DNA of 64,000 nt, taken from positions 89,739 to 153,738 of the forward strand of contig JAKVCA010000022.1 in assembly GCA_022448315.1 (NCBI GenBank), read 5' to 3'. A program made the position numbers and the translations under genes. Shown in pieces: positions 1 through 64,000 of the stretch. Below the pieces are notes generated by a model, which saw nothing but the letters and a program-made list of their open reading frames with translations, was not told where the DNA came from and did not search any database. Position 1 is the first letter of the stretch. Each line of letters starts with the position of its first letter. The stretch is from Pirellulaceae bacterium. Its GTDB lineage: Bacteria > Planctomycetota > Planctomycetia > Pirellulales > Pirellulaceae.

Positions 1-498
1 CAATCTTACAATCTGATCCCGCAACTCACCGTGGTCGAGAACATCGAAGTGCCCCTTTACTATCAAGGAAGGCTTGATCCGGTGGCAAGAAGACGGTGTG
101 TCGAATTGGCCAACCTCGTGGGGCTTGGCGACCGACTCGGGCATCGCCCCGCACAGCTTTCCGGTGGTCAGCAGCAACGCGTGGCGATTGCTCGGAGCCT
201 CATCAACGATCCCTTCTTCATGTTGGCTGATGAAGCAACGGGAAACCTGGACTCAGTGACGACGGACGAAATTCTGACGCTGTTCGAGACTCTGAACAAC
301 GAGGGTCGAACCATCATCATGGTCACGCATGAAGATGAAGTTGCAGCCCATGCAAAAAGAGTCATCCGTCTTCGGGACGGCCTGATCCAATCCGATGTCA
401 TTAATGAACACCGAGAATTGAAGACTGATGGTCAATCCGTGGCGACCGAAGTCGCTGCAGCTGAAGTGACGTCCAACGTCGAAGCTGGCATGAACTAG
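1..498 (+). CDS. ABC transporter ATP-binding protein, LolD/MacB type (5' end outside window)
   Basis: The frame is open from base 1, so the N-terminus including Walker A lies upstream of the window; 165 residues are visible. The first visible residues (QSYNLIPQLTVVENIEVPL) match the Q-loop region of LolD/MacB/FtsE-type ATPases. The ABC signature LSGGQQQRVAIARSL, Walker B (FFMLADE) with the catalytic Glu, the D-loop (GNLDS) and the switch His (MVTHEDE) follow in order. The usual LLADEPTGNLD reads MLADEATGNLD here, a Pro-to-Ala change just after the catalytic Glu. A poorly conserved tail of about 35 residues ends the protein. The next gene, 76 bases downstream on the same strand, is the matching permease, so the pair forms a MacB-like or lipoprotein-release-like exporter powered at the inner membrane. 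Substrate unknown. Confidence 0.93.
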   Translation, partial: QSYNLIPQLTVVENIEVPLYYQGRLDPVARRRCVELANLVGLGDRLGHRPAQLSGGQQQRVAIARSLINDPFFMLADEATGNLDSVTTDEILTLFETLNNEGRTIIMVTHEDEVAAHAKRVIRLRDGLIQSDVINEHRELKTDGQSVATEVAAAEVTSNVEAGMN

Positions 499-574
499 AC
501 GCCTCACCATCCGCCGCGATAGAAACGTTGAAAACGCCACGTCTTTAAATTCGCACACCCGAGTTGGCCTCAAC

Positions 575-1921
575 ATGTTCTCCCTTCGTCCCTGGTTACT
601 TGGTGTTAAGAGCTTGCTGCTTCATCCGATGCGCAGCCTGCTAACCATCCTCGGAATCTTTATCGGGGTAGCCAGCGTCATCTGGCTTCTCGCGATCGGC
701 GAAGGGATCAGCCGCAAGGCTCAGGAACAGATCGAGGGTCTTGGGGCGGAAAATATCATTGTGCGCAGCATCAAGCCGCCCGACGACACGGAAAGAAGGG
801 GCGGAGGTCCCAAACTCTATGGCGTCACACGCAAAGAATTTGATGTGCTTGCGAGCACGATCCCGGACGTCACGGAAGTCCTTCGCATCCGCGAACTTCC
901 TTACCGCTTTCAGAACACGGCCAACCCTTACGTCAAGCCGATCGACGGTCGACTCGTAGGGTGCACACCGGAATACAAGGACGTCACCCGCCTTGAAATT
1001 GATCGCGGTCGCTTCCTTCAGGCCGCGGATCTCGAGGAACGATCCAATTACTGCGTCATCGCCGCAGTGCTGGCATCCGAGTTGTTTCCTTATGAAGATC
1101 CCATCGGGCGAGACGTCTACCTACCCGAGGCTAGGAATTACTACAAGATCATCGGTGTTCTAAAACACCGAAACGCTACAGCTGCCATCGGAGGCTCCCT
1201 CGCCGCTCAGGATTTCTCCAAGGATATTTACATCCCTATCGACACCATGCAGAAACGATTCGGTGATATGGTCGTGAAGCGAGGCAGCGGTTCGTTCAAC
1301 GCCCAAATCTTTGAACTGAGCCAAATCACGCTCCGTGTCAATGACGCTGACCGCGTTCCCGCAATTGCCAAACTGGTCGAGAACACACTGGTGCCAGATC
1401 AAGGACAACGTCGACAAGATATCGCAATCGTCGTTCCTTACGAACTCCTTGAGCAAGCTAAAACAACCAAACTGATGTTCATGCTCTTCATGGGACTCAT
1501 CGCGGCGATTTCACTGGTTGTTGGCGGCATCGGAATCATGAATATCATGCTCGCAACCGTCACGGAACGAACACGGGAAATTGGGATCCGGCGCGCGATT
1601 GGCGCGAAACGGCGAGACATCATCCGGCAATTCCTGATCGAAACAATCGCCCTGAGTATTGTGGGGGGCATCACAGGCATTCTAGGTGGCCTGCTCTGCC
1701 CCGCGATGATTTCCCTGACGCGTCGGATCATTGAGTATGCGTTCCCGGAAATCATGCAAACACTGCCGGAAACCGTTCGAGACATGAACCCAGACATTGT
1801 TCCTGTTTCAATTCCGCTTGCGTTCGGCATTTCCGTCATGGTGGGAGTCATCTTTGGAATCTATCCGGCAAGGCGTGCTGCCAGAATGAATCCCATTGAA
1901 GCGCTGCGGCATTCCGCTTAG
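575..1921 (+). CDS. MacB/FtsX-family ABC transporter permease
   Basis: The 448-residue protein has the layout of MacB/LolC-type permeases: one N-terminal membrane helix (about residues 20-42), a large extracytoplasmic MacB-PCD domain (about 45-290), then three C-terminal helices (about 303-330, 354-376 and 410-430). The cytoplasmic coupling segment between the second and third helices has the family signature TERTREIGIRRAIGAKRRDI. The protein ends in the common ARMNPIEALRH tail. It follows the ATPase gene with a 76-base gap and presumably forms a dimeric exporter with it. MacB-type systems act by mechanotransmission on periplasmic substrates (drugs, toxins, lipoproteins). Nothing here shows which one, and no HlyD-type adaptor is visible because the window starts just upstream. 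Confidence 0.93.
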   Translation: MFSLRPWLLGVKSLLLHPMRSLLTILGIFIGVASVIWLLAIGEGISRKAQEQIEGLGAENIIVRSIKPPDDTERRGGGPKLYGVTRKEFDVLASTIPDVTEVLRIRELPYRFQNTANPYVKPIDGRLVGCTPEYKDVTRLEIDRGRFLQAADLEERSNYCVIAAVLASELFPYEDPIGRDVYLPEARNYYKIIGVLKHRNATAAIGGSLAAQDFSKDIYIPIDTMQKRFGDMVVKRGSGSFNAQIFELSQITLRVNDADRVPAIAKLVENTLVPDQGQRRQDIAIVVPYELLEQAKTTKLMFMLFMGLIAAISLVVGGIGIMNIMLATVTERTREIGIRRAIGAKRRDIIRQFLIETIALSIVGGITGILGGLLCPAMISLTRRIIEYAFPEIMQTLPETVRDMNPDIVPVSIPLAFGISVMVGVIFGIYPARRAARMNPIEALRHSA

Positions 1922-1975
1922 GCATGCTGCTGAAGCCAGAACTCAAGCCTGATGTCCTCACCCCTTCCTATCGAG

Positions 1976-3064
1976 TCACTCGACCGGCTGACTCCGAGGA
2001 TAAGATCCCAAGACCACATGGCGAGAGGTGATCTCCTCCAGTTCCTTCAGCACCCTTTTGACCTTCGGGCTGGATTCATGGCCCTCAAACTCGACAAAGA
2101 AAAAGTACTCATTTTTGGATTCGGGCATGGGAAATGACTCGATCCACGTGAGGTTGAGGCGACAAGTTTTGAAGGCCATCATGGCGTCGGCGAGAGCACC
2201 GGGCCGATGGGAAATTTCAAACATCAGGCTCGTTTTATCGTTGGATGATTTTGGCGGAGAACTCTCGCCGATCACTGCAAATCTAGTTGTGTTGTTCTTG
2301 TGATCTTCAATATCTGACTCGATCACATCGAGGCCGTACTGAACACCGGCCATGCGGCTTGCAATCGCAGCCGCCCCCTTTTTTTCTGACGCCAGTTTCG
2401 CGGCAGCCGCTGTACTTGCCATTTCGACGAGACGGGTCCCAGGCATGTGTCTCCCTAGCCAATCACGGCACTGAGAAAGTGCCTGAGGCTTGCTGTAAAC
2501 CTCCGTGATTTGCCCACGCGGACATTTAGCAAGGAGGTAATGGTGTATCCGCAACTGAACTTCCCCGCAGATCCGAACGGGAATCTTGACCAACTTGTCT
2601 AGCGTATCGGTCACCCGTCCATCGGTTGAATTCTCCAGCGGAACCACGCCAAAGTTCACCTGGTGTCGATTGACTTCATCGAACACCGAAGCAATGGTCG
2701 TTGCCGGGACAAGATCCTGTCCGGAACCGAAGAAATGCATGGCCGCTTGGTGAGAATATGAATGCTGCGGGCCAAGGTAAGCGACTCTTGTCTTGGACAA
2801 TAATCCTTTGGATCCTGACATCAATGCCTGAAAAATACCGCGAATGCTCCCCTCGTCCAAAGGACCTCGTGACCGCTCAATGAGATCGGTCAAAGCGAGC
2901 TCATCGATGCCACCGGGAAGGTCCCCCACGGTCTTCGCCCACCTCTGAAAAACCTTGGCCCTCTCGTTGACCAGCTTGAGAATTTCGCGGTCCAGTTGGA
3001 GGATTTTTTTCTCAGAATCCACTTGGCCTCGCGAACGGGTGCCGGAATTTTTCCTGGGGGCCAT
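1976..3064 (-). CDS. pheA: Bifunctional chorismate mutase / prephenate dehydratase (P-protein)
   Basis: Converts chorismate to prephenate and then to phenylpyruvate in phenylalanine synthesis. The start at 3064 (MAPRKNSGTR) gives 362 residues, the usual P-protein length. The frame stays open to 3229, but that extension is rich in Arg/Ser and unlike the family. An AroQ-type chorismate mutase domain occupies about residues 15-95 (LDREILKLVNERAKV). A prephenate dehydratase domain follows at about 100-275, with the catalytic TRF motif in NNTTRFAVIG, and a C-terminal ACT domain at about 285-355. In the ACT domain the phenylalanine-binding ESRP motif of E. coli PheA is ESFP (LTWIESFP), so feedback control may differ. 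The gene ends 54 bases past the permease stop and converges with it. DAHP synthase and an aromatic aminotransferase lie at 20199-22449. Confidence 0.93.
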   Translation of the reverse strand: MAPRKNSGTRSRGQVDSEKKILQLDREILKLVNERAKVFQRWAKTVGDLPGGIDELALTDLIERSRGPLDEGSIRGIFQALMSGSKGLLSKTRVAYLGPQHSYSHQAAMHFFGSGQDLVPATTIASVFDEVNRHQVNFGVVPLENSTDGRVTDTLDKLVKIPVRICGEVQLRIHHYLLAKCPRGQITEVYSKPQALSQCRDWLGRHMPGTRLVEMASTAAAAKLASEKKGAAAIASRMAGVQYGLDVIESDIEDHKNNTTRFAVIGESSPPKSSNDKTSLMFEISHRPGALADAMMAFKTCRLNLTWIESFPMPESKNEYFFFVEFEGHESSPKVKRVLKELEEITSRHVVLGSYPRSQPVE

Positions 3065-3499
3065 GGTCGCTCTGCTTCTGCGGTGGAGGGGGAATGGGCG
3101 TCGGGAGCTTTCCAACGATACAACATACCTGCTGGAAAATTGGATAGGACCTTCATTGTACCAACGAAAATTCGAGTGGCTCGACTCAATCGCCCCTGAA
3201 TCTCCGGGATACGATTGACGAGCCGACACAGGATCTGCCTGCCAAAAATGATGATTCCAGGTTCTGTCAGGCCGTAGATTTCAACGCCAAAACCGGTGGT
3301 GTCAAAATGTCAGTGTTCTAGGTAACGGTTTCAAAAGAACGTCGAAACAGCCCTTTCTCAAAACATGCAAACATATGCCACAAAACAATTTAAGCAAATT
3401 CACCCACTTGTCCTTCAACTATGGCACAGTGTTTGCTCCTCTTTGCGGTACGGCTTTAGAGATCGGACAAATTGGTTCGAGTAAAGGAAGGACAGAGAA
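3065..3499. other. Intergenic region between divergent pheA and dnaK
   Basis: These 435 bases separate pheA (minus) from dnaK (plus) and should carry both promoters. The only clear element is a strong Shine-Dalgarno-like run, aaggaagga, about 8 bases before the dnaK ATG. I looked for a CIRCE element (TTAGCACTC-N9-GAGTGCTAA), the usual HrcA operator of dnaK genes, and do not see one. I cannot assign -35/-10 boxes with confidence. Confidence 0.5.
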
Positions 3500-5419
3500 A
3501 TGGCACAAGGCGAAAAAATAATCGGTATCGATTTGGGCACCACCAACTCGGTCGTCTCGGTAATGGAAGGCGATGAAGCGAAAGTCATCGCCAATCTTGA
3601 AGGGAACCGCTTGACTCCTAGCGTTGTTGCCTTCAATGACAAGGGCGAGGTCCTCGTTGGAGAACCCGCCAAACGTCAAGCGGTCACCAACCCCGCCCGA
3701 ACCGTCTATTCGGTCAAGCGATTCATGGGTCGGCGGCATAATGAGGTCCAGTCAGAAGAAAAGATGGTCCCCTACGGCATCGTTGGCGATCCCGAAGAGT
3801 ATGTACAGATCCAAGTGGGCGATGATTCTTATTCGCCACAAGAGATTTCTGGAAAAACGCTACGCAAGCTCAAGGAAGCTGCGGAGTCTTACCTCGGGCA
3901 CAAAGTCAATAAAGCGGTCATTACGGTGCCGGCATATTTCAACGATGCCCAACGACAGGCAACCAAGGATGCCGGTCAGATCTCTGGCTTGGAAGTCGCC
4001 AGAATCATCAATGAACCGACCGCGGCGGCGATGGCCTATGGACTGGACAAGGACCATCACGAACAGAAAATCGTGGTCTTCGACCTCGGTGGTGGTACCT
4101 TCGATGTCTCAGTTCTCGAACTCAACAACGATGATGGCACCATGGTCTTCGAAGTGATTTCGACCAGTGGTGACACGCATTTGGGCGGCGACGACTTTGA
4201 CGAAGCCCTGATCAACTACGTCGCAGATCAGTTCAAACAAGATAACGGGATGGATCTTCGCCAAGACCAGATGGCCCTGCAACGATTGCAGGAAGCTTGC
4301 GAGAAGGCGAAGAAAGAATTGAGCACGGTTCCGCAAACCGAAATCAACCTGCCCTTCATCGCGGCAGAGGGAGGCGTCCCGAAGCATCTTCAAGTCAATA
4401 TCACCCGTGCGAAGTTCGAAGAACTGACCGATGGTTTGATCGAGCGATGCCGTGGCCCCGTCATGCAAGCTTTGAGCGATGCCAAACTGAACCCCGGTGA
4501 CATCAACGAGGTGGTTCTAGTTGGAGGCTCGACCCGAATTCCCAAAGTACAACAACTGGTCAAAGACATCTTCAATAAAGAGCCGCATCGGGGTGTCAAT
4601 CCAGACGAGGTTGTTGCGGTGGGGGCTGCCATTCAGGGAGCTGTTCTCACCGGAGATCGTAAAGATGTTCTGCTGCTCGACGTCACACCTTTGACGCTCG
4701 GGATCGAAACCGAGGGTGGTGTATTGACGGCCTTGGTCGAGCGTAATACGACGATTCCAACCGAACGAAAAAATGTCTTTAGCACGGCAGCGGATAATCA
4801 GACGGCGGTCACGATCCAGGTGTTTCAGGGTGAGCGAAAAATGGCGAAAGACAATCGCCTTCTCGGTCAATTCAATCTGGAGGGTATCCCAGCCGCGCCC
4901 CGAGGCGTTCCTCAAATCGAAGTCAAGTTTGATATCGATCAAAATGGTATTTTGAATGTCACGGCGAAAGACCTTGGCACAAGCAAAGAGGCCTCGGTGA
5001 AAATCGAGCAATCTTCAGGTTTGAGCGAAGATGAAATTGAGAACATGCGTCAGGACGCGGAGAGCCACGCCTCCGAGGACAAACGCAAACTGGACCTTGC
5101 CAACGCGAGAAATCAGGCAGACCAACTCTGCTACCAAGTTGAAAAGTCACTCGAAGACCACAAGGACAAGCTCAGTGAAGCTGACAAAGAACCCATGCAA
5201 CGAGCGGTAACCAAACTCCGTGAAGTTGCGGGTGGTGAAGACCTTGAAGGAATCAACAGTGCTATCAAGGATCTTGAACAGGCACAGCAGGCATGGAGCA
5301 AAGTCCTCTACGAAAAGGCCGCCGCCGAGGGTGGAACGGAAGCACCAACCGGCGATGCCGCCGCACCGGACGCCGACGACGACGCGATTGATGCGGAATT
5401 TGAGGTCAAGAAAGACTGA
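3500..5419 (+). CDS. dnaK: Chaperone protein DnaK (Hsp70)
   Basis: A full-length, canonical Hsp70 of 639 residues. The ATPase domain starts with [12 protein letters not shown] and carries the second phosphate loop [14 protein letters not shown] and the adenosine motif [13 protein letters not shown]. The linker [15 protein letters not shown] leads into the beta substrate-binding domain. The alpha-helical lid follows, and the protein ends in an acidic [14 protein letters not shown] tail typical of bacterial DnaK. It binds unfolded polypeptides in cycles driven by DnaJ and GrpE, but neither partner gene is next to it. An intrinsic terminator lies 28 bases past the stop, so it is probably transcribed alone. 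ClpB, its disaggregation partner, is the next gene. A second, lidless Hsp70 lies at 46173-47741. Confidence 0.98.
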
Positions 5420-5446
5420 GATCAAAAGTCATGAATTGAATCCTTG

Positions 5447-5476
5447 AAACCCCGCGCGATGCTGCGGGGTTTTTTT
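5447..5476 (+). terminator. Intrinsic terminator downstream of dnaK
   Basis: The 9-bp perfect stem aaaccccgc / gcggggttt has an 8-base loop (gcgatgct) and is followed by an unbroken T run to 5476. It lies 28 bases after the dnaK stop and separates dnaK from clpB. Confidence 0.9.
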
Positions 5477-5711
5477 GTGGAACCGATTCAACGTGCTGCT
5501 AAGGCAAAGCGTCTGCAAGCGGCGTATCCCATCCGTCTCGGTGAAACAGCATGGTCTCGTCTTCACCATACCCTGTTTGGATGTTCAATATTTCCTTCAC
5601 ACCCAAACGCATCCTCGGACTTTCGGCATGCGCCTTGCTCTCTTTGGTCAACATCACTTCGTGAAGTGACAAAAATGAGCAGGTGAGTATTTTTTTGATA
5701 GGAGTGGCACC

Positions 5712-8369
5712 ATGGCATTTCGATTTGAAAAACTGACGCATAAGGCTCAGGAAACAGTCGCTGCGGCACAAAATCTTGCAAGTGAGAAGGGGCATCCTGA
5801 GATGACGCCGATGCACCTGCTCATCACGTTGCTGGATGAACGTGAAGGCATCGTCCGGCCGATTCTCGAAAAGATGGGCGTGGATTGCTCGCAATTGCAC
5901 TCCATCACTCAAAGGGAAATGGACCGGCTACCGAAAATGAGCGGAGGCTCTCAACCCGGTGTGAATCAGAATCTCGCGGAGATTTTTGAGGCCGCTGCGA
6001 AACGTGCCGATGTGATGAATGACGAATTCATTTCGACGGAGCACTTGCTGCTCGCGCTCTCTGAAGTGGAAAGCCCCGCCCGAAAGTCACTCACGCTTGT
6101 CGGCGTACGAAAGAACGACATCCTTGCCGCCATGCACGAAATTCGGGGGAGCACTCGAGTGACCGACCAGAACCCTGAGGGTAAATATCAAGCTCTTGAA
6201 AAATACGGGATTGACCTGGTCGCCCAAGCCCAGGCAGGCAAACTGGATCCCGTCATCGGTCGGGATACCGAAATCCGCCGAGTGATACAGGTACTCTCGA
6301 GAAGAACCAAGAACAATCCCGTGTTGATCGGGGCGCCGGGTGTTGGAAAGACGGCAATTGCCGAAGGACTGGCCCTGAGGATCACAGAAGGTGATATTCC
6401 GCAGGGACTGAAAAACAAACGAGTGATCGCTTTGGACATGGGCTCATTGATCGCGGGCACCAAGTTCCGAGGCGAATTTGAAGAACGCCTGAAAGCCGTT
6501 CTCAACGAGGTGGCCGATTCTGCAGGTGAGGTCATTCTTTTTGTCGATGAGTTGCACACGGTGGTGGGTGCAGGAGCAAGTGAAGGGGGGAGCGACGCCG
6601 CAAACCTGCTCAAACCGGCGCTCGCTCGCGGTGAGCTACACTGCGTCGGCGCCACCACGTTAGATGAGTATCGCAAATACATTGAAAAGGATGCAGCGCT
6701 CGAGAGAAGGTTCCAGACCGTCTATGTTGACGAACCGAATCTTGAAAATACCGTTTCGATCTTACGAGGTCTCAAGCCAAGATATGAGGCGCATCACGGC
6801 ATCAAAATCAAAGATGCGGCGCTTGTTGCGGCAGCGGAACTTTCGCAGCGTTATATTCCCGATCGATTCCTTCCCGACAAAGCCATCGACCTTGTCGATG
6901 AAGCGGCAAGTCGTCTCGCCATGGAGTTGGACAGTGTCCCGGCAGAGATCGACGAAGTACAGCGTCGACTGACGCAGCTCGAACTGGCCGCTCGCCAGCT
7001 CGCGGAAGAAAGCGAACCAACTGCGAAGGATCGTTTACAAGACGTAGAAAATGAATCCACGCTCCTGAAGCAGAAATTGGCCAGCCTGCGAGAACAATGG
7101 GAAGCTGAGAAACTGGGACGCGGCGACGTCAAGCAAGTTCGCGAACGCCTCGCCCAGGTGGAACACGAATTCAAACAGCTGGATACCGAAATTAAATCCA
7201 CTCAGTCCATCGGCAAGCCGGTTTCCGAGGCGGATTACCATCGTCTCTACCAGCTCGATATGGAGCAGCGGCAGTTGCTCCACAGGATCGAAAACGAGGA
7301 ACAGGCCCCAGCCCAACCCGAGATCACTTCGAAGCGACTTCTCCGCGAAGAGGTGACTGAAGATGAGATCGCCGAGGTCGTCAGTGCATGGACCGGGATC
7401 CCCGTCACTCGCATGCTCGAGACAGAGCGAGCGAAGCTCATCGTGCTTGAGGAACGCATTCACGAACGAGTGATCGGGCAAGCCGAAGCGGTCACTTCTG
7501 TCGCCAATGCGGTGCGAAGAAGTCGCAGTGGTCTGCAGGATCCCAATCGGCCTATCGGTTCGTTCCTGTTTCTGGGGCCAACAGGCGTGGGAAAGACCGA
7601 GCTCTGTAAATCACTCGCAGAAATTCTGTTCGATGACGAAAACTCCGTGGTCCGTCTGGACATGAGCGAGTTCATGGAACGCCACACGGTAAGCCGACTG
7701 ATCGGCGCGCCTCCCGGATACGTCGGTTACGAGGAAGGTGGAAAACTGACGGAGGCAGTGCGGCGTCGCCCCTACAGCGTGGTGCTCTTCGATGAGATCG
7801 AAAAGGCTCATCCGGATGTCTTCAATCTTCTCCTTCAAGTCCTCGATGATGGTCGGCTCACAGACAACCATGGGCACACGGTCGATTTTACGAACGCTAT
7901 CATCGTGATGACCAGCAATGTCGGAAGTCAGATTGTCCAGAAAATCTCAGAGGACGGAGGAGACGAAAATGAAATTAAGCAGGCCGTCGAACAGACTCTG
8001 CAGAATCGTTTCCTCCCCGAATTTTTAAACCGGATTGACGAGAAAATCGTCTTTCACCCTCTGCGGCGTGAGCAGATTCGATCGATCGTTGACCTGCAGT
8101 TGGGAGGGCTCGCTCAACGCCTCTGCAGTTTGGGATTGAAGCTTGAAGTGGGGCCACTTGCCCGAGATCAACTCGCCTCGCGGGGCTACGATCCGGCCTA
8201 CGGGGCTCGTCCGCTGAAGCGGGTCATTCAACAAGAAATTGAAAATCCCCTCGCAACTGAACTCCTTCGTCATGAAGTGGTCGAGGGTTGCCTTGTTGAA
8301 GTCGACTGGTCCGATGGGGAGTTTGCATTGGACATTCGCTGCGAAGACGATGAAGCTGCCGCGGCATGA
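5712..8369 (+). CDS. clpB: ATP-dependent disaggregase ClpB (Hsp100)
   Basis: The 885-residue protein has the full ClpB layout. A double Clp-N domain covers about residues 1-150. AAA-1 has Walker [10 protein letters not shown] near residue 207 and Walker [10 protein letters not shown] long coiled-coil middle domain (about 410-540) identifies ClpB rather than ClpC/ClpA. AAA-2 has Walker [10 protein letters not shown] near 622, Walker [10 protein letters not shown], and the sensor/D2-small domain with YGARPLKR. It threads aggregated proteins through its hexameric pore and works with DnaK, its upstream neighbour; a terminator between them implies separate transcription. The start follows a TAGGAG-like ribosome site (ataggagtggcacc). 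The tail is acidic and Ala-rich (CEDDEAAAA). There is no ClpP-binding IGF loop that I can see, as expected for ClpB. Confidence 0.97.
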
Positions 8370-8407
8370 TGGAGACTTGCTTGGGCCTTTAAGGAAGGAC
8401 CATGCAA

Positions 8408-8449
8408 AGAAAAAAGCCAGTCTCTGCTCGTTGACGCAGAGGCTGGCTT
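8408..8449 (-). terminator. Intrinsic terminator of the small basic protein gene, between clpB and 8511-8708
   Basis: A 12-bp stem (8416-8427 with 8436-8447, one G:U pair) has an 8-base loop. Read on the minus strand it is followed by a run of T (the A run at 8408-8415 on the plus strand), so it terminates the minus-strand gene ending at 8511. It lies between convergent genes. On the plus strand the hairpin has no T run, so it would act weakly, if at all, for clpB. Confidence 0.85.
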
Positions 8450-8510
8450 CTAGTTCTGAAGTCATTGGTCTGAAAAGGAATGGGCCGCCGAAAGGCCTGC
8501 CGAAGAGGGT

Positions 8511-8708
8511 TTATTCCTCTTCCTTTTTGACCTTCTTCTTTTTCTTCATTGCGATCTTCTGCACTCGAACTTTAGGCAGACCAAGCACCCCATCGCCGTC
8601 CGTCCATCGGCCTTCTTGCTTCATTTGCTCAATCCGTTCGCCCCGTTTCAAAACGTTGCGGACTCGTGAGCTACCAGATTTGACTTTCAAACTATTATCA
8701 ATTGTCAT
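8511..8708 (-). CDS. PVC-superphylum small basic signature protein
   Basis: A 65-residue, strongly basic protein. It resembles the small basic protein known across Planctomycetes, Verrucomicrobia and Chlamydiae: an N-terminal TIDNSLKVKSG segment, then RNVLKRGERIEQMKQEGRW, then GLPKVRVQKI, ending in a Lys-rich tail KKKKKVKKEEE. The ATG at 8708 is the chosen start. It follows a GGGTG ribosome-site-like stretch, and MTIDNSL is the usual family beginning; a TTG four codons upstream is also in frame. The family is proposed to work with the translation or RNA machinery, but I know of no proven function. A strong terminator lies behind it. The protein is a good marker of PVC ancestry for this window. 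Confidence 0.88.
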   Translation of the reverse strand: MTIDNSLKVKSGSSRVRNVLKRGERIEQMKQEGRWTDGDGVLGLPKVRVQKIAMKKKKKVKKEEE

Positions 8709-8924
8709 TATCGCACCCAAAAGTATGTCTAAGTCGATTCAAGGAGTGAATGTGACAAAGGGAGGGTTCCGCTTTTGGCTCGTCCGCCCTGCCTCGCCGG
8801 CTAAATCTCCCTGAAAGGATCGTTTTTCGCGTCGGAAGTATGGAAATGTTAAGCGATCATGCCCTCGAGTTCAACCGCTAATTCCACGATCGCAAACCCT
8901 AAAACCCACCTGAAGGAACCACAT

Positions 8925-9806
8925 TCAGACGGGAAAGGCGGTCGTGACCGAGTGGAGAAGTCGGGCGAATTGTTCAGGGGATTCAGGACGTTTTTGGGGA
9001 TCCGATTCAATGCACTGCATGATCGCCTTTGCCAGCCGGGGGTCAATCTCTGGAGCCACGTCTAAAATCTCCTTCGGTTTCACCGTGTCGTGCTGCAACG
9101 CCGCTTGCCCCGTGGTATCTGCACCCGCGGACCAGGGATGCTCGCTCGTACAGAGACGAAAGGCAGTAACGCCCAAGGCGAAAACATCGACCCGTTTATC
9201 GGTGGACCGTCGACGAACAATCTCTGGTGCCATGTACAAAGGTGTTCCAGTCCGGTTTCCTGGCTGGCGAAATTCAGGCTGATCCGGGACGGTGAGACCA
9301 AAGTCGATCAACGTCAGATTTTCCCCATCCGGCGAGACAATAAAGTTCCGGGGACAGATGTCACGGTGGATGAAACCAGCGCGGTGCACCGCTTCAATGG
9401 CGTCGGCCATTTGGCGGATCAAAGAAAGTTGATTGCCTTGAAGGACGGGAGCACTTTCCTGAATCAGGGTGTTGAGCCCTGTGCCCTCAAGGTATTCCAT
9501 CAGGATGTAGGGAACATTGCTGGTGGTTTTTCCAAACTCGTAGGTACGAACCACCTTCGGGTGCTCCATCGAGACAGCAATTTCGCCCTCGCTCGGTTTT
9601 TTCAGACCTCGAAAGCGACTCTCGAAGGCCTCCAGTTTTTCCGCATCAAGGAATTTCAGGCCGAAAACTTTGCCTGTCGAAATTTCACGCGCCAAATGGA
9701 AATCTGACATCGTTCCCGAAGAGGAATGCCGGTCCAGTTCGAATCTTGCCGAAACATCCAAACGGTTTGGACTGAGCATCTTCTTGAATGTATCAAGGAT
9801 TCTCAT
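8925..9806 (-). CDS. Serine/threonine protein kinase-like protein, single kinase domain
   Basis: The 293-residue protein is almost all kinase domain, with no membrane helix or sensor domain. The ATP-anchoring Lys is K51 (VFGLKFLD), the helix-C Glu probably E76, the catalytic loop HRDICPRN with D149 and N154, the metal-binding DFG at 168-170, and the activation segment ends in APEIV. Two features are unusual. The Gly-rich loop is poor (SSSGTMSDFH), and the Lys of the normal HRDxKPxN loop is Cys (HRDICPRN). The core K/D/N/D residues are present, so catalysis is still possible. It lies 185 bases downstream of accD on the same strand. The context does not reveal its target. Eukaryotic-like kinases are abundant in planctomycetes. 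Confidence 0.9.
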   Translation of the reverse strand: MRILDTFKKMLSPNRLDVSARFELDRHSSSGTMSDFHLAREISTGKVFGLKFLDAEKLEAFESRFRGLKKPSEGEIAVSMEHPKVVRTYEFGKTTSNVPYILMEYLEGTGLNTLIQESAPVLQGNQLSLIRQMADAIEAVHRAGFIHRDICPRNFIVSPDGENLTLIDFGLTVPDQPEFRQPGNRTGTPLYMAPEIVRRRSTDKRVDVFALGVTAFRLCTSEHPWSAGADTTGQAALQHDTVKPKEILDVAPEIDPRLAKAIMQCIESDPQKRPESPEQFARLLHSVTTAFPV

Positions 9807-9991
9807 CGATGGATCGACTCCCTACGACAACAGAGAGATTCGTGAAGACGTTAAAAGATCAGACAGCGGGCAGAGCAGGGGACCCGGGAAGGTCACCGTT
9901 TGAGCCTGCCTCTCGTTACGAAGACGACCGTCATCCGAGAGGCGGATTGACGGAGAAGCGTTTCGGTAACGAACATTCCTAAAATGCACGA

Positions 9992-10849
9992 CTACTTTCC
10001 ACAATAGTCAATTGTTCTGGCAATTTCAGTCTGTAGGCGATCTCGAGGCACGATTCGGTCAATATACCCATGCTCCAACAGGAATTCGCTTGTTTGAAAC
10101 CCCTCTGGCAATTCGATACGGATCGTGGCCTTAATGGTTCGAGGTCCCGCAAACCCGATCAATGCTTTTGGCTCTGCAAACACCACGTCGCCCAATGAAG
10201 CGAAGCTGGCAGCAACTCCACCCATCGTTGGATTCGTCAGGACCGATATGAAAAGACCACCTGCCTGGTCATAGCGTGCTAAAGCAGCCGAGACTTTTGC
10301 CATCTGCATGAGCGAAAGAATCCCTTCATGCATTCGAGCACCACCGCCAGACCCTGAGATAATAATCAGTGGAAGATCCTGCTCGGTCGCCCGCTCCACC
10401 AACCTTGCGAGCTTTTCGCCGACCACAGAGCCCATACTACCCATGATGAAAGCCGAATCGGTGATCCCAACCGCAACCGGTCGAGCACGCACTCGCCCCT
10501 TCCCGGTGATCGCTGCGTCAACGAGCCCCGTCCGTTTCTGCTCGGCAACCAATCGATCCGCGTAGGCTTTTTTATCTTTGAACGTCAGTGGATCGCTGGG
10601 ACGGAGATCCTTATCCCACTCCTCGAATGTGCCCTCGTCAAGCATCTGCTCGATGCGCTGCCGCGCCGAGAGATAAAAGTGGTAACCACATTCAGGACAG
10701 ACGTTCATCCGTTTTTCAGCTTCTTTGCGGAAAACGGCACTTGAGCAATCGGGGCATCGGATCCAAAGCCCCTCAGGGACACCTCGCTTTTTACGGCGAG
10801 GAAGTGAAAGATCCTCGGCTTCAGCAGCAACAGGTTCAGAACTCGACAT
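9992..10849 (-). CDS. accD: Acetyl-CoA carboxylase carboxyltransferase subunit beta
   Basis: The 285-residue protein is the beta half of the carboxyltransferase that moves the carboxyl group from biotin to acetyl-CoA, giving malonyl-CoA for fatty acid synthesis. The N-terminal zinc ribbon has four Cys (C32, C35, C51, C54). The crotonase-like carboxyltransferase domain follows, with the oxyanion-type Gly-rich segments [12 protein letters not shown] and [14 protein letters not shown] and the [11 protein letters not shown] stretch. The partner accA and the biotin carrier genes are not in the window, as is common for accD. The start is an ATG at 10849; a kinase gene follows on the same strand. 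Confidence 0.97.
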
Positions 10850-11212
10850 GGTCTCAACAATGAATGAGGGTGTACAGGTATTGCCCGGATCATGAGCGAC
10901 CTAAGTATGGTACTCGAACCCTCCCCAGTTTAGGAAGTGCTTTTCCGGCCCCAGTAGACTTTCACCCCCCAAATTCACCAAGCCCATACGTTTGGAGTTG
11001 CGTCGATCGGTAAAAATTGCGTCCGTAAAGCTGCCCCGAGAATGTCGGAAAAGCGATAGGATCTGGTAAGATGGCTCTGCCGACGTCGCTGGGGTCGATC
11101 TGGCCCTTAAAAAGCCTGGCGGCTGGCTTAAAAGCCCTGCTGCAAGATGGTACCGCCAGCCCCTGAGTTCAAGCCGCCCACACTGGTCATCAACCCTGGT
11201 ATCAAATCGCCC
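10850..11212. other. Intergenic region between divergent accD and the larA-like gene
   Basis: These 363 bases lie between two divergent genes. The larA-like frame is open upstream to a possible ATG at 11147, but that extension (Pro-rich) does not resemble the family. I see no RNA gene, repeat or clear promoter box here. Confidence 0.4.
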
Positions 11213-12511
11213 ATGAAGATCAAGCTTGAATACGGACGTCAAGGATTGGACGTCGAGCTTCCTGATAAAAACGTCGTCCAGACTTTGGCCTACCGAGAGG
11301 CTGACCCCCTTGCCGATCCCCAAGCCACACTTCGACAAGTTCTGGAATCCCCCAATGGCTCGCCTTCGTTGGGGGAACTCGCTCAAGGCAAGCAACAAGC
11401 CTGCATCCTGATCTGTGATGTGACTCGACCTGTCCCCAATCCGTTAATCCTTGGCGAAGTTCTCAAAGACCTGGAACGGGCTGGAATGACGCCGGATCAA
11501 ATCCTGATTCTGATTGCGACCGGACTCCACCGACCCAACGTAGGAGACGAGCTACGGGAAATGGTTGGGGACGAAATTTATGATCGCTATCGCATCGAGA
11601 ACCACGATGGTCAGGATATGGACGCTCATGTGCATTTGGGCGAAAGCCCAAACGGCGTGCCCATCTGGATCGATCGTCGATATGTCGAAGCGGACTTGAA
11701 AATCACAACCGGTCTGATTGAGCCACACTTCATGGCTGGATTCTCTGGAGGACGAAAGCTCATTTGCCCTGGCATCGCCGGAATTGACACCATCCGAGCT
11801 TGGCACAGCCCGAGGTTTTTGGAACACCCCAAAGCGGCATCCGGCTTTCTTGACGGCAATCCCGTACACTTCGAAAACACATGGATCGCAGAGCGAACAG
11901 GGTGCGACTTCATTGTCAACGTTGTCATCGACGCTCAACGAAGACCACTGAAGTTTGTGGCAGGGCATATGATCTCGGCCTTCGAGGAGGGAGTTGAATT
12001 CGTAAGTGACCTTGTCACCGACACCGTGCCCTACGAGGTTGACGTGGTGGTGACCAGCAGCGCGGGCTATCCTTTGGACACAACTTTTTATCAGAGTGTT
12101 AAAGGAATGGTTGGGGCCGCCGCCATTGTGAAACCCGGAGGGACGATCGTGATTGCCGCGAGCATGTCAGAGGGCATCGGCAGTCCAGAGTTTCAAGAGA
12201 TTTTTGACGACCATCCATCCCTCGATCAATTTTTGGATCACATCCTTAATCGGAATTATTTCAAAATGGACCAGTGGCAACTCGAAGAGCTGGCCAAGGC
12301 GCGAAAGAAAGCCCAGATCAAAGTGGTGACAGAGGGTCTCAAACCGGAAACGATCCAGAGGCTCTATGTGGATAGCAGCCCGACCGTCGAATCTGCGGTC
12401 GCCGAGTGCCTCAGCGAATACGGCTCGGAAGCATCGATTGCGGTCATCCCTAAAGGCCCGTATGTGATGGCCGCGGTAGCGCCTGATAATACCCCTGATT
12501 TAAAACCCTAG
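11213..12511 (+). CDS. larA: LarA-family nickel-pincer-dependent racemase/epimerase (DUF2088)
   Basis: LarA of Lactobacillus plantarum racemises lactate using a nickel-pincer nucleotide bound to a Lys. This 432-residue protein (start 11213, MKIKLEYG) has the whole set of family landmarks: DVTRP at 69-73, TGLHRP with H106, the PHFMAGFSGGRK block with H172 and K182, and H198 in TIRAWH. The spacings H-66-H-10-K-16-H are identical to H108, H174, K184 and H200 of the L. plantarum enzyme, so cofactor binding and catalysis should be intact. The natural substrate is uncertain because many homologues act on other 2-hydroxy acids. The cofactor genes larB, larC and larE are not in the window. The gene ends 1 base before a giant VWA membrane protein, suggesting co-transcription. 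Confidence 0.88.
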   Translation: MKIKLEYGRQGLDVELPDKNVVQTLAYREADPLADPQATLRQVLESPNGSPSLGELAQGKQQACILICDVTRPVPNPLILGEVLKDLERAGMTPDQILILIATGLHRPNVGDELREMVGDEIYDRYRIENHDGQDMDAHVHLGESPNGVPIWIDRRYVEADLKITTGLIEPHFMAGFSGGRKLICPGIAGIDTIRAWHSPRFLEHPKAASGFLDGNPVHFENTWIAERTGCDFIVNVVIDAQRRPLKFVAGHMISAFEEGVEFVSDLVTDTVPYEVDVVVTSSAGYPLDTTFYQSVKGMVGAAAIVKPGGTIVIAASMSEGIGSPEFQEIFDDHPSLDQFLDHILNRNYFKMDQWQLEELAKARKKAQIKVVTEGLKPETIQRLYVDSSPTVESAVAECLSEYGSEASIAVIPKGPYVMAAVAPDNTPDLKP

Positions 12512-12512
12512 G

Positions 12513-15500
12513 ATGAAGGCCTGGCGTCTGGAACGTCGGCGAAAATGGTTTTGCAGAATGTTTGGGAATTCAATCGCATTTGACCAACCCTGGTTTCTGC
12601 TCCTCATACTTCTGCTGCCCCTGTTTTGGGTGGCGAGCTACCGGTCCCTTTCGGGGTTAGGACAGTTTCGCCGTTTCTGCTCGTTGAGCCTTCGAACGCT
12701 TGTCGTCCTTCTCGTCATTCTGGCACTCGCAGAATTTCAGATGGTCCGAACCAGCGATCAACTCACGGTCCTGTTCGTTCTCGATCAGTCGGAAAGTATT
12801 CCACGCGACAAACGACAGTACATGCTGGACTATGTCGTCAAGGAAGTTGACGAACACCGAAAAACGGAAACCAGCGATCGGGCAGGGGTGATCGTTTTCG
12901 GCGGAGAGGCGAAAATTGAAATTCCGCCCATCGACATGTCCCTCCCATCGATCGGCCGGTTCGAGTCGGTCGTCGACCTGCACCCAGAAATCACCAGCCT
13001 CGAATCAGCACTGGAACTTGCGAAAGCTTCCTTTCCTGAAGATACAGCTCGCAGGCTTGTTATCGTGACCGATGGTAATGAAAACCTTGGAGACGCCAGT
13101 CGCGTCGCTCGCACCCTCGCTGAAGATGGAATCGGAATCGATGTCGTTCCTGTTCGACTTCCCAAGCACAATGAAATCAGCATCGACAAGGTGGTCGTCC
13201 CGTCGAACTTGAGGCAAGGCCAATCATTTGAAGCCAAGGTTGTCCTCCAGAATCAACGTGTGACTCCCGAAGATAATTCGACGACCCAAGGCACGCTTCG
13301 GCTGATTGAAAAGTCATCTGGCCAATCCAGAGTCATTGCCGAAGAGACGGTAAGCTTGCAACCGGGGACAAACGTCGTCGGCTTCAAACATCAAATCGAC
13401 CAGACCGCGATGCTGACTTACGAAGCGACCTTCATGCCGGAAGATGATGAAGCGGACTTCCGCACTCAGAACAATGAAAGTTCCGCCTACACTCACGTCC
13501 GTGGTAAAGGTCGCGTCCTGTTGATCGAAGATGGCGAGAACATCGGCGAATTCGACGAACTCGTCCGCAGACTTCGCCGGCAGAACATGGAAGTCAGCGT
13601 GATGAACTCGTTGTCACTCTTCTCATCCGCCGAGCAGCTTCTCGAGTTCGATTGTATCGTGCTTGCTAACCTGCCTCGTTCGAGCGGCGAACCGAACGAA
13701 GAAGGCGAATTTCAAGTCGAGAGTTTTTCCGACGCCCAGATCGAAATGCTCGTCAGCAATACGGAGGAGTTGGGCTCAGGCCTGGTCATGCTGGGAGGGA
13801 ACCGCGCCTTCGGGGTGGGCGGCTGGTCGAATACGCGACTCGAAGAAGCCATGCCTGTCGACTTCCAAGTGAAAAATGACCGAATCGAAGCGGTTGGCGC
13901 TCTGGCAATGGTCATGCACGCGACAGAAATGCCAGAAGGGAACTACTGGCAAAAAATCATCGGTTACGAAGCCATTCAGGCACTGGGTCCCATGGACTAC
14001 TGTGGTGTCGTGGTTTGGAATGATTTCGGCGGTGGTACGAAATGGCTCTGGGGACAGCAGCAAGGGGGAATGCTGCGGGTCGGACCGACAAAAAAAGCGA
14101 TGCTTTCTGCCGTTGGCAAAATGGTCCCGGGGGACATGCCAGATTTTGACAATTCCATGCAACGGGCACTGAATGGACTAGCGGGCGTCAAGGCATCCGT
14201 CAAACACATGATCATCATCAGTGATGGAGATCCGTCCGGTCCGGCGCCAAATCTACTGAGTCAGTACATTCAGCAGAACATTGTCATTTCTACGGTGGCC
14301 GTCGGAACTCACGGCCCACCCACCAAAACTCCCCTACAAAGAATCGCAACCGCTACTGGGGGCAAGTTTTACAACGTCACCAACCCGAGGGCACTGCCGA
14401 AGATTTTTCAACGCGAAGCCCGTAAAGTCGCGAAGCCCTTGATTGTGGAAAAACCCCAAATCAATGTCCTTCCTGTCGGGTCGGCCGCAGCGCATCCGAC
14501 GCTACAAGGTTTACCCATCAATGCGTTGCCGCCCATCCAAGGCTATGTGGCCACCACCATCAAGCCGAGCGGTTTGGTCGAACAGTTGCTCATCGCCTCC
14601 GAACCGCCGGATGCCGGTGAGAACTCAACAATCTTTGCAACCTGGCAATTCGGCCTGGGCCGGTCCACGGTCATCACGACAGATGCAGGCTATCGCTGGG
14701 CCGCTGGCTGGCAGCGTAGCGAATACTACGATCGCTTTTATGCTCAGGTGATCCGACATGCGATGCGACCCGTCAATGAATCGGCCAACTTTTCAGTCGC
14801 CAGCCAGATCCGAGACGGCCGAGTGGTCCTTACGGTAAACGCATTGACCAACGAGGATGAGTTTCTCAATAACCTGCCCATGTTAGCGCGGGGAATTTCG
14901 CCCGAGCTTGAAGGTTTTGATATCGATTTCCGCCAAGTCAGTCCTGGGCGGTACGAGGCCTCGTTTGATGCGACAGATTCAGGCAGTTACCTCTTTTCGA
15001 TCCTGCCGGGCGACGGCTACGAGCGACTGGCGGGAGGGATCAGCGTGCCGGTTTCCAGTGAGTTCATGGATCAGGCAACCAACTGGCCTCTACTGGAAAC
15101 ATTGACCTCATTCCCGCCCGTTGGTGGGCAACCGGGCGAAATCATCGACGGTGACGTGACCCCGGTCGAGTTCCAGAACATGCTGGCCAACCACGATACC
15201 TTTCGACATGATTTGGCGAAAAGCACGAGTATCCGGGACATCTGGCCATGGGTTCTTGTCCTTTGCGGAGCCCTCTTTTTCACCGATGTTTTCGTCCGGC
15301 GAGTTCTGGTTGCCCCCACCGAATGGATCGAGAAACTCTACCGACGCTTCAAACCCGCGACGGATCGTCAGCAAGAAGTTCGACAAAGTCGACTCGACCG
15401 ATTGAAAAACCAAAAAGTCGCACTGAAACGGGAGCAGGATCAGGCGACGCGACGATACACGGCCCCAGCGCCTCAGGAAGATGCATCGAGCATGAACGAT

Positions 15501-15674
15501 CTCGATCAGAACCTCGATTCCCCGTTACCCCAGAAACAACCGCGGCGGGAAACCAAAAAGCCGGAAATGGATTCCTCCACGCCTTCCATGTCTTACACTG
15601 AACGTCTGCTTCAGGCCAAAAAGCGGGCCGCCAGCGACAAGACGGATTCAAACGATACCAAAGGACAGGGATAG
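12513..15674 (+). CDS. Giant membrane-anchored VWA / glutamine-amidotransferase-like protein
   Basis: The 1053-residue protein has two N-terminal membrane helices (about residues 25-43 and 58-76), then a VWA domain (about 83-250) with a MIDAS-like DQSES. A beta-rich segment (about 220-330) resembles a CARDB/Ig-type domain. An amidotransferase-like fold follows (about 335-640), with the Gly-rich LVMLGGNRAFGVGGW and a second VWA-like strand (MIIISDGDPSG). After a long extracytoplasmic region there is a C-terminal helix (about 908-928) and a charged, Gln/Lys-rich cytoplasmic tail. No catalytic Cys-His pair is evident in the amidotransferase-like part. The start could instead be ATG 12558 (MFGNSIAFDQPW), which is closer to how such proteins usually begin. 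It stands 1 base after the larA-like gene and 230 bases before a MoxR ATPase. Probably part of a MoxR/VWA assembly machine; exact role unknown. Confidence 0.87.
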   Translation: MKAWRLERRRKWFCRMFGNSIAFDQPWFLLLILLLPLFWVASYRSLSGLGQFRRFCSLSLRTLVVLLVILALAEFQMVRTSDQLTVLFVLDQSESIPRDKRQYMLDYVVKEVDEHRKTETSDRAGVIVFGGEAKIEIPPIDMSLPSIGRFESVVDLHPEITSLESALELAKASFPEDTARRLVIVTDGNENLGDASRVARTLAEDGIGIDVVPVRLPKHNEISIDKVVVPSNLRQGQSFEAKVVLQNQRVTPEDNSTTQGTLRLIEKSSGQSRVIAEETVSLQPGTNVVGFKHQIDQTAMLTYEATFMPEDDEADFRTQNNESSAYTHVRGKGRVLLIEDGENIGEFDELVRRLRRQNMEVSVMNSLSLFSSAEQLLEFDCIVLANLPRSSGEPNEEGEFQVESFSDAQIEMLVSNTEELGSGLVMLGGNRAFGVGGWSNTRLEEAMPVDFQVKNDRIEAVGALAMVMHATEMPEGNYWQKIIGYEAIQALGPMDYCGVVVWNDFGGGTKWLWGQQQGGMLRVGPTKKAMLSAVGKMVPGDMPDFDNSMQRALNGLAGVKASVKHMIIISDGDPSGPAPNLLSQYIQQNIVISTVAVGTHGPPTKTPLQRIATATGGKFYNVTNPRALPKIFQREARKVAKPLIVEKPQINVLPVGSAAAHPTLQGLPINALPPIQGYVATTIKPSGLVEQLLIASEPPDAGENSTIFATWQFGLGRSTVITTDAGYRWAAGWQRSEYYDRFYAQVIRHAMRPVNESANFSVASQIRDGRVVLTVNALTNEDEFLNNLPMLARGISPELEGFDIDFRQVSPGRYEASFDATDSGSYLFSILPGDGYERLAGGISVPVSSEFMDQATNWPLLETLTSFPPVGGQPGEIIDGDVTPVEFQNMLANHDTFRHDLAKSTSIRDIWPWVLVLCGALFFTDVFVRRVLVAPTEWIEKLYRRFKPATDRQQEVRQSRLDRLKNQKVALKREQDQATRRYTAPAPQEDASSMNDLDQNLDSPLPQKQPRRETKKPEMDSSTPSMSYTERLLQAKKRAASDKTDSNDTKGQG

Positions 15675-15904
15675 CAGGACCGAGGTCAAGTGAGACTCGA
15701 TCAAGACCAAACTCATTGAAGTCGTAAGGGAAATACGCCCCAGTCAAGACTTATTCCATTGAAGAAATATCCATTGAAGAAATACCTGTGCGTCCAAAAC
15801 TCGAAACACCGCGATGAAGCACCCGGCAGTGAAAGTAACCGACCCTCAAGGCTCCGGACGGATCATCAACAGAGACCCCTCGGAAACACCATCAAGGAAC
15901 CGTC

Positions 15905-16930
15905 ATGAGTGAAACAGAAGAACTACGACAAAAGGCCGAAAAGTTCCGAGAGCGGTATGCAGCCGTTCGTGAACAAATTGGCCGCGTCATTGTGGGCCAT
16001 GAAGAAATCGTTCAGGGGGTGCTAACCGCCATTTTGGTCGGCGGCCACTGCCTGCTCGAAGGTGCACCGGGACTGGGGAAAACCATGCTGGTTCGCACCT
16101 TAGCAGATGCCCTCGATCTCGATTTCAATCGAATTCAGTTCACCCCTGACCTGATGCCCGCTGACATTCTTGGTACCAACATGATCGTCGAGGATCCCGA
16201 CGGGAAACGACAATTTGAGTTTCAGAAAGGACCCATTTTTACTCAGATTTGTCTTGCGGATGAAATCAACCGCGCGACCCCGAAAACCCAGTCGGCCATG
16301 CTGGAAACCATGCAGGAGGGTACCGTCACGGTCGCAGGCCAACGTTATGAACTCGACAAACCGTTTTTTGTACTGGCAACCCAGAACCCAATTGAACAGG
16401 AGGGAACCTATCCGCTTCCCGAAGCACAACTCGACCGATTTTTATTCAAATTGATCGTCGGTTACTCCGGAAGATCCGAACTCTCAACGATCGTCGACCG
16501 AACCACCAAGGGCTTTCAGGACCAGGCTGAGAAAGTCATGAATGGAGAAGAAATTCTGGGGTGGCAACAACTGGTTCGGGAAGTCATGATTGCTCCCCAC
16601 GTGCAGGACTACCTCGTCCGACTCACGCTGGCCACGCATCCTGAGGGTCCATTTGCCGCAGAAGCGACGAACCAGTATCTCCGCTGGGGGAGCAGCCCAC
16701 GTGGAGCGCAGACCCTCGCTCTCGCCAGCAAAGTTCGGGCGCTGCTCGACGGCCGATTCAATGTGAGTTTTGAAGATCTCAGGCGTGTTTACCTGCCGAC
16801 GCTTCGCCATCGCGTCATCTTGAATTTTGAAGCGCAAGCCGAAGGGATGACGACCGATGACGTCCTGCTCGAGTTGCTGGAAAAAGTTCCTGAGCAGGCG
16901 GATGACATCCCGGTTGCCAGCACGGCTTGA
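15905..16930 (+). CDS. MoxR-family AAA+ ATPase
   Basis: The 341-residue protein is a standard MoxR ATPase: helix-2-insert AAA+ domain with Walker A EGAPGLGKTM, Walker B CLADEINRATPKTQSAMLE, sensor 1 FVLATQNPIEQEGTYPLPEAQLDRF with its arginine finger, and a lid domain after about residue 230. MoxR proteins act as chaperone-like ATPases for VWA-domain partners and often help insert metals or assemble complexes. Here they are surrounded by such partners: a giant VWA protein upstream, and DUF58 and BatA-type genes 62 and 952 bases downstream on the same strand. The start ATG follows a aggaaccgtc ribosome-site-like stretch. Confidence 0.95.
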   Translation: MSETEELRQKAEKFRERYAAVREQIGRVIVGHEEIVQGVLTAILVGGHCLLEGAPGLGKTMLVRTLADALDLDFNRIQFTPDLMPADILGTNMIVEDPDGKRQFEFQKGPIFTQICLADEINRATPKTQSAMLETMQEGTVTVAGQRYELDKPFFVLATQNPIEQEGTYPLPEAQLDRFLFKLIVGYSGRSELSTIVDRTTKGFQDQAEKVMNGEEILGWQQLVREVMIAPHVQDYLVRLTLATHPEGPFAAEATNQYLRWGSSPRGAQTLALASKVRALLDGRFNVSFEDLRRVYLPTLRHRVILNFEAQAEGMTTDDVLLELLEKVPEQADDIPVASTA

Positions 16931-16992
16931 CCGCCACGACCTCTCACGTTGTTGGCCTTCCTACTCTGCCTCGATCCGTTTGAAGTTTGACG

Positions 16993-17886
16993 ATGCCACG
17001 CACACCCTCACAAGACTTGCTCAGCCCGCAACTCCTCGCTCAACTCGAGCGACTGGAGCTTGTCACGCGCAAGGTCTTTCGTGGCAGAATGAAGGGTGAG
17101 CGTCGCAGCCAACGAAAAGGTCAAAGCGTTGAGTTCGCCGATTTCCGCAACTACGTCCCCGGTGACGATCTCCGGTTTATTGACTGGAATTTATACGCGC
17201 GTTTGGATCGCCTGTTCCTGAAACTCTTCCTCGAAGAGGAGGACCTGCATTTTTACGCCCTTGTGGATTGCAGTCGCTCGATGGATTTTGGTGAACCCTC
17301 AAAACTTACCTTCGCCAAACAACTCGCAGCTTCACTCGGCTACATCGGCCTGTGTCGCGCCGACCGAGTCAAAGTTGAATCGCTCGCATCAGGCCTTCGC
17401 TCGGCAGCCCCTTCATTGCGAGGCAAGTCGAGTCTCCGTCGTCTCATCGATCACGTCGACCAATTTACTCCTGGAGAGGATCAAGGGCTTTTGGAAGGTG
17501 TTCGCCAGTTCTGCCTTCGGAATCCCGGTCAGGGAATCCTCGTGTTGATCACCGACCTGATGGACAAGTCGGGTTACGAATCCGCACTGCGACTGCTGGT
17601 AAGCCAGAGAATCGATGTGTATGTGATTCACGTCCTTTCTCAAGAGGAAATCAACCCTGAGGTCCAAGGCGATTTACGCCTTGTTGATTCGGAAGATCAG
17701 GATCAGGCGGAAGTCACCATCAGCCGACCATTGCTGCAGAAATACGAACGCACACTTCGAGCTTTCGTCGGGAGTGCCCGGGATTTCTGCGCGAAACGTG
17801 GAATCACGTACCTGCAAACCACCAGCCATCAACCTATCGATCAACTCGTTGCCCATTACCTTCGGCAAAGAGGCTTGGTGCGATGA
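16993..17886 (+). CDS. DUF58 domain protein (VWA-like, MoxR partner)
   Basis: A soluble 297-residue protein starting at ATG 16993 (MPRTPSQDLL); a TTG two codons upstream is also in frame. It has the DUF58 landmark block: GRRKGQSVEFADFRNYVPGDD-like sequence at about residues 40-60, DWNLYARLDRLFLKLF at 65-80, then a degenerate VWA fold with VDCSRSM (a MIDAS-like DxSxS motif) at about 92-98 and LVLITDLMD near 180. DUF58 proteins are regularly encoded directly after moxR and are thought to be its partners. The stop overlaps the next gene by 4 bases (ATGA), indicating translational coupling with the BatA-type membrane protein. Confidence 0.93.
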   Translation: MPRTPSQDLLSPQLLAQLERLELVTRKVFRGRMKGERRSQRKGQSVEFADFRNYVPGDDLRFIDWNLYARLDRLFLKLFLEEEDLHFYALVDCSRSMDFGEPSKLTFAKQLAASLGYIGLCRADRVKVESLASGLRSAAPSLRGKSSLRRLIDHVDQFTPGEDQGLLEGVRQFCLRNPGQGILVLITDLMDKSGYESALRLLVSQRIDVYVIHVLSQEEINPEVQGDLRLVDSEDQDQAEVTISRPLLQKYERTLRAFVGSARDFCAKRGITYLQTTSHQPIDQLVAHYLRQRGLVR

Positions 17887-19880
17887 GCTTCTTGAACAGT
17901 CTTTCATTCCTCGGCTGGGGTGTCTTGTTAAGCGTTCCGCCGTTAATCGTCTTACTCTACTTTTTGAAATTGAAACGTGCCCCTCTGGTCGTTCCGAGCA
18001 CCTATCTTTGGAGTCGGGCGATTGAAGATATGCACGTCAATACCATCTGGCAGAAGCTCCGCAGGAATATCCTCCTCTGGCTGCAACTGCTGTTTGTTGC
18101 CCTGCTTATCCTTGCCGTCCTGCGGCCAGGCAATCAAGCCATGCAAGCCACTCAGGAACGACTGGTCCTATTGATCGATCAATCGGCAAGCATGAACGCG
18201 TCGGTCGGCTCGGAAACTCGTTTGGAGATTGCCAAGCGTCGCGCAACCGAACTGATCGATGGGATGAGCCCCGAATCGGTCGCCATGATCATTTCGTTCG
18301 CGGACGAAGCTCGGGTGGTCCAGTCTTACACAAACAATCGTGCCCTACTTCGCCGCAAACTGGACCAAATTCAACCGACCAACCGGTTGACTCAACTGGA
18401 TGAAGCACTTCAGGCCGCATCGGGTTTGGCAAATCCGCCACAGACTTACGAAGAAGGAAACCCGAACGCCCTGGGACTGGCCCAACCGCTTGAAGCTCGA
18501 CTCTACCTGTTCACCGATGGAGGCGTTCAACTCGACTCTGAATTCTCGCTTGGAAATCTCAAACCTGAGTACATTCCCGTTGGAAACCAGAGGTTGCCAA
18601 ACAACGTCGGCATTGTGGCATTCGCTGCCGACGAAAACCCTGAGCAAGCCGGTCAAATTCAAGCGTTCGCCCAACTTTTCAACTCAAGTGACGACCCACA
18701 GGTCTTCGATCTTGAACTCTTTATGGAGGGCGATCTACTCGACGCTCGAAGTGATGTCGAACTTGCCCCCGGTGCGACCGCGAGTGTCTCCTTTGACGTC
18801 TCTCGCAGCGTGGAAGACTCCATCGCATCGGGTGTCCTGAAGCTCGTCATGAACATCAAGGACGACCTTGAAATCGACAACATGGCCTACGCCGTGTTCA
18901 ATACCCGGAAACAGTCCCGAATCCTGGTGATCACGCCAGGAAATGACGCGTTGGAACTCGCCCTCGAAACGGATGAGATCAGCGAATTTGCCCGCGTCAG
19001 AGTGGAAAACGCGGAATTTCTGGAGACGGAAACCTACCGAAACCTGACGGAAACGACCGCGGTGGATCTCGTGATCTACGATCGATGCAAGCCTGAAAAA
19101 ATGCCGATGGCCAACACGCTGTTCTGGGGGCAATTGCCGCCGTTGGAGACATGGAAACAGGGCCCCCTATCCTCCCCGGTGGTCCTCATTGACGCGGACG
19201 AGACTCACCCCTTGGTGGAATGGCTGGAACTCGGTGAGGTGCTGGTTGCCGAAGGATTTCAGGTTACGGGCCCACCTGGAACCTTGAATCTAATCAGTAG
19301 CAACTTGGGATCAGTGATGGCGATCGGGCAGCGACTTGGATTTGAGGACGCGGTCATCGGTTTTGAAATTGTCACCGCGACCGAAGATGGAAAGAAGCTG
19401 GCCAATACAGACTGGCCGCGGCATCTCAGCTTTCCGATGTTCATCCAGAACGTTGTCAATTACTTGGGAAATGCGGCGGGATTAAACGCTCAGAAAAGTT
19501 ACCTCCCCGGGGAAAACATCGAGATTCGGACGGTTGTGCCTTACGAATCGATCACCGTCGAAGCCCCCGACCAGCAACGCAAATCGATCCGCCGTGGCCG
19601 CCAGAACACCTACCAATTCACCGATTCCAGAGACCTGGGAATCTACAAAGTCTATGAAGGCGAAGATCGGTTCGTCGATCAACAATTTGCAGTCAACCTT
19701 ACAAGTCGCGAAGAAAGCGACTTGCGTGTACCCGATTCCCTTGAATTGGGTTACGAAGAGGTTCAGGCGGGACAAGCCCTGGAATTGGGTCGTCAGGAAT
19801 ACTGGAAGTGGTTGCTGATGCTCTCGCTCATCATTCTCGGCGTGGAATGGTACATCTATAACCGACGGATCTATATCTAG
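17883..19880 (+). CDS. BatA-type membrane VWA protein
   Basis: The 665-residue protein begins with the BatA N-terminal domain: a helix at about 10-28, the segment LLYFLKLKRAPLVVPSTYLW, and a second helix at about 58-80. A VWA domain follows (about 92-260) with MIDAS DQSAS. A long beta-rich extracytoplasmic part leads to a C-terminal membrane helix (WLLMLSLIILGVEWYIY) at the very end. The layout places the VWA domain outside the cytoplasm between two membrane anchors. It overlaps the DUF58 gene by 4 bases and closes the run moxR-DUF58-BatA. Bat proteins were linked to aerotolerance in Bacteroides, but the role in planctomycetes is not established. Confidence 0.92.
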   Translation: MSFLNSLSFLGWGVLLSVPPLIVLLYFLKLKRAPLVVPSTYLWSRAIEDMHVNTIWQKLRRNILLWLQLLFVALLILAVLRPGNQAMQATQERLVLLIDQSASMNASVGSETRLEIAKRRATELIDGMSPESVAMIISFADEARVVQSYTNNRALLRRKLDQIQPTNRLTQLDEALQAASGLANPPQTYEEGNPNALGLAQPLEARLYLFTDGGVQLDSEFSLGNLKPEYIPVGNQRLPNNVGIVAFAADENPEQAGQIQAFAQLFNSSDDPQVFDLELFMEGDLLDARSDVELAPGATASVSFDVSRSVEDSIASGVLKLVMNIKDDLEIDNMAYAVFNTRKQSRILVITPGNDALELALETDEISEFARVRVENAEFLETETYRNLTETTAVDLVIYDRCKPEKMPMANTLFWGQLPPLETWKQGPLSSPVVLIDADETHPLVEWLELGEVLVAEGFQVTGPPGTLNLISSNLGSVMAIGQRLGFEDAVIGFEIVTATEDGKKLANTDWPRHLSFPMFIQNVVNYLGNAAGLNAQKSYLPGENIEIRTVVPYESITVEAPDQQRKSIRRGRQNTYQFTDSRDLGIYKVYEGEDRFVDQQFAVNLTSREESDLRVPDSLELGYEEVQAGQALELGRQEYWKWLLMLSLIILGVEWYIYNRRIYI

Positions 19881-20198
19881 GCGATGGACGTCTAGACCTT
19901 TGACGTCGAGGCGGCGAACTTTGCATCTGTCTTTGAGGAGGGGCGGGGAGTTCGTGGTTGACTCCCGGAAAACCCCTGACTTTTAGAGAACTGCGTTGAG
20001 TTTTCCAGTGGGAGCGTAAGATTCGCACCAAATAAACGGGGTGGAGGATTGCGACCTCAAGATCCAACCCTAGACGATTTGGCCATGGAGCATTAGATTG
20101 GGCCGACGTCGACGCGAACACCGTTATCCTGCCTCCATCACGGCGGATTCGAAGTGAAGACGGTGGAGTTTCTATGGGTTTAATCGGGAATCACGCAC
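19881..20198. other. Intergenic region after the BatA-type gene
   Basis: In these 318 bases the self-complementary gacgtc occurs at 19887-19892 and again at 19902-19907, so a 6-bp hairpin is possible just behind the BatA stop, but no T run follows. No gene or RNA is recognised. The aminotransferase promoter should lie toward the right end. Confidence 0.4.
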
Positions 20199-21389
20199 AT
20201 GTTCGAACACGTCCAAGCAGCCCCCCCGGATGCAATTCTCGGGCTCAATGAAGCTTTTGCTCGTGACGAAAACTCGGAAAAAATCAATCTCTCCGTGGGT
20301 GTCTTCAAAGACGGAAGCGGCCAGACGCCGATCCTTGCGTGCGTCAAGGCTGCGGAACAAAGCCTCGTCCAGACAGAAACCTCGAAAAACTATTTGGGAA
20401 TCGACGGTCTCCCCGGCTTCCGCCAACTCGTCCCTTCTTTGCTATTGGGTGACGACCATGTCGCCATTGGCGAAGAACGAATCGCATGTCTGCAAACCCC
20501 TGGCGGTACAGGGGGGTTACGCGTCGCCGCCGACCTCATTGCGACCCTGCTGCCCAATGCCACCATGTGGTGCAGCCAGCCCACGTGGCCCAATCATCCG
20601 AAGGTATTCGCGGCCGCGGGTCTCCGGGTGCAGAACTATCCCTATCTCGACATGTCCACCAACCAATTGGATATCGAGGCCATGCTTGCCAAACTGGAGA
20701 CGATACCGAGTGGCGACGTTGTCTGCCTCCACGCATCATGTCACAACCCCAGCGGCGTCGACCCAACACCCGTGCAATGGCAAAGCCTTGCAACACTCAT
20801 TTCGAACCGAGGCCTGATCCCGGTGGTCGATTGTGCCTACCAGGGATTTGGCAACGGGCTCGAAGAGGACGTCTATGGTTTGCGTACCCTCTGCGAAGCA
20901 TGCCCCGAGGTATTCGTTTGCAATTCATTCTCAAAGAATTTTGGAATGTACAGTGAGCGTATTGGTGGGCTGACCTTGGTTGCAGGAAAGTCGGAAACAG
21001 CCAAGGCACTCGGAAGTCATGCCAAAGCGTGCGTTCGTGCGAACTATTCGAATCCCCCCAAACACGGCGCTGCCGTTGTCGCAGAGATCTTGGGCTCCAC
21101 CGAGTTGTCTCAACAATGGAACTCAGAACTTTCTGGCATGAGAGACCGCATTCATCACGTGCGGGAAGAATTTGTCACGAAGATGTCCCAACGGGTCCCG
21201 GACCGTGATTTCTCGTTCATCAAAGAGCAAAAAGGCATGTTCTCTTTTTCCGGTCTGAATCCAATGCAAGTCGACCGACTCAGAAATGAATTCTCGATTT
21301 ACATTGTCGGAAGTGGACGCATTAATGTCGCTGGAATCACACCGACTAACATCGACCGTTTGTGCGACTCCATCGCAACGGTCCTGTAG
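20199..21389 (+). CDS. Aspartate/aromatic aminotransferase, class I fold I
   Basis: The 396-residue PLP enzyme belongs to the AspC/TyrB subfamily. Characteristic are the start FEHVQAAPPDAILGLNEAF, the NLSVGVFKD-type segment (here INLSVGVFKDGSG), the CLQTPGGTGGLR cofactor loop, HASCHNPSGVDPT, VDCAYQGFGNG, and the PLP-binding NSFSKNFGMYSERIGG with K246 as the Schiff-base Lys. It transfers amino groups between glutamate/aspartate and 2-oxo acids, and in this family also phenylalanine or tyrosine. Its convergent neighbour, 43 bases away, is DAHP synthase, which favours a part in aromatic amino acid synthesis; aspartate aminotransferase remains possible. Confidence 0.93.
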   Translation: MFEHVQAAPPDAILGLNEAFARDENSEKINLSVGVFKDGSGQTPILACVKAAEQSLVQTETSKNYLGIDGLPGFRQLVPSLLLGDDHVAIGEERIACLQTPGGTGGLRVAADLIATLLPNATMWCSQPTWPNHPKVFAAAGLRVQNYPYLDMSTNQLDIEAMLAKLETIPSGDVVCLHASCHNPSGVDPTPVQWQSLATLISNRGLIPVVDCAYQGFGNGLEEDVYGLRTLCEACPEVFVCNSFSKNFGMYSERIGGLTLVAGKSETAKALGSHAKACVRANYSNPPKHGAAVVAEILGSTELSQQWNSELSGMRDRIHHVREEFVTKMSQRVPDRDFSFIKEQKGMFSFSGLNPMQVDRLRNEFSIYIVGSGRINVAGITPTNIDRLCDSIATVL

Positions 21390-21432
21390 GATCGAGATCA
21401 AGGATCGGTTTGAACGGTCGTCAGAATCAGGC

Positions 21433-22449
21433 TCAATTCACCTTGCGGTTGAGAACTCCAGCAAGGGCGTGCACCGACTCGAGCAAATCATCAAATTGCG
21501 CGAAGTTCAAGGACTGCGCCCCGTCAGAGACGGCTCGATCCGGATTGGGATGAATCTCCACGATCATTCCATCGGCACCTGCCGCCAGACCTGCGAGTGC
21601 CATGGCTTTGACATAGGCCCGCTTTCCCGTCCCGTGACTCGGGTCAACGATCACGGGCAAATGAGACAACTGCTTCGCGGGTGGAATCACGGATAGATCC
21701 AAAGTGTTTCGAGTGTGGTCGGCAAAGGTTCGGATACCTCGCTCACAGAGCACCACATTCCCATTGCCACCTGCCAAGACGTATTCGGCTGCCATCAACC
21801 ATTCTTCCAGTGTCGCAGACATGCCCCGCTTCAGCAGCACCGGCCGCTGGGCTTTTCCCATCTGTTTGAGTAATGGAAAATTCTGCATGTTGCGTGTGCC
21901 CACCTGAAGCACGTCCGCGACAGGTTCGACGCGAGACACTTGCTCCTTCTCCATCACCTCGGTCACCACGCCAATTCCCAAGGCCTCCCGCAACTTGCCC
22001 AAGATCTTGAGGCCGTCATCCTCCATCCCCTGGAAGCTGTAGGGACTTGTTCTTGGCTTGAAAACTCCCCCGCGGAACATCTTGACGCCCTTGGCCAACA
22101 GGTGCTCCGCGACCTCAAAAGCCATCGATTCACTTTCCACAGAGCATGGCCCAGCAACGATCGTGAAAGTGCTTGGCCCCAGAGAAGTGGTGTCGGTCTC
22201 GACCACCGTGTCATCCGCGTGCATTTCACGGCTTGCAAGTTTGAAAGGCTTGGTCACGCGAACCAACTCTCGAACTCCACCCAAGGCTTCAAAACTTCGA
22301 GGATCAATGGCCTCGATGTTGCCAGTCATGCCAACGGCCGTCCGGGTCGCCCCGGGCATTTCGTGAGCCGTCAATCCGAGTTCTTGAATACGTTTCACCA
22401 CTTGATCAATTTGATCCTGAGTTGCAACTGACTGCATCACGACCAACAT
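21433..22449 (-). CDS. aroF: 3-deoxy-7-phosphoheptulonate synthase, type I-beta with N-terminal ferredoxin-like domain
   Basis: Condenses phosphoenolpyruvate and erythrose-4-phosphate, the first step of the shikimate pathway. The 338-residue protein has an N-terminal ACT/ferredoxin-like regulatory domain (about residues 1-70, MLVVMQSVATQDQIDQ) as in the Thermotoga maritima enzyme, then the beta/alpha-barrel with AGPCSVES, GGVFKPRTSPYSFQG, QVGTRNMQNFPLL, VLLKRGMSATLEEWL, CERGIRTF and DPSHGTGKR, which supply the phosphate- and metal-binding residues. It converges with the aminotransferase gene. The N-terminal domain is the expected site of tyrosine or other end-product control. Confidence 0.95.
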   Translation of the reverse strand: MLVVMQSVATQDQIDQVVKRIQELGLTAHEMPGATRTAVGMTGNIEAIDPRSFEALGGVRELVRVTKPFKLASREMHADDTVVETDTTSLGPSTFTIVAGPCSVESESMAFEVAEHLLAKGVKMFRGGVFKPRTSPYSFQGMEDDGLKILGKLREALGIGVVTEVMEKEQVSRVEPVADVLQVGTRNMQNFPLLKQMGKAQRPVLLKRGMSATLEEWLMAAEYVLAGGNGNVVLCERGIRTFADHTRNTLDLSVIPPAKQLSHLPVIVDPSHGTGKRAYVKAMALAGLAAGADGMIVEIHPNPDRAVSDGAQSLNFAQFDDLLESVHALAGVLNRKVN

Positions 22450-22626
22450 GGCCCCACCCCTCTGAAAAAATCGCGTCCGGGCTGAACTTCGACCCTAACC
22501 CATCTTAGGAGGTCACAATGCCTGTGAAAACGGACAAACCCGACCCACAGGGTTTCCCCCGTGGCGTCGCTCCTATTTCTTCAACGATCGAACTCGACAT
22601 CCTGACTTGATCACCCACCAAGATGC

Positions 22627-23700
22627 TTACGATGACAACGGCGAAGAGGTTCCGTGCCCCAGTTTTTTGCGAAATTGGGTCACCATCTCCGCAGGATCCT
22701 TCGCCCGTGCGATACAGCCACTGACCGCAATTCGATGGATCCCCGTCTCCAGGACACGATCGACATTTTCCAGATCGATTCCTCCGATCGCAAATACGGG
22801 TAAATCCGGGAAACCGGCGGCTTCGCGCAGATAATCGAGCCCAGGGAAGTCCTCGAACAACTTGGTTTCTGACGGGAAAGTAGGACCCGCACCGAGATAT
22901 TGAGCCCCATGCAGAATTGCCTCGCGAAGTTGACCGACTTCATGCGTCGAAACTCCGATCAGCATGTCCGGCCCGACAATACGTCGGACCGCTTCAACCG
23001 AAAGCTCATCTTGTCCCACATGCACGCCGTCCGAGTTACAAAGACGGGCAATATCGGGTCGATCATTAATGACCATCAACGTTTGAGTCCCTTGGGTCAA
23101 TCGGCGAAGAACCTGGGCTCGTTCCAGCAATTGTCGGTCGTTCAGTTTTTTGTCGCGTAGTTGAATCACATCCGGCGGCGCCACCATCAAGCCCTTAAGC
23201 CAGTTCTCAAATTGGCCGTTCGACGCGAGCCCGTCCGTAAGAACGTAAATTTCAGCATGATCCATACGAGCCGCTGCCGTCCTACTCAAGCTCGCGAGAG
23301 ACTCCCAACGATAGAACTCGTACCGAAGCTCTTCGACCTTGCTGGCCACTTGCTCACTCAGTGGCTTACTGAATTCCTCGAGCGTTCGAAGGGATTGTTT
23401 AATCCTGCTAGCGTTAGCGTTGAAAACCGCATCGAGATCCGGTCGTTGGTACTCATCATCCGATCGAGTGGTCCGCCCTACGTCCCCCTGCACATCACGC
23501 ATCGACTGGAATCGGGAAAACCAGACCTCTGGAAAACAATGAACAAGCTGGTGCCGCAAATCTTTTAGACAGGCGGAAAGTGTGGAGTGGTTGTAGCTAA
23601 ATCTCGCGATTTCCTCGAGAACTCGCAGACCCTCCTGGCATCGGTTGAAATTGGCATCAAGCGTTCGGTACACGTAAGAAAAGTCGGTTGAATCTTGCAT
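22627..23700 (-). CDS. thiE: ThiD2-ThiE fusion: thiamine-phosphate synthase with N-terminal ThiD2 domain
   Basis: The 357-residue protein has two parts. Residues about 1-140 (RTLDANFNRCQEGLRVLEEIARF) match the ThiD2 domain, described as an HMP-phosphate kinase unrelated to ThiD and often fused to ThiE. Residues about 148-350 are the ThiE barrel with IQLRDKKL, MVINDRPDIARLCNSDGVHVGQDEL, IGVSTH, YLGAGPTFPSETK and FAIGGI, the pyrophosphate- and thiazole-binding signatures. The enzyme would phosphorylate HMP-P and then couple HMP-PP to thiazole phosphate. Thiazole is made by ThiS/ThiG, encoded about 25 kb away at 47980-49078. ThiE alone is about 210 residues, so the extra length is explained by the N-terminal domain. 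Confidence 0.93.
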   Translation of the reverse strand: MQDSTDFSYVYRTLDANFNRCQEGLRVLEEIARFSYNHSTLSACLKDLRHQLVHCFPEVWFSRFQSMRDVQGDVGRTTRSDDEYQRPDLDAVFNANASRIKQSLRTLEEFSKPLSEQVASKVEELRYEFYRWESLASLSRTAAARMDHAEIYVLTDGLASNGQFENWLKGLMVAPPDVIQLRDKKLNDRQLLERAQVLRRLTQGTQTLMVINDRPDIARLCNSDGVHVGQDELSVEAVRRIVGPDMLIGVSTHEVGQLREAILHGAQYLGAGPTFPSETKLFEDFPGLDYLREAAGFPDLPVFAIGGIDLENVDRVLETGIHRIAVSGCIARAKDPAEMVTQFRKKLGHGTSSPLSS

Positions 23701-23895
23701 GACATCAAAATCGGTGGGCGAAAGGGACTCGGCACGGGCGCGGCGGAGCCTGCAATTTAAGGGCGTAGTTTATCTCACAAACCTTGCGGCAGCAGCAACT
23801 TGCCTTGTGGTATCGTGAATCGAGGGCTAAAATCACGGGCTAGATCCAACGGAGGGATCGATTTCGATGGAATGGAGTCCTAAGAGGCAGCGTCG

Positions 23896-24567
23896 ATGCG
23901 TGATTCAACGCTAAAACTGCAGTGCTGGCCAGGGCTGGCCAGACTATGGCATCGCGGGGAGTTGAGCGCGGTGATCCATGCGGCTGGTTTCTCGTTGGCA
24001 CTCAATTCGTTCTTGTTGACCTCGTTTCTCTGGCCCGGACTCGCCAACACGCCATTCCGATGGACTCTCGGCGGCGTGGTGATGGTCTGGTGGCTCATAG
24101 GAATACGTTCGAACCGCTCGTATCTGTCCCAGCGGGTCGGAGTCGACTCCGATTCGGACGAAAAATTAATAGAACAGTTCATGATTGCGCAGTGTCATTA
24201 CTTGAAAGGACATTGGCCGGAATCTGAATCAATATTGCGTCAAATACTTCGCAAAAACCCAAGGGACGTCGAATCAGGCTTGCTTTTGAGTCAAGTTTGG
24301 CGAAGGGGCGGGCAACCGGAAAAGGCACTGGCACAACTTAGCCACCTTCAAAAACTGGATGAGTCCCTACAATGGAGTACTGAAATCAGCCACGAGATGC
24401 ATCAGATTGTTGCGGCGTCAGCCGGAGACGATCCTGAGGGATACGCCGACAACGCGGATGCGAATCCCAACGAGCTTGCAGCGGTAAGCATCAGTGAATT
24501 CTCGAAAACGACCGAAATGAGTGACGTTTATGCAAATCGTGACGCTGCCGAGCGGCGTGCAGCCTAA
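23896..24567 (+). CDS. Small membrane protein with C-terminal TPR-like helices, unknown function
   Basis: The 223-residue protein starts after a good GAGG ribosome site. Two membrane helices occupy about residues 27-47 (VIHAAGFSLALNSFLLTSFL) and 56-73 (WTLGGVVMVWWLIGI). The rest is cytoplasmic: helical hairpins of TPR type at about 92-165 (AQCHYLKGHWPESESILRQIL, then RDVESGLLLSQVWRRGGQPEKALAQL), then an acidic, disordered tail. The pattern suggests a scaffold tethered to the membrane. It lies alone between thiE (divergent) and clpC (372 bases downstream), so context gives no clear role. No homologous family is recognised beyond the TPR fold. Confidence 0.78.
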   Translation: MRDSTLKLQCWPGLARLWHRGELSAVIHAAGFSLALNSFLLTSFLWPGLANTPFRWTLGGVVMVWWLIGIRSNRSYLSQRVGVDSDSDEKLIEQFMIAQCHYLKGHWPESESILRQILRKNPRDVESGLLLSQVWRRGGQPEKALAQLSHLQKLDESLQWSTEISHEMHQIVAASAGDDPEGYADNADANPNELAAVSISEFSKTTEMSDVYANRDAAERRAA

Positions 24568-24939
24568 GGCTGGCTTGAAGCAAGACAAAAAACCGATGAG
24601 ACATGTTCTTCCCCGAGTAGAGCAATTCGCAGATCAGGGCTAAACTTGTTTGAGTCCCTGATTAAACCCGAAAAGTGTTTCGTGTTCGACATTCAGATCC
24701 TCCAGTCCCAATGAGTTTTCATTGAACACGACTGGCAGGCGGAATGTTGAACAATACAACAGATAAAAATGAGCAAATCGGTCGTTATGACGGGCTTGCC
24801 AATGCAGACAACATGACGACGCGTCAGACCGACCGGTGTTGAGACTGACCCAGTGTTTTCCGGACACCCTTCCAAGCGAAACTTGGTGGTGTGATTCCTT
24901 GCACGCAGTTTCCTTCAGAAGCTGTCGTAGGAGTTGAGT
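24568..24939. other. Intergenic region upstream of clpC
   Basis: These 372 bases precede clpC. Only the ribosome site taggag (24928-24933), 6 bases before the ATG at 24940, is clear. I see no CtsR-type tandem repeat or inverted repeat of a known clp operator. A minus-strand open frame covers the region but is not gene-like. Confidence 0.45.
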
Positions 24940-27501
24940 ATGTACGAACGATTTACTGACCGAGCCCGCAAGGTGATGCAGCTGGCCAATCAAGAGGCCC
25001 AGCGATTCAACCACGAGTATATTGGCACCGAACATATCCTTTTAGGGCTTGTTAAGGAGGGGAGCGGTGTCGCAGCCAACGTGCTGAAAAATCTCGATGT
25101 CGACCTGCGAAAAATTCGTCTGGAAGTAGAAAAGCTCGTTCAGAGTGGCCCCGAGATGGTCACTATGGGGAAACTCCCCCAAACCCCTCGTGCCAAGAAA
25201 GTTATCGAGTACTCGATGGAGGAAGCTCGAAATCTAAATCACAATTACGTGGGGACCGAACATATCCTGCTCGGCTTACTGCGAGAGCAGGAGGGTGTCG
25301 CTGCACAGGTGCTGATGAATCTGGGCTTGAAACTGGATGACGTTCGCGAGGAGGTACTAAACCTTCTCGGTCACGGTTTGGAGCCGGAAGGGGGTGATCG
25401 AGGTGGTCGCGAGGCAGGCAGCAGCGTTGCCGAAGCGAGTTCCTCGAAAAGTTCAAAATCCAAGACGCCTGCGTTGGATAGTTTCGGTCGCGATTTGACC
25501 GAATTGGCACGACAAGGAAAACTCGATCCCGTGATCGGGCGAGCCAATGAAATTGAACGTGCCGTTCAGGTCCTCTGTCGCCGCACAAAAAACAATCCGG
25601 TCTTGCTTGGCGAAGCAGGTGTGGGCAAGACGGCAATCATTGAAGGATTTGCACAACGAGTCATTGGGGGCAATGTTCCGGAAATCCTGTCCGACAAGCG
25701 AATTGTCGTGCTGGATCTCGCCATGATGGTTGCAGGCACGAAGTACCGCGGCCAGTTTGAGGAACGAATCAAGGCGGTGATGAACGAAGTACGTCGAGCG
25801 AAGAACACCATCCTCTTCATTGACGAACTACACACGCTGGTTGGGGCAGGGGGTGCGGAAGGCGCCATCGATGCGGCCAACGTCCTTAAGCCCGCTCTGG
25901 CACGCGGTGAGATCCAGTGCATTGGTGCCACCACGCTGGACGAGTATCGAAAGTACATCGAAAAGGACAATGCTCTCGCGAGAAGATTTCAGGAGATCGT
26001 TGTCGATCCTACCTCAAGTGATGAAACCGTTGAAATTCTCAAAGGACTTCGCGAAAGGTACGAAGACCACCACCGCGTCCAAATTACAGATGACGCTCTC
26101 TTGGCCGCCGTCGAAATGTCCGATCGGTACATCACCGGTCGGTGCCTGCCAGACAAGGCGATCGACGTGATCGATGAGGCGGGCGCCCGAGTCAGACTTC
26201 GCTCCATGACAAAGCCACCAGACTTGAAAGAAATCGACGACGAAGTCGAACGACTCAACAAGGAAAAAGAGGAAGCGGTTGCCAATCAAGATTTTGAGAA
26301 AGCGGCATCGCTAAGAGATCAGGCGGATAAACTTCGCAAAAAGAAGGATCAAATCAAACGGGAATGGCGTGAGAAGTCTCAGGAGACGGATGGAGTCGTC
26401 GATGAAGAAATCATCGCCGAAGTCGTCTCCAAGATGACAGGCATTCCGCTGACCCGCCTGTCCACAGAAGACAGCCTGCGGCTGATGAAAATGGAAGATG
26501 AACTCCATCAGCGAGTCATTAGCCAAGACGCCGCTGTGAAGGCGATTTCGAAGGCCGTTCGCCGAAGTCGGGCAGGGTTGAAAGATCCGAAACGCCCGAC
26601 AGGTTGCTTCGTTTTCGCAGGGCCGACCGGTGTCGGTAAGACTTTGCTCGCGAAGGCCCTCGCCGAATTCATGTTTGGCGATCAGGATGCTCTGATCACC
26701 ATCGACATGAGCGAGTACATGGAGAAACACAACCTGAGCCGCCTTATCGGGGCGCCTCCGGGCTACGTCGGCTACGAAGAAGGTGGACAACTCACGGAAA
26801 AAATCCGTCGTCGACCCTATGCCGTGGTGCTTCTCGACGAGATCGAAAAAGCGCACCCGGACATCTTCAACATGCTTTTGCAAGTGATGGAGGAGGGTCG
26901 GCTGACCGATAGCTTCGGTCGCAACGTTGATTTCCGAAACGTCATTTTGATCATGACCACCAACGCCGGAGCGCATGCCATCAAGAACGAATCCGCATTT
27001 GGACTCCCAGGTGCGGGCGAGGATGAATCGTTTGAAGGTATGAAACGACGCGTCATGGAAGAGATCGAAAAGGTCTTCCGACCGGAATTTTTAAATCGGT
27101 TGGACGACACCATCATCTTCCGGCACCTCACGAAGGAGGATCTCAAAGATGTGGTGGATCTCGAACTGCGAAAAATCCGTGAACGCTTGGTCGATCGAGG
27201 GTTTGATCTGGTGTTGACCGAGGAAGCAAAAGACTTCCTGATCAAAAAAGGAACCAACCTCGACTTTGGAGCACGCCCCCTACGTCGAGCTCTTGAAGGC
27301 TTCGTTGAAGACCCTCTGGCAGAGGAGATGCTGCAAGGGAGTTTCCAGGGAATGAACAAGATTGTGGTTGAGGCCGTCGCGGATGACGATGGTAAAGTTC
27401 GCCACCTCAAGTTCCAAGGAGAGCTGGTGGAGACTGAACCGGAACCGGTGGCCGCCGCGTCGTCTGGGGAAGCCGCCGAAGAGGGCGAAGAAACGTCTTA
27501 A
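24940..27501 (+). CDS. clpC: ATP-dependent Clp protease ATP-binding subunit ClpC
   Basis: The 853-residue protein (start ATG 24940, [11 protein letters not shown], after TAGGAG) has two Clp-N repeats (about residues 1-145) and a linker rich in Ser/Lys. AAA-1 has Walker A GEAGVGKT near 224 and Walker [17 protein letters not shown] short middle part contains a UVR motif (about 440-475, [20 protein letters not shown]), which identifies ClpC. AAA-2 has Walker A GPTGVGKT near 560 and [10 protein letters not shown], and the C-terminal domain has [11 protein letters not shown]. It unfolds substrates for the ClpP peptidase; no clpP is in the window. In Firmicutes adaptors such as MecA engage the N and middle domains. 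A strong terminator follows 47 bases after the stop. Confidence 0.97.
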
Positions 27502-27548
27502 GCGGGACAAGCCGAGGTAGTCTTCCTGCTGAAATTGACATCGATTCG

Positions 27549-27582
27549 AAAAGCCCCTGGGGAACCCTCCAGGGGCTTTTTT
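27549..27582 (+). terminator. Intrinsic terminator downstream of clpC
   Basis: The stem aaaagcccctgg (27549-27560) pairs with ccaggggctttt (27569-27580) around an 8-base loop and runs into six T. This is a 12-bp near-perfect hairpin and a strong terminator. Confidence 0.92.
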
Positions 27583-27784
27583 AGTCACCATCATCCGATG
27601 AAGACTGACTCCCGAAAAGTCGTGACAGAAAACCGCCACGGGGCGGAAAACAGGACACGCACAGACCTTTGGACTTCGCCTAAAATACACATACGCGATA
27701 TCATGAAATGGCCCCCTGAAACCGTCAGGCGTCATGAATTGGGGGTCCAAATCTTCATGACAGGTCAGAGGAGGAAAACGTCGG

Positions 27785-30174
<2,390 letters not shown>

Positions 30175-30180
30175 GCACCG

Positions 30181-31992
30181 ATGTCAGTGGTATCGACACA
30201 CAAAGATCTCCTCCGTTTCCCAAAGTCACGATCGGCGCCGCGTGCGTGCCGAAAATATGCGGGACTTGTCGGAATCGTGCTGTGCTTAACCTCTTTTGGC
30301 TGCCAGCCAGATACCTCCCCTCAAGACGGCACATTGCCCGCCGTTGAAACGACCGACGGTTCTGAAACTCAGCCGGCCATCGAAAGCCCGGCAGGCTGGG
30401 ACTGGGAATCGCGCGGGATGCGAGCCGAGATCAGCAATTCGAGTTGGCCTCATCAGTTTCGAAGTGGCGGCGAGGATGAGCAGACGACCATTCTTGAATC
30501 GCTGGGGGGGGGCGTCGGCGTGATTGACTTCGACCTCGATGGCTTGGCCGATCTATTCTTCACCGGCGGAGGTCGACTGGCCAACCAGAGCGTTCAAGGA
30601 ATTCCCAGCGAGTTGTTTCACAATCAAGGAGAATGGAATTTTACTCCAGTCGGAGAAGTTGCCTCGGCCTCAAAGTCTGACTTCTACAGTCATGGAGCTT
30701 ACATCGCGGATTATGACGAAGATGGTTTTCCAGATATCTTGATCACAGGCTATGGAGGGCTGCAATTACTCCGTAATCAAGGTGACGGTTCGTTCCTTAA
30801 AGTGCAGGCGAACCTTTCAGGACTCACGGATTCCCAGTGGAGTTCTGCGGCCGCCTGGAGCGACCTCAATCAGGATGGCTGGCTCGACTTGTACGTGGGT
30901 CACTATGTTGACTGGTCCTTCGAGAACCACCCCTTCTGCCCATCCGCCAAGGATCCCAAGGTCAGAGAAATTTGCTCTCCGCGTCAGTTCCAATCGCTCA
31001 ACGACACCGTTTACCTCTCAAACGGCGATGGAACATTCCGCGAGGCGACCGAGTATTGCAACCTCAAACCTGGGGGCAAATGTCTGGGAGTGGTTTCTCT
31101 CGATATTGATCGGGATGGCGATGCCGACCTCTACGTTGCCAATGATACAACGCACAATTTCCTCTACCTTAATGACGGCGAAGGTCGCTTCGATGAAGTT
31201 GGCGAGCTCTCAGGAGTGGCGCTTGATGATCACGGCATCCCCAATGGAAGCATGGGAGTTGATGCGGGTGACTATAACCAGGACGGGCAGTTCGATTTAT
31301 GGGTGGCCAACTATGAGAGTGAAGCTTTTGCTTTGTACCGCCAATCGAGTGATGCCCTATTCACCTTCGTCAGTCACGTTCAAGGAATCCGGGCGATCGA
31401 AAGCGAATTTGTTGGATTCGGCACGCTGTTTTGCGACGCAGATCTGGACGGAGACGAAGATCTCTTTGTCAGCAATGGGCACGTGATTTTGCACCCCACG
31501 CTTGCCCCCCGAAAGCAACTACCGCTGGTTCTCGAAAATCTTTCCAACCAATTCAAGCGAATTCGATGGCCAGAAGATCATGTGCTTGGCCAACCTGCGG
31601 AAGGCCGAGGACTCGCTCAAGTGGATCTTGATCAGGACGGTGCCCCAGACCTGGTCTTTGCACCCGTCGACGAATCGCCAAAAGTTCTCAAGAATAATGT
31701 CGGGAGGCAGGGAACTCCACTCAGCATTCGGTTGATTGGCACCCAGGGTAACCGAACGGCAGTGGGTGCTGTGGTCGAAGTAAAAACGGATCGATCCACG
31801 CAGGTCAGGGCATGCAAAGGGGGAGGAAGTTATCTGTCCACCTCGGAAAATCGGTTGTTTTTCGGACTGCCCGACGGTGAATCACTACGAGAGATCAGGG
31901 TCCACTGGAGCCTCGGTCAGGAAACCGTGCTCACGCCCCCCGAAAACCCCGTCAGCGTGACCATTGTGGAACCGGACGTTAACTCCAACTAA
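30181..31992 (+). CDS. CRTAC1-type lipoprotein: FG-GAP propeller plus ASPIC/UnbV domain
   Basis: The 603-residue protein begins with a basic stretch and a helix ending in the lipobox LTSFGC (about residues 36-41), predicting a lipoprotein outside the cytoplasm. Seven calcium-binding FG-GAP/VCBS repeats follow, seen as DFDLDGLADL, DYDEDGFPDI, DLNQDGWLDLYVG, DIDRDGDADLYVAND, DYNQDGQFDLWVAN, DADLDGDEDLFVSN and DLDQDGAPDLVFA. They build a beta-propeller. The C-terminal part (about 515-595) is the ASPIC/UnbV domain with RTAVGAVVEV and STSENRLFFGLPDG. CRTAC1-family proteins are abundant in planctomycetes but functionally unassigned; ligand or cell contact is likely. It heads a three-gene run with a TPR protein and a second FG-GAP lipoprotein. 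Confidence 0.93.
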   Translation: MSVVSTHKDLLRFPKSRSAPRACRKYAGLVGIVLCLTSFGCQPDTSPQDGTLPAVETTDGSETQPAIESPAGWDWESRGMRAEISNSSWPHQFRSGGEDEQTTILESLGGGVGVIDFDLDGLADLFFTGGGRLANQSVQGIPSELFHNQGEWNFTPVGEVASASKSDFYSHGAYIADYDEDGFPDILITGYGGLQLLRNQGDGSFLKVQANLSGLTDSQWSSAAAWSDLNQDGWLDLYVGHYVDWSFENHPFCPSAKDPKVREICSPRQFQSLNDTVYLSNGDGTFREATEYCNLKPGGKCLGVVSLDIDRDGDADLYVANDTTHNFLYLNDGEGRFDEVGELSGVALDDHGIPNGSMGVDAGDYNQDGQFDLWVANYESEAFALYRQSSDALFTFVSHVQGIRAIESEFVGFGTLFCDADLDGDEDLFVSNGHVILHPTLAPRKQLPLVLENLSNQFKRIRWPEDHVLGQPAEGRGLAQVDLDQDGAPDLVFAPVDESPKVLKNNVGRQGTPLSIRLIGTQGNRTAVGAVVEVKTDRSTQVRACKGGGSYLSTSENRLFFGLPDGESLREIRVHWSLGQETVLTPPENPVSVTIVEPDVNSN

Positions 31993-32098
31993 ATCAAAGC
32001 CTACCCTGATAATGATGTTTGATTCCGGCCTAAAAGTGGCCAAAATAGTAGAAGAGCCTTAGTTTTAAGTTCACTTCTATCAATTCGGGACCGTTAAT

Positions 32099-33760
32099 TT
32101 GTCCATATTCACGGAATCGGCGACTGAGGATTCAAACGAGCCCGAAAAAACGCGGTGGTGGGCCGTCGTTCTTGCATTAGTCGTCACAGCAGTGGCTTCG
32201 TATGGCATCATGCGTTGGTATCAATACCAGATTCCTCTCGGCTATTTTCGAGAGGGAGTCGCGGGGATACGCTCAGGGAACTGGGATGTTGTCCAACTGC
32301 AAACCACGGCCCTCACGGGCAACCCTGAATTCAGTTCCCACCGAGACTATCTCGAAGCGGCCTTCGAAATCTACAGGGGCGAATTGGACAAGGCCGAAGG
32401 CCTGTTGGAAACCGCAGGGAACGATCCCGCTGTCCAACCTTACGCTCTGGTTGCCGAAGGTGTAATTGCACTGCAACGAGGTGATCTGGAAAAAGCGAAA
32501 ACCAAAGCACAGGCAGCCCTTGAACTGGACGCCGAACTGCCGGAAGCGAATGAACTCAAACGTGGTCTCGAGAACATTGAGCAACCCATGACGCGAGTCA
32601 CTCGAGCCCTGCAAGGACTCGATGCCGGTGACCTCAAGACGGTCGAAAGCGAAATCAAAGCCCTGATGGAGACACCCATTGGCGATCCCTACGCCAAGTT
32701 CATCGCAGGTGTCGCCCTGATGCGGGAAAATAATTACGCCGAAGCGTTGAACGCCTTCGGCGGCGCGGTCGGTAACCCACAACTTGCGGCTGAAACGTTG
32801 ACGCTGTCGGGTGAAGCGTTGGTTTACCTGAACCAACGAGCCGAGGCCGAAAGCCTTTTTCTTCAGGCACTTTCCATCGACGACCAGCAGGTGGACTCGC
32901 ACCGCTGGCTGGCATCACTCTACTACGATATGGGCGCACACGATCACGCCGCCGCTCATCTGCGGCGGATATCCGAACTGGCCCCCGATGACTTTCGGCC
33001 CTACCGACAACTTGGGTTGATGAACAAAGACTTTGAGGACTTTGAGACGGCAGTTTCGAATTACGACAAAGCCCTCGAGAGAGACCCGTCGGTCCTTGTT
33101 CGTGCCGAGATCCTGCTTGAGAAGTCTCAGTGTCTGGCAAGACTTCGAAAATATGCAGAAGCTCGAGAAACATTAGCTTCTCCACTGCTCCAAGAGGTTC
33201 AGGAACCGGTCTTTGTCTCCATGATGAAAGGCACGTTGGCTGAGTGCCTTCTCGATGAAGGAAAACCAGCGGAGGCCAGCCAGCTGATTTCTGAGATCCT
33301 CGAAGTAGATCCGGCAAACCTGGACGCTTTGGTGCTTCGAGGAACACTCTTACAACTCAACAACAATTTTGCCGAAGCGGTCGAAGTCCTGACTCAAGCG
33401 GTGAATTCCGACCCCTACGATTACACAGCAAGATTCAAGCTAGCGCAGGTTTATCAGGCTCAAGGGAACTCGGAACTCGCCAAGGCAAGTCTCGAACGTG
33501 CCGAAGAACTGAAGGCATTGAGGGAGCAATTCTCAAGACTCCACCAGGAAGCCGCAGCGGACCTCACGAATGTCGACGCTCGAAATGCGATGGGGGAAAC
33601 GGCATTACAGCTGGGGCGGCCCGATCTTGCTGCCGTCTGGTTTCAGTCAGTCCTCAACATTGACCCTGAGAATGAACAGGCCAAAACAAGACTTCAGGCC
33701 GTGGTTGAGCAACTGACCGGCGTTCCAGCGACACCCCAGCAAGTCCCTCCTCAGCCTTAA
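32099..33760 (+). CDS. Membrane-anchored TPR repeat protein
   Basis: The 553-residue protein has an N-terminal membrane helix (about residues 20-40, WWAVVLALVVTAVASYGIM) and then, probably outside the cytoplasm, about a dozen TPR units from residue 50 to the end, for example DPSVLVRAEILLEKSQCLARLRKYAEARETL and LDALVLRGTLLQLNNNFAEAVEVLTQAV. The start is a TTG at 32099, behind a GGGA at 8 bases. No in-frame ATG exists between it and an upstream stop, and the first internal Met falls after the membrane helix. Its place between two FG-GAP lipoproteins on the same strand suggests a scaffold for them. The sequence ends in a Pro/Gln-rich tail. Confidence 0.9.
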   Translation: MSIFTESATEDSNEPEKTRWWAVVLALVVTAVASYGIMRWYQYQIPLGYFREGVAGIRSGNWDVVQLQTTALTGNPEFSSHRDYLEAAFEIYRGELDKAEGLLETAGNDPAVQPYALVAEGVIALQRGDLEKAKTKAQAALELDAELPEANELKRGLENIEQPMTRVTRALQGLDAGDLKTVESEIKALMETPIGDPYAKFIAGVALMRENNYAEALNAFGGAVGNPQLAAETLTLSGEALVYLNQRAEAESLFLQALSIDDQQVDSHRWLASLYYDMGAHDHAAAHLRRISELAPDDFRPYRQLGLMNKDFEDFETAVSNYDKALERDPSVLVRAEILLEKSQCLARLRKYAEARETLASPLLQEVQEPVFVSMMKGTLAECLLDEGKPAEASQLISEILEVDPANLDALVLRGTLLQLNNNFAEAVEVLTQAVNSDPYDYTARFKLAQVYQAQGNSELAKASLERAEELKALREQFSRLHQEAAADLTNVDARNAMGETALQLGRPDLAAVWFQSVLNIDPENEQAKTRLQAVVEQLTGVPATPQQVPPQP

Positions 33761-33852
33761 GACACCGTCAACATCGGGCTGGCAGGCGTTACGACCTGTG
33801 GTCACCAAACCCGCGGAGTGACGGGAATCATCAGCGAAGGGAATTCAGGCAA

Positions 33853-35481
33853 GTGGCAAGGCAATTTCATTTTGGCGGGTTGTTGAATGCCAGAGCCTTC
33901 CGTGACTGCTGGTTCATTTTATGCGTTGCCCTTACCGGGTGCGGATCGCAAAACTCGCCTGAGAATTCTGAACTTGCAGAGGTGACAGGGACGACTGTCG
34001 TAACTCAACCAAAAAAAGTGTTGAGTGCGGAGAAGCGGGAGCAGATCATCGAGTTCTGCTCGGATTGTCATGCGTTACCCGATCCGGGAAGCTTCCCGAA
34101 ATCGTCTTGGCATGAGGAAGTGGAACGCGGTTTCAACTTCTATTTTGATGCCGAAGAGCAGAGTCTTACTCCACCGGTATTCAACGAGGTGGTCGAGTTT
34201 TTCCAATCGCAGGCACCTGAAGCCATTCCCGTTTCCAAAATTGAACTCCCGCTTGATCGTGCTCAAACACCATTTCAGGTGCCGGAGATTGAACGCCGTC
34301 CCATCACTCCCGAAAATAGACTACCGGCGATCGCGGGCATGAGCTTGGAACCGATCGGCCCCAACGGTATCTCAATTCCTGTCTTCTGCGATATGAGGCA
34401 TGGCACCATTCACTGGCTTTACCCCGAAGACAACGGAAACTGTGCGTCGGAGTCCATTGGCCAATTCAAATACCCTTCGCGGGCTCACGCGTGCGATCTG
34501 GATGGCGATGGCATACAAGATTTGATCGTTGCAGAACTGGGCAGTGAAGATCCGGAAGATCACGAGCGAGGTGGTGTCTACTGGATGCGGGGTACAGGAG
34601 AGCGTGGACAGTTCGAAGTTCGTCCAATTTTGGAAAACATCGGACGCGTTGCCGATGTCCGTTCCGGGGACATGGACGGAGATGGCGATCTGGATCTCAT
34701 CGTGGGAGAATTTGGCTATATCAAAACGGGTGGCATCTGGATGTTGACCAACAAGGGTCCAGCCGACCCCGTCCGATCCGGCTCGCTCGAGTTTACGGCC
34801 GAAGAGATCGACTCGCGACACGGGACCATCCACACTCCCATCGTCGACTTTGACGGTGATGGAGATCTCGATTTCCTTGCCCTGGTGAGTCAGGCATATG
34901 AAGCGGTTGACCTCTTTATCAACGACGGCAACGGAGAGTTCACACGTCGAAATCTCTACGAAGCCGAGGATCCCGCATTCGGCTCCAGTGGCATTGAAGT
35001 CGATGACATTGACGGCGACGGGGATTACGACGTTCTTTACGTCAACGGAGATACGTTCGACAGCTACTTTGTAAAACCCTATCACGGAATTTGCTGGCTT
35101 GAAAATCAGGGTGAGGAGTCGTTCATCTCCCACAAACTGACCGGGATGCCGGGCGCGCAGTACGCCACACTCGGTGATGCAGATGGCGACGGCGATCTGG
35201 ATGTTGTGGGGGTTTCCCTGATGCCCGAGTTTCTAAGGACGGCTCACCGGGAATTACGCTTCGCATCCGTCATCTATCTGGAAAACGATGGAAACCAGAA
35301 TTTTTCAGGCTCAGCGCTTGAATTCGATCAATGTGATCATGCCTCGTGCGTCCTGTTCGACGCGGATCAGGATGGAGACCTCGATCTGGTGGTGAGCAAT
35401 TTCCTCGCAGAGACCAACGAGACCACAGATCCGGTCACCATATGGAAAAACAAGGCGAGCACCAAACCAATATCAGAATGA
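33853..35481 (+). CDS. FG-GAP propeller lipoprotein with an N-terminal CxxCH heme motif
   Basis: The 542-residue protein starts with GTG (no in-frame ATG before the propeller) and has a signal sequence ending in the lipobox ALTGC (about residues 26-30). Residues 69-73 read CSDCH, a c-type heme-binding motif, set in EFCSDCHALPDPGSFPKSSW. FG-GAP repeats with calcium loops follow: DLDGDGIQDL, DMDGDGDLDL, DFDGDGDLDF, DIDGDGDYDV, DADGDGDLDV and DADQDGDLDLVVSN. A propeller lipoprotein with one heme could take part in electron transfer, but no distal Met ligand is obvious. It is the third gene of a run with the CRTAC1 lipoprotein and TPR protein and stops 24 bases before the converging VWA gene. Confidence 0.9.
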   Translation: MARQFHFGGLLNARAFRDCWFILCVALTGCGSQNSPENSELAEVTGTTVVTQPKKVLSAEKREQIIEFCSDCHALPDPGSFPKSSWHEEVERGFNFYFDAEEQSLTPPVFNEVVEFFQSQAPEAIPVSKIELPLDRAQTPFQVPEIERRPITPENRLPAIAGMSLEPIGPNGISIPVFCDMRHGTIHWLYPEDNGNCASESIGQFKYPSRAHACDLDGDGIQDLIVAELGSEDPEDHERGGVYWMRGTGERGQFEVRPILENIGRVADVRSGDMDGDGDLDLIVGEFGYIKTGGIWMLTNKGPADPVRSGSLEFTAEEIDSRHGTIHTPIVDFDGDGDLDFLALVSQAYEAVDLFINDGNGEFTRRNLYEAEDPAFGSSGIEVDDIDGDGDYDVLYVNGDTFDSYFVKPYHGICWLENQGEESFISHKLTGMPGAQYATLGDADGDGDLDVVGVSLMPEFLRTAHRELRFASVIYLENDGNQNFSGSALEFDQCDHASCVLFDADQDGDLDLVVSNFLAETNETTDPVTIWKNKASTKPISE

Positions 35482-35505
35482 CAAACAGGGGCTGGCTTGC
35501 GAGGC

Positions 35506-37209
35506 CTACTGGATGATGTCGCGTCGATTCGACTGGTAATCCCAGACGACGAAGCGGTCGAGGTCATTGCCCGACGTGAAGAAAACGCGACCGCGAGTGG
35601 ACTCCGCGAGTCGGTAGGCGAATCGAATGTCTTCCTCCGTCTGAGACCAACTGGGAACCAGAAAAATATTGATGGTGATCCCTTCTCGGGCACACAACAT
35701 GCCCTCTCGCATCGTGGCTTCCTCCGTCAGCGGATGAGGCGGATAAAGCAAATAGAGCATTTGCTCTTCGAAGTGTGCCGTGGGCAGACCGTCGGTAATC
35801 AATACAATCTGTCGATTGGGAGTATCCTGGACGGCCAACTGCTGGCGTGCCAACTGGAGTCCGTGTTGGACGTTGGTGAAATGAGGGTGAATCAGCGACT
35901 CGACATTTTCTTCGTCGCTCATGTCGTATCGCAGTTGAACCACTGGGTCATGGATGGTAACCGGTTTAGGCATCGCCTCGATGACTTCCCCCGGTTGCCG
36001 CAATTTTCCGAAGGTGTACATCTCAACAAATCCGAGGAAATCTCCCGGGTATTCTCGTCGTATGAGACCATCGAGTGCGAGTGCCATCCGCTTGACGTTG
36101 ACGTACTGACCGTCGTAACGCATCGAACCACTCATGTCCATCACGACCATGGTCGCGCACTTGGGGTGATTACGCGTCCGATGAACCTCGATATCTTCGG
36201 TCTTGAGATGCAGGCCACCTCCCTGGTGGCTCTGGCGAATCATGGCATTGACCAGTGATTGAGTCGTATCCATGTGCGTCAGGGAGTCGCCAAACTCATA
36301 GGGCTTGGTCTGCTGGATCTCGACGTCACCCTCACCCTCGATAGGCCCTTCGTGCCGTCCTGTTCGAGAGCTTTGGAGATCGCTGAAAATCCTCTCCAGC
36401 AAACGCCCCTGAAAAATTCGGTAGGCCTGTGGGGTTAACTGAAACGCGCCTTGCTGATGGGCAAGCCCCTGCTGCTCGGCCATTTCCCGGATGTAATTTT
36501 GGATCGTCTCCTGCATCTCCCGCAGTGAATCGACATCCCCCGGTTCGGCGTACTGCGAGAGGGCATCAAGGTCCACAATGCCGATCTGCGCGGTCTCACG
36601 AGCCTCTTCAAGTTGTTTGAGTAGCTCGTCAATCTTCTCCAGTTCGGCCTTGATCTCCAGTGCCAGTGGCACCGTCATGGACTCGTGCCCCTTAAACTCG
36701 TACTTCGACGCCATCTCATCGATCTTGAATCGGTTGGAAAGTCCGTTGATTAATCGGAGCACATGCTGAGCGAAAGGGTCCACATCGTCGCCGATTGCAT
36801 ACCAGATCCGCTCCAAGTCATAAATTTGCTGCTGAAAGATGGCTTTCCTGTACCGTTCCGCCAAGCGGGTCGGCGGAGGCTCACGACCGATCTCCGACCG
36901 AAATTCGCTTATCGCCAATTTTTGAACCGACGATACTTCGTACTTTTCCAAAATCTTCCGTTTGCGATCCTCAAGCATGGCGATCAAGAGATCAATGCTC
37001 GGGCCCAGTCCTTGAAATTGACTCGGATCAAGACGGATGGCTCTGGCCATCTCCTCTTCGGTCAACTGACGCATTGACCCGTAGGCCAACATATGATCGA
37101 AGGCCGACGAGACCATGTCTGGGGGAGGTTGAGTTGGACTGGGAAATTCTTTGGGGTCATATCTCTGATAAGTGTGGACGATCCCGCCAAGGGAAGGTTT
37201 CTTGGCCAT
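35506..37209 (-). CDS. VWA-domain protein, CoxE/ViaA-like partner of the upstream AAA ATPase
   Basis: The 567-residue protein is soluble: no signal or membrane helix. The N-terminal two thirds are helical and charged (about residues 60-340), with segments such as LKQLEEARETAQIG. The C-terminal third is a VWA domain with MIDAS DMSGSMRYDG near residue 355 and the strands FVEMYTFGKL and IVLITDGLPTAHF; the conserved T and D of MIDAS are present. This layout, a helical N-terminus followed by VWA at the C-terminus, resembles CoxE and ViaA, which pair with MoxR-branch ATPases. The AAA gene starts 4 bases upstream on the same strand. The two probably act as a pair, like RavA-ViaA, on an unknown substrate. 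Confidence 0.9.
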   Translation of the reverse strand: MAKKPSLGGIVHTYQRYDPKEFPSPTQPPPDMVSSAFDHMLAYGSMRQLTEEEMARAIRLDPSQFQGLGPSIDLLIAMLEDRKRKILEKYEVSSVQKLAISEFRSEIGREPPPTRLAERYRKAIFQQQIYDLERIWYAIGDDVDPFAQHVLRLINGLSNRFKIDEMASKYEFKGHESMTVPLALEIKAELEKIDELLKQLEEARETAQIGIVDLDALSQYAEPGDVDSLREMQETIQNYIREMAEQQGLAHQQGAFQLTPQAYRIFQGRLLERIFSDLQSSRTGRHEGPIEGEGDVEIQQTKPYEFGDSLTHMDTTQSLVNAMIRQSHQGGGLHLKTEDIEVHRTRNHPKCATMVVMDMSGSMRYDGQYVNVKRMALALDGLIRREYPGDFLGFVEMYTFGKLRQPGEVIEAMPKPVTIHDPVVQLRYDMSDEENVESLIHPHFTNVQHGLQLARQQLAVQDTPNRQIVLITDGLPTAHFEEQMLYLLYPPHPLTEEATMREGMLCAREGITINIFLVPSWSQTEEDIRFAYRLAESTRGRVFFTSGNDLDRFVVWDYQSNRRDIIQ

Positions 37210-37213
37210 GAAA

Positions 37214-38641
37214 TTATTCCCACGTGTAAGTCACTCGACCGTGGTGCTGCGATCTTGAGATTCGGTCGAGCGAATAAAGTCCCGCAAGGACAAATTCGAC
37301 ACAACTCGCCCGTGTCGCTTCGTCTTCTCCGGCATTCACCTCGAATGCCTTTTCCCATGCTTGAGGCACGCGTGACAGACGCTCCGCGTAGGCCGAAGAA
37401 GGCAGCATATCTCCGACTTCGACGCTGACTCCCTTAGAAAAAATCTCGCTGATTTCATCCAAACCATGACGTTCCACGTACTCCTGAAACACGGTTTGAA
37501 TCGACTCGGCGATCAGACTGTCCAAAACTTGGCGTTCCGACATTTGGTGCGTGCCCATCAGGTCCAGTTCCAGTTTGCCGAGGGCCGAGGTGTACAGATG
37601 TCCCAGGTCACTGATACGAGGAACCGCCGGGTTCTCTCCGAGAGTAATTCCTCGTTGTCTCGCACTGGAAACCATCGTGCGAAAGTTTGCGATTGTCAAT
37701 CGAGCACTCACTCCCGACTGCTGATCGACGTACTTCGACTTGCGGGCTTCGATCGAAATCTGCTCGATGATTTCCAACATGAAGTATGGAATTTTCACGG
37801 GGTGCGTCCCCTCGAGATCCAAGCCTGACTCACTCAGCATGATCTCAATGCCCAAGTCACGCTCTTTGGGATAATGAGTCTGGACCAACGCCCCAATGCG
37901 ATCCTTGAGTTGCGGGATCACCTTGCCGCTTCGGTTGTAGGTCGCAGGATTCGCGCTGAACAGGACGAGCAGATCCAGATCAAATTTCACCGGGTAACCA
38001 CGGATTTGGACATCTCGCTCTTCGAGGATATTGAACAGTCCGACCTGAACAAGTTCATCGAGCTCAGGCAGTTCGTTCATCGCAAAGATGCCACGGTGCA
38101 TTCTTGGGATCAGACCGAAATGCAATGCCTCTTCGGTTGACATGCTGACACCACTGACAAGCTTTGACGGGTCGATCTCGCCAATCACATCCGCAAACTT
38201 GGTACCCGGTGCCAGACGCTCGGCATATCGCTCTTCACGGGGCCACCAGGCAATCGGCGTCTCACTCGGGTCATGGGTATTCAGGAAATCCTGAGCGACC
38301 CGACTGAGCGGCGCGAAAGGGTCTTCATGAAAGGGAGTGCCCGGAATATCAAGGTAAGGAATGAATGGGTCCAGAAACCTCACCAGAGACCGCATCAGTC
38401 GACTTTTCGCCTGCCCCTTCTCTCCGAGGAAAAGAAGATCATGCCCTGCCAGCAATGCGATGCTGATCTCCGGGATGACCGTGTCCTGATAGCCAACGAT
38501 CCCGGGGAATAATGTCTCGTCCTCTGACAGGGCAAGTGCGAGATTCGCTTGAATCTCCTGCTTCACTGAGCGGGAATGCCATCCACTCTCGCGCAACTCT
38601 TGCAGGTTCTTAGGAAGCGATTCGCGATCTATTTGGGTCAT
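37214..38641 (-). CDS. AAA ATPase of the magnesium-chelatase/MoxR branch
   Basis: The 475-residue protein (start ATG 38641, [11 protein letters not shown]; a second ATG at 38653 is also open) has Walker A GEKGQAKS near residue 72, an insertion helix region, and Walker [11 protein letters not shown] near 186, where the usual Asp is Asn but the catalytic Glu is kept. Sensor 1 is [22 protein letters not shown], containing the arginine finger. A C-terminal helical lid follows from about 330. The long [20 protein letters not shown] stretch is typical of ATPases related to ChlI that pair with VWA proteins. It overlaps the J-like gene upstream by 4 bases (ATGA), and the VWA gene starts 4 bases after its stop. 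All three look translationally coupled. Confidence 0.9.
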
Positions 38642-40011
38642 GGTGTTCCCCATTCAAACCAGGTGGCGCCAACCAGCACTCCTCGATTCCCTTTGCCCGA
38701 GCGATCAATGATGGGCTTTTGAGACCTGTTCGAATTCACTCGCTGCGTCTCCAGATCGGGCAACAGGCAGGTAAACTCATCGGGAAGCCAATTTGGCAGG
38801 GGTGTGAAACGATCTTCGTATCTGGCGACCGATGAGACACGCATGCCCCTAAATTTCCCTAACAGTCGCCCCTCGGGTACCAAAGCCGGTGAGTTCCCTA
38901 GCCAAAGATCAGCATCTGCAGGGATTATCCCGATCAACTTCGATTCAGGGACGTCGGTTATCCGACGCCCATTCCAAAAAATTGTTACCTTCGTCGACCG
39001 ACTGACAAGACACACATGATCAAACTCGTTGTCGGATTCACTCAAATCGGCCATGGCTGCGAGCTGGGTCGTTTGTCCACTCGACTTCAAAATCAGGTCC
39101 TCTTCCCCTGCTGCATCCGCCTGAATTCCGAGAATCCAGCCCGCATCACTCCCAGCTTGGCGTGGCTTGTCGTCTGTCAAACCAAGGATCGGTTGAAACC
39201 CGGCACTCGCTTGTCGTTGAACCCAGAATTCGAGCGTCCATTCACCGCGCCAGTCAAGCCAGTCACTCGCTCGACTCCAAATCACATATTGAGACTTCCC
39301 AACAGAAACTCCATACCGGGACCAGCGAGCAAGTCCCGTGGTGGCGGGCGCCGGTACTTCCATGCGAAACTCGATTTGCCCCTCCGCAGGACCTGAAGAA
39401 CCGCCTTCTTGGAAGGCGATTCGGTAGCCAATCCAGAGGAGAATGCCGTGAGCAGGAAGAAACATGAGCAGGACAAGCAGGCTCATCTGCCAACCTCGTC
39501 CTCGTCGCCGTTTTTTTCCAAAACTGGAAGTCTGATTTGCACCTGACATCAACGAACGGCTGGGCACGGAGATCGCTTCATCCGAAATCGCATCCTCCAG
39601 ACCAGGCGATGCTTTTGGATCGGCCTGCGCTTCTGTGTCAGTTTGGTCTTTCATCAGGTGAGGCGGCAATACCGAACGGGGCTTGGGTTGCACGGGCGAC
39701 TCGAAGTCGTCGATAGGCCGCCCCCGCCCGCTGGCTCTCTGGCGGAGCAACTCGTCATAAGCCTCACGCTCAGCCTTGACCAGCAGCACATCCAGTGCTT
39801 GATCAATTTCCTGAATGAGTCGCTGCGCGACTTCACCGTGCGGACCATGAACTTGCCGATTCAGATAGTGCAGACGCAATTGAGACGCATGCTCGATCAC
39901 ATCAAGATCATTTTCAAAGGTTGACAACCCGAGAAGGCGATAATGGTGGGGAGGTTGGACGTCAGGAGGTATACCAAGCCAGAGGTAATAGGGATCAAAC
40001 GGGGCTGTCAT
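38638..40011 (-). CDS. Membrane protein with N-terminal J-like domain and C-terminal LamG-like domain
   Basis: A 457-residue protein with three parts. Residues about 1-92 form a J-like domain ([26 protein letters not shown]... ending AYDELLR) of a kind recurrent in planctomycetes, without the HPD motif needed to stimulate Hsp70. A charged linker leads to one membrane helix (about 174-200) after a basic KKRRRGRG. The extracytoplasmic part (about 215-445) resembles a laminin-G/concanavalin-type lectin domain ([31 protein letters not shown]). The ATG at 40011 was chosen; a farther ATG at 40056 would add MILHFSLIF. Its stop overlaps the AAA gene start by 4 bases. It could link a cytoplasmic AAA/VWA machine with surface sugars or proteins. 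Family not named. Confidence 0.82.
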
Positions 40012-40100
40012 CGATGCATATCTCAGGTGAAATATCAGGCTGAAGTGCAATATCACAGTTCGTGACTCGCCCCGGGAATCCTCTCAACGCGGGCCGGTAA

Positions 40101-41783
40101 TTACTCGTCGGTCACGCATCCTTCGGAGGCCGATTTGACGTTTTTAATGTACTTGTACAGTGTTCCGCGCGTGACCTTGAATGCAGGTTCCTGCCAGGCC
40201 TCGCGTCTTCGGCTCATCTCGTCGTCATCCACATCGACATCCAGTCGATTTTTATCCGCGTCGATGGTCACCTGATCACCATTTTGCACGAGAGCCAGAG
40301 GCCCTCCTTCCTGCGCTTCAGGCGTCACATGCCCAACAATGAAGCCGTGGGAGCCTCCCGAAAAACGGCCGTCGGTCAGCAATGCCACATCGGACCCCAA
40401 ACCGGCGCCCATGATGGCGGAGGTCGGCGTCAACATCTCCGGCATGCCGGGTCCCCCCTTGGGCCCCTCGTATCGAATGATGACCACATCTCCTTTTTCG
40501 ATCTGTTTTTGCTCAAGCGAGGTCAGCATCTCTTCTTCAGAATCAAAGACTTTGGCTGGCCCGCTGAAGACAAGACCTTCCTTGCCCGTGATTTTGGCGA
40601 CCGCGCCTTCGGGTGCGAGATTCCCTTTCAGGATTTGAATGTGCCCCGTCGTTTTGATCGGTTCGGTAACCTTGCGAACGATGGTTTGACCCTCTTTCAG
40701 GCCTGGCAGATCTGCAACATTCTCGGCAAGGGTTTGCCCTGTTACCGTCAGGCAATCACCATCGAGCAGCCCTTCGCTAAGCAGGTACTTCATCACCGCC
40801 GGCGTCCCACCGATACCGTGAAGGTCTTCCTGCACAAATTTACCACTGGGTTTGAGGTCGGCGAGGTAGGGAATACGATCACTGACCGATTGAAAGTCGT
40901 CGATGGTGAGCGAGACGCCAACACTGCGGGCCATCGCAATCAGGTGAAGCACCGCGTTGGTGGAACCTCCCAGGGCCATGACGACCACCATGGCATTTTC
41001 GAAAGCGCGACGCGTCATGATGTCGCGAGGCTTGATATCCTTCTCAAGCAGCTTCAGGATAGCCGTACCCGCCTGCATACACTCGTCCATTTTTGCGGCA
41101 TCTTCCGCAGGAATCGAGGCACTGTATGGCAGTGACATCCCCAGTGCCTCAATCGCACTGGCCATGGTATTTGCCGTATACATCCCACCACACGCGCCCG
41201 CTCCCGGGCAGGAACGACGAACGATTTCCCTTCGTTCATCTTCGGAAATAGAACCGGCAAGATATTGGCCATAACACTGAAAGGCGGAGACGATGTCCAG
41301 CGATTCGTCCCCCCAGCGTCCGGGCTTGATTGTCCCTCCGTAAACCATCAAGGCTGGGCGATTCAGCCGCCCCATCGCGATCAAGCACCCGGGCATGTTT
41401 TTATCGCAACCCGGGAGCGCCACCAGCCCGTCGTACCATTGACCACCCATGATGGTCTCGATGGAATCGGCAATCAAATCTCGCGACTGCAGAGAGAAAC
41501 TCATCCCCTCAGTCCCCATTGAAATACCATCGCTCACACCAATCGTATTGAACCGCATGCCCACCAGACCGGACTCAGTCACTCCCTCTTTGACTCGATC
41601 CGCAAGTTTGTTCAGGTGCATATTGCAGGTGTTGCCTTCGTACCAAACACTGGCAATTCCAACCTGCGCTTTATCCATGTCGGCTTCGGTCATACCCGTG
41701 CCGTAAAGCATGGCCTGAGACGCTCCTTGGCTTTTGGGCTGCGTCACTCGGCTACTGTACTTATTGAGTGAGGATTGAGTCAT
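40101..41783 (-). CDS. ilvD: Dihydroxy-acid dehydratase
   Basis: Dehydrates 2,3-dihydroxy-isovalerate (and the isoleucine analogue) in branched-chain amino acid synthesis, using an iron-sulfur cluster. The 560-residue protein starts at ATG 41783 ([13 protein letters not shown]); the frame is open to 41951, but the extension does not look like the family. The cluster Cys are in [15 protein letters not shown] and [12 protein letters not shown], the three-Cys pattern of [2Fe-2S]-type enzymes, and the catalytic-loop Ser lies in [14 protein letters not shown]. The order of the other motifs ([50 protein letters not shown]) is typical. The C-terminus is VTDE. It follows the J-like gene start by 89 bases on the same strand. 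Confidence 0.97.
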
Positions 41784-42107
41784 TCTTGAAGTCTCGAAAC
41801 TCGAAAAACGAGGAAGTTGTACGGGTGATTTGACATCTGCCGACAAGGACTGGTGGCGAGCGACATTGTAGCCGTTTGTGGACGCGATTGTCAGGACGAC
41901 GCCGACGACTTTCATCCAGGGGTTGATGGACCCCAGCATCCGTCGGGGCACCTTTTACGAAGCGGGTCTTTTTGGTCGAGTTTCGGGCATTTTTGTCGAT
42001 CTACCCAACTCGAGGGAAGAGTCGTCACAGACTTTCCGATAAACCACCCAAGGGTGTCTGGCCCTGACAAAGGTTCGGACAGAGTGCGTCGAGCGAGTCT
42101 CGTCAAG
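41784..42107. other. Intergenic region between divergent ilvD and the HAD gene
   Basis: These 324 bases depend on the chosen starts; both neighbours have open frames reaching into them (ilvD to 41951, the HAD gene to 41853). The 5' extensions are Ser/Asp-rich and do not match the families. I see no leader peptide, attenuator hairpin or operator, although ilvD genes are often regulated by attenuation. Confidence 0.35.
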
Positions 42108-42755
42108 ATGGAGACGGAAGTGAAGCCAACCGATCATCCGATTTCGATGGTCTATTTCGACCTTGGAAATGTGCTGCTGAAATTTGACCACGAGCAGAGT
42201 TGCAGAAACTTGGGAAAACTGTTCCATGTTCCTGCGCCCGACGTGCGCAATTTTGTTTTTGAATCGGGACTCGAAGACCAATATGAGACGGGCGAGTTGT
42301 CCACGGCGGAATTCTATCAGCGGCTTTGTGATCGCTGGAAGCAACAACCTTCGCTCTCCAGTGTCTGCGTTGCCGCGGCAGATATATTCACGCTCAATTG
42401 CCCCACCCTGTCTGTGCTGACACAACTCAAGGCCGCGGGTTACCGGACAGGCATTCTCTCCAACACCTGCGAAGCCCACTGGAAATTCGTCGCGGATGGT
42501 CGTTTTCGTTTTCTGACCGATCTGTTTGACGACCTAATCCTCAGCTATGAGGTCAAATCCATGAAGCCCGCCCCAGCCATTTATCAGGCGGCGATTGCGA
42601 AGACAGGCTTGGAGGCGGAGTCTATTTTTTTCATGGACGATCGCGAGGAAAATGTCGACGGCGCTTTAGAGATGGGGCTGAACGCCGTCCATTTCACTGA
42701 GGGACATCAACTCGCGCGGGATATGGATGCTCGGGGCATCCATATCAATTACTGA
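42108..42755 (+). CDS. HAD-superfamily phosphatase-like hydrolase
   Basis: The 215-residue protein (start ATG 42108, METEVKPTDHP) has the four HAD motifs: I YFDLGNVLLKFD (D at the first position acts as nucleophile, but the following acid/base Asp is replaced by G in DLGNV), II GILSNTC, III the Lys in SYEVKSMKPAPAIYQ, and IV FFMDDREENVDGALEMG. In this DxGNV subgroup the second Asp is naturally missing and is found in FMN-phosphatase/epoxide-hydrolase-like HADs. It belongs to the haloacid dehalogenase / YihX-like group. The last 7 bases overlap the end of fmt on the other strand. The substrate cannot be inferred. Confidence 0.87.
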   Translation: METEVKPTDHPISMVYFDLGNVLLKFDHEQSCRNLGKLFHVPAPDVRNFVFESGLEDQYETGELSTAEFYQRLCDRWKQQPSLSSVCVAAADIFTLNCPTLSVLTQLKAAGYRTGILSNTCEAHWKFVADGRFRFLTDLFDDLILSYEVKSMKPAPAIYQAAIAKTGLEAESIFFMDDREENVDGALEMGLNAVHFTEGHQLARDMDARGIHINY

Positions 42756-43711
42756 ATCGAGTTCATTCGCGCGTCCGCGGCGGGAGCGTAACCGCGAAGA
42801 AAATCGGCCGCGAGCATCATGCGTTTGCCGGCAGGCTGGAGTTGCAAGATCTCAAGACCTCCCGCGCCAGTCTCTACCCATAAGCGATGGCCCTCACCAA
42901 CATGGACTTGTCCCGGTGAACCGCCAAGAGCATCGCCCACTCGCGTGTCTCCCAGCACAAGACGGAGCGGCTCCTGAGCCTCCTGCAGCAACCAGGTATA
43001 GCTACCGGGCCACGGTTGAAACGCTCGCACCTGATTCTTGATCTGCTCCGCCGACTGCTCCCACTGAATCTGTCCCTGCTCCTTGGTCAGCCGAGGTGCC
43101 TTGCTCACCTGCGACGCATCCTGGAGTTCTCCAATCAAACTTGTGCCGTCCCAGTCTTCCAGCTGCAGCATCGCACTTAAGACACAACTTCGTCCCAAAT
43201 TCGACAGCCGAGCCTCCAGCTGAGGCATGGTCTCCGTCGATTCGATCGTGACCGTGACTCGTTCGAGGATCGGACCGCCATCAAGTCGCGGCGTCATATG
43301 AATGACCGTCACACCCGTTTCCAGGTCCCCGTTGTAAATCGCCCAGTGAACAGGCGCCGCGCCCCGATATTTCGGCAGCAAACTGCCGTGTAGATTGATC
43401 CCTCCCAAAGGCGTGGTCGCCAAGGCCTCGTTTGAAAGAATCTGACCGTAGTCACAGACCACAAGCAGGTCAGCTGCGACTGAGCTCAGAATCTCGACGC
43501 CTTCGCTTGAATTCACGTCGCGAGGATCCCAGACACGAAGCCCCAAGGATTCTGCCGCATCTCTCATCGGATTTTTCGGTGGCTTCTGTTTACGTCGCAA
43601 ATTCGTTGGTGCTGGACGCGTGACCAAACCGACCAGCTCATGATCACTGTCATGAATCGCGTTTAAAGAAGGAACGGCAAAAGGACCGGTCCCCATAAAC
43701 AGAACTTTCAT
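42749..43711 (-). CDS. fmt: Methionyl-tRNA formyltransferase
   Basis: The 320-residue enzyme adds a formyl group to Met-tRNA(fMet) for translation initiation. The N-terminal Rossmann domain starts with VLFMGTGPFAVPSL. The N10-formyl-THF site has LHGSLLPKYRGAAPVHWAI with the catalytic-type N/H pair region, and MTPRLDGGPIL. The C-terminal OB-type domain has VRAFQPWPGSYTWL. It lies 81 bases downstream of def, the usual def-fmt order; together they add and remove the formyl group on nascent chains. The end overlaps the HAD gene tail-to-tail by 7 bases. Confidence 0.96.
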   Translation of the reverse strand: MKVLFMGTGPFAVPSLNAIHDSDHELVGLVTRPAPTNLRRKQKPPKNPMRDAAESLGLRVWDPRDVNSSEGVEILSSVAADLLVVCDYGQILSNEALATTPLGGINLHGSLLPKYRGAAPVHWAIYNGDLETGVTVIHMTPRLDGGPILERVTVTIESTETMPQLEARLSNLGRSCVLSAMLQLEDWDGTSLIGELQDASQVSKAPRLTKEQGQIQWEQSAEQIKNQVRAFQPWPGSYTWLLQEAQEPLRLVLGDTRVGDALGGSPGQVHVGEGHRLWVETGAGGLEILQLQPAGKRMMLAADFLRGYAPAADARMNSIQ

Positions 43712-43792
43712 CTCTCGGTCCCATGTTGTGCAGCTGGCGAAGTACAGCTGCGTGCTTGAACCCGCGTGCCGCCACTCGATTGCCAGATCGCG

Positions 43793-44401
43793 TTAGCAGT
43801 AGCGTGTTTCCAATTCGGCACGTCGCGAATTCAGGGCCGAGTCCACCGGTATTTCACCCGTATTCTGCTTGCTTTCGAAGTCGACCTCAAACTCCTCCAT
43901 GAGTCCTCTCACCGAGAGTTTGCCTGTTTCGGTCAACCGATCAGTGAACATTCGACCGTCCAAATGATCGGTTTCATGCTGGACGACTCGAGACATCATG
44001 CCATCCAGTTCGGTTTTGATTTCTTCACCCCGAAGATTGAATGAATGTACGGTGATCTGTTTGGGTCGCTCAACATCCCCGTACACGCCTGGAAGGCTCA
44101 GGCAGCCCTCCTCCATTTTCTCATGACCCTTGGGCTTACTGAGCACGGGATTGATGAAAACCATTTCCTCGCCCTCACCCTTTTGTGCCGCAAGATTAAC
44201 GACGAAGAGACGCAGCGGGAGATCGACCTGATTCGCAGCGAGTCCGATGCCTTTCGCCTCATACATCAGGTCAAACATCCGGCGCACGACCCGAACCAGT
44301 TCCCCATCAACCCGTTGAACGGGCTTCGACTTATGGCGAAGCGTCGGATGCGGATGGTGAACAATCTGTAGAGATTCGGCGAGTGAATGATCTTCAGTAA
44401 T
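43793..44401 (-). CDS. def: Peptide deformylase, unusual start codon
   Basis: Removes the formyl group from nascent N-terminal Met. All three active-site motifs are present: GIGLAANQV, EEGCLSLP (metal-ligand Cys) and QHETDHLDG (metal-ligand His pair and catalytic Glu). Family similarity begins at LQIVHHPHPTLRHKSKPV. There is no in-frame ATG, GTG or TTG close to that point. The best candidate is ATT at 44401, preceded by GAGGG (44414-44410) at 8 bases, giving 202 residues (ITEDHSLAESLQIVHH). More distant in-frame starts (a TTG near 44461 and an ATG farther out) lie in or across the divergent flippase start and add residues unlike the family. Family members are usually 165-200 residues. fmt follows on the same strand. 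Confidence 0.92.
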   Translation of the reverse strand: MTEDHSLAESLQIVHHPHPTLRHKSKPVQRVDGELVRVVRRMFDLMYEAKGIGLAANQVDLPLRLFVVNLAAQKGEGEEMVFINPVLSKPKGHEKMEEGCLSLPGVYGDVERPKQITVHSFNLRGEEIKTELDGMMSRVVQHETDHLDGRMFTDRLTETGKLSVRGLMEEFEVDFESKQNTGEIPVDSALNSRRAELETRYC

Positions 44402-44546
44402 GGTACCAACCCTCGAAAAACGTGACTTATAAACTCCGTCAATCGGCGAGCAGATGTGCAAGCTCTCGCCTAAACCGGTTTCCGTAACGAACGTCTCAAA
44501 CAGAAAGTATAGGCGAAACCTTGACCAAAAGCCGAGGGGTATCGTC

Positions 44547-46115
44547 ATGATGAGTGATCGCAAACCGTTCCTTGTCGCCGGGACTACCTTCAACAGGATC
44601 GAAGCGTACAATCGGGTGACGCGCGTGGGTCGTTCATCGCTTGGCGGAGTGGCCCGCGTTCATCCCGGTTTCCGGGCAAAGAGCCCCTGTCTCCTGGTTG
44701 GGATCTTACTTTTGACCGCCTCACGTTCTGCATTAACGCTGATCCTTGAACGGCTTGTCGGGCCTGGTGCGGCAGGAGCGTTGGGGCGAGGCGCGTTAGC
44801 AACCCTGATCGTCAATCTTATAGCAGCCGTCTTTGGGCTGTTATTGCACGTCGCCCTGACTTGGTTCCTCGGCAATGAAACCGAGTACGGCATTTATCTT
44901 GTGGCCGTCTCTGCCATCAACCTATTGGTCATTCCGATCATCGCCGGTTGGGATACCGTTCTCACCCGTTTCCTATCTCAATATGGCAAGGATGGGATCA
45001 ACGATAAAAGTCGTCACCTCTACGCAGAGGCAAGTCGCAAGCTTTTACTTCGTTGCTGTGTTGCCCTCCCCCTGCTGGCCTTGGTGCTGATTCCCATTTT
45101 GCCCTACGGCTTCCCCCGATCATGGGCCGCCGCGAACGCCTGGACCTACGTCGTGGTCATCGCGTGTATTCCACCACTAGCTTTATCCCTTTTACGACAG
45201 GGGGCCCTTAAGGGGCTTCACCGTCCCGCCGCCAGCCTTTTGCCTGAGTCGATCGTGAAACCTCTTTCGGTGATCGGGGTCCTATTTCTTCTGATCAGTT
45301 TAGGGAATCGGCCTACAGGAACCCTTGCCCTCTTCTCTCACCTTAGCGCAAGCGTGCTGGCTTTCCTGCTCGGCACCCTCCTGCTCCCTCGAATGCTTCG
45401 GCAAGGTTGGCTAAGGACGATTTTCAGTGAGCATGTCCCCCGAGCCCCAGCGGACTCCAATGAGGGAGTTGGGGATGCAGAAGAAAATCCCCGAAATGCC
45501 GCGTGGAAGAGCCTCGCGGTTTCGGCCACCATCATGGGGCTTGCCTTTGTCGTACTTAACCGTATCGATGAGTTCCTGTTGGGAATCATGGACTCACCGG
45601 CAACCGCCGGTCTTTATGGTCCAGCAAGTCGCTACGCCATGTTTGTGACTTTTGGCCTGAGTGTCGTCAACCCAATGTTGGGCGCGTTGATTGCCCGCCA
45701 TCAAGACGATCGGGCAGAATTGCAACGCCTCGTCAAAAGATCGGCGCGGTTAGCCGCGATTATCTCAACCCCACTGGCAATGGGAATGATGTTTGCGCCG
45801 GAGATCCCACTCAGCCTCCTACCACCCGCGTACATGTCAGCAACCTGCGCCCTTCGAATCCTTGCCGCCGCCCATTGGATCAACACGCTATTTGGCAGCG
45901 TTGGCATGGTGCTGATGATGACGGGCCACCACCGAGACCTTGCCGTCATCCTTGTCCTCACGTCCATCCTGGACGTGATCTTGAATATCCTGCTGATTCC
46001 ACAGCTGGGAGATATTGGTGCAGCGGTGGCTACTGGAACATCGATTGTGGTCTGGAACGCCGCGGCATGGGTGATGGTTCGAGTGCGTCTGGGAATCAAC
46101 ACGTCTGCAGTCTGA
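44547..46115 (+). CDS. Polysaccharide/lipid flippase, MOP superfamily (MATE/Wzx/MurJ-like)
   Basis: The 522-residue protein is almost all membrane helices, about 13-14, for example LLLHVALTWFLG, AINLLVIPIIAG, LRCCVALPLLALVLIPILP, and LNILLIPQLGDIGAAVATGTSIVVWN. The last matches the C-terminal half-repeat of flippases that export polysaccharide repeat units. A basic cytoplasmic N-terminus (MMSDRKPFLVAG) precedes it. The start was placed at 44547 because gaggggt (44534-44540) is at the right distance; a second ATG is at 44550. No glycosyltransferase or polymerase is next to it, so the lipid-linked substrate is not known. MurJ is possible but the DxR/R-containing signature of MurJ was not seen. 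Confidence 0.88.
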   Translation: MMSDRKPFLVAGTTFNRIEAYNRVTRVGRSSLGGVARVHPGFRAKSPCLLVGILLLTASRSALTLILERLVGPGAAGALGRGALATLIVNLIAAVFGLLLHVALTWFLGNETEYGIYLVAVSAINLLVIPIIAGWDTVLTRFLSQYGKDGINDKSRHLYAEASRKLLLRCCVALPLLALVLIPILPYGFPRSWAAANAWTYVVVIACIPPLALSLLRQGALKGLHRPAASLLPESIVKPLSVIGVLFLLISLGNRPTGTLALFSHLSASVLAFLLGTLLLPRMLRQGWLRTIFSEHVPRAPADSNEGVGDAEENPRNAAWKSLAVSATIMGLAFVVLNRIDEFLLGIMDSPATAGLYGPASRYAMFVTFGLSVVNPMLGALIARHQDDRAELQRLVKRSARLAAIISTPLAMGMMFAPEIPLSLLPPAYMSATCALRILAAAHWINTLFGSVGMVLMMTGHHRDLAVILVLTSILDVILNILLIPQLGDIGAAVATGTSIVVWNAAAWVMVRVRLGINTSAV

Positions 46116-46172
46116 AGATAAACTTTCGTGCACACACGCAGCTTTGCTCGAATTTCTCCAGCCCCTGATTCC

Positions 46173-47741
46173 CTAGCTGCTTAACGGAATCACGGGCGGT
46201 GGAAACCCGGAGATCTCTCGTCGGAATTGATCAAGTTGCTCTTGGCCCAACGAGTTCTCCCTGCGTAACTCATGCGCCAAGCGGATCTCTGTACCGGGCA
46301 CCGTCACCTGAACTTTAAGTCGACCATTTTCGGCATAATCAAATTCCACCTGAATCGGTGAACCGGCCTTCAGCCCTTTGGGCAAGGCGGGGACGGAGCA
46401 CTTGCCGACGGGAGAACAGTAGTCGGGATTCGGATTTTCCCCTTCGATAATCTGCACGAGAATCGAACGCTGATTTTCGGTGTGCGTTCGAAAGAGTCTT
46501 TTGGTGGAGGTCGGAAGTGGTGTGTTCCTCGGGATCAATACGGCCGTTCGCCTACGATCTGTGCGTCGGTCCCGGCCGACGACGCCCAAACTGTGAGAAT
46601 TCACACTTTGGATTTTCATCTTCGGCGGACGTCCTTCAAATTGCGATTGCAGGACGCCAGTTCGAATGGCCGCCCCGTGCGCCACCGCCTCATCCGGAGA
46701 GATGCCATGGTCGGGTTCGCGGCCAGAAAGATCGGCAAGCATTTTCCGAACCTGGGGCATCCGCGTGGAGCCGCCCACCAACAGAACTCGATCCAAATCA
46801 CCCCAGTCCATTCCAGCAGCGCGAAGAGCTTCCTGGCAAGTCAGCGAAGTTCGATCCAACAGGTCCTGAGTCATCGACTCGAATTGCTCTCGTGTGATCT
46901 CCGTCCGAACCCAATCCCCCTCATGATCGCAGGCAACTGTAGCCTTACCTCGTGTGGAAAGAGTTCGCTTGGCCTCTTCGCACTCACGCCAGACTCGAGC
47001 CGCAGAATTAGGATCGTCGCGTAGATCTTTGGTGTATCGACGTAAGAACTCCTCAGCGACAAAGTCGACCATCCGCTGATCCCAATCCCGTCCACCTAGA
47101 TGAACATCTCCGTCGGTGGCAAGGGTCTTGAACTCACTCCCCTCAATTCGCATGACGGTCACATCGAACGTGCCGCCGCCGAGATCATAGACCATCAGGT
47201 TCTGTGCCTTCCTCGCCTCTCCCGATTCCGACAGATAGCCCTGCTGAAAGCCAAATGCCACCGCCGCGGCAGTCGGCTCGTTGATGATATCAAGAACGTC
47301 GAAGCCAGCCATGTAACCGGCATCCTGAGTCGCCTTCCGTCGAACCTCGTCGAAATAGGCAGGCACGGTGATCACGACTTGTCTGAATTTCCCAAGACGC
47401 TGGGCTGAATCGAGACGCAGCTTATTGAGAATCCATGCTTGCAATACTTCAGGCGGGTACTCCATCCCAGCAAGTGCCCGAGGATAAACTCGCCGCCCCA
47501 GGTATCGTTTGGGGCAGTCCGCGACATGGATCGCATCCCCTCCCATCGCCTTGAGCGCTTCACGACCAACGATCACCTGCTCGCCCTCGAACAGGACGGC
47601 AGATGGTGTCAGCAATTCACCCTCTGCATTTGGCAACGAACGAGGGATTCCCTGCTCATCGAGCGCTGAAACGACCGAGTAAGTGGTCCCCAGATCAATT
47701 CCAACAGCGGGCATGGGCGAATTTGAGTTCATCGAGTTCAT
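46173..47741 (-). CDS. Hsp70-like chaperone paralogue lacking the alpha-helical lid
   Basis: The 522-residue protein (start ATG 47741, after GGAGG at 9 bases) has a complete ATPase domain: [59 protein letters not shown] and LLVGGSTRMPQVRKML. A beta substrate-binding part follows (ILVQIIEGENPNPDYCSPVGKCSVPALPKG). Then it ends after only about 35 helical residues, so the lid is missing compared with DnaK (639 residues). The linker DxLLLDV of DnaK is replaced by MKIQSVNSHSLGVVGRD, which is poor in acidic and Leu residues, so ATP control of the substrate site may differ. It lies alone on the minus strand, with 238 bases before thiG. Confidence 0.92.
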   Translation of the reverse strand: MNSMNSNSPMPAVGIDLGTTYSVVSALDEQGIPRSLPNAEGELLTPSAVLFEGEQVIVGREALKAMGGDAIHVADCPKRYLGRRVYPRALAGMEYPPEVLQAWILNKLRLDSAQRLGKFRQVVITVPAYFDEVRRKATQDAGYMAGFDVLDIINEPTAAAVAFGFQQGYLSESGEARKAQNLMVYDLGGGTFDVTVMRIEGSEFKTLATDGDVHLGGRDWDQRMVDFVAEEFLRRYTKDLRDDPNSAARVWRECEEAKRTLSTRGKATVACDHEGDWVRTEITREQFESMTQDLLDRTSLTCQEALRAAGMDWGDLDRVLLVGGSTRMPQVRKMLADLSGREPDHGISPDEAVAHGAAIRTGVLQSQFEGRPPKMKIQSVNSHSLGVVGRDRRTDRRRTAVLIPRNTPLPTSTKRLFRTHTENQRSILVQIIEGENPNPDYCSPVGKCSVPALPKGLKAGSPIQVEFDYAENGRLKVQVTVPGTEIRLAHELRRENSLGQEQLDQFRREISGFPPPVIPLSS

Positions 47742-47979
47742 CACCTGCGACCTCCGGAGTGGAAGATCGGTGAGGGGTGCAACCTTTCTGCCTTCCGTGG
47801 CACTCCAATATTCCACCTTAAGCAACAAGTCCTCAAATTTCTATCCAGTGGCAGTCGCCGCCAGAAAGGTTCATCCATTTTTATCGCAGGAAAATGGCTT
47901 AGAGGCTGGCGTGTCGTATGTGGTTGTCGCGGTTCGGTTTGCCAAACCTTACAACCCGCAGAATCCGAGCGCGAAAAGA

Positions 47980-48873
47980 TCAAGCACCGGACGAAGACGC
48001 GTCACTTTCTGACAAGGCTGATTTTTGGACAGCCGTCAGATAGGGACGACTCGAAATCACGCCCTCGGCGGGACTACTCGCGGTTGCGTAAAGTCGTTTT
48101 GGTATTCGGCCGGCAGACCGCGCGAGGTATCCTGCAACGATGGCATGATGCATTGCAGCTCCCATGGCAATCGGATCCTCAGCATGGGCTACCGCGGTGT
48201 TCAGCAAAACCGCATCCGCGCCCAGTTCCATGGCCACCGCAACATCGCTGGCGGTTCCAACACCCGCGTCGACAATCACAGGATATCCCGGATCATCCGC
48301 CTTCAGATATTCGAGAATGATCCGTAGGTTATTGGGGTTCAAGATCCCCTGCCCCGATCCGATAGGACTGCCAGCGGGCATCACGGCGGTCGCTCCTGCC
48401 GCTTTCAAACGACACGCCGTAATCGGGTCATCGTTCGTATAACAAAGGACCTGAAATCCCTCAGCGACCAATTGCTCTGTCGCTTTCAACGTTTCGATCG
48501 GATCAGGCAACAGGGTCTTACTGTCACCCAGCACCTCAAGCTTGACCCAGTCCGCACCCGGATTTTCGAGGCCCCGCAGAATCTCTCGCCCCATCCTGGC
48601 ACAGCGGACTGCCGTCGGAGCGTCGTAACACCCTGCCGTATTTGGAAGAAGCGTGTATCGGTCAAGATCGATGTAATCGAGGATATTTCGCCCCTCACCG
48701 TCATAAAGGCGTTCACGTCGAACCGCCACGGTGATGCAATGCGTCTGCGATGCAGCAAGGGAGTCTCGCATCACTTCAAATGTCTCGTAGCGACCGGTTC
48801 CAAGAACCAGTCGGCTCTCCAACACGTGATCTCCGACTTGAAACGGCGGGATCAGACGCAAGCTGTCCGTCAT
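47980..48873 (-). CDS. thiG: Thiazole synthase
   Basis: The 297-residue enzyme forms the thiazole ring of thiamine from deoxyxylulose-5-phosphate, dehydroglycine and the ThiS thiocarboxylate. It is a beta/alpha barrel with [15 protein letters not shown] near the start, [22 protein letters not shown], the Schiff-base Lys K111 in [10 protein letters not shown], and the phosphate-binding [20 protein letters not shown] and [31 protein letters not shown]. The C-terminal extension past about residue 260 is longer than in most ThiG. It follows thiS with a 4-base gap on the same strand. Confidence 0.95.
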
Positions 48874-48877
48874 CAGA

Positions 48878-49078
48878 TTATCCCCCGCCCACTAAAGTAA
48901 CGACTTCGACGCGATCTTCATTCGACAATTGAAAATCAGGGTGCCTCTCGCGCGGGACCAGATCGCCGTTGACCTCGACGGCAACGTGTCGGACGGTGAT
49001 TCCCAATTGCTCCAACAGATCGGTGATGGTGGACTCTGGCTCCAGTGTGTGAAGCTGGTCATTGACAGTGACGTTCAA
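48878..49078 (-). CDS. thiS: Sulfur carrier protein ThiS
   Basis: The 66-residue ubiquitin-like protein ([18 protein letters not shown]) ends in LVGGG, the C-terminal Gly-Gly that ThiF adenylates and that becomes the thiocarboxylate used by ThiG. The start is TTG at 49078; no in-frame ATG lies upstream before a stop, and only a weak AGG is available as ribosome site. It is followed by thiG with a 4-base gap. thiF and thiO/thiH are not nearby, and a convincing TPP riboswitch was not found upstream. Confidence 0.9.
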
Positions 49079-49609
49079 AGCGTCGAAACCTAAATCGGGT
49101 ACTGGGCAGACAGTTTAACTCTCAGATGCCCCATTTTAGATATCCCCCGAGTTCCCGACAAGCGTCCTCTCCTCATACGCATCCTCAGAGAATCGCGACT
49201 GCAGGGCTCACGAGCATGGAACTCGGAACACCCAGCAGGCGTTACGGCGTAATTGATACATCCGACAAACTGACTTGCCGGACAGTTGTGCAGCGTTATG
49301 ATTGTTCCGCTCATCGGGCTGCTGTTCAGGAAGAGAATGGCAATCATTTGCAGGGAAAGCTGGCACTCTATTGCCGCTTCAACCCAACCAATCGCCACAA
49401 AGAACAGGCGAAGTTGGGATTGAATGGGTTGGGCCAATTAAAGCCCGGAAAAAAACGCGAGTTTTTTTGCCTCCCCCCAAAACGCGTCCTATGTTTCCCC
49501 TACGGACACCGTCTTGCGAGGTCCGTATTTGCTCCCGATCCGCGTTCTCGCTCCACCTCTTGTGAACGCAATTTGGGTGACTCACCATCACAGCACAACG
49601 GATAGCTGC
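49079..49609. other. Long intergenic region between divergent thiS and the S41 protease gene
   Basis: These 531 bases lie upstream of two divergent genes. A CTGAGA-like hexamer (minus strand, 49125-49120) recalls the first conserved stretch of TPP riboswitches, but the second conserved arm (around ACCUGAUC...GCGNAGGGA) was not found. An A/T-rich hairpin (aaaaaac / gtttttt around 49449-49466) precedes a C run and is too weak to call a terminator. A plus-strand open frame 49126-49605 lacks family or codon character. No RNA gene is recognised. Confidence 0.4.
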
Positions 49610-51295
49610 ATGACTTTCTCCTGTACACCTGCTTGGATGCGTCTTTCTCGCACTGCGACCGCACTCGCAGTAATCCTGATTGCGACCACGGCCATGGGCC
49701 AAGTCAGGATTCCGCAAGATGCCGTCGAATCCCCTTCTGAACTCGCCCAAATTTTCCAACAGGGCCAGGTGATGGAGGATTCTGGTCGTTGGGGCGAAGC
49801 GCTTTCACTTTACGAAAAGGCGAGCCGAAAATTCCCGAACGAGCTACGCCTTCAAAACGAACTCCAAGACGCCCGATTGCACTTTGATGTGTACCGTCGG
49901 TATTCAGACGCGAGCTTCGTTCAAATGGTCAAGCAGAGCAGCCTTCGAGACACGCTCGCGATCTATCAGGAAATCCTGCTAAAAATAGAAACGTTTCACT
50001 TCGACCAACCCGATTGGACCAACCTGGTGCGAAGTGGTTGCGACGCTTTCGTGGTTTCCGTTTCATCGGATGAATTTCGCGAGCAGTTCGGCATCTCTGT
50101 CGACCACCAAGTCCAACAGCGGATTCGCGACTACCTCGTCAAGGAAACCCTCGCCAATCGGATCGCGGATCGCAATGCCGCCCAAAGGGCAGTCCACGAC
50201 TTCAGTGTGATGATGCACGAATTGTACGGAATCCCAGCCCCTTTCGTTGTGCTCGAAATTGCGACGGGGGCCACCGTGGCATTGGATTGGTATTCGAGCT
50301 TCCTGACGACCGACCAGTATTCCGAAGTGATGTCCCAAATCGACGGCAACTTTGTCGGGCTTGGAATTGAACTTAAACCTCAGGCGGATTTCCTTGACGT
50401 CATCAACGTTATCTCGACGGGCCCTGCTGGACAGGGAGGACTGGAAGCTGGAGATCGCATCGTCTCCGTGGATCGACGGACGGTCACTCAACTCGGAGGC
50501 ACTCATGCAGCCGACCTGCTTCGCGGTCCAGAAGGGTCATCTGTCGAACTGAATGTCCAATCCCCCAACGGATCTTTTCGAGTATTGCGATTGAAGCGTG
50601 CCCGAGTCGACATCCCTAGCGTCGAAGCCCATCGCATCATCGACCATAGTGACGGCGTCGGTTATTTAAAAGTTTCCAGCTTCCAACGAACCACTCGGCA
50701 GGAAGTTTCCACCGCACTTTGGAAACTTCATCGGCAAGGAATGCGAACCTTGATCCTTGATCTCCGAGGCAACCCCGGTGGGTTACTTGATGCTGCGGTT
50801 GACGTCGCCAACATGTTCTTGACTTCCGGCACAATCGTGACCACTAAGGGGCGCAACGTGGATGAGAACAGCGTCCACCGGGCGACGTTCGAAGGCACTT
50901 GGAGAGTTCCACTGGTCGTCCTGATCGACGAGAATTCGGCAAGTGCAAGCGAGATCCTCGCTGGAGCATTGAGAGACAACAGTCGAGCCACGGTTGTCGG
51001 TGATCGAAGTTACGGCAAAGGGAGTGTTCAGGGAATTTTCTCCTTGAACACGTGCTCGGCAGGCATTCGCTTGACGACCGCCAAATTTTACTCTCCCAGC
51101 GGCCGAGCCATCAGTCATGCTGGCGTCATGCCAGACATCCCAACACAAGAATATCAGGCCAGCGAATTTGTGAACGACGCATCAGAGGACGGTCGAGTCA
51201 CCACCCTTCGGCCAGACCTGAATTCCGACCCCTCTTTGGACATTGCGATCCGGGTCGCCACCCGCCAACTGCAACGACTGAACGCAAGCAAATGA
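49610..51295 (+). CDS. S41-family C-terminal processing protease
   Basis: The 561-residue exported protease has a signal sequence ending near TTAMG (residues 1-30; a second in-frame ATG at 49637 is possible). A TPR-like helical region (about 45-110) leads to a long helical/regulatory segment, then a PDZ domain (about 240-330, FVGLGIELKPQ... GGLEAGDRIVSVD) and the S41 catalytic domain (about 340-540). The catalytic Ser is the middle one of SASAS in DENSASASEI, and the Lys lies 25 residues later in SYGKGSVQ, as in Prc/CtpA. LILDLRGNPGGLLDAAVDVANMF is the family's oxyanion region. It trims or degrades proteins with unsuitable C-termini in the cell envelope. Confidence 0.93.
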   Translation: MTFSCTPAWMRLSRTATALAVILIATTAMGQVRIPQDAVESPSELAQIFQQGQVMEDSGRWGEALSLYEKASRKFPNELRLQNELQDARLHFDVYRRYSDASFVQMVKQSSLRDTLAIYQEILLKIETFHFDQPDWTNLVRSGCDAFVVSVSSDEFREQFGISVDHQVQQRIRDYLVKETLANRIADRNAAQRAVHDFSVMMHELYGIPAPFVVLEIATGATVALDWYSSFLTTDQYSEVMSQIDGNFVGLGIELKPQADFLDVINVISTGPAGQGGLEAGDRIVSVDRRTVTQLGGTHAADLLRGPEGSSVELNVQSPNGSFRVLRLKRARVDIPSVEAHRIIDHSDGVGYLKVSSFQRTTRQEVSTALWKLHRQGMRTLILDLRGNPGGLLDAAVDVANMFLTSGTIVTTKGRNVDENSVHRATFEGTWRVPLVVLIDENSASASEILAGALRDNSRATVVGDRSYGKGSVQGIFSLNTCSAGIRLTTAKFYSPSGRAISHAGVMPDIPTQEYQASEFVNDASEDGRVTTLRPDLNSDPSLDIAIRVATRQLQRLNASK

Positions 51296-51356
51296 CCGCC
51301 TTGGCGTGACATCGCCCAACTCTTGGAACGTTGCGAGCTGAAATCTCAGCCAAGCA

Positions 51357-54335
51357 TCAAGGACATTCCTCCAGAGGAATTGCCCCATCGAGATATCGCC
51401 AATTCTTGATGAAGCTCACAAGGTCGTTCATTTCATCCGGCGTCAGATTTTGCTCCAGTCCCTCGGGCATCAGCGAAAGACCTGTCGACTGCAGCGTGTC
51501 GATATCGCTTTTTAAAACGGTGACTGATTCGCCGCCAGCAATCCGCAGTGTCACCGCATTCCCCTGATCTCCCGTCAGGACGCCCGACCAGTTTCCGCCA
51601 TCCACCGTCGATACGACATAGCCCACGTAGTTGCCGTCGATCGATTGGTTGGGAATCAGGATATCGGTCAGGATTTGCTGAGGCGTCTTCACCCTGGAAT
51701 CCGAAATGTCGGGTGCCACATTGACCCCAAGATCTCCAATGCGATGACAATTGGCACACGTTTTGGAGAAAAGCTCGCGTCCTTTAATGGCCGAACCGTC
51801 AGTCGTCAGATGGCTCTCGTAACGTTTCAACAAGGCTTGTCGATCCTCGGTCACCAGGCGACTGGCCAATCGCTTCCAAATCTTTGCAATTTCCGGCGGC
51901 GATTTATCAAGGCGACGCCGTGTCGCGGCATCAATTTCCGCAACATGGATGATTCCCTGATCAATCGAGTCAAGCAGTGTCTTCTGCCCCAGAGACGAAT
52001 TCATGGCGGACTGCAGCATGGCCTGTCGAACATCGGGGGACTCTCCCCGGTACTTTTCCCAAACCTCAATCCACAATGCCTCAACACTCAGACGAGAAAG
52101 TTGTCGTGATGCCGTTTTCCGGATTTCCAACAAAGGGTCTTCGGACACCAATGCGACAAGCGGTGTGACATCACTGGAGACCTCTGCGAAGCATCGAATG
52201 GCCAAGAGCCGATCGCGTTGTGCGATCGTATCGTCCGTCGCCCTGGCCCACTGATGTTGCAACCAGGTGTCGATCCAATCTTGATCCTCGTCCGTCCATC
52301 CGCCGGGCCGCTTTCCCTGCGTTAAGGCCCTCGCGTATCCGGAGGATTTCAAAAAGCCTAGCCTGATCGAATCCAAACAGTAGGCATCCTCTAAGGAAAA
52401 TTCCTTAACCAGGTTTTTCCAAGCGTTCTGCTTCACTGCTGCTGTTTGACTTCGACCGGCCATCGTCGCCAGTCCCGTCAACACGCTGGCTTGCTTGCTC
52501 GGGTCCCATACGTCTTCAGTCGAATACCGACTCAGGAGTCGCTCAAGGAGTTGATCTGGCTGTGCCCCGACACCAATTTGAATGGAAGAAGCCGCAATTT
52601 CGCCTTCGGTCCTTAGAACAATTTGCTCAAGCCGCCTGATTTTTGACTTCCCGTCGACCACCGATAGAGTCAGTGCCAACTCACGCAGAACCGATGGGTC
52701 TTCCAGTTTCAGAATGTCATCCCAGACGTCATCGGCGATCTTCGAATCCAGCCTCGCGCGGCGCGACCATTGGAGCCCAGCCTCCACCAGTCGGGGTCGA
52801 CCGCTTTGCAAAATCTCCCCCATCGTCGCAACGTCGACTGCCCCTCGTCTGGCCAGAAGCCAGAAGGCCCGAACCGAAACCAGATCGGATTCAGAGTCGA
52901 GCCATGACCGCAGCTCTTCGTCCGTCACGGTAACGGTCCCGTCCGATAACAAAAGGAAGGCGGTGTCACGTTGCCAGCCATTCGACGATGCCAACATTTC
53001 GGCCATCGTTTCACCGTTCCAAGTATTCGGTATTCGCTGGCGTTTGGGACTTGGCACCTGACTCGGAGAGCCGACTCGATAAATCCTTCCAAGATCATTG
53101 CCGAGCCGAAGATCTTTTCGCGTCTTGAGTTCGGTGGGCATGAAGTCAGGATGCTCGATGACCGCCCGGTACATATCCACAACGTAGAGGCAGCCGTCGG
53201 GGCCATGTTCCAAATTGACCGGACGAAACCACGTATCGGTCGAGGCAAGGAACTCGACGCCCTCTCTTCCCGGCCGACCTTCATAGATCATTCCTTGAGA
53301 ATTCAGGATTTCGCGATGAACCAGATTGCCCGTCGGATCGCAAGTTAGCAGTTGCGGTTCGCCTCCGACACCAAGCTGGTCGCCTCGGAAAAACAGGACG
53401 CCGCAGGCAGCGGTGAATTGTCCCTCATGGAGGTTGGACGTGGTCCAGAATTTACTGATCGGATAAATGGCCGATCGTTCTCCTGATTTGGCAACATCCA
53501 CCGTCGAAGACGAAATCACGGCCAGCGGGTTTCGTGCCAAATCTCGTCGCTCAAACACCATCTGGATCGCTGGATTTCGGTTGCTACATACGAAACGATT
53601 TCCCCAGTCATCGAACGTCAATCCAAATTGCCCCACACCAGTCAGGCTTTCCAGCTCCTGAGAAACGGGGTCGTAGCGAAGGTCGCTTCCTTGCAATGAA
53701 ACTTGATTGCCGGGGGACTTGGGCGTGTGCACCACTCCCCCTCGAAGCCCGTTGGCAATGTAAATGGAGCCATCCATCCCGAGACTCGGATGATTGGCTC
53801 GCAACTGGGTATTTTGTTCCGCAAAGCCTTCGATCAAGACTTCGCGACGGTCGGCCACACCATCACCATCAGAGTCGAGCAAGTGGACCACTTTGCCGGC
53901 CAGAGTGACAATGACGCCCGACTTCCACAACATCAGTCCGGTGGCGAAGTCGAGTCCATCTGCAAACACAGTGCCCGTCTCATAAAAACCATCGCCATCC
54001 AGATCCTGAAGGCGTTTGATCGTCCCCTGCTTCGGGGACTCTGGATTTTCAGGAATTGGATAGTCCGGCATTTCGACCACCCACAGCACACCCTGATGGT
54101 CAAATTTCATGGCCACCGGATCTCGGATCAGCGGCTCACTTGCCACCAGCTGCACCTCCACACCTTCAGGAAAATGCATTTGCTTTATCGCTTCCCGTGC
54201 CGGAAGCGGCCCTCGGGTATCGGCCGCTTCTTGAGTCAACTCAGAGGCTGCCGCGGGCAAAATCTTGAACCCAACCGTCACCGAGCAAAACAAAAACAGG
54301 ATCCCCGTAAGCGAGGTACGGATGCCAGTGATCAT
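51357..54335 (-). CDS. PVC-type large secreted dehydrogenase with C-terminal CxxCH heme domain
   Basis: The 992-residue protein has a signal sequence (residues 1-28, ...AAASELTQEA). The N-terminal part (about 50-430) is a beta-propeller like quinoprotein/glucose dehydrogenases, with segments such as GVLWVVEMPDYP, IYIANGLRGGVVHTPKSPG and HGPDGCLYVVDMYRAVIEHPDF; the last is typical of planctomycete 'membrane-bound dehydrogenase' proteins. HEAT-like helical repeats (about 450-810) follow. A cytochrome-like domain (about 840-990) carries C860, C863 and H864 (CANCHRIGD) and ends with LTPDEMNDLVSFIKNWRYL. It probably oxidises a periplasmic substrate and passes electrons to the heme. The substrate is unknown; no cognate oxidoreductase or cytochrome gene is next to it. 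The redoxin gene is upstream on the same strand. Confidence 0.93.
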   Translation of the reverse strand: MITGIRTSLTGILFLFCSVTVGFKILPAAASELTQEAADTRGPLPAREAIKQMHFPEGVEVQLVASEPLIRDPVAMKFDHQGVLWVVEMPDYPIPENPESPKQGTIKRLQDLDGDGFYETGTVFADGLDFATGLMLWKSGVIVTLAGKVVHLLDSDGDGVADRREVLIEGFAEQNTQLRANHPSLGMDGSIYIANGLRGGVVHTPKSPGNQVSLQGSDLRYDPVSQELESLTGVGQFGLTFDDWGNRFVCSNRNPAIQMVFERRDLARNPLAVISSSTVDVAKSGERSAIYPISKFWTTSNLHEGQFTAACGVLFFRGDQLGVGGEPQLLTCDPTGNLVHREILNSQGMIYEGRPGREGVEFLASTDTWFRPVNLEHGPDGCLYVVDMYRAVIEHPDFMPTELKTRKDLRLGNDLGRIYRVGSPSQVPSPKRQRIPNTWNGETMAEMLASSNGWQRDTAFLLLSDGTVTVTDEELRSWLDSESDLVSVRAFWLLARRGAVDVATMGEILQSGRPRLVEAGLQWSRRARLDSKIADDVWDDILKLEDPSVLRELALTLSVVDGKSKIRRLEQIVLRTEGEIAASSIQIGVGAQPDQLLERLLSRYSTEDVWDPSKQASVLTGLATMAGRSQTAAVKQNAWKNLVKEFSLEDAYCLDSIRLGFLKSSGYARALTQGKRPGGWTDEDQDWIDTWLQHQWARATDDTIAQRDRLLAIRCFAEVSSDVTPLVALVSEDPLLEIRKTASRQLSRLSVEALWIEVWEKYRGESPDVRQAMLQSAMNSSLGQKTLLDSIDQGIIHVAEIDAATRRRLDKSPPEIAKIWKRLASRLVTEDRQALLKRYESHLTTDGSAIKGRELFSKTCANCHRIGDLGVNVAPDISDSRVKTPQQILTDILIPNQSIDGNYVGYVVSTVDGGNWSGVLTGDQGNAVTLRIAGGESVTVLKSDIDTLQSTGLSLMPEGLEQNLTPDEMNDLVSFIKNWRYLDGAIPLEECP

Positions 54336-54411
54336 GAGTGTCTAACTTCCTCTGGTTTTCGCAAAATGAAAGCTGCGATCCTGCCTCGTTGGCCTCGGAA
54401 GAACCGCCATT

Positions 54412-55026
54412 CTAGCGACGCCTGCGTTGGCGGATGAGACATCCCACCGGTGGCGTTTCCCGAACCTCCGGAGCTTCTCCCTTCAGAGCAGCGGCAATCA
54501 CTTCGTCAACGTAACTGACTTTGACACGGTCAGCGTTCGAATTGTCATCGAAGGCCCCCATATAAATAATTTCTCGATTCGCATCGATCACGAAACACTC
54601 TGGGGTCCGAAGCGCCCCGTAAGAGGTGGCAACCTGCCCGTCTTCATCTTTCAGGTAAGTAAAGTTGAACGCCTGCTTTTTCCCATACTCTTTCATCGCG
54701 TTCAGTGAATCATCGCGAACCGCGTTGGGATTCAAGACAACCAACTTCACTTCGCCACTTGTACCGTGAGCGGACTGAAACTGCTTCAAACGTTTTTCAT
54801 AATCATGCGCGTAAGGACAGGTATTGGATGTAAAAACCACCACGAGAATCTTTGCCGAACTGAAATCGTCGAAGCTATATGCCTCGCCATCAACACCAGC
54901 CAACTTCTCCCATTTCGGCGCGGCATCCCCGATGTCCAATTTCTGATTGTATTTCCCAGCAAGAGAAATGGAGCAACCCAACGAGGTTAAGACAATCCAG
55001 ACGGCCATCGACCTGCGGTTGATCAT
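54412..55026 (-). CDS. Exported thioredoxin-fold redoxin with single NTCPYA-type motif
   Basis: The 204-residue protein (start ATG 55026) has a signal sequence with LTSLGC, which may be a lipobox. The thioredoxin/AhpC-TSA fold starts near residue 32 (LDIGDAAPKWEKLAGVDG). The active-site segment is FTSNTCPYAHDYEKRL, with only one Cys where CxxC oxidoreductases have two, followed by DGQVATSYGALRTPECFVID with the cis-Pro. The very C-terminal TPPVGCLIRQRRRR has a second Cys that could act as resolving residue. Planctomycetes have many such proteins. It likely acts as a thiol peroxidase or reductase outside the cytoplasm. The large dehydrogenase gene follows 76 bases downstream on the same strand. 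Confidence 0.87.
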   Translation of the reverse strand: MINRRSMAVWIVLTSLGCSISLAGKYNQKLDIGDAAPKWEKLAGVDGEAYSFDDFSSAKILVVVFTSNTCPYAHDYEKRLKQFQSAHGTSGEVKLVVLNPNAVRDDSLNAMKEYGKKQAFNFTYLKDEDGQVATSYGALRTPECFVIDANREIIYMGAFDDNSNADRVKVSYVDEVIAAALKGEAPEVRETPPVGCLIRQRRRR

Positions 55027-55257
55027 AAAACAATGCCCTATTGATACGCGGGTGATTTTTAAAGAGACTTCTCCACAAGGCAACGGCTCACGACGCAACA
55101 ACCCTGTGCAGTGTCAGTCGCACCCGAATGGGTTTTGGCCGAACCTTGCCACGATTCTAGGTTTGTTGACGGCCTGACACAAATTCACGGCCCCACGCGA
55201 CGAACACATTCGGATTCTGAAATCCGGTTTGCAATTTGGTAGATGAGGAGCGTTCAG

Positions 55258-55887
55258 ATGACGCAACTGCATGTATTGGATCATCCCTTGGCCTCCCTGC
55301 ACCTCACCCGCTTGCGTGACAAGAACTCGCGTCCCGTCGAATTCCGCGACGCGGCAAAAAAGTTGGCCCAGCTCCTTGCTGCACCGGCCACTCACAGCCT
55401 TTCCACCCGTCGCATCGAATTGACGACCCCGGTTGCGGAGACTCACGGAACGGCTCTCGACGAAACCGTTTCGTTGATTCCCATCCTGCGAGCGGGCCTG
55501 ATCATGGTGGACCCATTCTTGGATTTACTCCCTGAATCTGAGGTTTGGCATTTTGGCATGATCCGGGATGAGGAGACTGCCGAGGCCGAAAGTTACTACT
55601 GTAAAGTCCCGGAGGATCGCCCCACGGATTTCGCCATCGTGCTTGACCCCATGCTCGCGACCGGAGGAACATTGCGAGCGGTCATCCATCGGCTTCAACG
55701 CTGGGGAGTCAAGCGAATTGCCGTCGTCAGCCTCATTGCGTCACCCGAAGGCGTCGCGGCTCTCACCGCGGAATTCCCCGATATCGAACTGCATACCTGC
55801 GCCGTCGACAGTCACCTGAATGAGAAAAAGTACATCGTTCCCGGTTTGGGAGATGCCGGGGATCGCACTTTCAATACCCTTCGATGA
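55258..55887 (+). CDS. upp: Uracil phosphoribosyltransferase
   Basis: The 209-residue enzyme salvages uracil by condensing it with PRPP to UMP. The PRPP-binding motif is VLDPMLATGGTLRAVI (about residues 128-143), and IPILRAGLIMVDPFLDLLPE is the second family block. The C-terminus HTCAVDSHLNEKKYIVPGLGDAGDRTF contains the uracil-recognising GDAGDR. The start at 55258 (MTQLHVLDHP) lies 7 bases after gaggag; an ATG five codons earlier is also in frame but has no ribosome site. Confidence 0.96.
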   Translation: MTQLHVLDHPLASLHLTRLRDKNSRPVEFRDAAKKLAQLLAAPATHSLSTRRIELTTPVAETHGTALDETVSLIPILRAGLIMVDPFLDLLPESEVWHFGMIRDEETAEAESYYCKVPEDRPTDFAIVLDPMLATGGTLRAVIHRLQRWGVKRIAVVSLIASPEGVAALTAEFPDIELHTCAVDSHLNEKKYIVPGLGDAGDRTFNTLR

Positions 55888-56274
55888 AAACACACCGACT
55901 TGAAGCTTGTCACACGAAACGGCATCGACATAAATCAAAGATCCACGTCCTTGTCTCTGTCCCACTCATGGAAGGCCCTTGACATAAAACACCACGCTGA
56001 GGGACAAATCGGTAGATCTGCGATTGCCCCTTAACGTGCGGTCCCAGGATGCCGCCAAGATGCAACGTCGCAAAACTGTCCAGCTTCTTCCTTTGGTTTT
56101 ATTCGAATACGCGGGGGCCGGAATCGTTGACTTCTTCGTCGTTCAGGCCGACGATAGAAGAGCCACCCTTCATCTTGTCGATTGATGGAGGGCTTTTTTG
56201 AAACAACAACGTCCTCCGATCCCTGAGGCTCACTCAGGTGACGGATGCCTCAGGCCTGCGGACATTCAAGAATC
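55888..56274. other. Intergenic region between upp and the zinc-ribbon VWA gene
   Basis: These 387 bases contain one hairpin with a T run (56158-56200), listed separately. Apart from this I see no gene, RNA or repeat. The hairpin lies about 270 bases past the upp stop, so some transcribed sequence such as a small RNA or a long 3' leader may lie between, but I cannot show one. Confidence 0.4.
56158..56200 (+). terminator. Possible intrinsic terminator upstream of the VWA gene
   Basis: The left arm agcc...cttcat (with a 3-base bulge, acc) pairs with atggagggct (56184-56193) around a 10-base loop and is followed by six T. The bulge lowers certainty. It lies unusually far (about 270 bases) from the upp stop codon. 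Confidence 0.5.
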
Positions 56275-57441
56275 ATGAAACTCTCGTGCGTTTTTTGTGG
56301 ACAAGACTTCTCCATCACCGCCGAACAACTCGGTGGCCGAGGAAAATGTCCGCATTGTCGTGCCATCATCTCTTTGCCGCGAGCCGATGATGGCGTCGCG
56401 GTGGAGTCCGAGGCTCTCGAACCGCCGAGTCGGCTTTTTGAAAATATCATTTGCGGACTCGGTTCGTGCGTCATTCACTTGATCATTCTGATATTGCTGG
56501 GGCTCATTCGCTGGGGAAGCACATCGGGAGTTGGCCCCGGGCCTGAGGAAGACATTTTTATCGGTGCCCTGCCGTTCGAATCCCTCAGCGAGCAGCTTGA
56601 TGACCAGATGGAACTGGATCCCTCGGAGACCGTGAGCGAAAACAACTCGGCAATGGACAGCTTTGAAGAAGTCGCTCCGCCTGACTTCGCCCAAGACCAG
56701 CAGCTCGCCAATGTTTCGGAGCTGGCAACGAGCGCAGGAATTGGCGTCGGATCATCCAACGATTTCAGTAGTGCCCAGGCTCGGCAAAGCGCGTCGGGCG
56801 GGGGTGAAGATTTCGACGGTTTGATTCAACGACTCCGACGCGATGGTCTGGACATCGTCATCGTTTTCGATAGCACCGGTAGCATGTCGGGTGAGATCAA
56901 TGAGGTTAAAGATCAGATTGATCGGATTGGTGGCGTCCTCACCCAGATGGTTCCTAAAACTCGAATCAGCATCGTGACCTACCGTGACGAGACCGACAGC
57001 TATCTGGTCAAAGGAACACCCTTAACCAGCAGCGTTGATACCGTCACGCTTTACCTTGACGAAATTCGCGCGGCAGGCGGGGGTGATGAACCAGAAGCTG
57101 TTCATTCCGGACTGAACTGGGCAATGAGCCGAAATCGTTTCCGTTCCAGAGCTCGAAAAGTTGTGCTCCTTTTTGGAGATGCCCCGCCCCACCGTCAATA
57201 TTTGGGGGACTGCTTGAACTTGGCACAAAACTTCAACCAACAGCAGGGTGGCGTCGTGAGCACCGTCACCTGTCGCGCCTCGCGCCGAATGGATGAGTTT
57301 GTTGAAATTGCTCAGATGGGCGGGGGCGAGTCCTTTCTGACCAGTGATGAACGGGAAATCATGACCCAGCTGATCGTCCTGGTATTCGGAAGCGAACATC
57401 GCCGTAAGGTATTGGACGCTTTCAAGCTGCTGGATCGTTAG
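56275..57441 (+). CDS. Membrane VWA protein with N-terminal zinc ribbon
   Basis: The 388-residue protein (start 56275, MKLSCVFCGQDF; an ATG at 56245 adds 10 unrelated residues) starts with a C4 zinc ribbon (CVFCGQDF...KCPHC, about residues 5-25) typical of planctomycete membrane sensors. It continues with a membrane helix (about 58-80, GLGSCVIHLIILILLGLI), then an acidic linker and an extracytoplasmic VWA domain (about 180-375) with MIDAS FDSTGSMSGEI and strands ISIVTYRD and KVVLLFGDAPPH. The VWA domain is most like ones involved in adhesion or stress response (TerY-like). It stands alone, away from either AAA/VWA set. Function unknown. Confidence 0.88.
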   Translation: MKLSCVFCGQDFSITAEQLGGRGKCPHCRAIISLPRADDGVAVESEALEPPSRLFENIICGLGSCVIHLIILILLGLIRWGSTSGVGPGPEEDIFIGALPFESLSEQLDDQMELDPSETVSENNSAMDSFEEVAPPDFAQDQQLANVSELATSAGIGVGSSNDFSSAQARQSASGGGEDFDGLIQRLRRDGLDIVIVFDSTGSMSGEINEVKDQIDRIGGVLTQMVPKTRISIVTYRDETDSYLVKGTPLTSSVDTVTLYLDEIRAAGGGDEPEAVHSGLNWAMSRNRFRSRARKVVLLFGDAPPHRQYLGDCLNLAQNFNQQQGGVVSTVTCRASRRMDEFVEIAQMGGGESFLTSDEREIMTQLIVLVFGSEHRRKVLDAFKLLDR

Positions 57442-57687
57442 AACACGGGGCGCCGCCCGTTGACGCATCGCACCCGACGCGAAAAACTTTGTCTATCGAT
57501 CACTTGTGTAGATTTTTCTAACTTAAGGCGTTGCTTCGCAACCAAACCCCTCGGTTTTTTTCCAAGTTTGGTGATGTAACGCCGAAAATGAATCAGGATC
57601 TCGATCGGTTTCAACAACTTGACCTTGTGTATTTGCGAAGTTACCCGAGTTACGTTGAAGTTGTTCTCTGTCACAAGGAGCCTCCCA

Positions 57688-58416
57688 ATGACACGTTCAC
57701 GGTTTAAGGTCTCGTGCATTTGCGCTTTCACTTTTGCTCTATCCGCACTACCCCAGCTGTCAGGAGCCTCCGCTCAGGAGGAACCTGAAGATCCGCGGAA
57801 TGACTTGGCGCCGCCGATTCAAGTTCCGAATGACCTGTTTGAGCGAGCCTTTAAGGGTGGAGGATTTTCTTTTGGTGTTGGTGGAGCGAGCAGCGTTTCT
57901 GTGACAAAAAAATTCGGCGTCACCACCACAAAAATTTCCCGAGACGGGAAAAACTATACCTTCATCGAGGATGCCGACGGACTTGCGGTCGAGTTCGTGG
58001 CCTCCTACACCAAAGCGGATGCAGAAAAAATCAAAGAGGAGCACCCCGACCTCTACATGCATTTGATGGCCTTCCCCGACGATTCCGAGGGTAATGAAGT
58101 GAGTCTGGTCATCAATGTCAAAAAACGTTACGAAGCGGACAGCCGAGACGACCTGAAATCAAAGCATCCGGAGTTGTCTGAGATCTTGGAAAAGTCAGGC
58201 GGGTTCGGCGGCTTCGGTATCCCCAATGTCGAGATGATGCTCAAAGGGGGTGCTGGAGGTTTTGGGGGCGGCGCTGGAGGAATCGAATTCAAAGGTCGAC
58301 TGCCACTCCCTCTTCCCGGCGACCCGATCCCTGCCGTCATCGAATCGAACGATGCCGCGGGAGGTGATGCTCCAAAGAAGCCATTGAAGGAAGACACTGA
58401 AGACGGCATGGAGTGA
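57688..58416 (+). CDS. Secreted protein of unknown function with Gly-rich C-terminal part
   Basis: The 242-residue protein (start ATG 57688, after aaggag at 7 bases) begins with a signal peptide (MTRSRFKVSCICAFTFALSA...SGASAQ, residues 1-30). The mature part starts acidic (EEPEDPRNDLAPP). A beta-rich region about 60-150 (FGVTTTKISRDGKNYTFIEDAD, VEFVASYTKADAEKIKEEHPDLYMHLMAF) follows. A Gly-rich stretch (GGFGGFGIPNV, GGAGGFGGGAGG) lies at about 178-215. The tail is acidic. It looks like an exported envelope or surface protein. No known domain is recognised and no neighbouring gene explains it; glgA converges with it 30 bases downstream. Confidence 0.8.
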   Translation: MTRSRFKVSCICAFTFALSALPQLSGASAQEEPEDPRNDLAPPIQVPNDLFERAFKGGGFSFGVGGASSVSVTKKFGVTTTKISRDGKNYTFIEDADGLAVEFVASYTKADAEKIKEEHPDLYMHLMAFPDDSEGNEVSLVINVKKRYEADSRDDLKSKHPELSEILEKSGGFGGFGIPNVEMMLKGGAGGFGGGAGGIEFKGRLPLPLPGDPIPAVIESNDAAGGDAPKKPLKEDTEDGME

Positions 58417-58446
58417 AACGGCCTGGCGGAGGTTCCATTCCCAGAC

Positions 58447-59949
58447 TCATTCGTCCGAGCACTGATCGACCGAGGCTGATGCTTTTCGGTCAATAAGCCT
58501 CTCGTACAACGAGATATAAGCTCGCGCGCTCTGCGACCACGACCAATCCTGTTGCATCCCGTTGGTCACGATCTGCTGCCACAAATCCGGGTTATGGCTG
58601 TAGACGTCCGTCGCCCGACGGAGCGCGGCAAGCAAGGCATCTGCATGGTACTCATAAAATGAAAAGCCAGTGGCAGTCTTCTGCAACTGGCTTTCTTGAT
58701 CCAGATTGATGATGGTATCGGCCAGTCCCCCTGTCGCATGAACCACAGGCACGGTGCCATACTTCAGACTGTACAGCTGATTCAAGCCGCACGGTTCGTA
58801 TTGACTGGGCATCAAAAAGATGTCGGAACCCGCCTCAATTTGGTGGGCAAGGTCGTCACTGAAACCAAGCTCGATGCCAACCTTGTCGGGAAACGCTTCC
58901 GCCAACTCCTTCAACGCCCGATGATATTCCGGCTCTCCCGTTCCAAGAATCGTCCATTGCATGTCGAACCGAGACACCAAAGTCTTCATCACCTCGATGA
59001 TCAGGTGCCAACCCTTTTGACTCGCCAAACGCCCGACCAATCCCACCAATGGACCGTCAGACTCGGGAAGATTCATGGCTTTCTGCAACGACTTTTTGCA
59101 CTCCGACTTCCCTTCCTTCCATGAAGTCACATCGTAATTTTTGGCAATCCGCGAATCGGACTCCGGATTCCAGATGTCGTAATCGACCCCATTGATAATT
59201 CCGGAGAGATCTTTTGCTCGATGCCGCAGCACACCTTCGAGTCCACAACCAAGATCCGAAGACTGAATCTCCGTCGCGTAACTTGGACTGACGGTGTTGA
59301 GTGCATCAGCAAAAACCAAACCGGTCTTCAGCAGGTTCAGACGTCCGTAAAATTCCATTTGCTGCCAGTTGAAGTGTTTCCAATCCAGACCGGTCAACGC
59401 CATATCCCAGTGCGAGAAATTGCCCTGATAGGCCAGATTATGAATGGTTAGCAGCGAAGCAATCTTCTCGAATCCGGGGATGCGTCGGTATTCCAGCGCC
59501 AGGTACGCAGCGAGCAAACCGGCCTGCCAGTCATTGCCGTGTAGGACGTCCACCTGCAGATCCAGAAAACGAATCGACTCCATGACCGCACGGCAGAAAA
59601 AAACAAACCGTTCGCAGTTGTCCGGGTAGTCTTCGCCCGCTTCGCGATACAATTCGGCACGTTCAAAATACTCCGGCTGCTGAACGATGAAAACTTCAAC
59701 CTCACTGCCTGGCAAAACACTCTTCGCCAAAGAGCCTTTTGAAATTTTGGACCCGATCGGAATGTTGAATTCCACACCTAGTGGTTCAACGGGTTGCCCA
59801 GCCGTGTAGACGGATCGAAATCCCGGCATGAACACGAAAGGACGATGACCCAAGCGTTCAAGCTCGATAGGCAAGGCTCCACATACGTCCGCCAGACCGC
59901 CCGTCTTGGCAAACGGCACCACTTCGCTGCTGGCGATCAAAATGTTCAC
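58447..59949 (-). CDS. glgA: Glycogen synthase (ADP-glucose, GT5)
   Basis: The 500-residue enzyme adds glucosyl units from ADP-glucose to alpha-1,4-glucan chains. It opens with NILIASSEVVPFAKTGGLADV, the classic KTGGL donor-binding motif. It continues with HGNDWQAGLLAAYLA and TIHNLAYQG in the N-terminal domain, then GIINGVDYDIWNPESD and GLVGRLASQKGWHLI at the start of the C-terminal domain, and MPSQYEPCGLNQLYSLKYGTVPVVHATGGLADTI near the end, which carries the catalytic acid/donor site. Size and order are those of bacterial GlgA. glgB and glgC are not in the window, so glycogen genes are scattered in this genome. Confidence 0.97.
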   Translation of the reverse strand: MNILIASSEVVPFAKTGGLADVCGALPIELERLGHRPFVFMPGFRSVYTAGQPVEPLGVEFNIPIGSKISKGSLAKSVLPGSEVEVFIVQQPEYFERAELYREAGEDYPDNCERFVFFCRAVMESIRFLDLQVDVLHGNDWQAGLLAAYLALEYRRIPGFEKIASLLTIHNLAYQGNFSHWDMALTGLDWKHFNWQQMEFYGRLNLLKTGLVFADALNTVSPSYATEIQSSDLGCGLEGVLRHRAKDLSGIINGVDYDIWNPESDSRIAKNYDVTSWKEGKSECKKSLQKAMNLPESDGPLVGLVGRLASQKGWHLIIEVMKTLVSRFDMQWTILGTGEPEYHRALKELAEAFPDKVGIELGFSDDLAHQIEAGSDIFLMPSQYEPCGLNQLYSLKYGTVPVVHATGGLADTIINLDQESQLQKTATGFSFYEYHADALLAALRRATDVYSHNPDLWQQIVTNGMQQDWSWSQSARAYISLYERLIDRKASASVDQCSDE

Positions 59950-60387
59950 TGGCTGCCTACCCTGTCCTACAAGATGTACAACGTCATGTTCGCATCCAAA
60001 TTAGCCTTCTTGCCCCTCCTTGGACCGCGCATGGCATTCAATTTTCAGCCTCGTGTCTGGGATTCACGCGACAACAAAAGAATACGTGGTCAACGCAAAA
60101 GTTCGGCCGCCCGAACATCGCATATGCTCAGGTTCGATTTTCGAGATCAGGAGCCTTTTGTGAAGGGCCAATCGTCTTTCGTTTCAAAGATTTGTCCAGC
60201 GGCATCACGGCTCCCCAACTCGAAAGAGGGTCTCTGGGGACTAACCTTAATGTTTTCAGGGTGGCAAAGATTTTACACCAACTCCAATGGAACCACATGT
60301 GACTCGGGACTTACACGGGCAAACGGGTTACCTTATCCTCTGGACACATCTCGAACACCAACCTCCTTTCAAGACGAGATTTGAATT
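59950..60387. other. Intergenic region between divergent glgA and the CtBP-like dehydrogenase gene
   Basis: These 438 bases separate two divergent genes. I see no RNA gene, repeat or clear promoter box. A plus-strand open frame spanning 59794-60384 overlaps glgA and is not gene-like. Confidence 0.4.
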
Positions 60388-61410
60388 GTGGTCCCGTCCT
60401 CCGCTCCACCGTACCGAGTTGTTGTCATCGACTTCCTGAAGGACGATCTGAGTCCAGAACGTCAAGTCCTTGGCAATCTTGCAGAAATTGTCGCGTTGAA
60501 TGCCCAATCCGTGGAAGAGCTTCCCGGACAGATCGAAGAGGCAGATGCGTTGATGATGTACCACTATCTGGAGATGCAACAGAAAACCCTATCGCTTCTT
60601 ACGAAATGTCGACTGATCGTCCGCTGTGGAGTGGGGTACGACAATGTTGACATACAGGCTGCCAAAGAGCTGAACATCCCAGTCGCCAATATTCCGGACT
60701 ACGGGACTGAAGAGGTCGCCGATGCCGCCATCGGGCTTTCCTTGGACCTGCTCAGGAAAATCAGTTTTCTGAATCGCCATCTCCAACGAAGCAGGGACGA
60801 TTGGCATTATCAGGTCGCATTACCCATTCGCAGACTCCGCGGGCTGAAGTGTGGCGTGGTTGGCTGCGGACGAATTGGAACGGCATTCGCGGTCCGTGCC
60901 AAAGCACTCGGATTGGAAGTCCAGTTTTACGACCCCGACCTGCCTGACGGCTACGACAAGGCGATTGGCGTTGATCGATGCGACACACTCGAAGAACTCT
61001 TGGAGTCAAGTGACCTCGTCAGTTTGCATTGCCCACTCACTGAAACAACGCGGGAAATGATCAACTCGGAGACAATTGCCCTGATGAAATCCGGAAGCCA
61101 TCTCGTCAATACGGCGAGAGGATCGATTGTTGACCACCGGGCAGTTCTCAAGGCGTTGGAGTCAGGCAAGCTGGCAGGTGCCGCACTCGATGTTTTGGAA
61201 GAGGAACCGCCACGGAATGACGATCCGATTCTGGAAGCATGGCGTGATCCGAACCATCCCGCACATTATCGCTTGATCCTCAACCCGCATTCCGCATTTT
61301 ATTCCCTGGAAAGCTTGCACGACATGAGAACCAAGGGCGCTGAAAACATTCGCCGAGTTCTCACCGACTTGCCAGCCAGAAATGTCATCAACGGCGTCCA
61401 ATCCATCTGA
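60388..61410 (+). CDS. D-2-hydroxyacid dehydrogenase of CtBP-like subfamily
   Basis: The 340-residue protein has the catalytic and NAD-binding domains of D-isomer-specific 2-hydroxyacid dehydrogenases. The Rossmann loop is GVVGCGRIG, the NAD-specific Asp is in FYDPDLPD, and the catalytic triad is Arg in NTARGSIVD, Glu in LDVLEEEP and His in LNPHSAFYS. The last string and CGVGYDNVDIQAAKEL are most like C-terminal binding proteins (CtBP) and their bacterial relatives. The start is GTG at 60388; no in-frame ATG is available before a stop at 60382. It would reduce or oxidise a 2-hydroxy acid, substrate unknown. The sulfatase-fusion gene starts 13 bases after the stop, likely in one operon. Confidence 0.93.
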   Translation: MVPSSAPPYRVVVIDFLKDDLSPERQVLGNLAEIVALNAQSVEELPGQIEEADALMMYHYLEMQQKTLSLLTKCRLIVRCGVGYDNVDIQAAKELNIPVANIPDYGTEEVADAAIGLSLDLLRKISFLNRHLQRSRDDWHYQVALPIRRLRGLKCGVVGCGRIGTAFAVRAKALGLEVQFYDPDLPDGYDKAIGVDRCDTLEELLESSDLVSLHCPLTETTREMINSETIALMKSGSHLVNTARGSIVDHRAVLKALESGKLAGAALDVLEEEPPRNDDPILEAWRDPNHPAHYRLILNPHSAFYSLESLHDMRTKGAENIRRVLTDLPARNVINGVQSI

Positions 61411-61423
61411 CAAGGAGCCTCCA

Positions 61424-63862
61424 TTGACCCCGCACCAACTGCTCCCTCACCCAGCACATGACCGCCGCGGGGCTTCCTCGTTTTGGGCCGTGATTGGGCT
61501 GACACCTTACCTCCTGTTTTTCTCGATGGCACTCCCCCCATCTGCGTCGAATGCAAAGGAACGGTCCGCATCTGATCCAGACTGGGTAACCCGCAAGACA
61601 CAGTGGCATGGATTTGAACAGTGGCATTTCCAGGTGGCTCAGCGCAACGCCTACTTGGTAAGGCCAGAAGCCCCTGCGAGAGGAAATCCGTGGATCTGGC
61701 GAGCAAGATTTCCTGGGTACCATGCGGAAATGGACATCGCACTGGTCCAGCAGGGCTTTCACATCGTCTACCTGGACGTCGCGGGACTGTTTGGTGCTCC
61801 CATTGCCATCGACGCCGCGGATCAATGTTACCAACACGTTCGAAAACACCTGAACCTCGCCCCTAAGGCCGCAATGGAAGGCGTGAGCCGCGGTGGCCTC
61901 TTCGTTTACCAGTACCTGCTGCGATTTCCGGACCGTGTTGCCTGTCTCTACGCTGACACCCCGGTATGCGACTTCAAGAGTTGGCCTGGAGGAAAAGGGA
62001 CCTCCAAGGGGTCAGCGGGGGATTGGAAAAAATGTCAGACCGCTTACAAGATGAGCGAAGCCATGGCGATGTCCTACGAGGGCAATCCTGTGGATCAGAC
62101 GGAAGCCATCGCGCGAAGTGGTGTGCCGCTTCTGCACATCATCTCGATGAATGACCGAGTGGTTCCGGTCCAGGAAAACACGCTCTTGCTGAAAAAGAGG
62201 ATCGAACGTTGGGGCGGAACAGTTTCGCTGATCAAGGTGGAGCAGGGAACGACCAAGTCTCAGGGGCACCACTTTGACCACCCCGCCGTTGACGACGTGG
62301 TTGCATTCATCAAACGCCACGCAGGCAAAGGCATGGTCGCCCCTCAGTCGAGTCACCAACCTGCCCCAAACATTGTCATGTTTCTCGTAGATGACATGGG
62401 ATGGCAAGACACGTCGGTCCCCTTTCATGACACCCCCACACCTTGGAACCGGAGATATCGCACTCCGAACATGGAGCGTCTTGCAGCCGAGGGGGTCAAG
62501 TTTACTCAAGCCTATGCATGCAGCGTCTGCTCGCCGACACGTATCAGCCTGATGTCGGGACAGAATGCGGCGCGCCATCGTGTCACGAACTGGACCCTTC
62601 GTCGAAACGCGTCCAACGATCGCAAGCATCCCGAACTTGAGTTTCCCAAGTGGAGAGTCAACGGGATGAGTCCGGTTCCAGGAATTGAGAGGACCGCGCA
62701 CTGCACACCTTTGCCTCACGTCCTGAGGGAAGCAGGTTATCGAACCATCCATGCGGGCAAAGCTCATTTTGGGGCCATTTCAACGCCCGCCGAAAATCCG
62801 CTTGAGATCGGTTTCGACGTCAACATCGGAGGGCATGCGGCAGGGGGACCTGGAAGCTACCTCGGCACTCAGAATTTCAGCGCCGCGTGGAGAAACGGGG
62901 ATCGAGTCTGGGACATTCCAGGCTTGGACGCCTACCACGGCGAGGACATCTTCTTGACAGAGGCGCTGACTCGAGAAGCCGTCCGTGAGATCGATCACGC
63001 CATTGCGGACGAAAAACCGTTCTTTCTGTACATGGCTCATTACGCCGTTCACGTCCCTTTTGCAGCAGACACCCGCTTTGTGCAGAAGTACCGTGATGCG
63101 GGTCTGCCAGAAACCGAAGCGATGTATGCGGCGCTCGTCGAGGGAATGGACGACTCCTTGGGTCAGATTCTAGATCGACTGGATCACCATGGTATTGCTG
63201 ACAACACGCTGATCATCTTCATGTCGGACAATGGTGGATTGAGTGCTCATGGTCGCTCGGGGAAACCTCACGAACACAATCGTCCTCTTTCAAGTGGCAA
63301 AGGATCGGCCCACGAAGGCGGTGTTCGAGTGCCCATGCTGGTTCGCTGGCCGGAGGAGTCTCCCCAAGGCGCGACCTGCTCCCAGACCGTCATGATCGAA
63401 GATTTGTATCCGACCCTGCTCGAAGCGGCCAACACCGAGGCTCCCCGGACCTCCTTTGATCATTTGGACGGGCTTTCGGTGATGGACTGGATCTCAGATC
63501 CGCAACTCCCCACCGATCATAGGTCGCTTCTTTGGCATTACCCCAACCATTGGGGGCCGAAAGGCCCAGGAATTGGCCCAAGTAGTGCGCTGCGACGGGG
63601 GCCGTGGAAACTGATCTACTACCACGATTCTCTGGAATTTGAGCTTTTCAATCTTGATCGCGATTTGGGTGAAACAATCAATCTCGTCGATACTGAAGCA
63701 GACATCGCATCGTCAATGGCTCGAGAACTGGGCACACGCCTAAGATCGGTTGAGGCTCAAATGCCAATGTTTAAAAAACGGGAGATGGCCATGGTTCCTT
63801 GGCCCGATCAGCTCGGAGGCAATCAGGCCGGTAAAACGACGCTATCCGGGGCGATTCATTGA
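61424..63862 (+). CDS. Secreted alpha/beta-hydrolase-sulfatase fusion protein
   Basis: An 812-residue fusion. The start is placed at TTG 61424 because aaggag lies at 6-7 bases; an ATG at 61382 is in frame but lacks a ribosome site and overlaps the previous gene. A signal sequence covers about residues 18-42. Residues about 60-310 are an alpha/beta-hydrolase domain with nucleophile elbow GVSRGG (S155) and probable acid/His in SMNDRVVP and GHHFDHP. Residues about 320-790 are a type I sulfatase: VDDMGWQDTS (calcium ligands), CSPTR with C369 as the residue converted to formylglycine, AGKAHFG, and HWGPKGPG. Sulfatases need a maturase, not present here. Both domains in one chain suggest stepwise removal of a sulfate and an ester or peptide from a marine polysaccharide. 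Separate genes are the norm. Confidence 0.9.
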   Translation: MTPHQLLPHPAHDRRGASSFWAVIGLTPYLLFFSMALPPSASNAKERSASDPDWVTRKTQWHGFEQWHFQVAQRNAYLVRPEAPARGNPWIWRARFPGYHAEMDIALVQQGFHIVYLDVAGLFGAPIAIDAADQCYQHVRKHLNLAPKAAMEGVSRGGLFVYQYLLRFPDRVACLYADTPVCDFKSWPGGKGTSKGSAGDWKKCQTAYKMSEAMAMSYEGNPVDQTEAIARSGVPLLHIISMNDRVVPVQENTLLLKKRIERWGGTVSLIKVEQGTTKSQGHHFDHPAVDDVVAFIKRHAGKGMVAPQSSHQPAPNIVMFLVDDMGWQDTSVPFHDTPTPWNRRYRTPNMERLAAEGVKFTQAYACSVCSPTRISLMSGQNAARHRVTNWTLRRNASNDRKHPELEFPKWRVNGMSPVPGIERTAHCTPLPHVLREAGYRTIHAGKAHFGAISTPAENPLEIGFDVNIGGHAAGGPGSYLGTQNFSAAWRNGDRVWDIPGLDAYHGEDIFLTEALTREAVREIDHAIADEKPFFLYMAHYAVHVPFAADTRFVQKYRDAGLPETEAMYAALVEGMDDSLGQILDRLDHHGIADNTLIIFMSDNGGLSAHGRSGKPHEHNRPLSSGKGSAHEGGVRVPMLVRWPEESPQGATCSQTVMIEDLYPTLLEAANTEAPRTSFDHLDGLSVMDWISDPQLPTDHRSLLWHYPNHWGPKGPGIGPSSALRRGPWKLIYYHDSLEFELFNLDRDLGETINLVDTEADIASSMARELGTRLRSVEAQMPMFKKREMAMVPWPDQLGGNQAGKTTLSGAIH

Positions 63863-64000
63863 CCATCGGTGGCGATTCCTTCGCCTTGGGCAGAAATTCA
63901 GGAAGAAAACTGCCCACCTGAAAAAGTCCAATGGCTACGAATCCCGGCCACGAAAGAGTAAAATGCATTGCTGAAATTCATTTTGGAATGTGGATTTCAT

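Follow-up and report, generated by a model that had tools for sequence, protein, structure and literature searches.

A candidate membrane-anchored heme module with CRTAC1-type and cytochrome-bearing propellers in a Pirellulaceae bacterium

Mouse CRTAC1 (cartilage acidic protein 1, structure 9etn) has an FG-GAP propeller and a C-terminal UnbV domain, and none of the partners known to us for vertebrate CRTAC1 is a heme protein. In bacteria, a CRTAC1 gene lies beside the hydrazine-synthase-like genes of clades I-III, according to the accessible part of PMC12758564. The diheme cytochrome c DHC (structures 3u99 and 2fw5), the partner of SHP (Sphaeroides heme protein), carries two hemes, and H51 is given as the sixth ligand in its domain 1 in the available portion of PMC2909971. 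Here we compare these systems with three neighbouring genes of a Pirellulaceae bacterium. No description of such a module was found in the literature searched, in which subscription papers mostly lay outside the scope and PMC12758564 and PMC3174227 were covered in part.

In the window, that is, the whole stretch of 64,000 nucleotides analysed, the three genes lie on the + strand at 30181-35481, with intergenic gaps of 106 and 92 nt. The open reading frames and Pfam matches bear out the initial annotation of a CRTAC1-type gene, a gene for a membrane-anchored TPR protein, and a gene for a CxxCH-containing propeller protein, all on the same strand. The CRTAC1-type protein (protein 1; 30181..31992, +) has 603 aa and an ATG start, and was assigned from the ORF list, Pfam, and inspection of its export signal and motifs. 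The TPR protein (protein 2; 32099..33760, +; TTG start, 553 aa) was assigned in the same way with inspection of its anchor, and the heme-propeller lipoprotein (protein 3; 33853..35481, +; GTG start, 542 aa) from the ORF list, Pfam, alignments and a predicted model; its gene has more than one candidate start codon. Upstream, the NAD-dependent DNA ligase gene ligA (28174..30174, +) overlaps a cupin gene by 4 nt and stops 6 nt before the CRTAC start, and because of this tight cupin-ligA-CRTAC run it is doubtful whether the three genes form a unit of their own. Downstream, a VWA-domain protein and a MoxR/Mg-chelatase-like ATPase form a pair (35506..38653, -) convergent with the heme gene, which we count as the flank of the locus and outside the module. 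A consensus scan found no promoter-like site on the + strand, and the promoter and terminator counts were not above those of shuffled sequences.

Protein 1 shares with mouse CRTAC1 its FG-GAP propeller (FG-GAP_3, E=7.7e-45) and C-terminal UnbV/ASPIC domain (UnbV_ASPIC, 8.6e-14), both Pfam models being over their cut-offs. Mouse CRTAC1 is also its nearest solved relative in a sequence search (9etn, E=1.3e-12). Unlike the mouse protein, the window proteins are predicted to be membrane-associated, and protein 1 is accompanied by a cytochrome-bearing propeller as well as a TPR protein. Seven DxDxDG-type motifs make protein 1 a putative calcium binder. Protein 2 matches many TPR families in Pfam (best 1.1e-32), whereas NCBIfam gives only TPR matches below the cut-off for it and none for proteins 1 and 3. 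A hydrophobic stretch at about residues 20-38 would be its N-terminal transmembrane anchor and the remainder consists of TPR repeats, so that a membrane anchor with a TPR array is what the sequence and the model matches predict, with a predicted role as a scaffold. The RWWAV start of this anchor recurs in one relative (G245, L193), and the TPR protein of another (G017, L073) has a matching anchor. Together with the LTGC lipobox of protein 3, this stretch agrees with the proposed location outside the cytoplasm. Protein 1 has a secretion signal and an off-consensus lipobox, SFGC.

In protein 3, the lipobox is followed by a DHC-like cytochrome module (residues 57-121; 34021..34215, +; delimited from alignments and the model) and then by an FG-GAP propeller (FG-GAP_3, 1.1e-30). 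The module holds the only CxxCH of the 542-aa translation, the heme c attachment motif CSDCH (residues 69-73; 34057..34071, +). C69, C72 and H73 are invariant in 15/15 close homologues, and CxxCH is present in all 19 wider homologues aligned; judged by this conservation, the heme site named in the initial annotation is real. At E<=0.01, Pfam gave no match of protein 3 to UnbV, so that only the propeller is common to it and CRTAC1, and none to PSCyt1 (PF07635, planctomycete cytochrome C); the PSCyt1 model does match L044:16772-19222. The Pfam DHC model ('Dihaem cytochrome c') scores 18.8 bits, under its cut-off of 22.2, and the module aligns in sequence to DHC 3u99 with E=5.8e-8. Its predicted model (pLDDT 95.3, modelled without heme) gives Z 6.2 to 3u99 and 2fwt, with an rmsd of 2.7 over 54 residues for 3u99, and Foldseek with the heme module alone gives weak E-values, 2.2 and up. 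The module shares with DHC the fold of the first domain, the CxxCH, the Trp helix (Trp86), and the C-terminal aromatic helix (the pair Phe116-Phe117). It also contains Phe94 and Tyr97, the latter present in every one of the 15 close homologues. The module is related to domain 1 of DHC, but protein 3, unlike DHC, joins just one heme to a propeller.

The propeller of protein 3 aligns to 9etn with Z 27.7 and an rmsd of 3.1 over 366 residues, and among solved propellers it comes nearest to those of aldos-2-ulose dehydratase, LGI1 and mouse CRTAC1, whereas integrins rank lower. Such matches of a model show the predicted fold, not the ligand. They fit an alternative, suggested in the initial annotation, in which a cell or an extracellular polymer is bound by the two calcium propellers, with the TPR protein as their anchor and a heme of secondary importance. 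In favour of adhesion are this likeness in fold to aldos-2-ulose dehydratase, mouse CRTAC1 and the heads of integrin alpha, and the resemblance in sequence of protein 1 to a fungal lectin and mouse CRTAC1. However, the invariance of CxxCH in the aligned heme-bearing homologues and the recurrence of cytochrome genes at related loci imply that the heme is not incidental, even though the alignment and tree also show a heme-less sister group of the heme-propellers, and we consider an adhesion complex possible but doubtful.

The environment of the iron differs from that in relatives. Heme-propellers of Bacteroidota and other groups (for example L109, L110 and L111) have the same full architecture and can be aligned over the length, but the homologues outside the planctomycete clade carry a heme-helix Met at W+7 or W+8 (13/13). 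Inside the clade, which is one side of a tree branch with support 93/96 and which we call "Pirellulaceae-type", as its named relatives in the tree suggest, the same position is aromatic in 20 of 23 sequences and a Tyr follows three residues on in 22 of 23. Against the ligand reading given below stand, inside the clade, a Met kept at W+7 in L044, Met at W+10 in L041 and L044, and His at W+10 in L055. Protein 3 has Phe94 at the position of the outside Met, and Phe96-Tyr97-Phe98 in place of the DHC His (H51 in the part of PMC2909971 consulted). Since an aromatic residue, followed by a Tyr, stands where the wider family has Met, we infer from the alignment that the heme would be open, i.e., five-coordinate, or Tyr-ligated. 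A heme module without the usual sixth iron ligand of its family may do chemistry or bind a gas, beyond passing electrons. In a simpler alternative, a DHC-like low-spin cytochrome with an unrecognised sixth ligand serves as a plain electron relay that links the membrane to a soluble partner. The relation to DHC speaks for a relay, as do the proteins combining TPR and cytochrome c that adjoin the heme-propeller gene at L040, L043 and L050 (L050 by phmmer only) and the second heme-propeller copy of L102; with neither the DHC His nor the outside Met kept in the window protein, we regard it as unlikely.

The association of the genes was examined across relatives, for which genes are longest-ORF calls with rough starts and gaps. 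Among the matches listed, the heme-propeller gene lies within 6 kb of a CRTAC-subfamily gene in 24 of the 39 genomes that have both, in 12 genera. About 0.22 such pairs would be expected, an estimate made with rounded genome sizes and with kinship between species ignored. At least about 150 places were listed for the heme-propeller, of which 133 were used. About 18 rows were omitted, mostly heme-less or fragments; two of them, G035:C1:4667562 and G217:C159, do extend into the heme part, but their genomes have no CRTAC-subfamily match, so that the number of genomes with both genes is unaffected. Six further rows without the heme part, including the former pairs G253:C69 and G076:C15, were removed (26 to 24). 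The association of heme-propeller and CRTAC is real. CRTAC and TPR form the tightest pair: TPRb ("TPRa" and "TPRb", the window protein being TPRb, are our labels, given by best phmmer match) and CRTAC are no more than 2 kb apart at 36 of 51 places, spread over 11 genera and always on the same strand, and 17 of 23 CRTAC-subfamily genes at loci from the first relatives adjoin a TPR gene. A 974-aa TPR-CRTAC fusion was confirmed by Pfam. Outside the window, 11 of 16 heme-propeller genes at the loci from these relatives adjoin a TPR and/or CRTAC gene, and the other five have no recognised neighbour of either kind.

The expected conservation of the triplet thus holds for proximity but not for strict order. 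Among the matches listed, only the window and one relative (G016) have the exact order CRTAC-TPR-heme; elsewhere the heme gene comes first, last or convergent, and this variation in order and strand argues against one fixed operon. The two genomes with the TPR proteins most like that of the window, G017 and G245, have the ligA-CRTAC junction (L072 and L192), TPR and CRTAC genes on different contigs, and no heme-propeller match at E<=1e-60 among the matches listed. In G017 (L073) the TPR orthologue and the VWA/MoxR pair point towards each other, and no heme gene separates them. Beyond the planctomycetes, heme-propeller genes have varied neighbours (halogenase, Cu monooxygenase C-domain, glucoamylase, M48 peptidase, pirin, asparaginase, symporter and phosphatase). 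Only the Verrucomicrobiota locus L120 has a CRTAC-type gene directly upstream, overlapping the heme-propeller, and loci of the L109, L110 and L111 type have no recognised TPR neighbour, unlike the window locus. One might suppose that abundant propeller and TPR genes came together by descent or chance and have no joint function, since gene order varies, the genes are not close in 15 of the 39 genomes among the matches listed (some assemblies being fragmented), and these genomes encode many CRTAC and TPR proteins. We find this highly improbable: simple inheritance of one operon does not account for 24 close pairs (among the matches listed) where about 0.22 are expected, the more so as they are spread over 12 genera and differ in arrangement.

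The genome itself has two further CRTAC clusters with TPR and multiheme (5-7 CxxCH) genes, and a cytochrome c assembly protein above the cut-off. Multiheme genes near other CRTAC loci would suit an assembly factor or sensor, in which TPR protein and propellers chaperone periplasmic multiheme cytochromes, as CcmI/CycH-type TPR proteins do, or the heme senses. TPR_CcmH_CycH does pass its cut-off in some of the TPR proteins encoded upstream in relatives (L038, L048 and L194), but protein 2 reaches 28.8 bits against a cut-off of 42, alongside generic TPR matches, and no cytochrome assembly gene occurs among the eight genes scanned with Pfam at the window locus; this role is very unlikely. The upstream TPRa of relatives, with the G002 protein as query, gives two weak matches in the own genome, one being the window TPR. 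Like the hydrazine-synthase-like clusters in the accessible part of PMC12758564, the present locus has a CRTAC1-annotated gene beside a heme-protein gene, whereas the heme of protein 3 belongs to a DHC-like module. Among the eight genes at 27785-40056, scanned with Pfam models that did not include hydrazine synthase, none is multiheme and no hydrazine-synthase-like gene was recognised. For the 1006-aa multiheme and 1236-aa FG-GAP proteins elsewhere in the genome, the matches listed in a PDB sequence search include no hydrazine synthase, and we therefore do not claim that origin.

Our preferred reading, to which we give an even chance, is that the three genes code for a heme module that is anchored in the membrane and acts outside the cytoplasm, with a TPR scaffold and a heme that binds or converts a ligand. 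An N-terminal membrane helix would hold the TPR protein, which would present both the CRTAC1-type calcium propeller with its UnbV domain and the lipid-anchored propeller with one covalent heme c. Gene proximity is not protein contact; proximity kept in 12 genera and the CRTAC-TPR fusion support a functional linkage of the three, and the two propellers and the membrane scaffold probably work together outside the cytoplasm, where the three proteins would touch each other. The TPR-cytochrome fusions and multiheme proteins at related loci suggest that the heme may exchange electrons with other periplasmic c-type cytochromes. Beyond relaying electrons, it could bind or turn over a small ligand beside whatever the propellers hold. 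A fuller version is decidedly tentative: an undescribed heme enzyme or gas-binding complex of Pirellulaceae type outside the cytoplasm, with a DHC-like cytochrome on an FG-GAP propeller, TPR scaffolds and CRTAC1 propellers, in which the Met may have been lost once in the clade in favour of an aromatic residue and a near-invariant Tyr.

CRTAC1-type proteins are numerous in planctomycetes, and the literature searched agrees with the earlier statement that they have no assigned role, though hydrazine-synthase-like neighbours are reported in the part of PMC12758564 seen. Should they prove to partner heme proteins outside the cytoplasm, on TPR scaffolds, a large orphan family would gain a testable function, one that ties in with the CRTAC1 genes inside those hydrazine-synthase-like clusters. 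A specific and testable prediction also comes from the change seen throughout the clade at the site expected to supply the sixth ligand. If the fuller version is true, CRTAC1 would recur as a subunit of heme complexes in bacteria, among them hydrazine-synthase-like ones.

Three ORFs on the plus strand of the window encode, according to ORF calling and Pfam, a CRTAC1-type (CRTAC) protein with FG-GAP and UnbV/ASPIC matches (30181-31992), a protein with TPR repeats (32099-33760), and a heme-propeller protein, in which FG-GAP repeats accompany a single CxxCH (33853-35481). The first and third carry seven and six DxDxDG-type calcium motifs, respectively; the lipobox of the third (LTGC) is good and that of the first (SFGC) is weak, and the TPR protein has a hydrophobic anchor at its N-terminus. 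Because the genes 5' of the TPR gene are tightly spaced, with a cupin gene overlapping ligA by 4 nt and ligA separated from the CRTAC gene by 6 nt, the “triplet” may be the end of a longer transcript. On the opposite strand, convergent with the heme gene, lies a VWA/MoxR-like ATPase pair (35506-38653). Next to the pair is a gene (38638-40056) whose product has a LamG-like domain and a transmembrane segment. In the related genome G017 (locus L073), such a pair faces the TPR orthologue without an intervening heme gene; the flank is thus common to both genomes and the heme gene is not.

The initial annotation would be refuted, on its own terms, by a gene order that relatives do not share. The order of the triplet is not kept, but the proximity of its members is. 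The order CRTAC-TPR-heme occurs in the window and in genome G016, and heme-TPR-CRTAC-TPR in genera g3 and g6 (the extra TPR gene is seen in G002 and G005). Elsewhere, a CRTAC-TPR pair faces the heme gene (G105, G247), the heme gene faces CRTAC (G008, G060, G111, G142, G129, G144, G065), or it lies immediately upstream of CRTAC (G135, G145). Nevertheless, among the matches listed for the 241-genome family, no more than 6 kb separate the heme gene from a CRTAC-subfamily gene in 24 of the 39 genomes that have both (12 genera), against a chance expectation of about 0.22 pairs. TPR genes whose best phmmer match is of the window type lie within 2 kb of CRTAC, on the same strand, at 36/51 places (27 genomes, 11 genera).

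In the first 60 relatives, the analysis covered the surroundings of the heme gene and of CRTAC-subfamily genes. At 11 of the 16 heme-bearing loci outside the window, the heme gene has a TPR and/or CRTAC gene as its immediate neighbour; neither was found as a direct neighbour at the other five (L039, L042, L049, where one large neighbour was unscanned, L052, and L055). At CRTAC-subfamily loci, a TPR gene directly adjoins in 17/23, and is upstream in 14 of those. A protein combining TPR and cytochrome c adjoins the heme gene at L040, L043, and L050 (the last by phmmer only), and the second of two heme-propeller copies at L102.

Similar parts recur elsewhere in the genome from which the window comes, which has seven UnbV matches and encodes a cytochrome c assembly protein. 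On contig C34 (252000-271900; locus L186, 6377-17131), one strand carries TPR, CRTAC, a 658-aa lipoprotein with seven CxxCH and TPR, a 355-aa gene, CRTAC, and TPR; the 355-aa gene has a type IV pilin-like start. On C45 (L187, 5431-14943), a 1236-aa FG-GAP protein that matches UnbV weakly, a small ORF, a 1006-aa protein containing five CxxCH, and a CRTAC gene stand in a row. Together with the window, these contigs account for 5/7 UnbV matches; at the remaining loci, on C40 and C43, no heme/TPR-type neighbour was found. In relatives, the loci L038, L075, L089, and L096 encode proteins with seven or eight CxxCH in the vicinity of CRTAC or TPR genes. Section 7 of a 2025 paper (PMC12758564) describes CRTAC1 genes adjoining hydrazine-synthase-like genes. 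The genome also encodes fusions of 7-8 CxxCH with TPR that have no adjoining CRTAC gene (L191:5747-8338 on C41; L188:5630-8173 on C43), and a CRTAC-like gene on C40 (L190:5970-8528) is apparently broken into two parts, of 638 and 206 aa, that lie in different reading frames. The heme-propeller protein has a heme-less sister group (L053, L054, L097-L100; support 100/100), each member of which is directly followed by a related gene; that of L053, the sole one scanned, encodes a TPR protein.

In alignments, CxxCH and Trp86 of the heme-propeller protein are invariant in 15/15 close homologues and in 19/19 wider ones, the latter from Planctomycetota, Bacteroidota, Pseudomonadota, Verrucomicrobiota, and Myxococcota. 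A PDB profile search with the heme module ranks the DHC diheme cytochrome c first (3u99, E = 5.8e-8; 2fw5, 1.9e-4). AlphaFold2 models the module as three helices (pLDDT 95.3 for the module alone, 84.3 for the whole protein). Foldseek E-values for the module are weak (2.2 and up), the top three matches being a sulfite dehydrogenase chain (a cytochrome subunit) and two DHCs; VIA-align gives Z 6.2 against 3u99 and 2fwt. Apart from the module, the protein consists of a propeller, for which the best solved match is aldos-2-ulose dehydratase (Z 31), followed by LGI1 (Z 29) and, lower, mouse CRTAC1 (Z 27.7).

Counting from the invariant Trp, Met occurs seven or eight residues later (W+7 or W+8) in 13/13 heme-bearing homologues outside the planctomycete clade, and this conservation suggests that Met is their sixth ligand. 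Of the 23 distinct sequences inside the clade, counting the window protein, 20 have Phe or Tyr at W+8 (exceptions Q, R, and I) and 22 have Tyr at W+11 (exception L); one member, L044, carries Met at W+7. In the tree, the clade forms one side of a branch (support 93/96) and Met proteins stand on both sides of that branch, so a single loss of Met in the clade would be the simplest reading. According to PMC2909971, the C-terminal helix of DHC has an aromatic pair, Y69-L70, and the sixth ligand, H51, stands 17 residues ahead of it. The same spacing counted back from Phe116-Phe117 of the window protein leads to Phe98. A count that starts from the Trp arrives at Phe96, and Tyr97 sits between the two. 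The AlphaFold2 model contains no heme; Tyr97 may ligate the iron, or the heme site may be open. SHP, the partner of DHC, shows according to the same paper that oxygen and NO can be bound by c-type hemes whose sixth ligand is unusual.

The mechanism that we grade as most likely is that the TPR proteins would organise an extracytoplasmic heme module. The association of these known parts is real and conserved, with an unusual heme site, and the putative ligand swap is the strongest new, testable statement to come from it.
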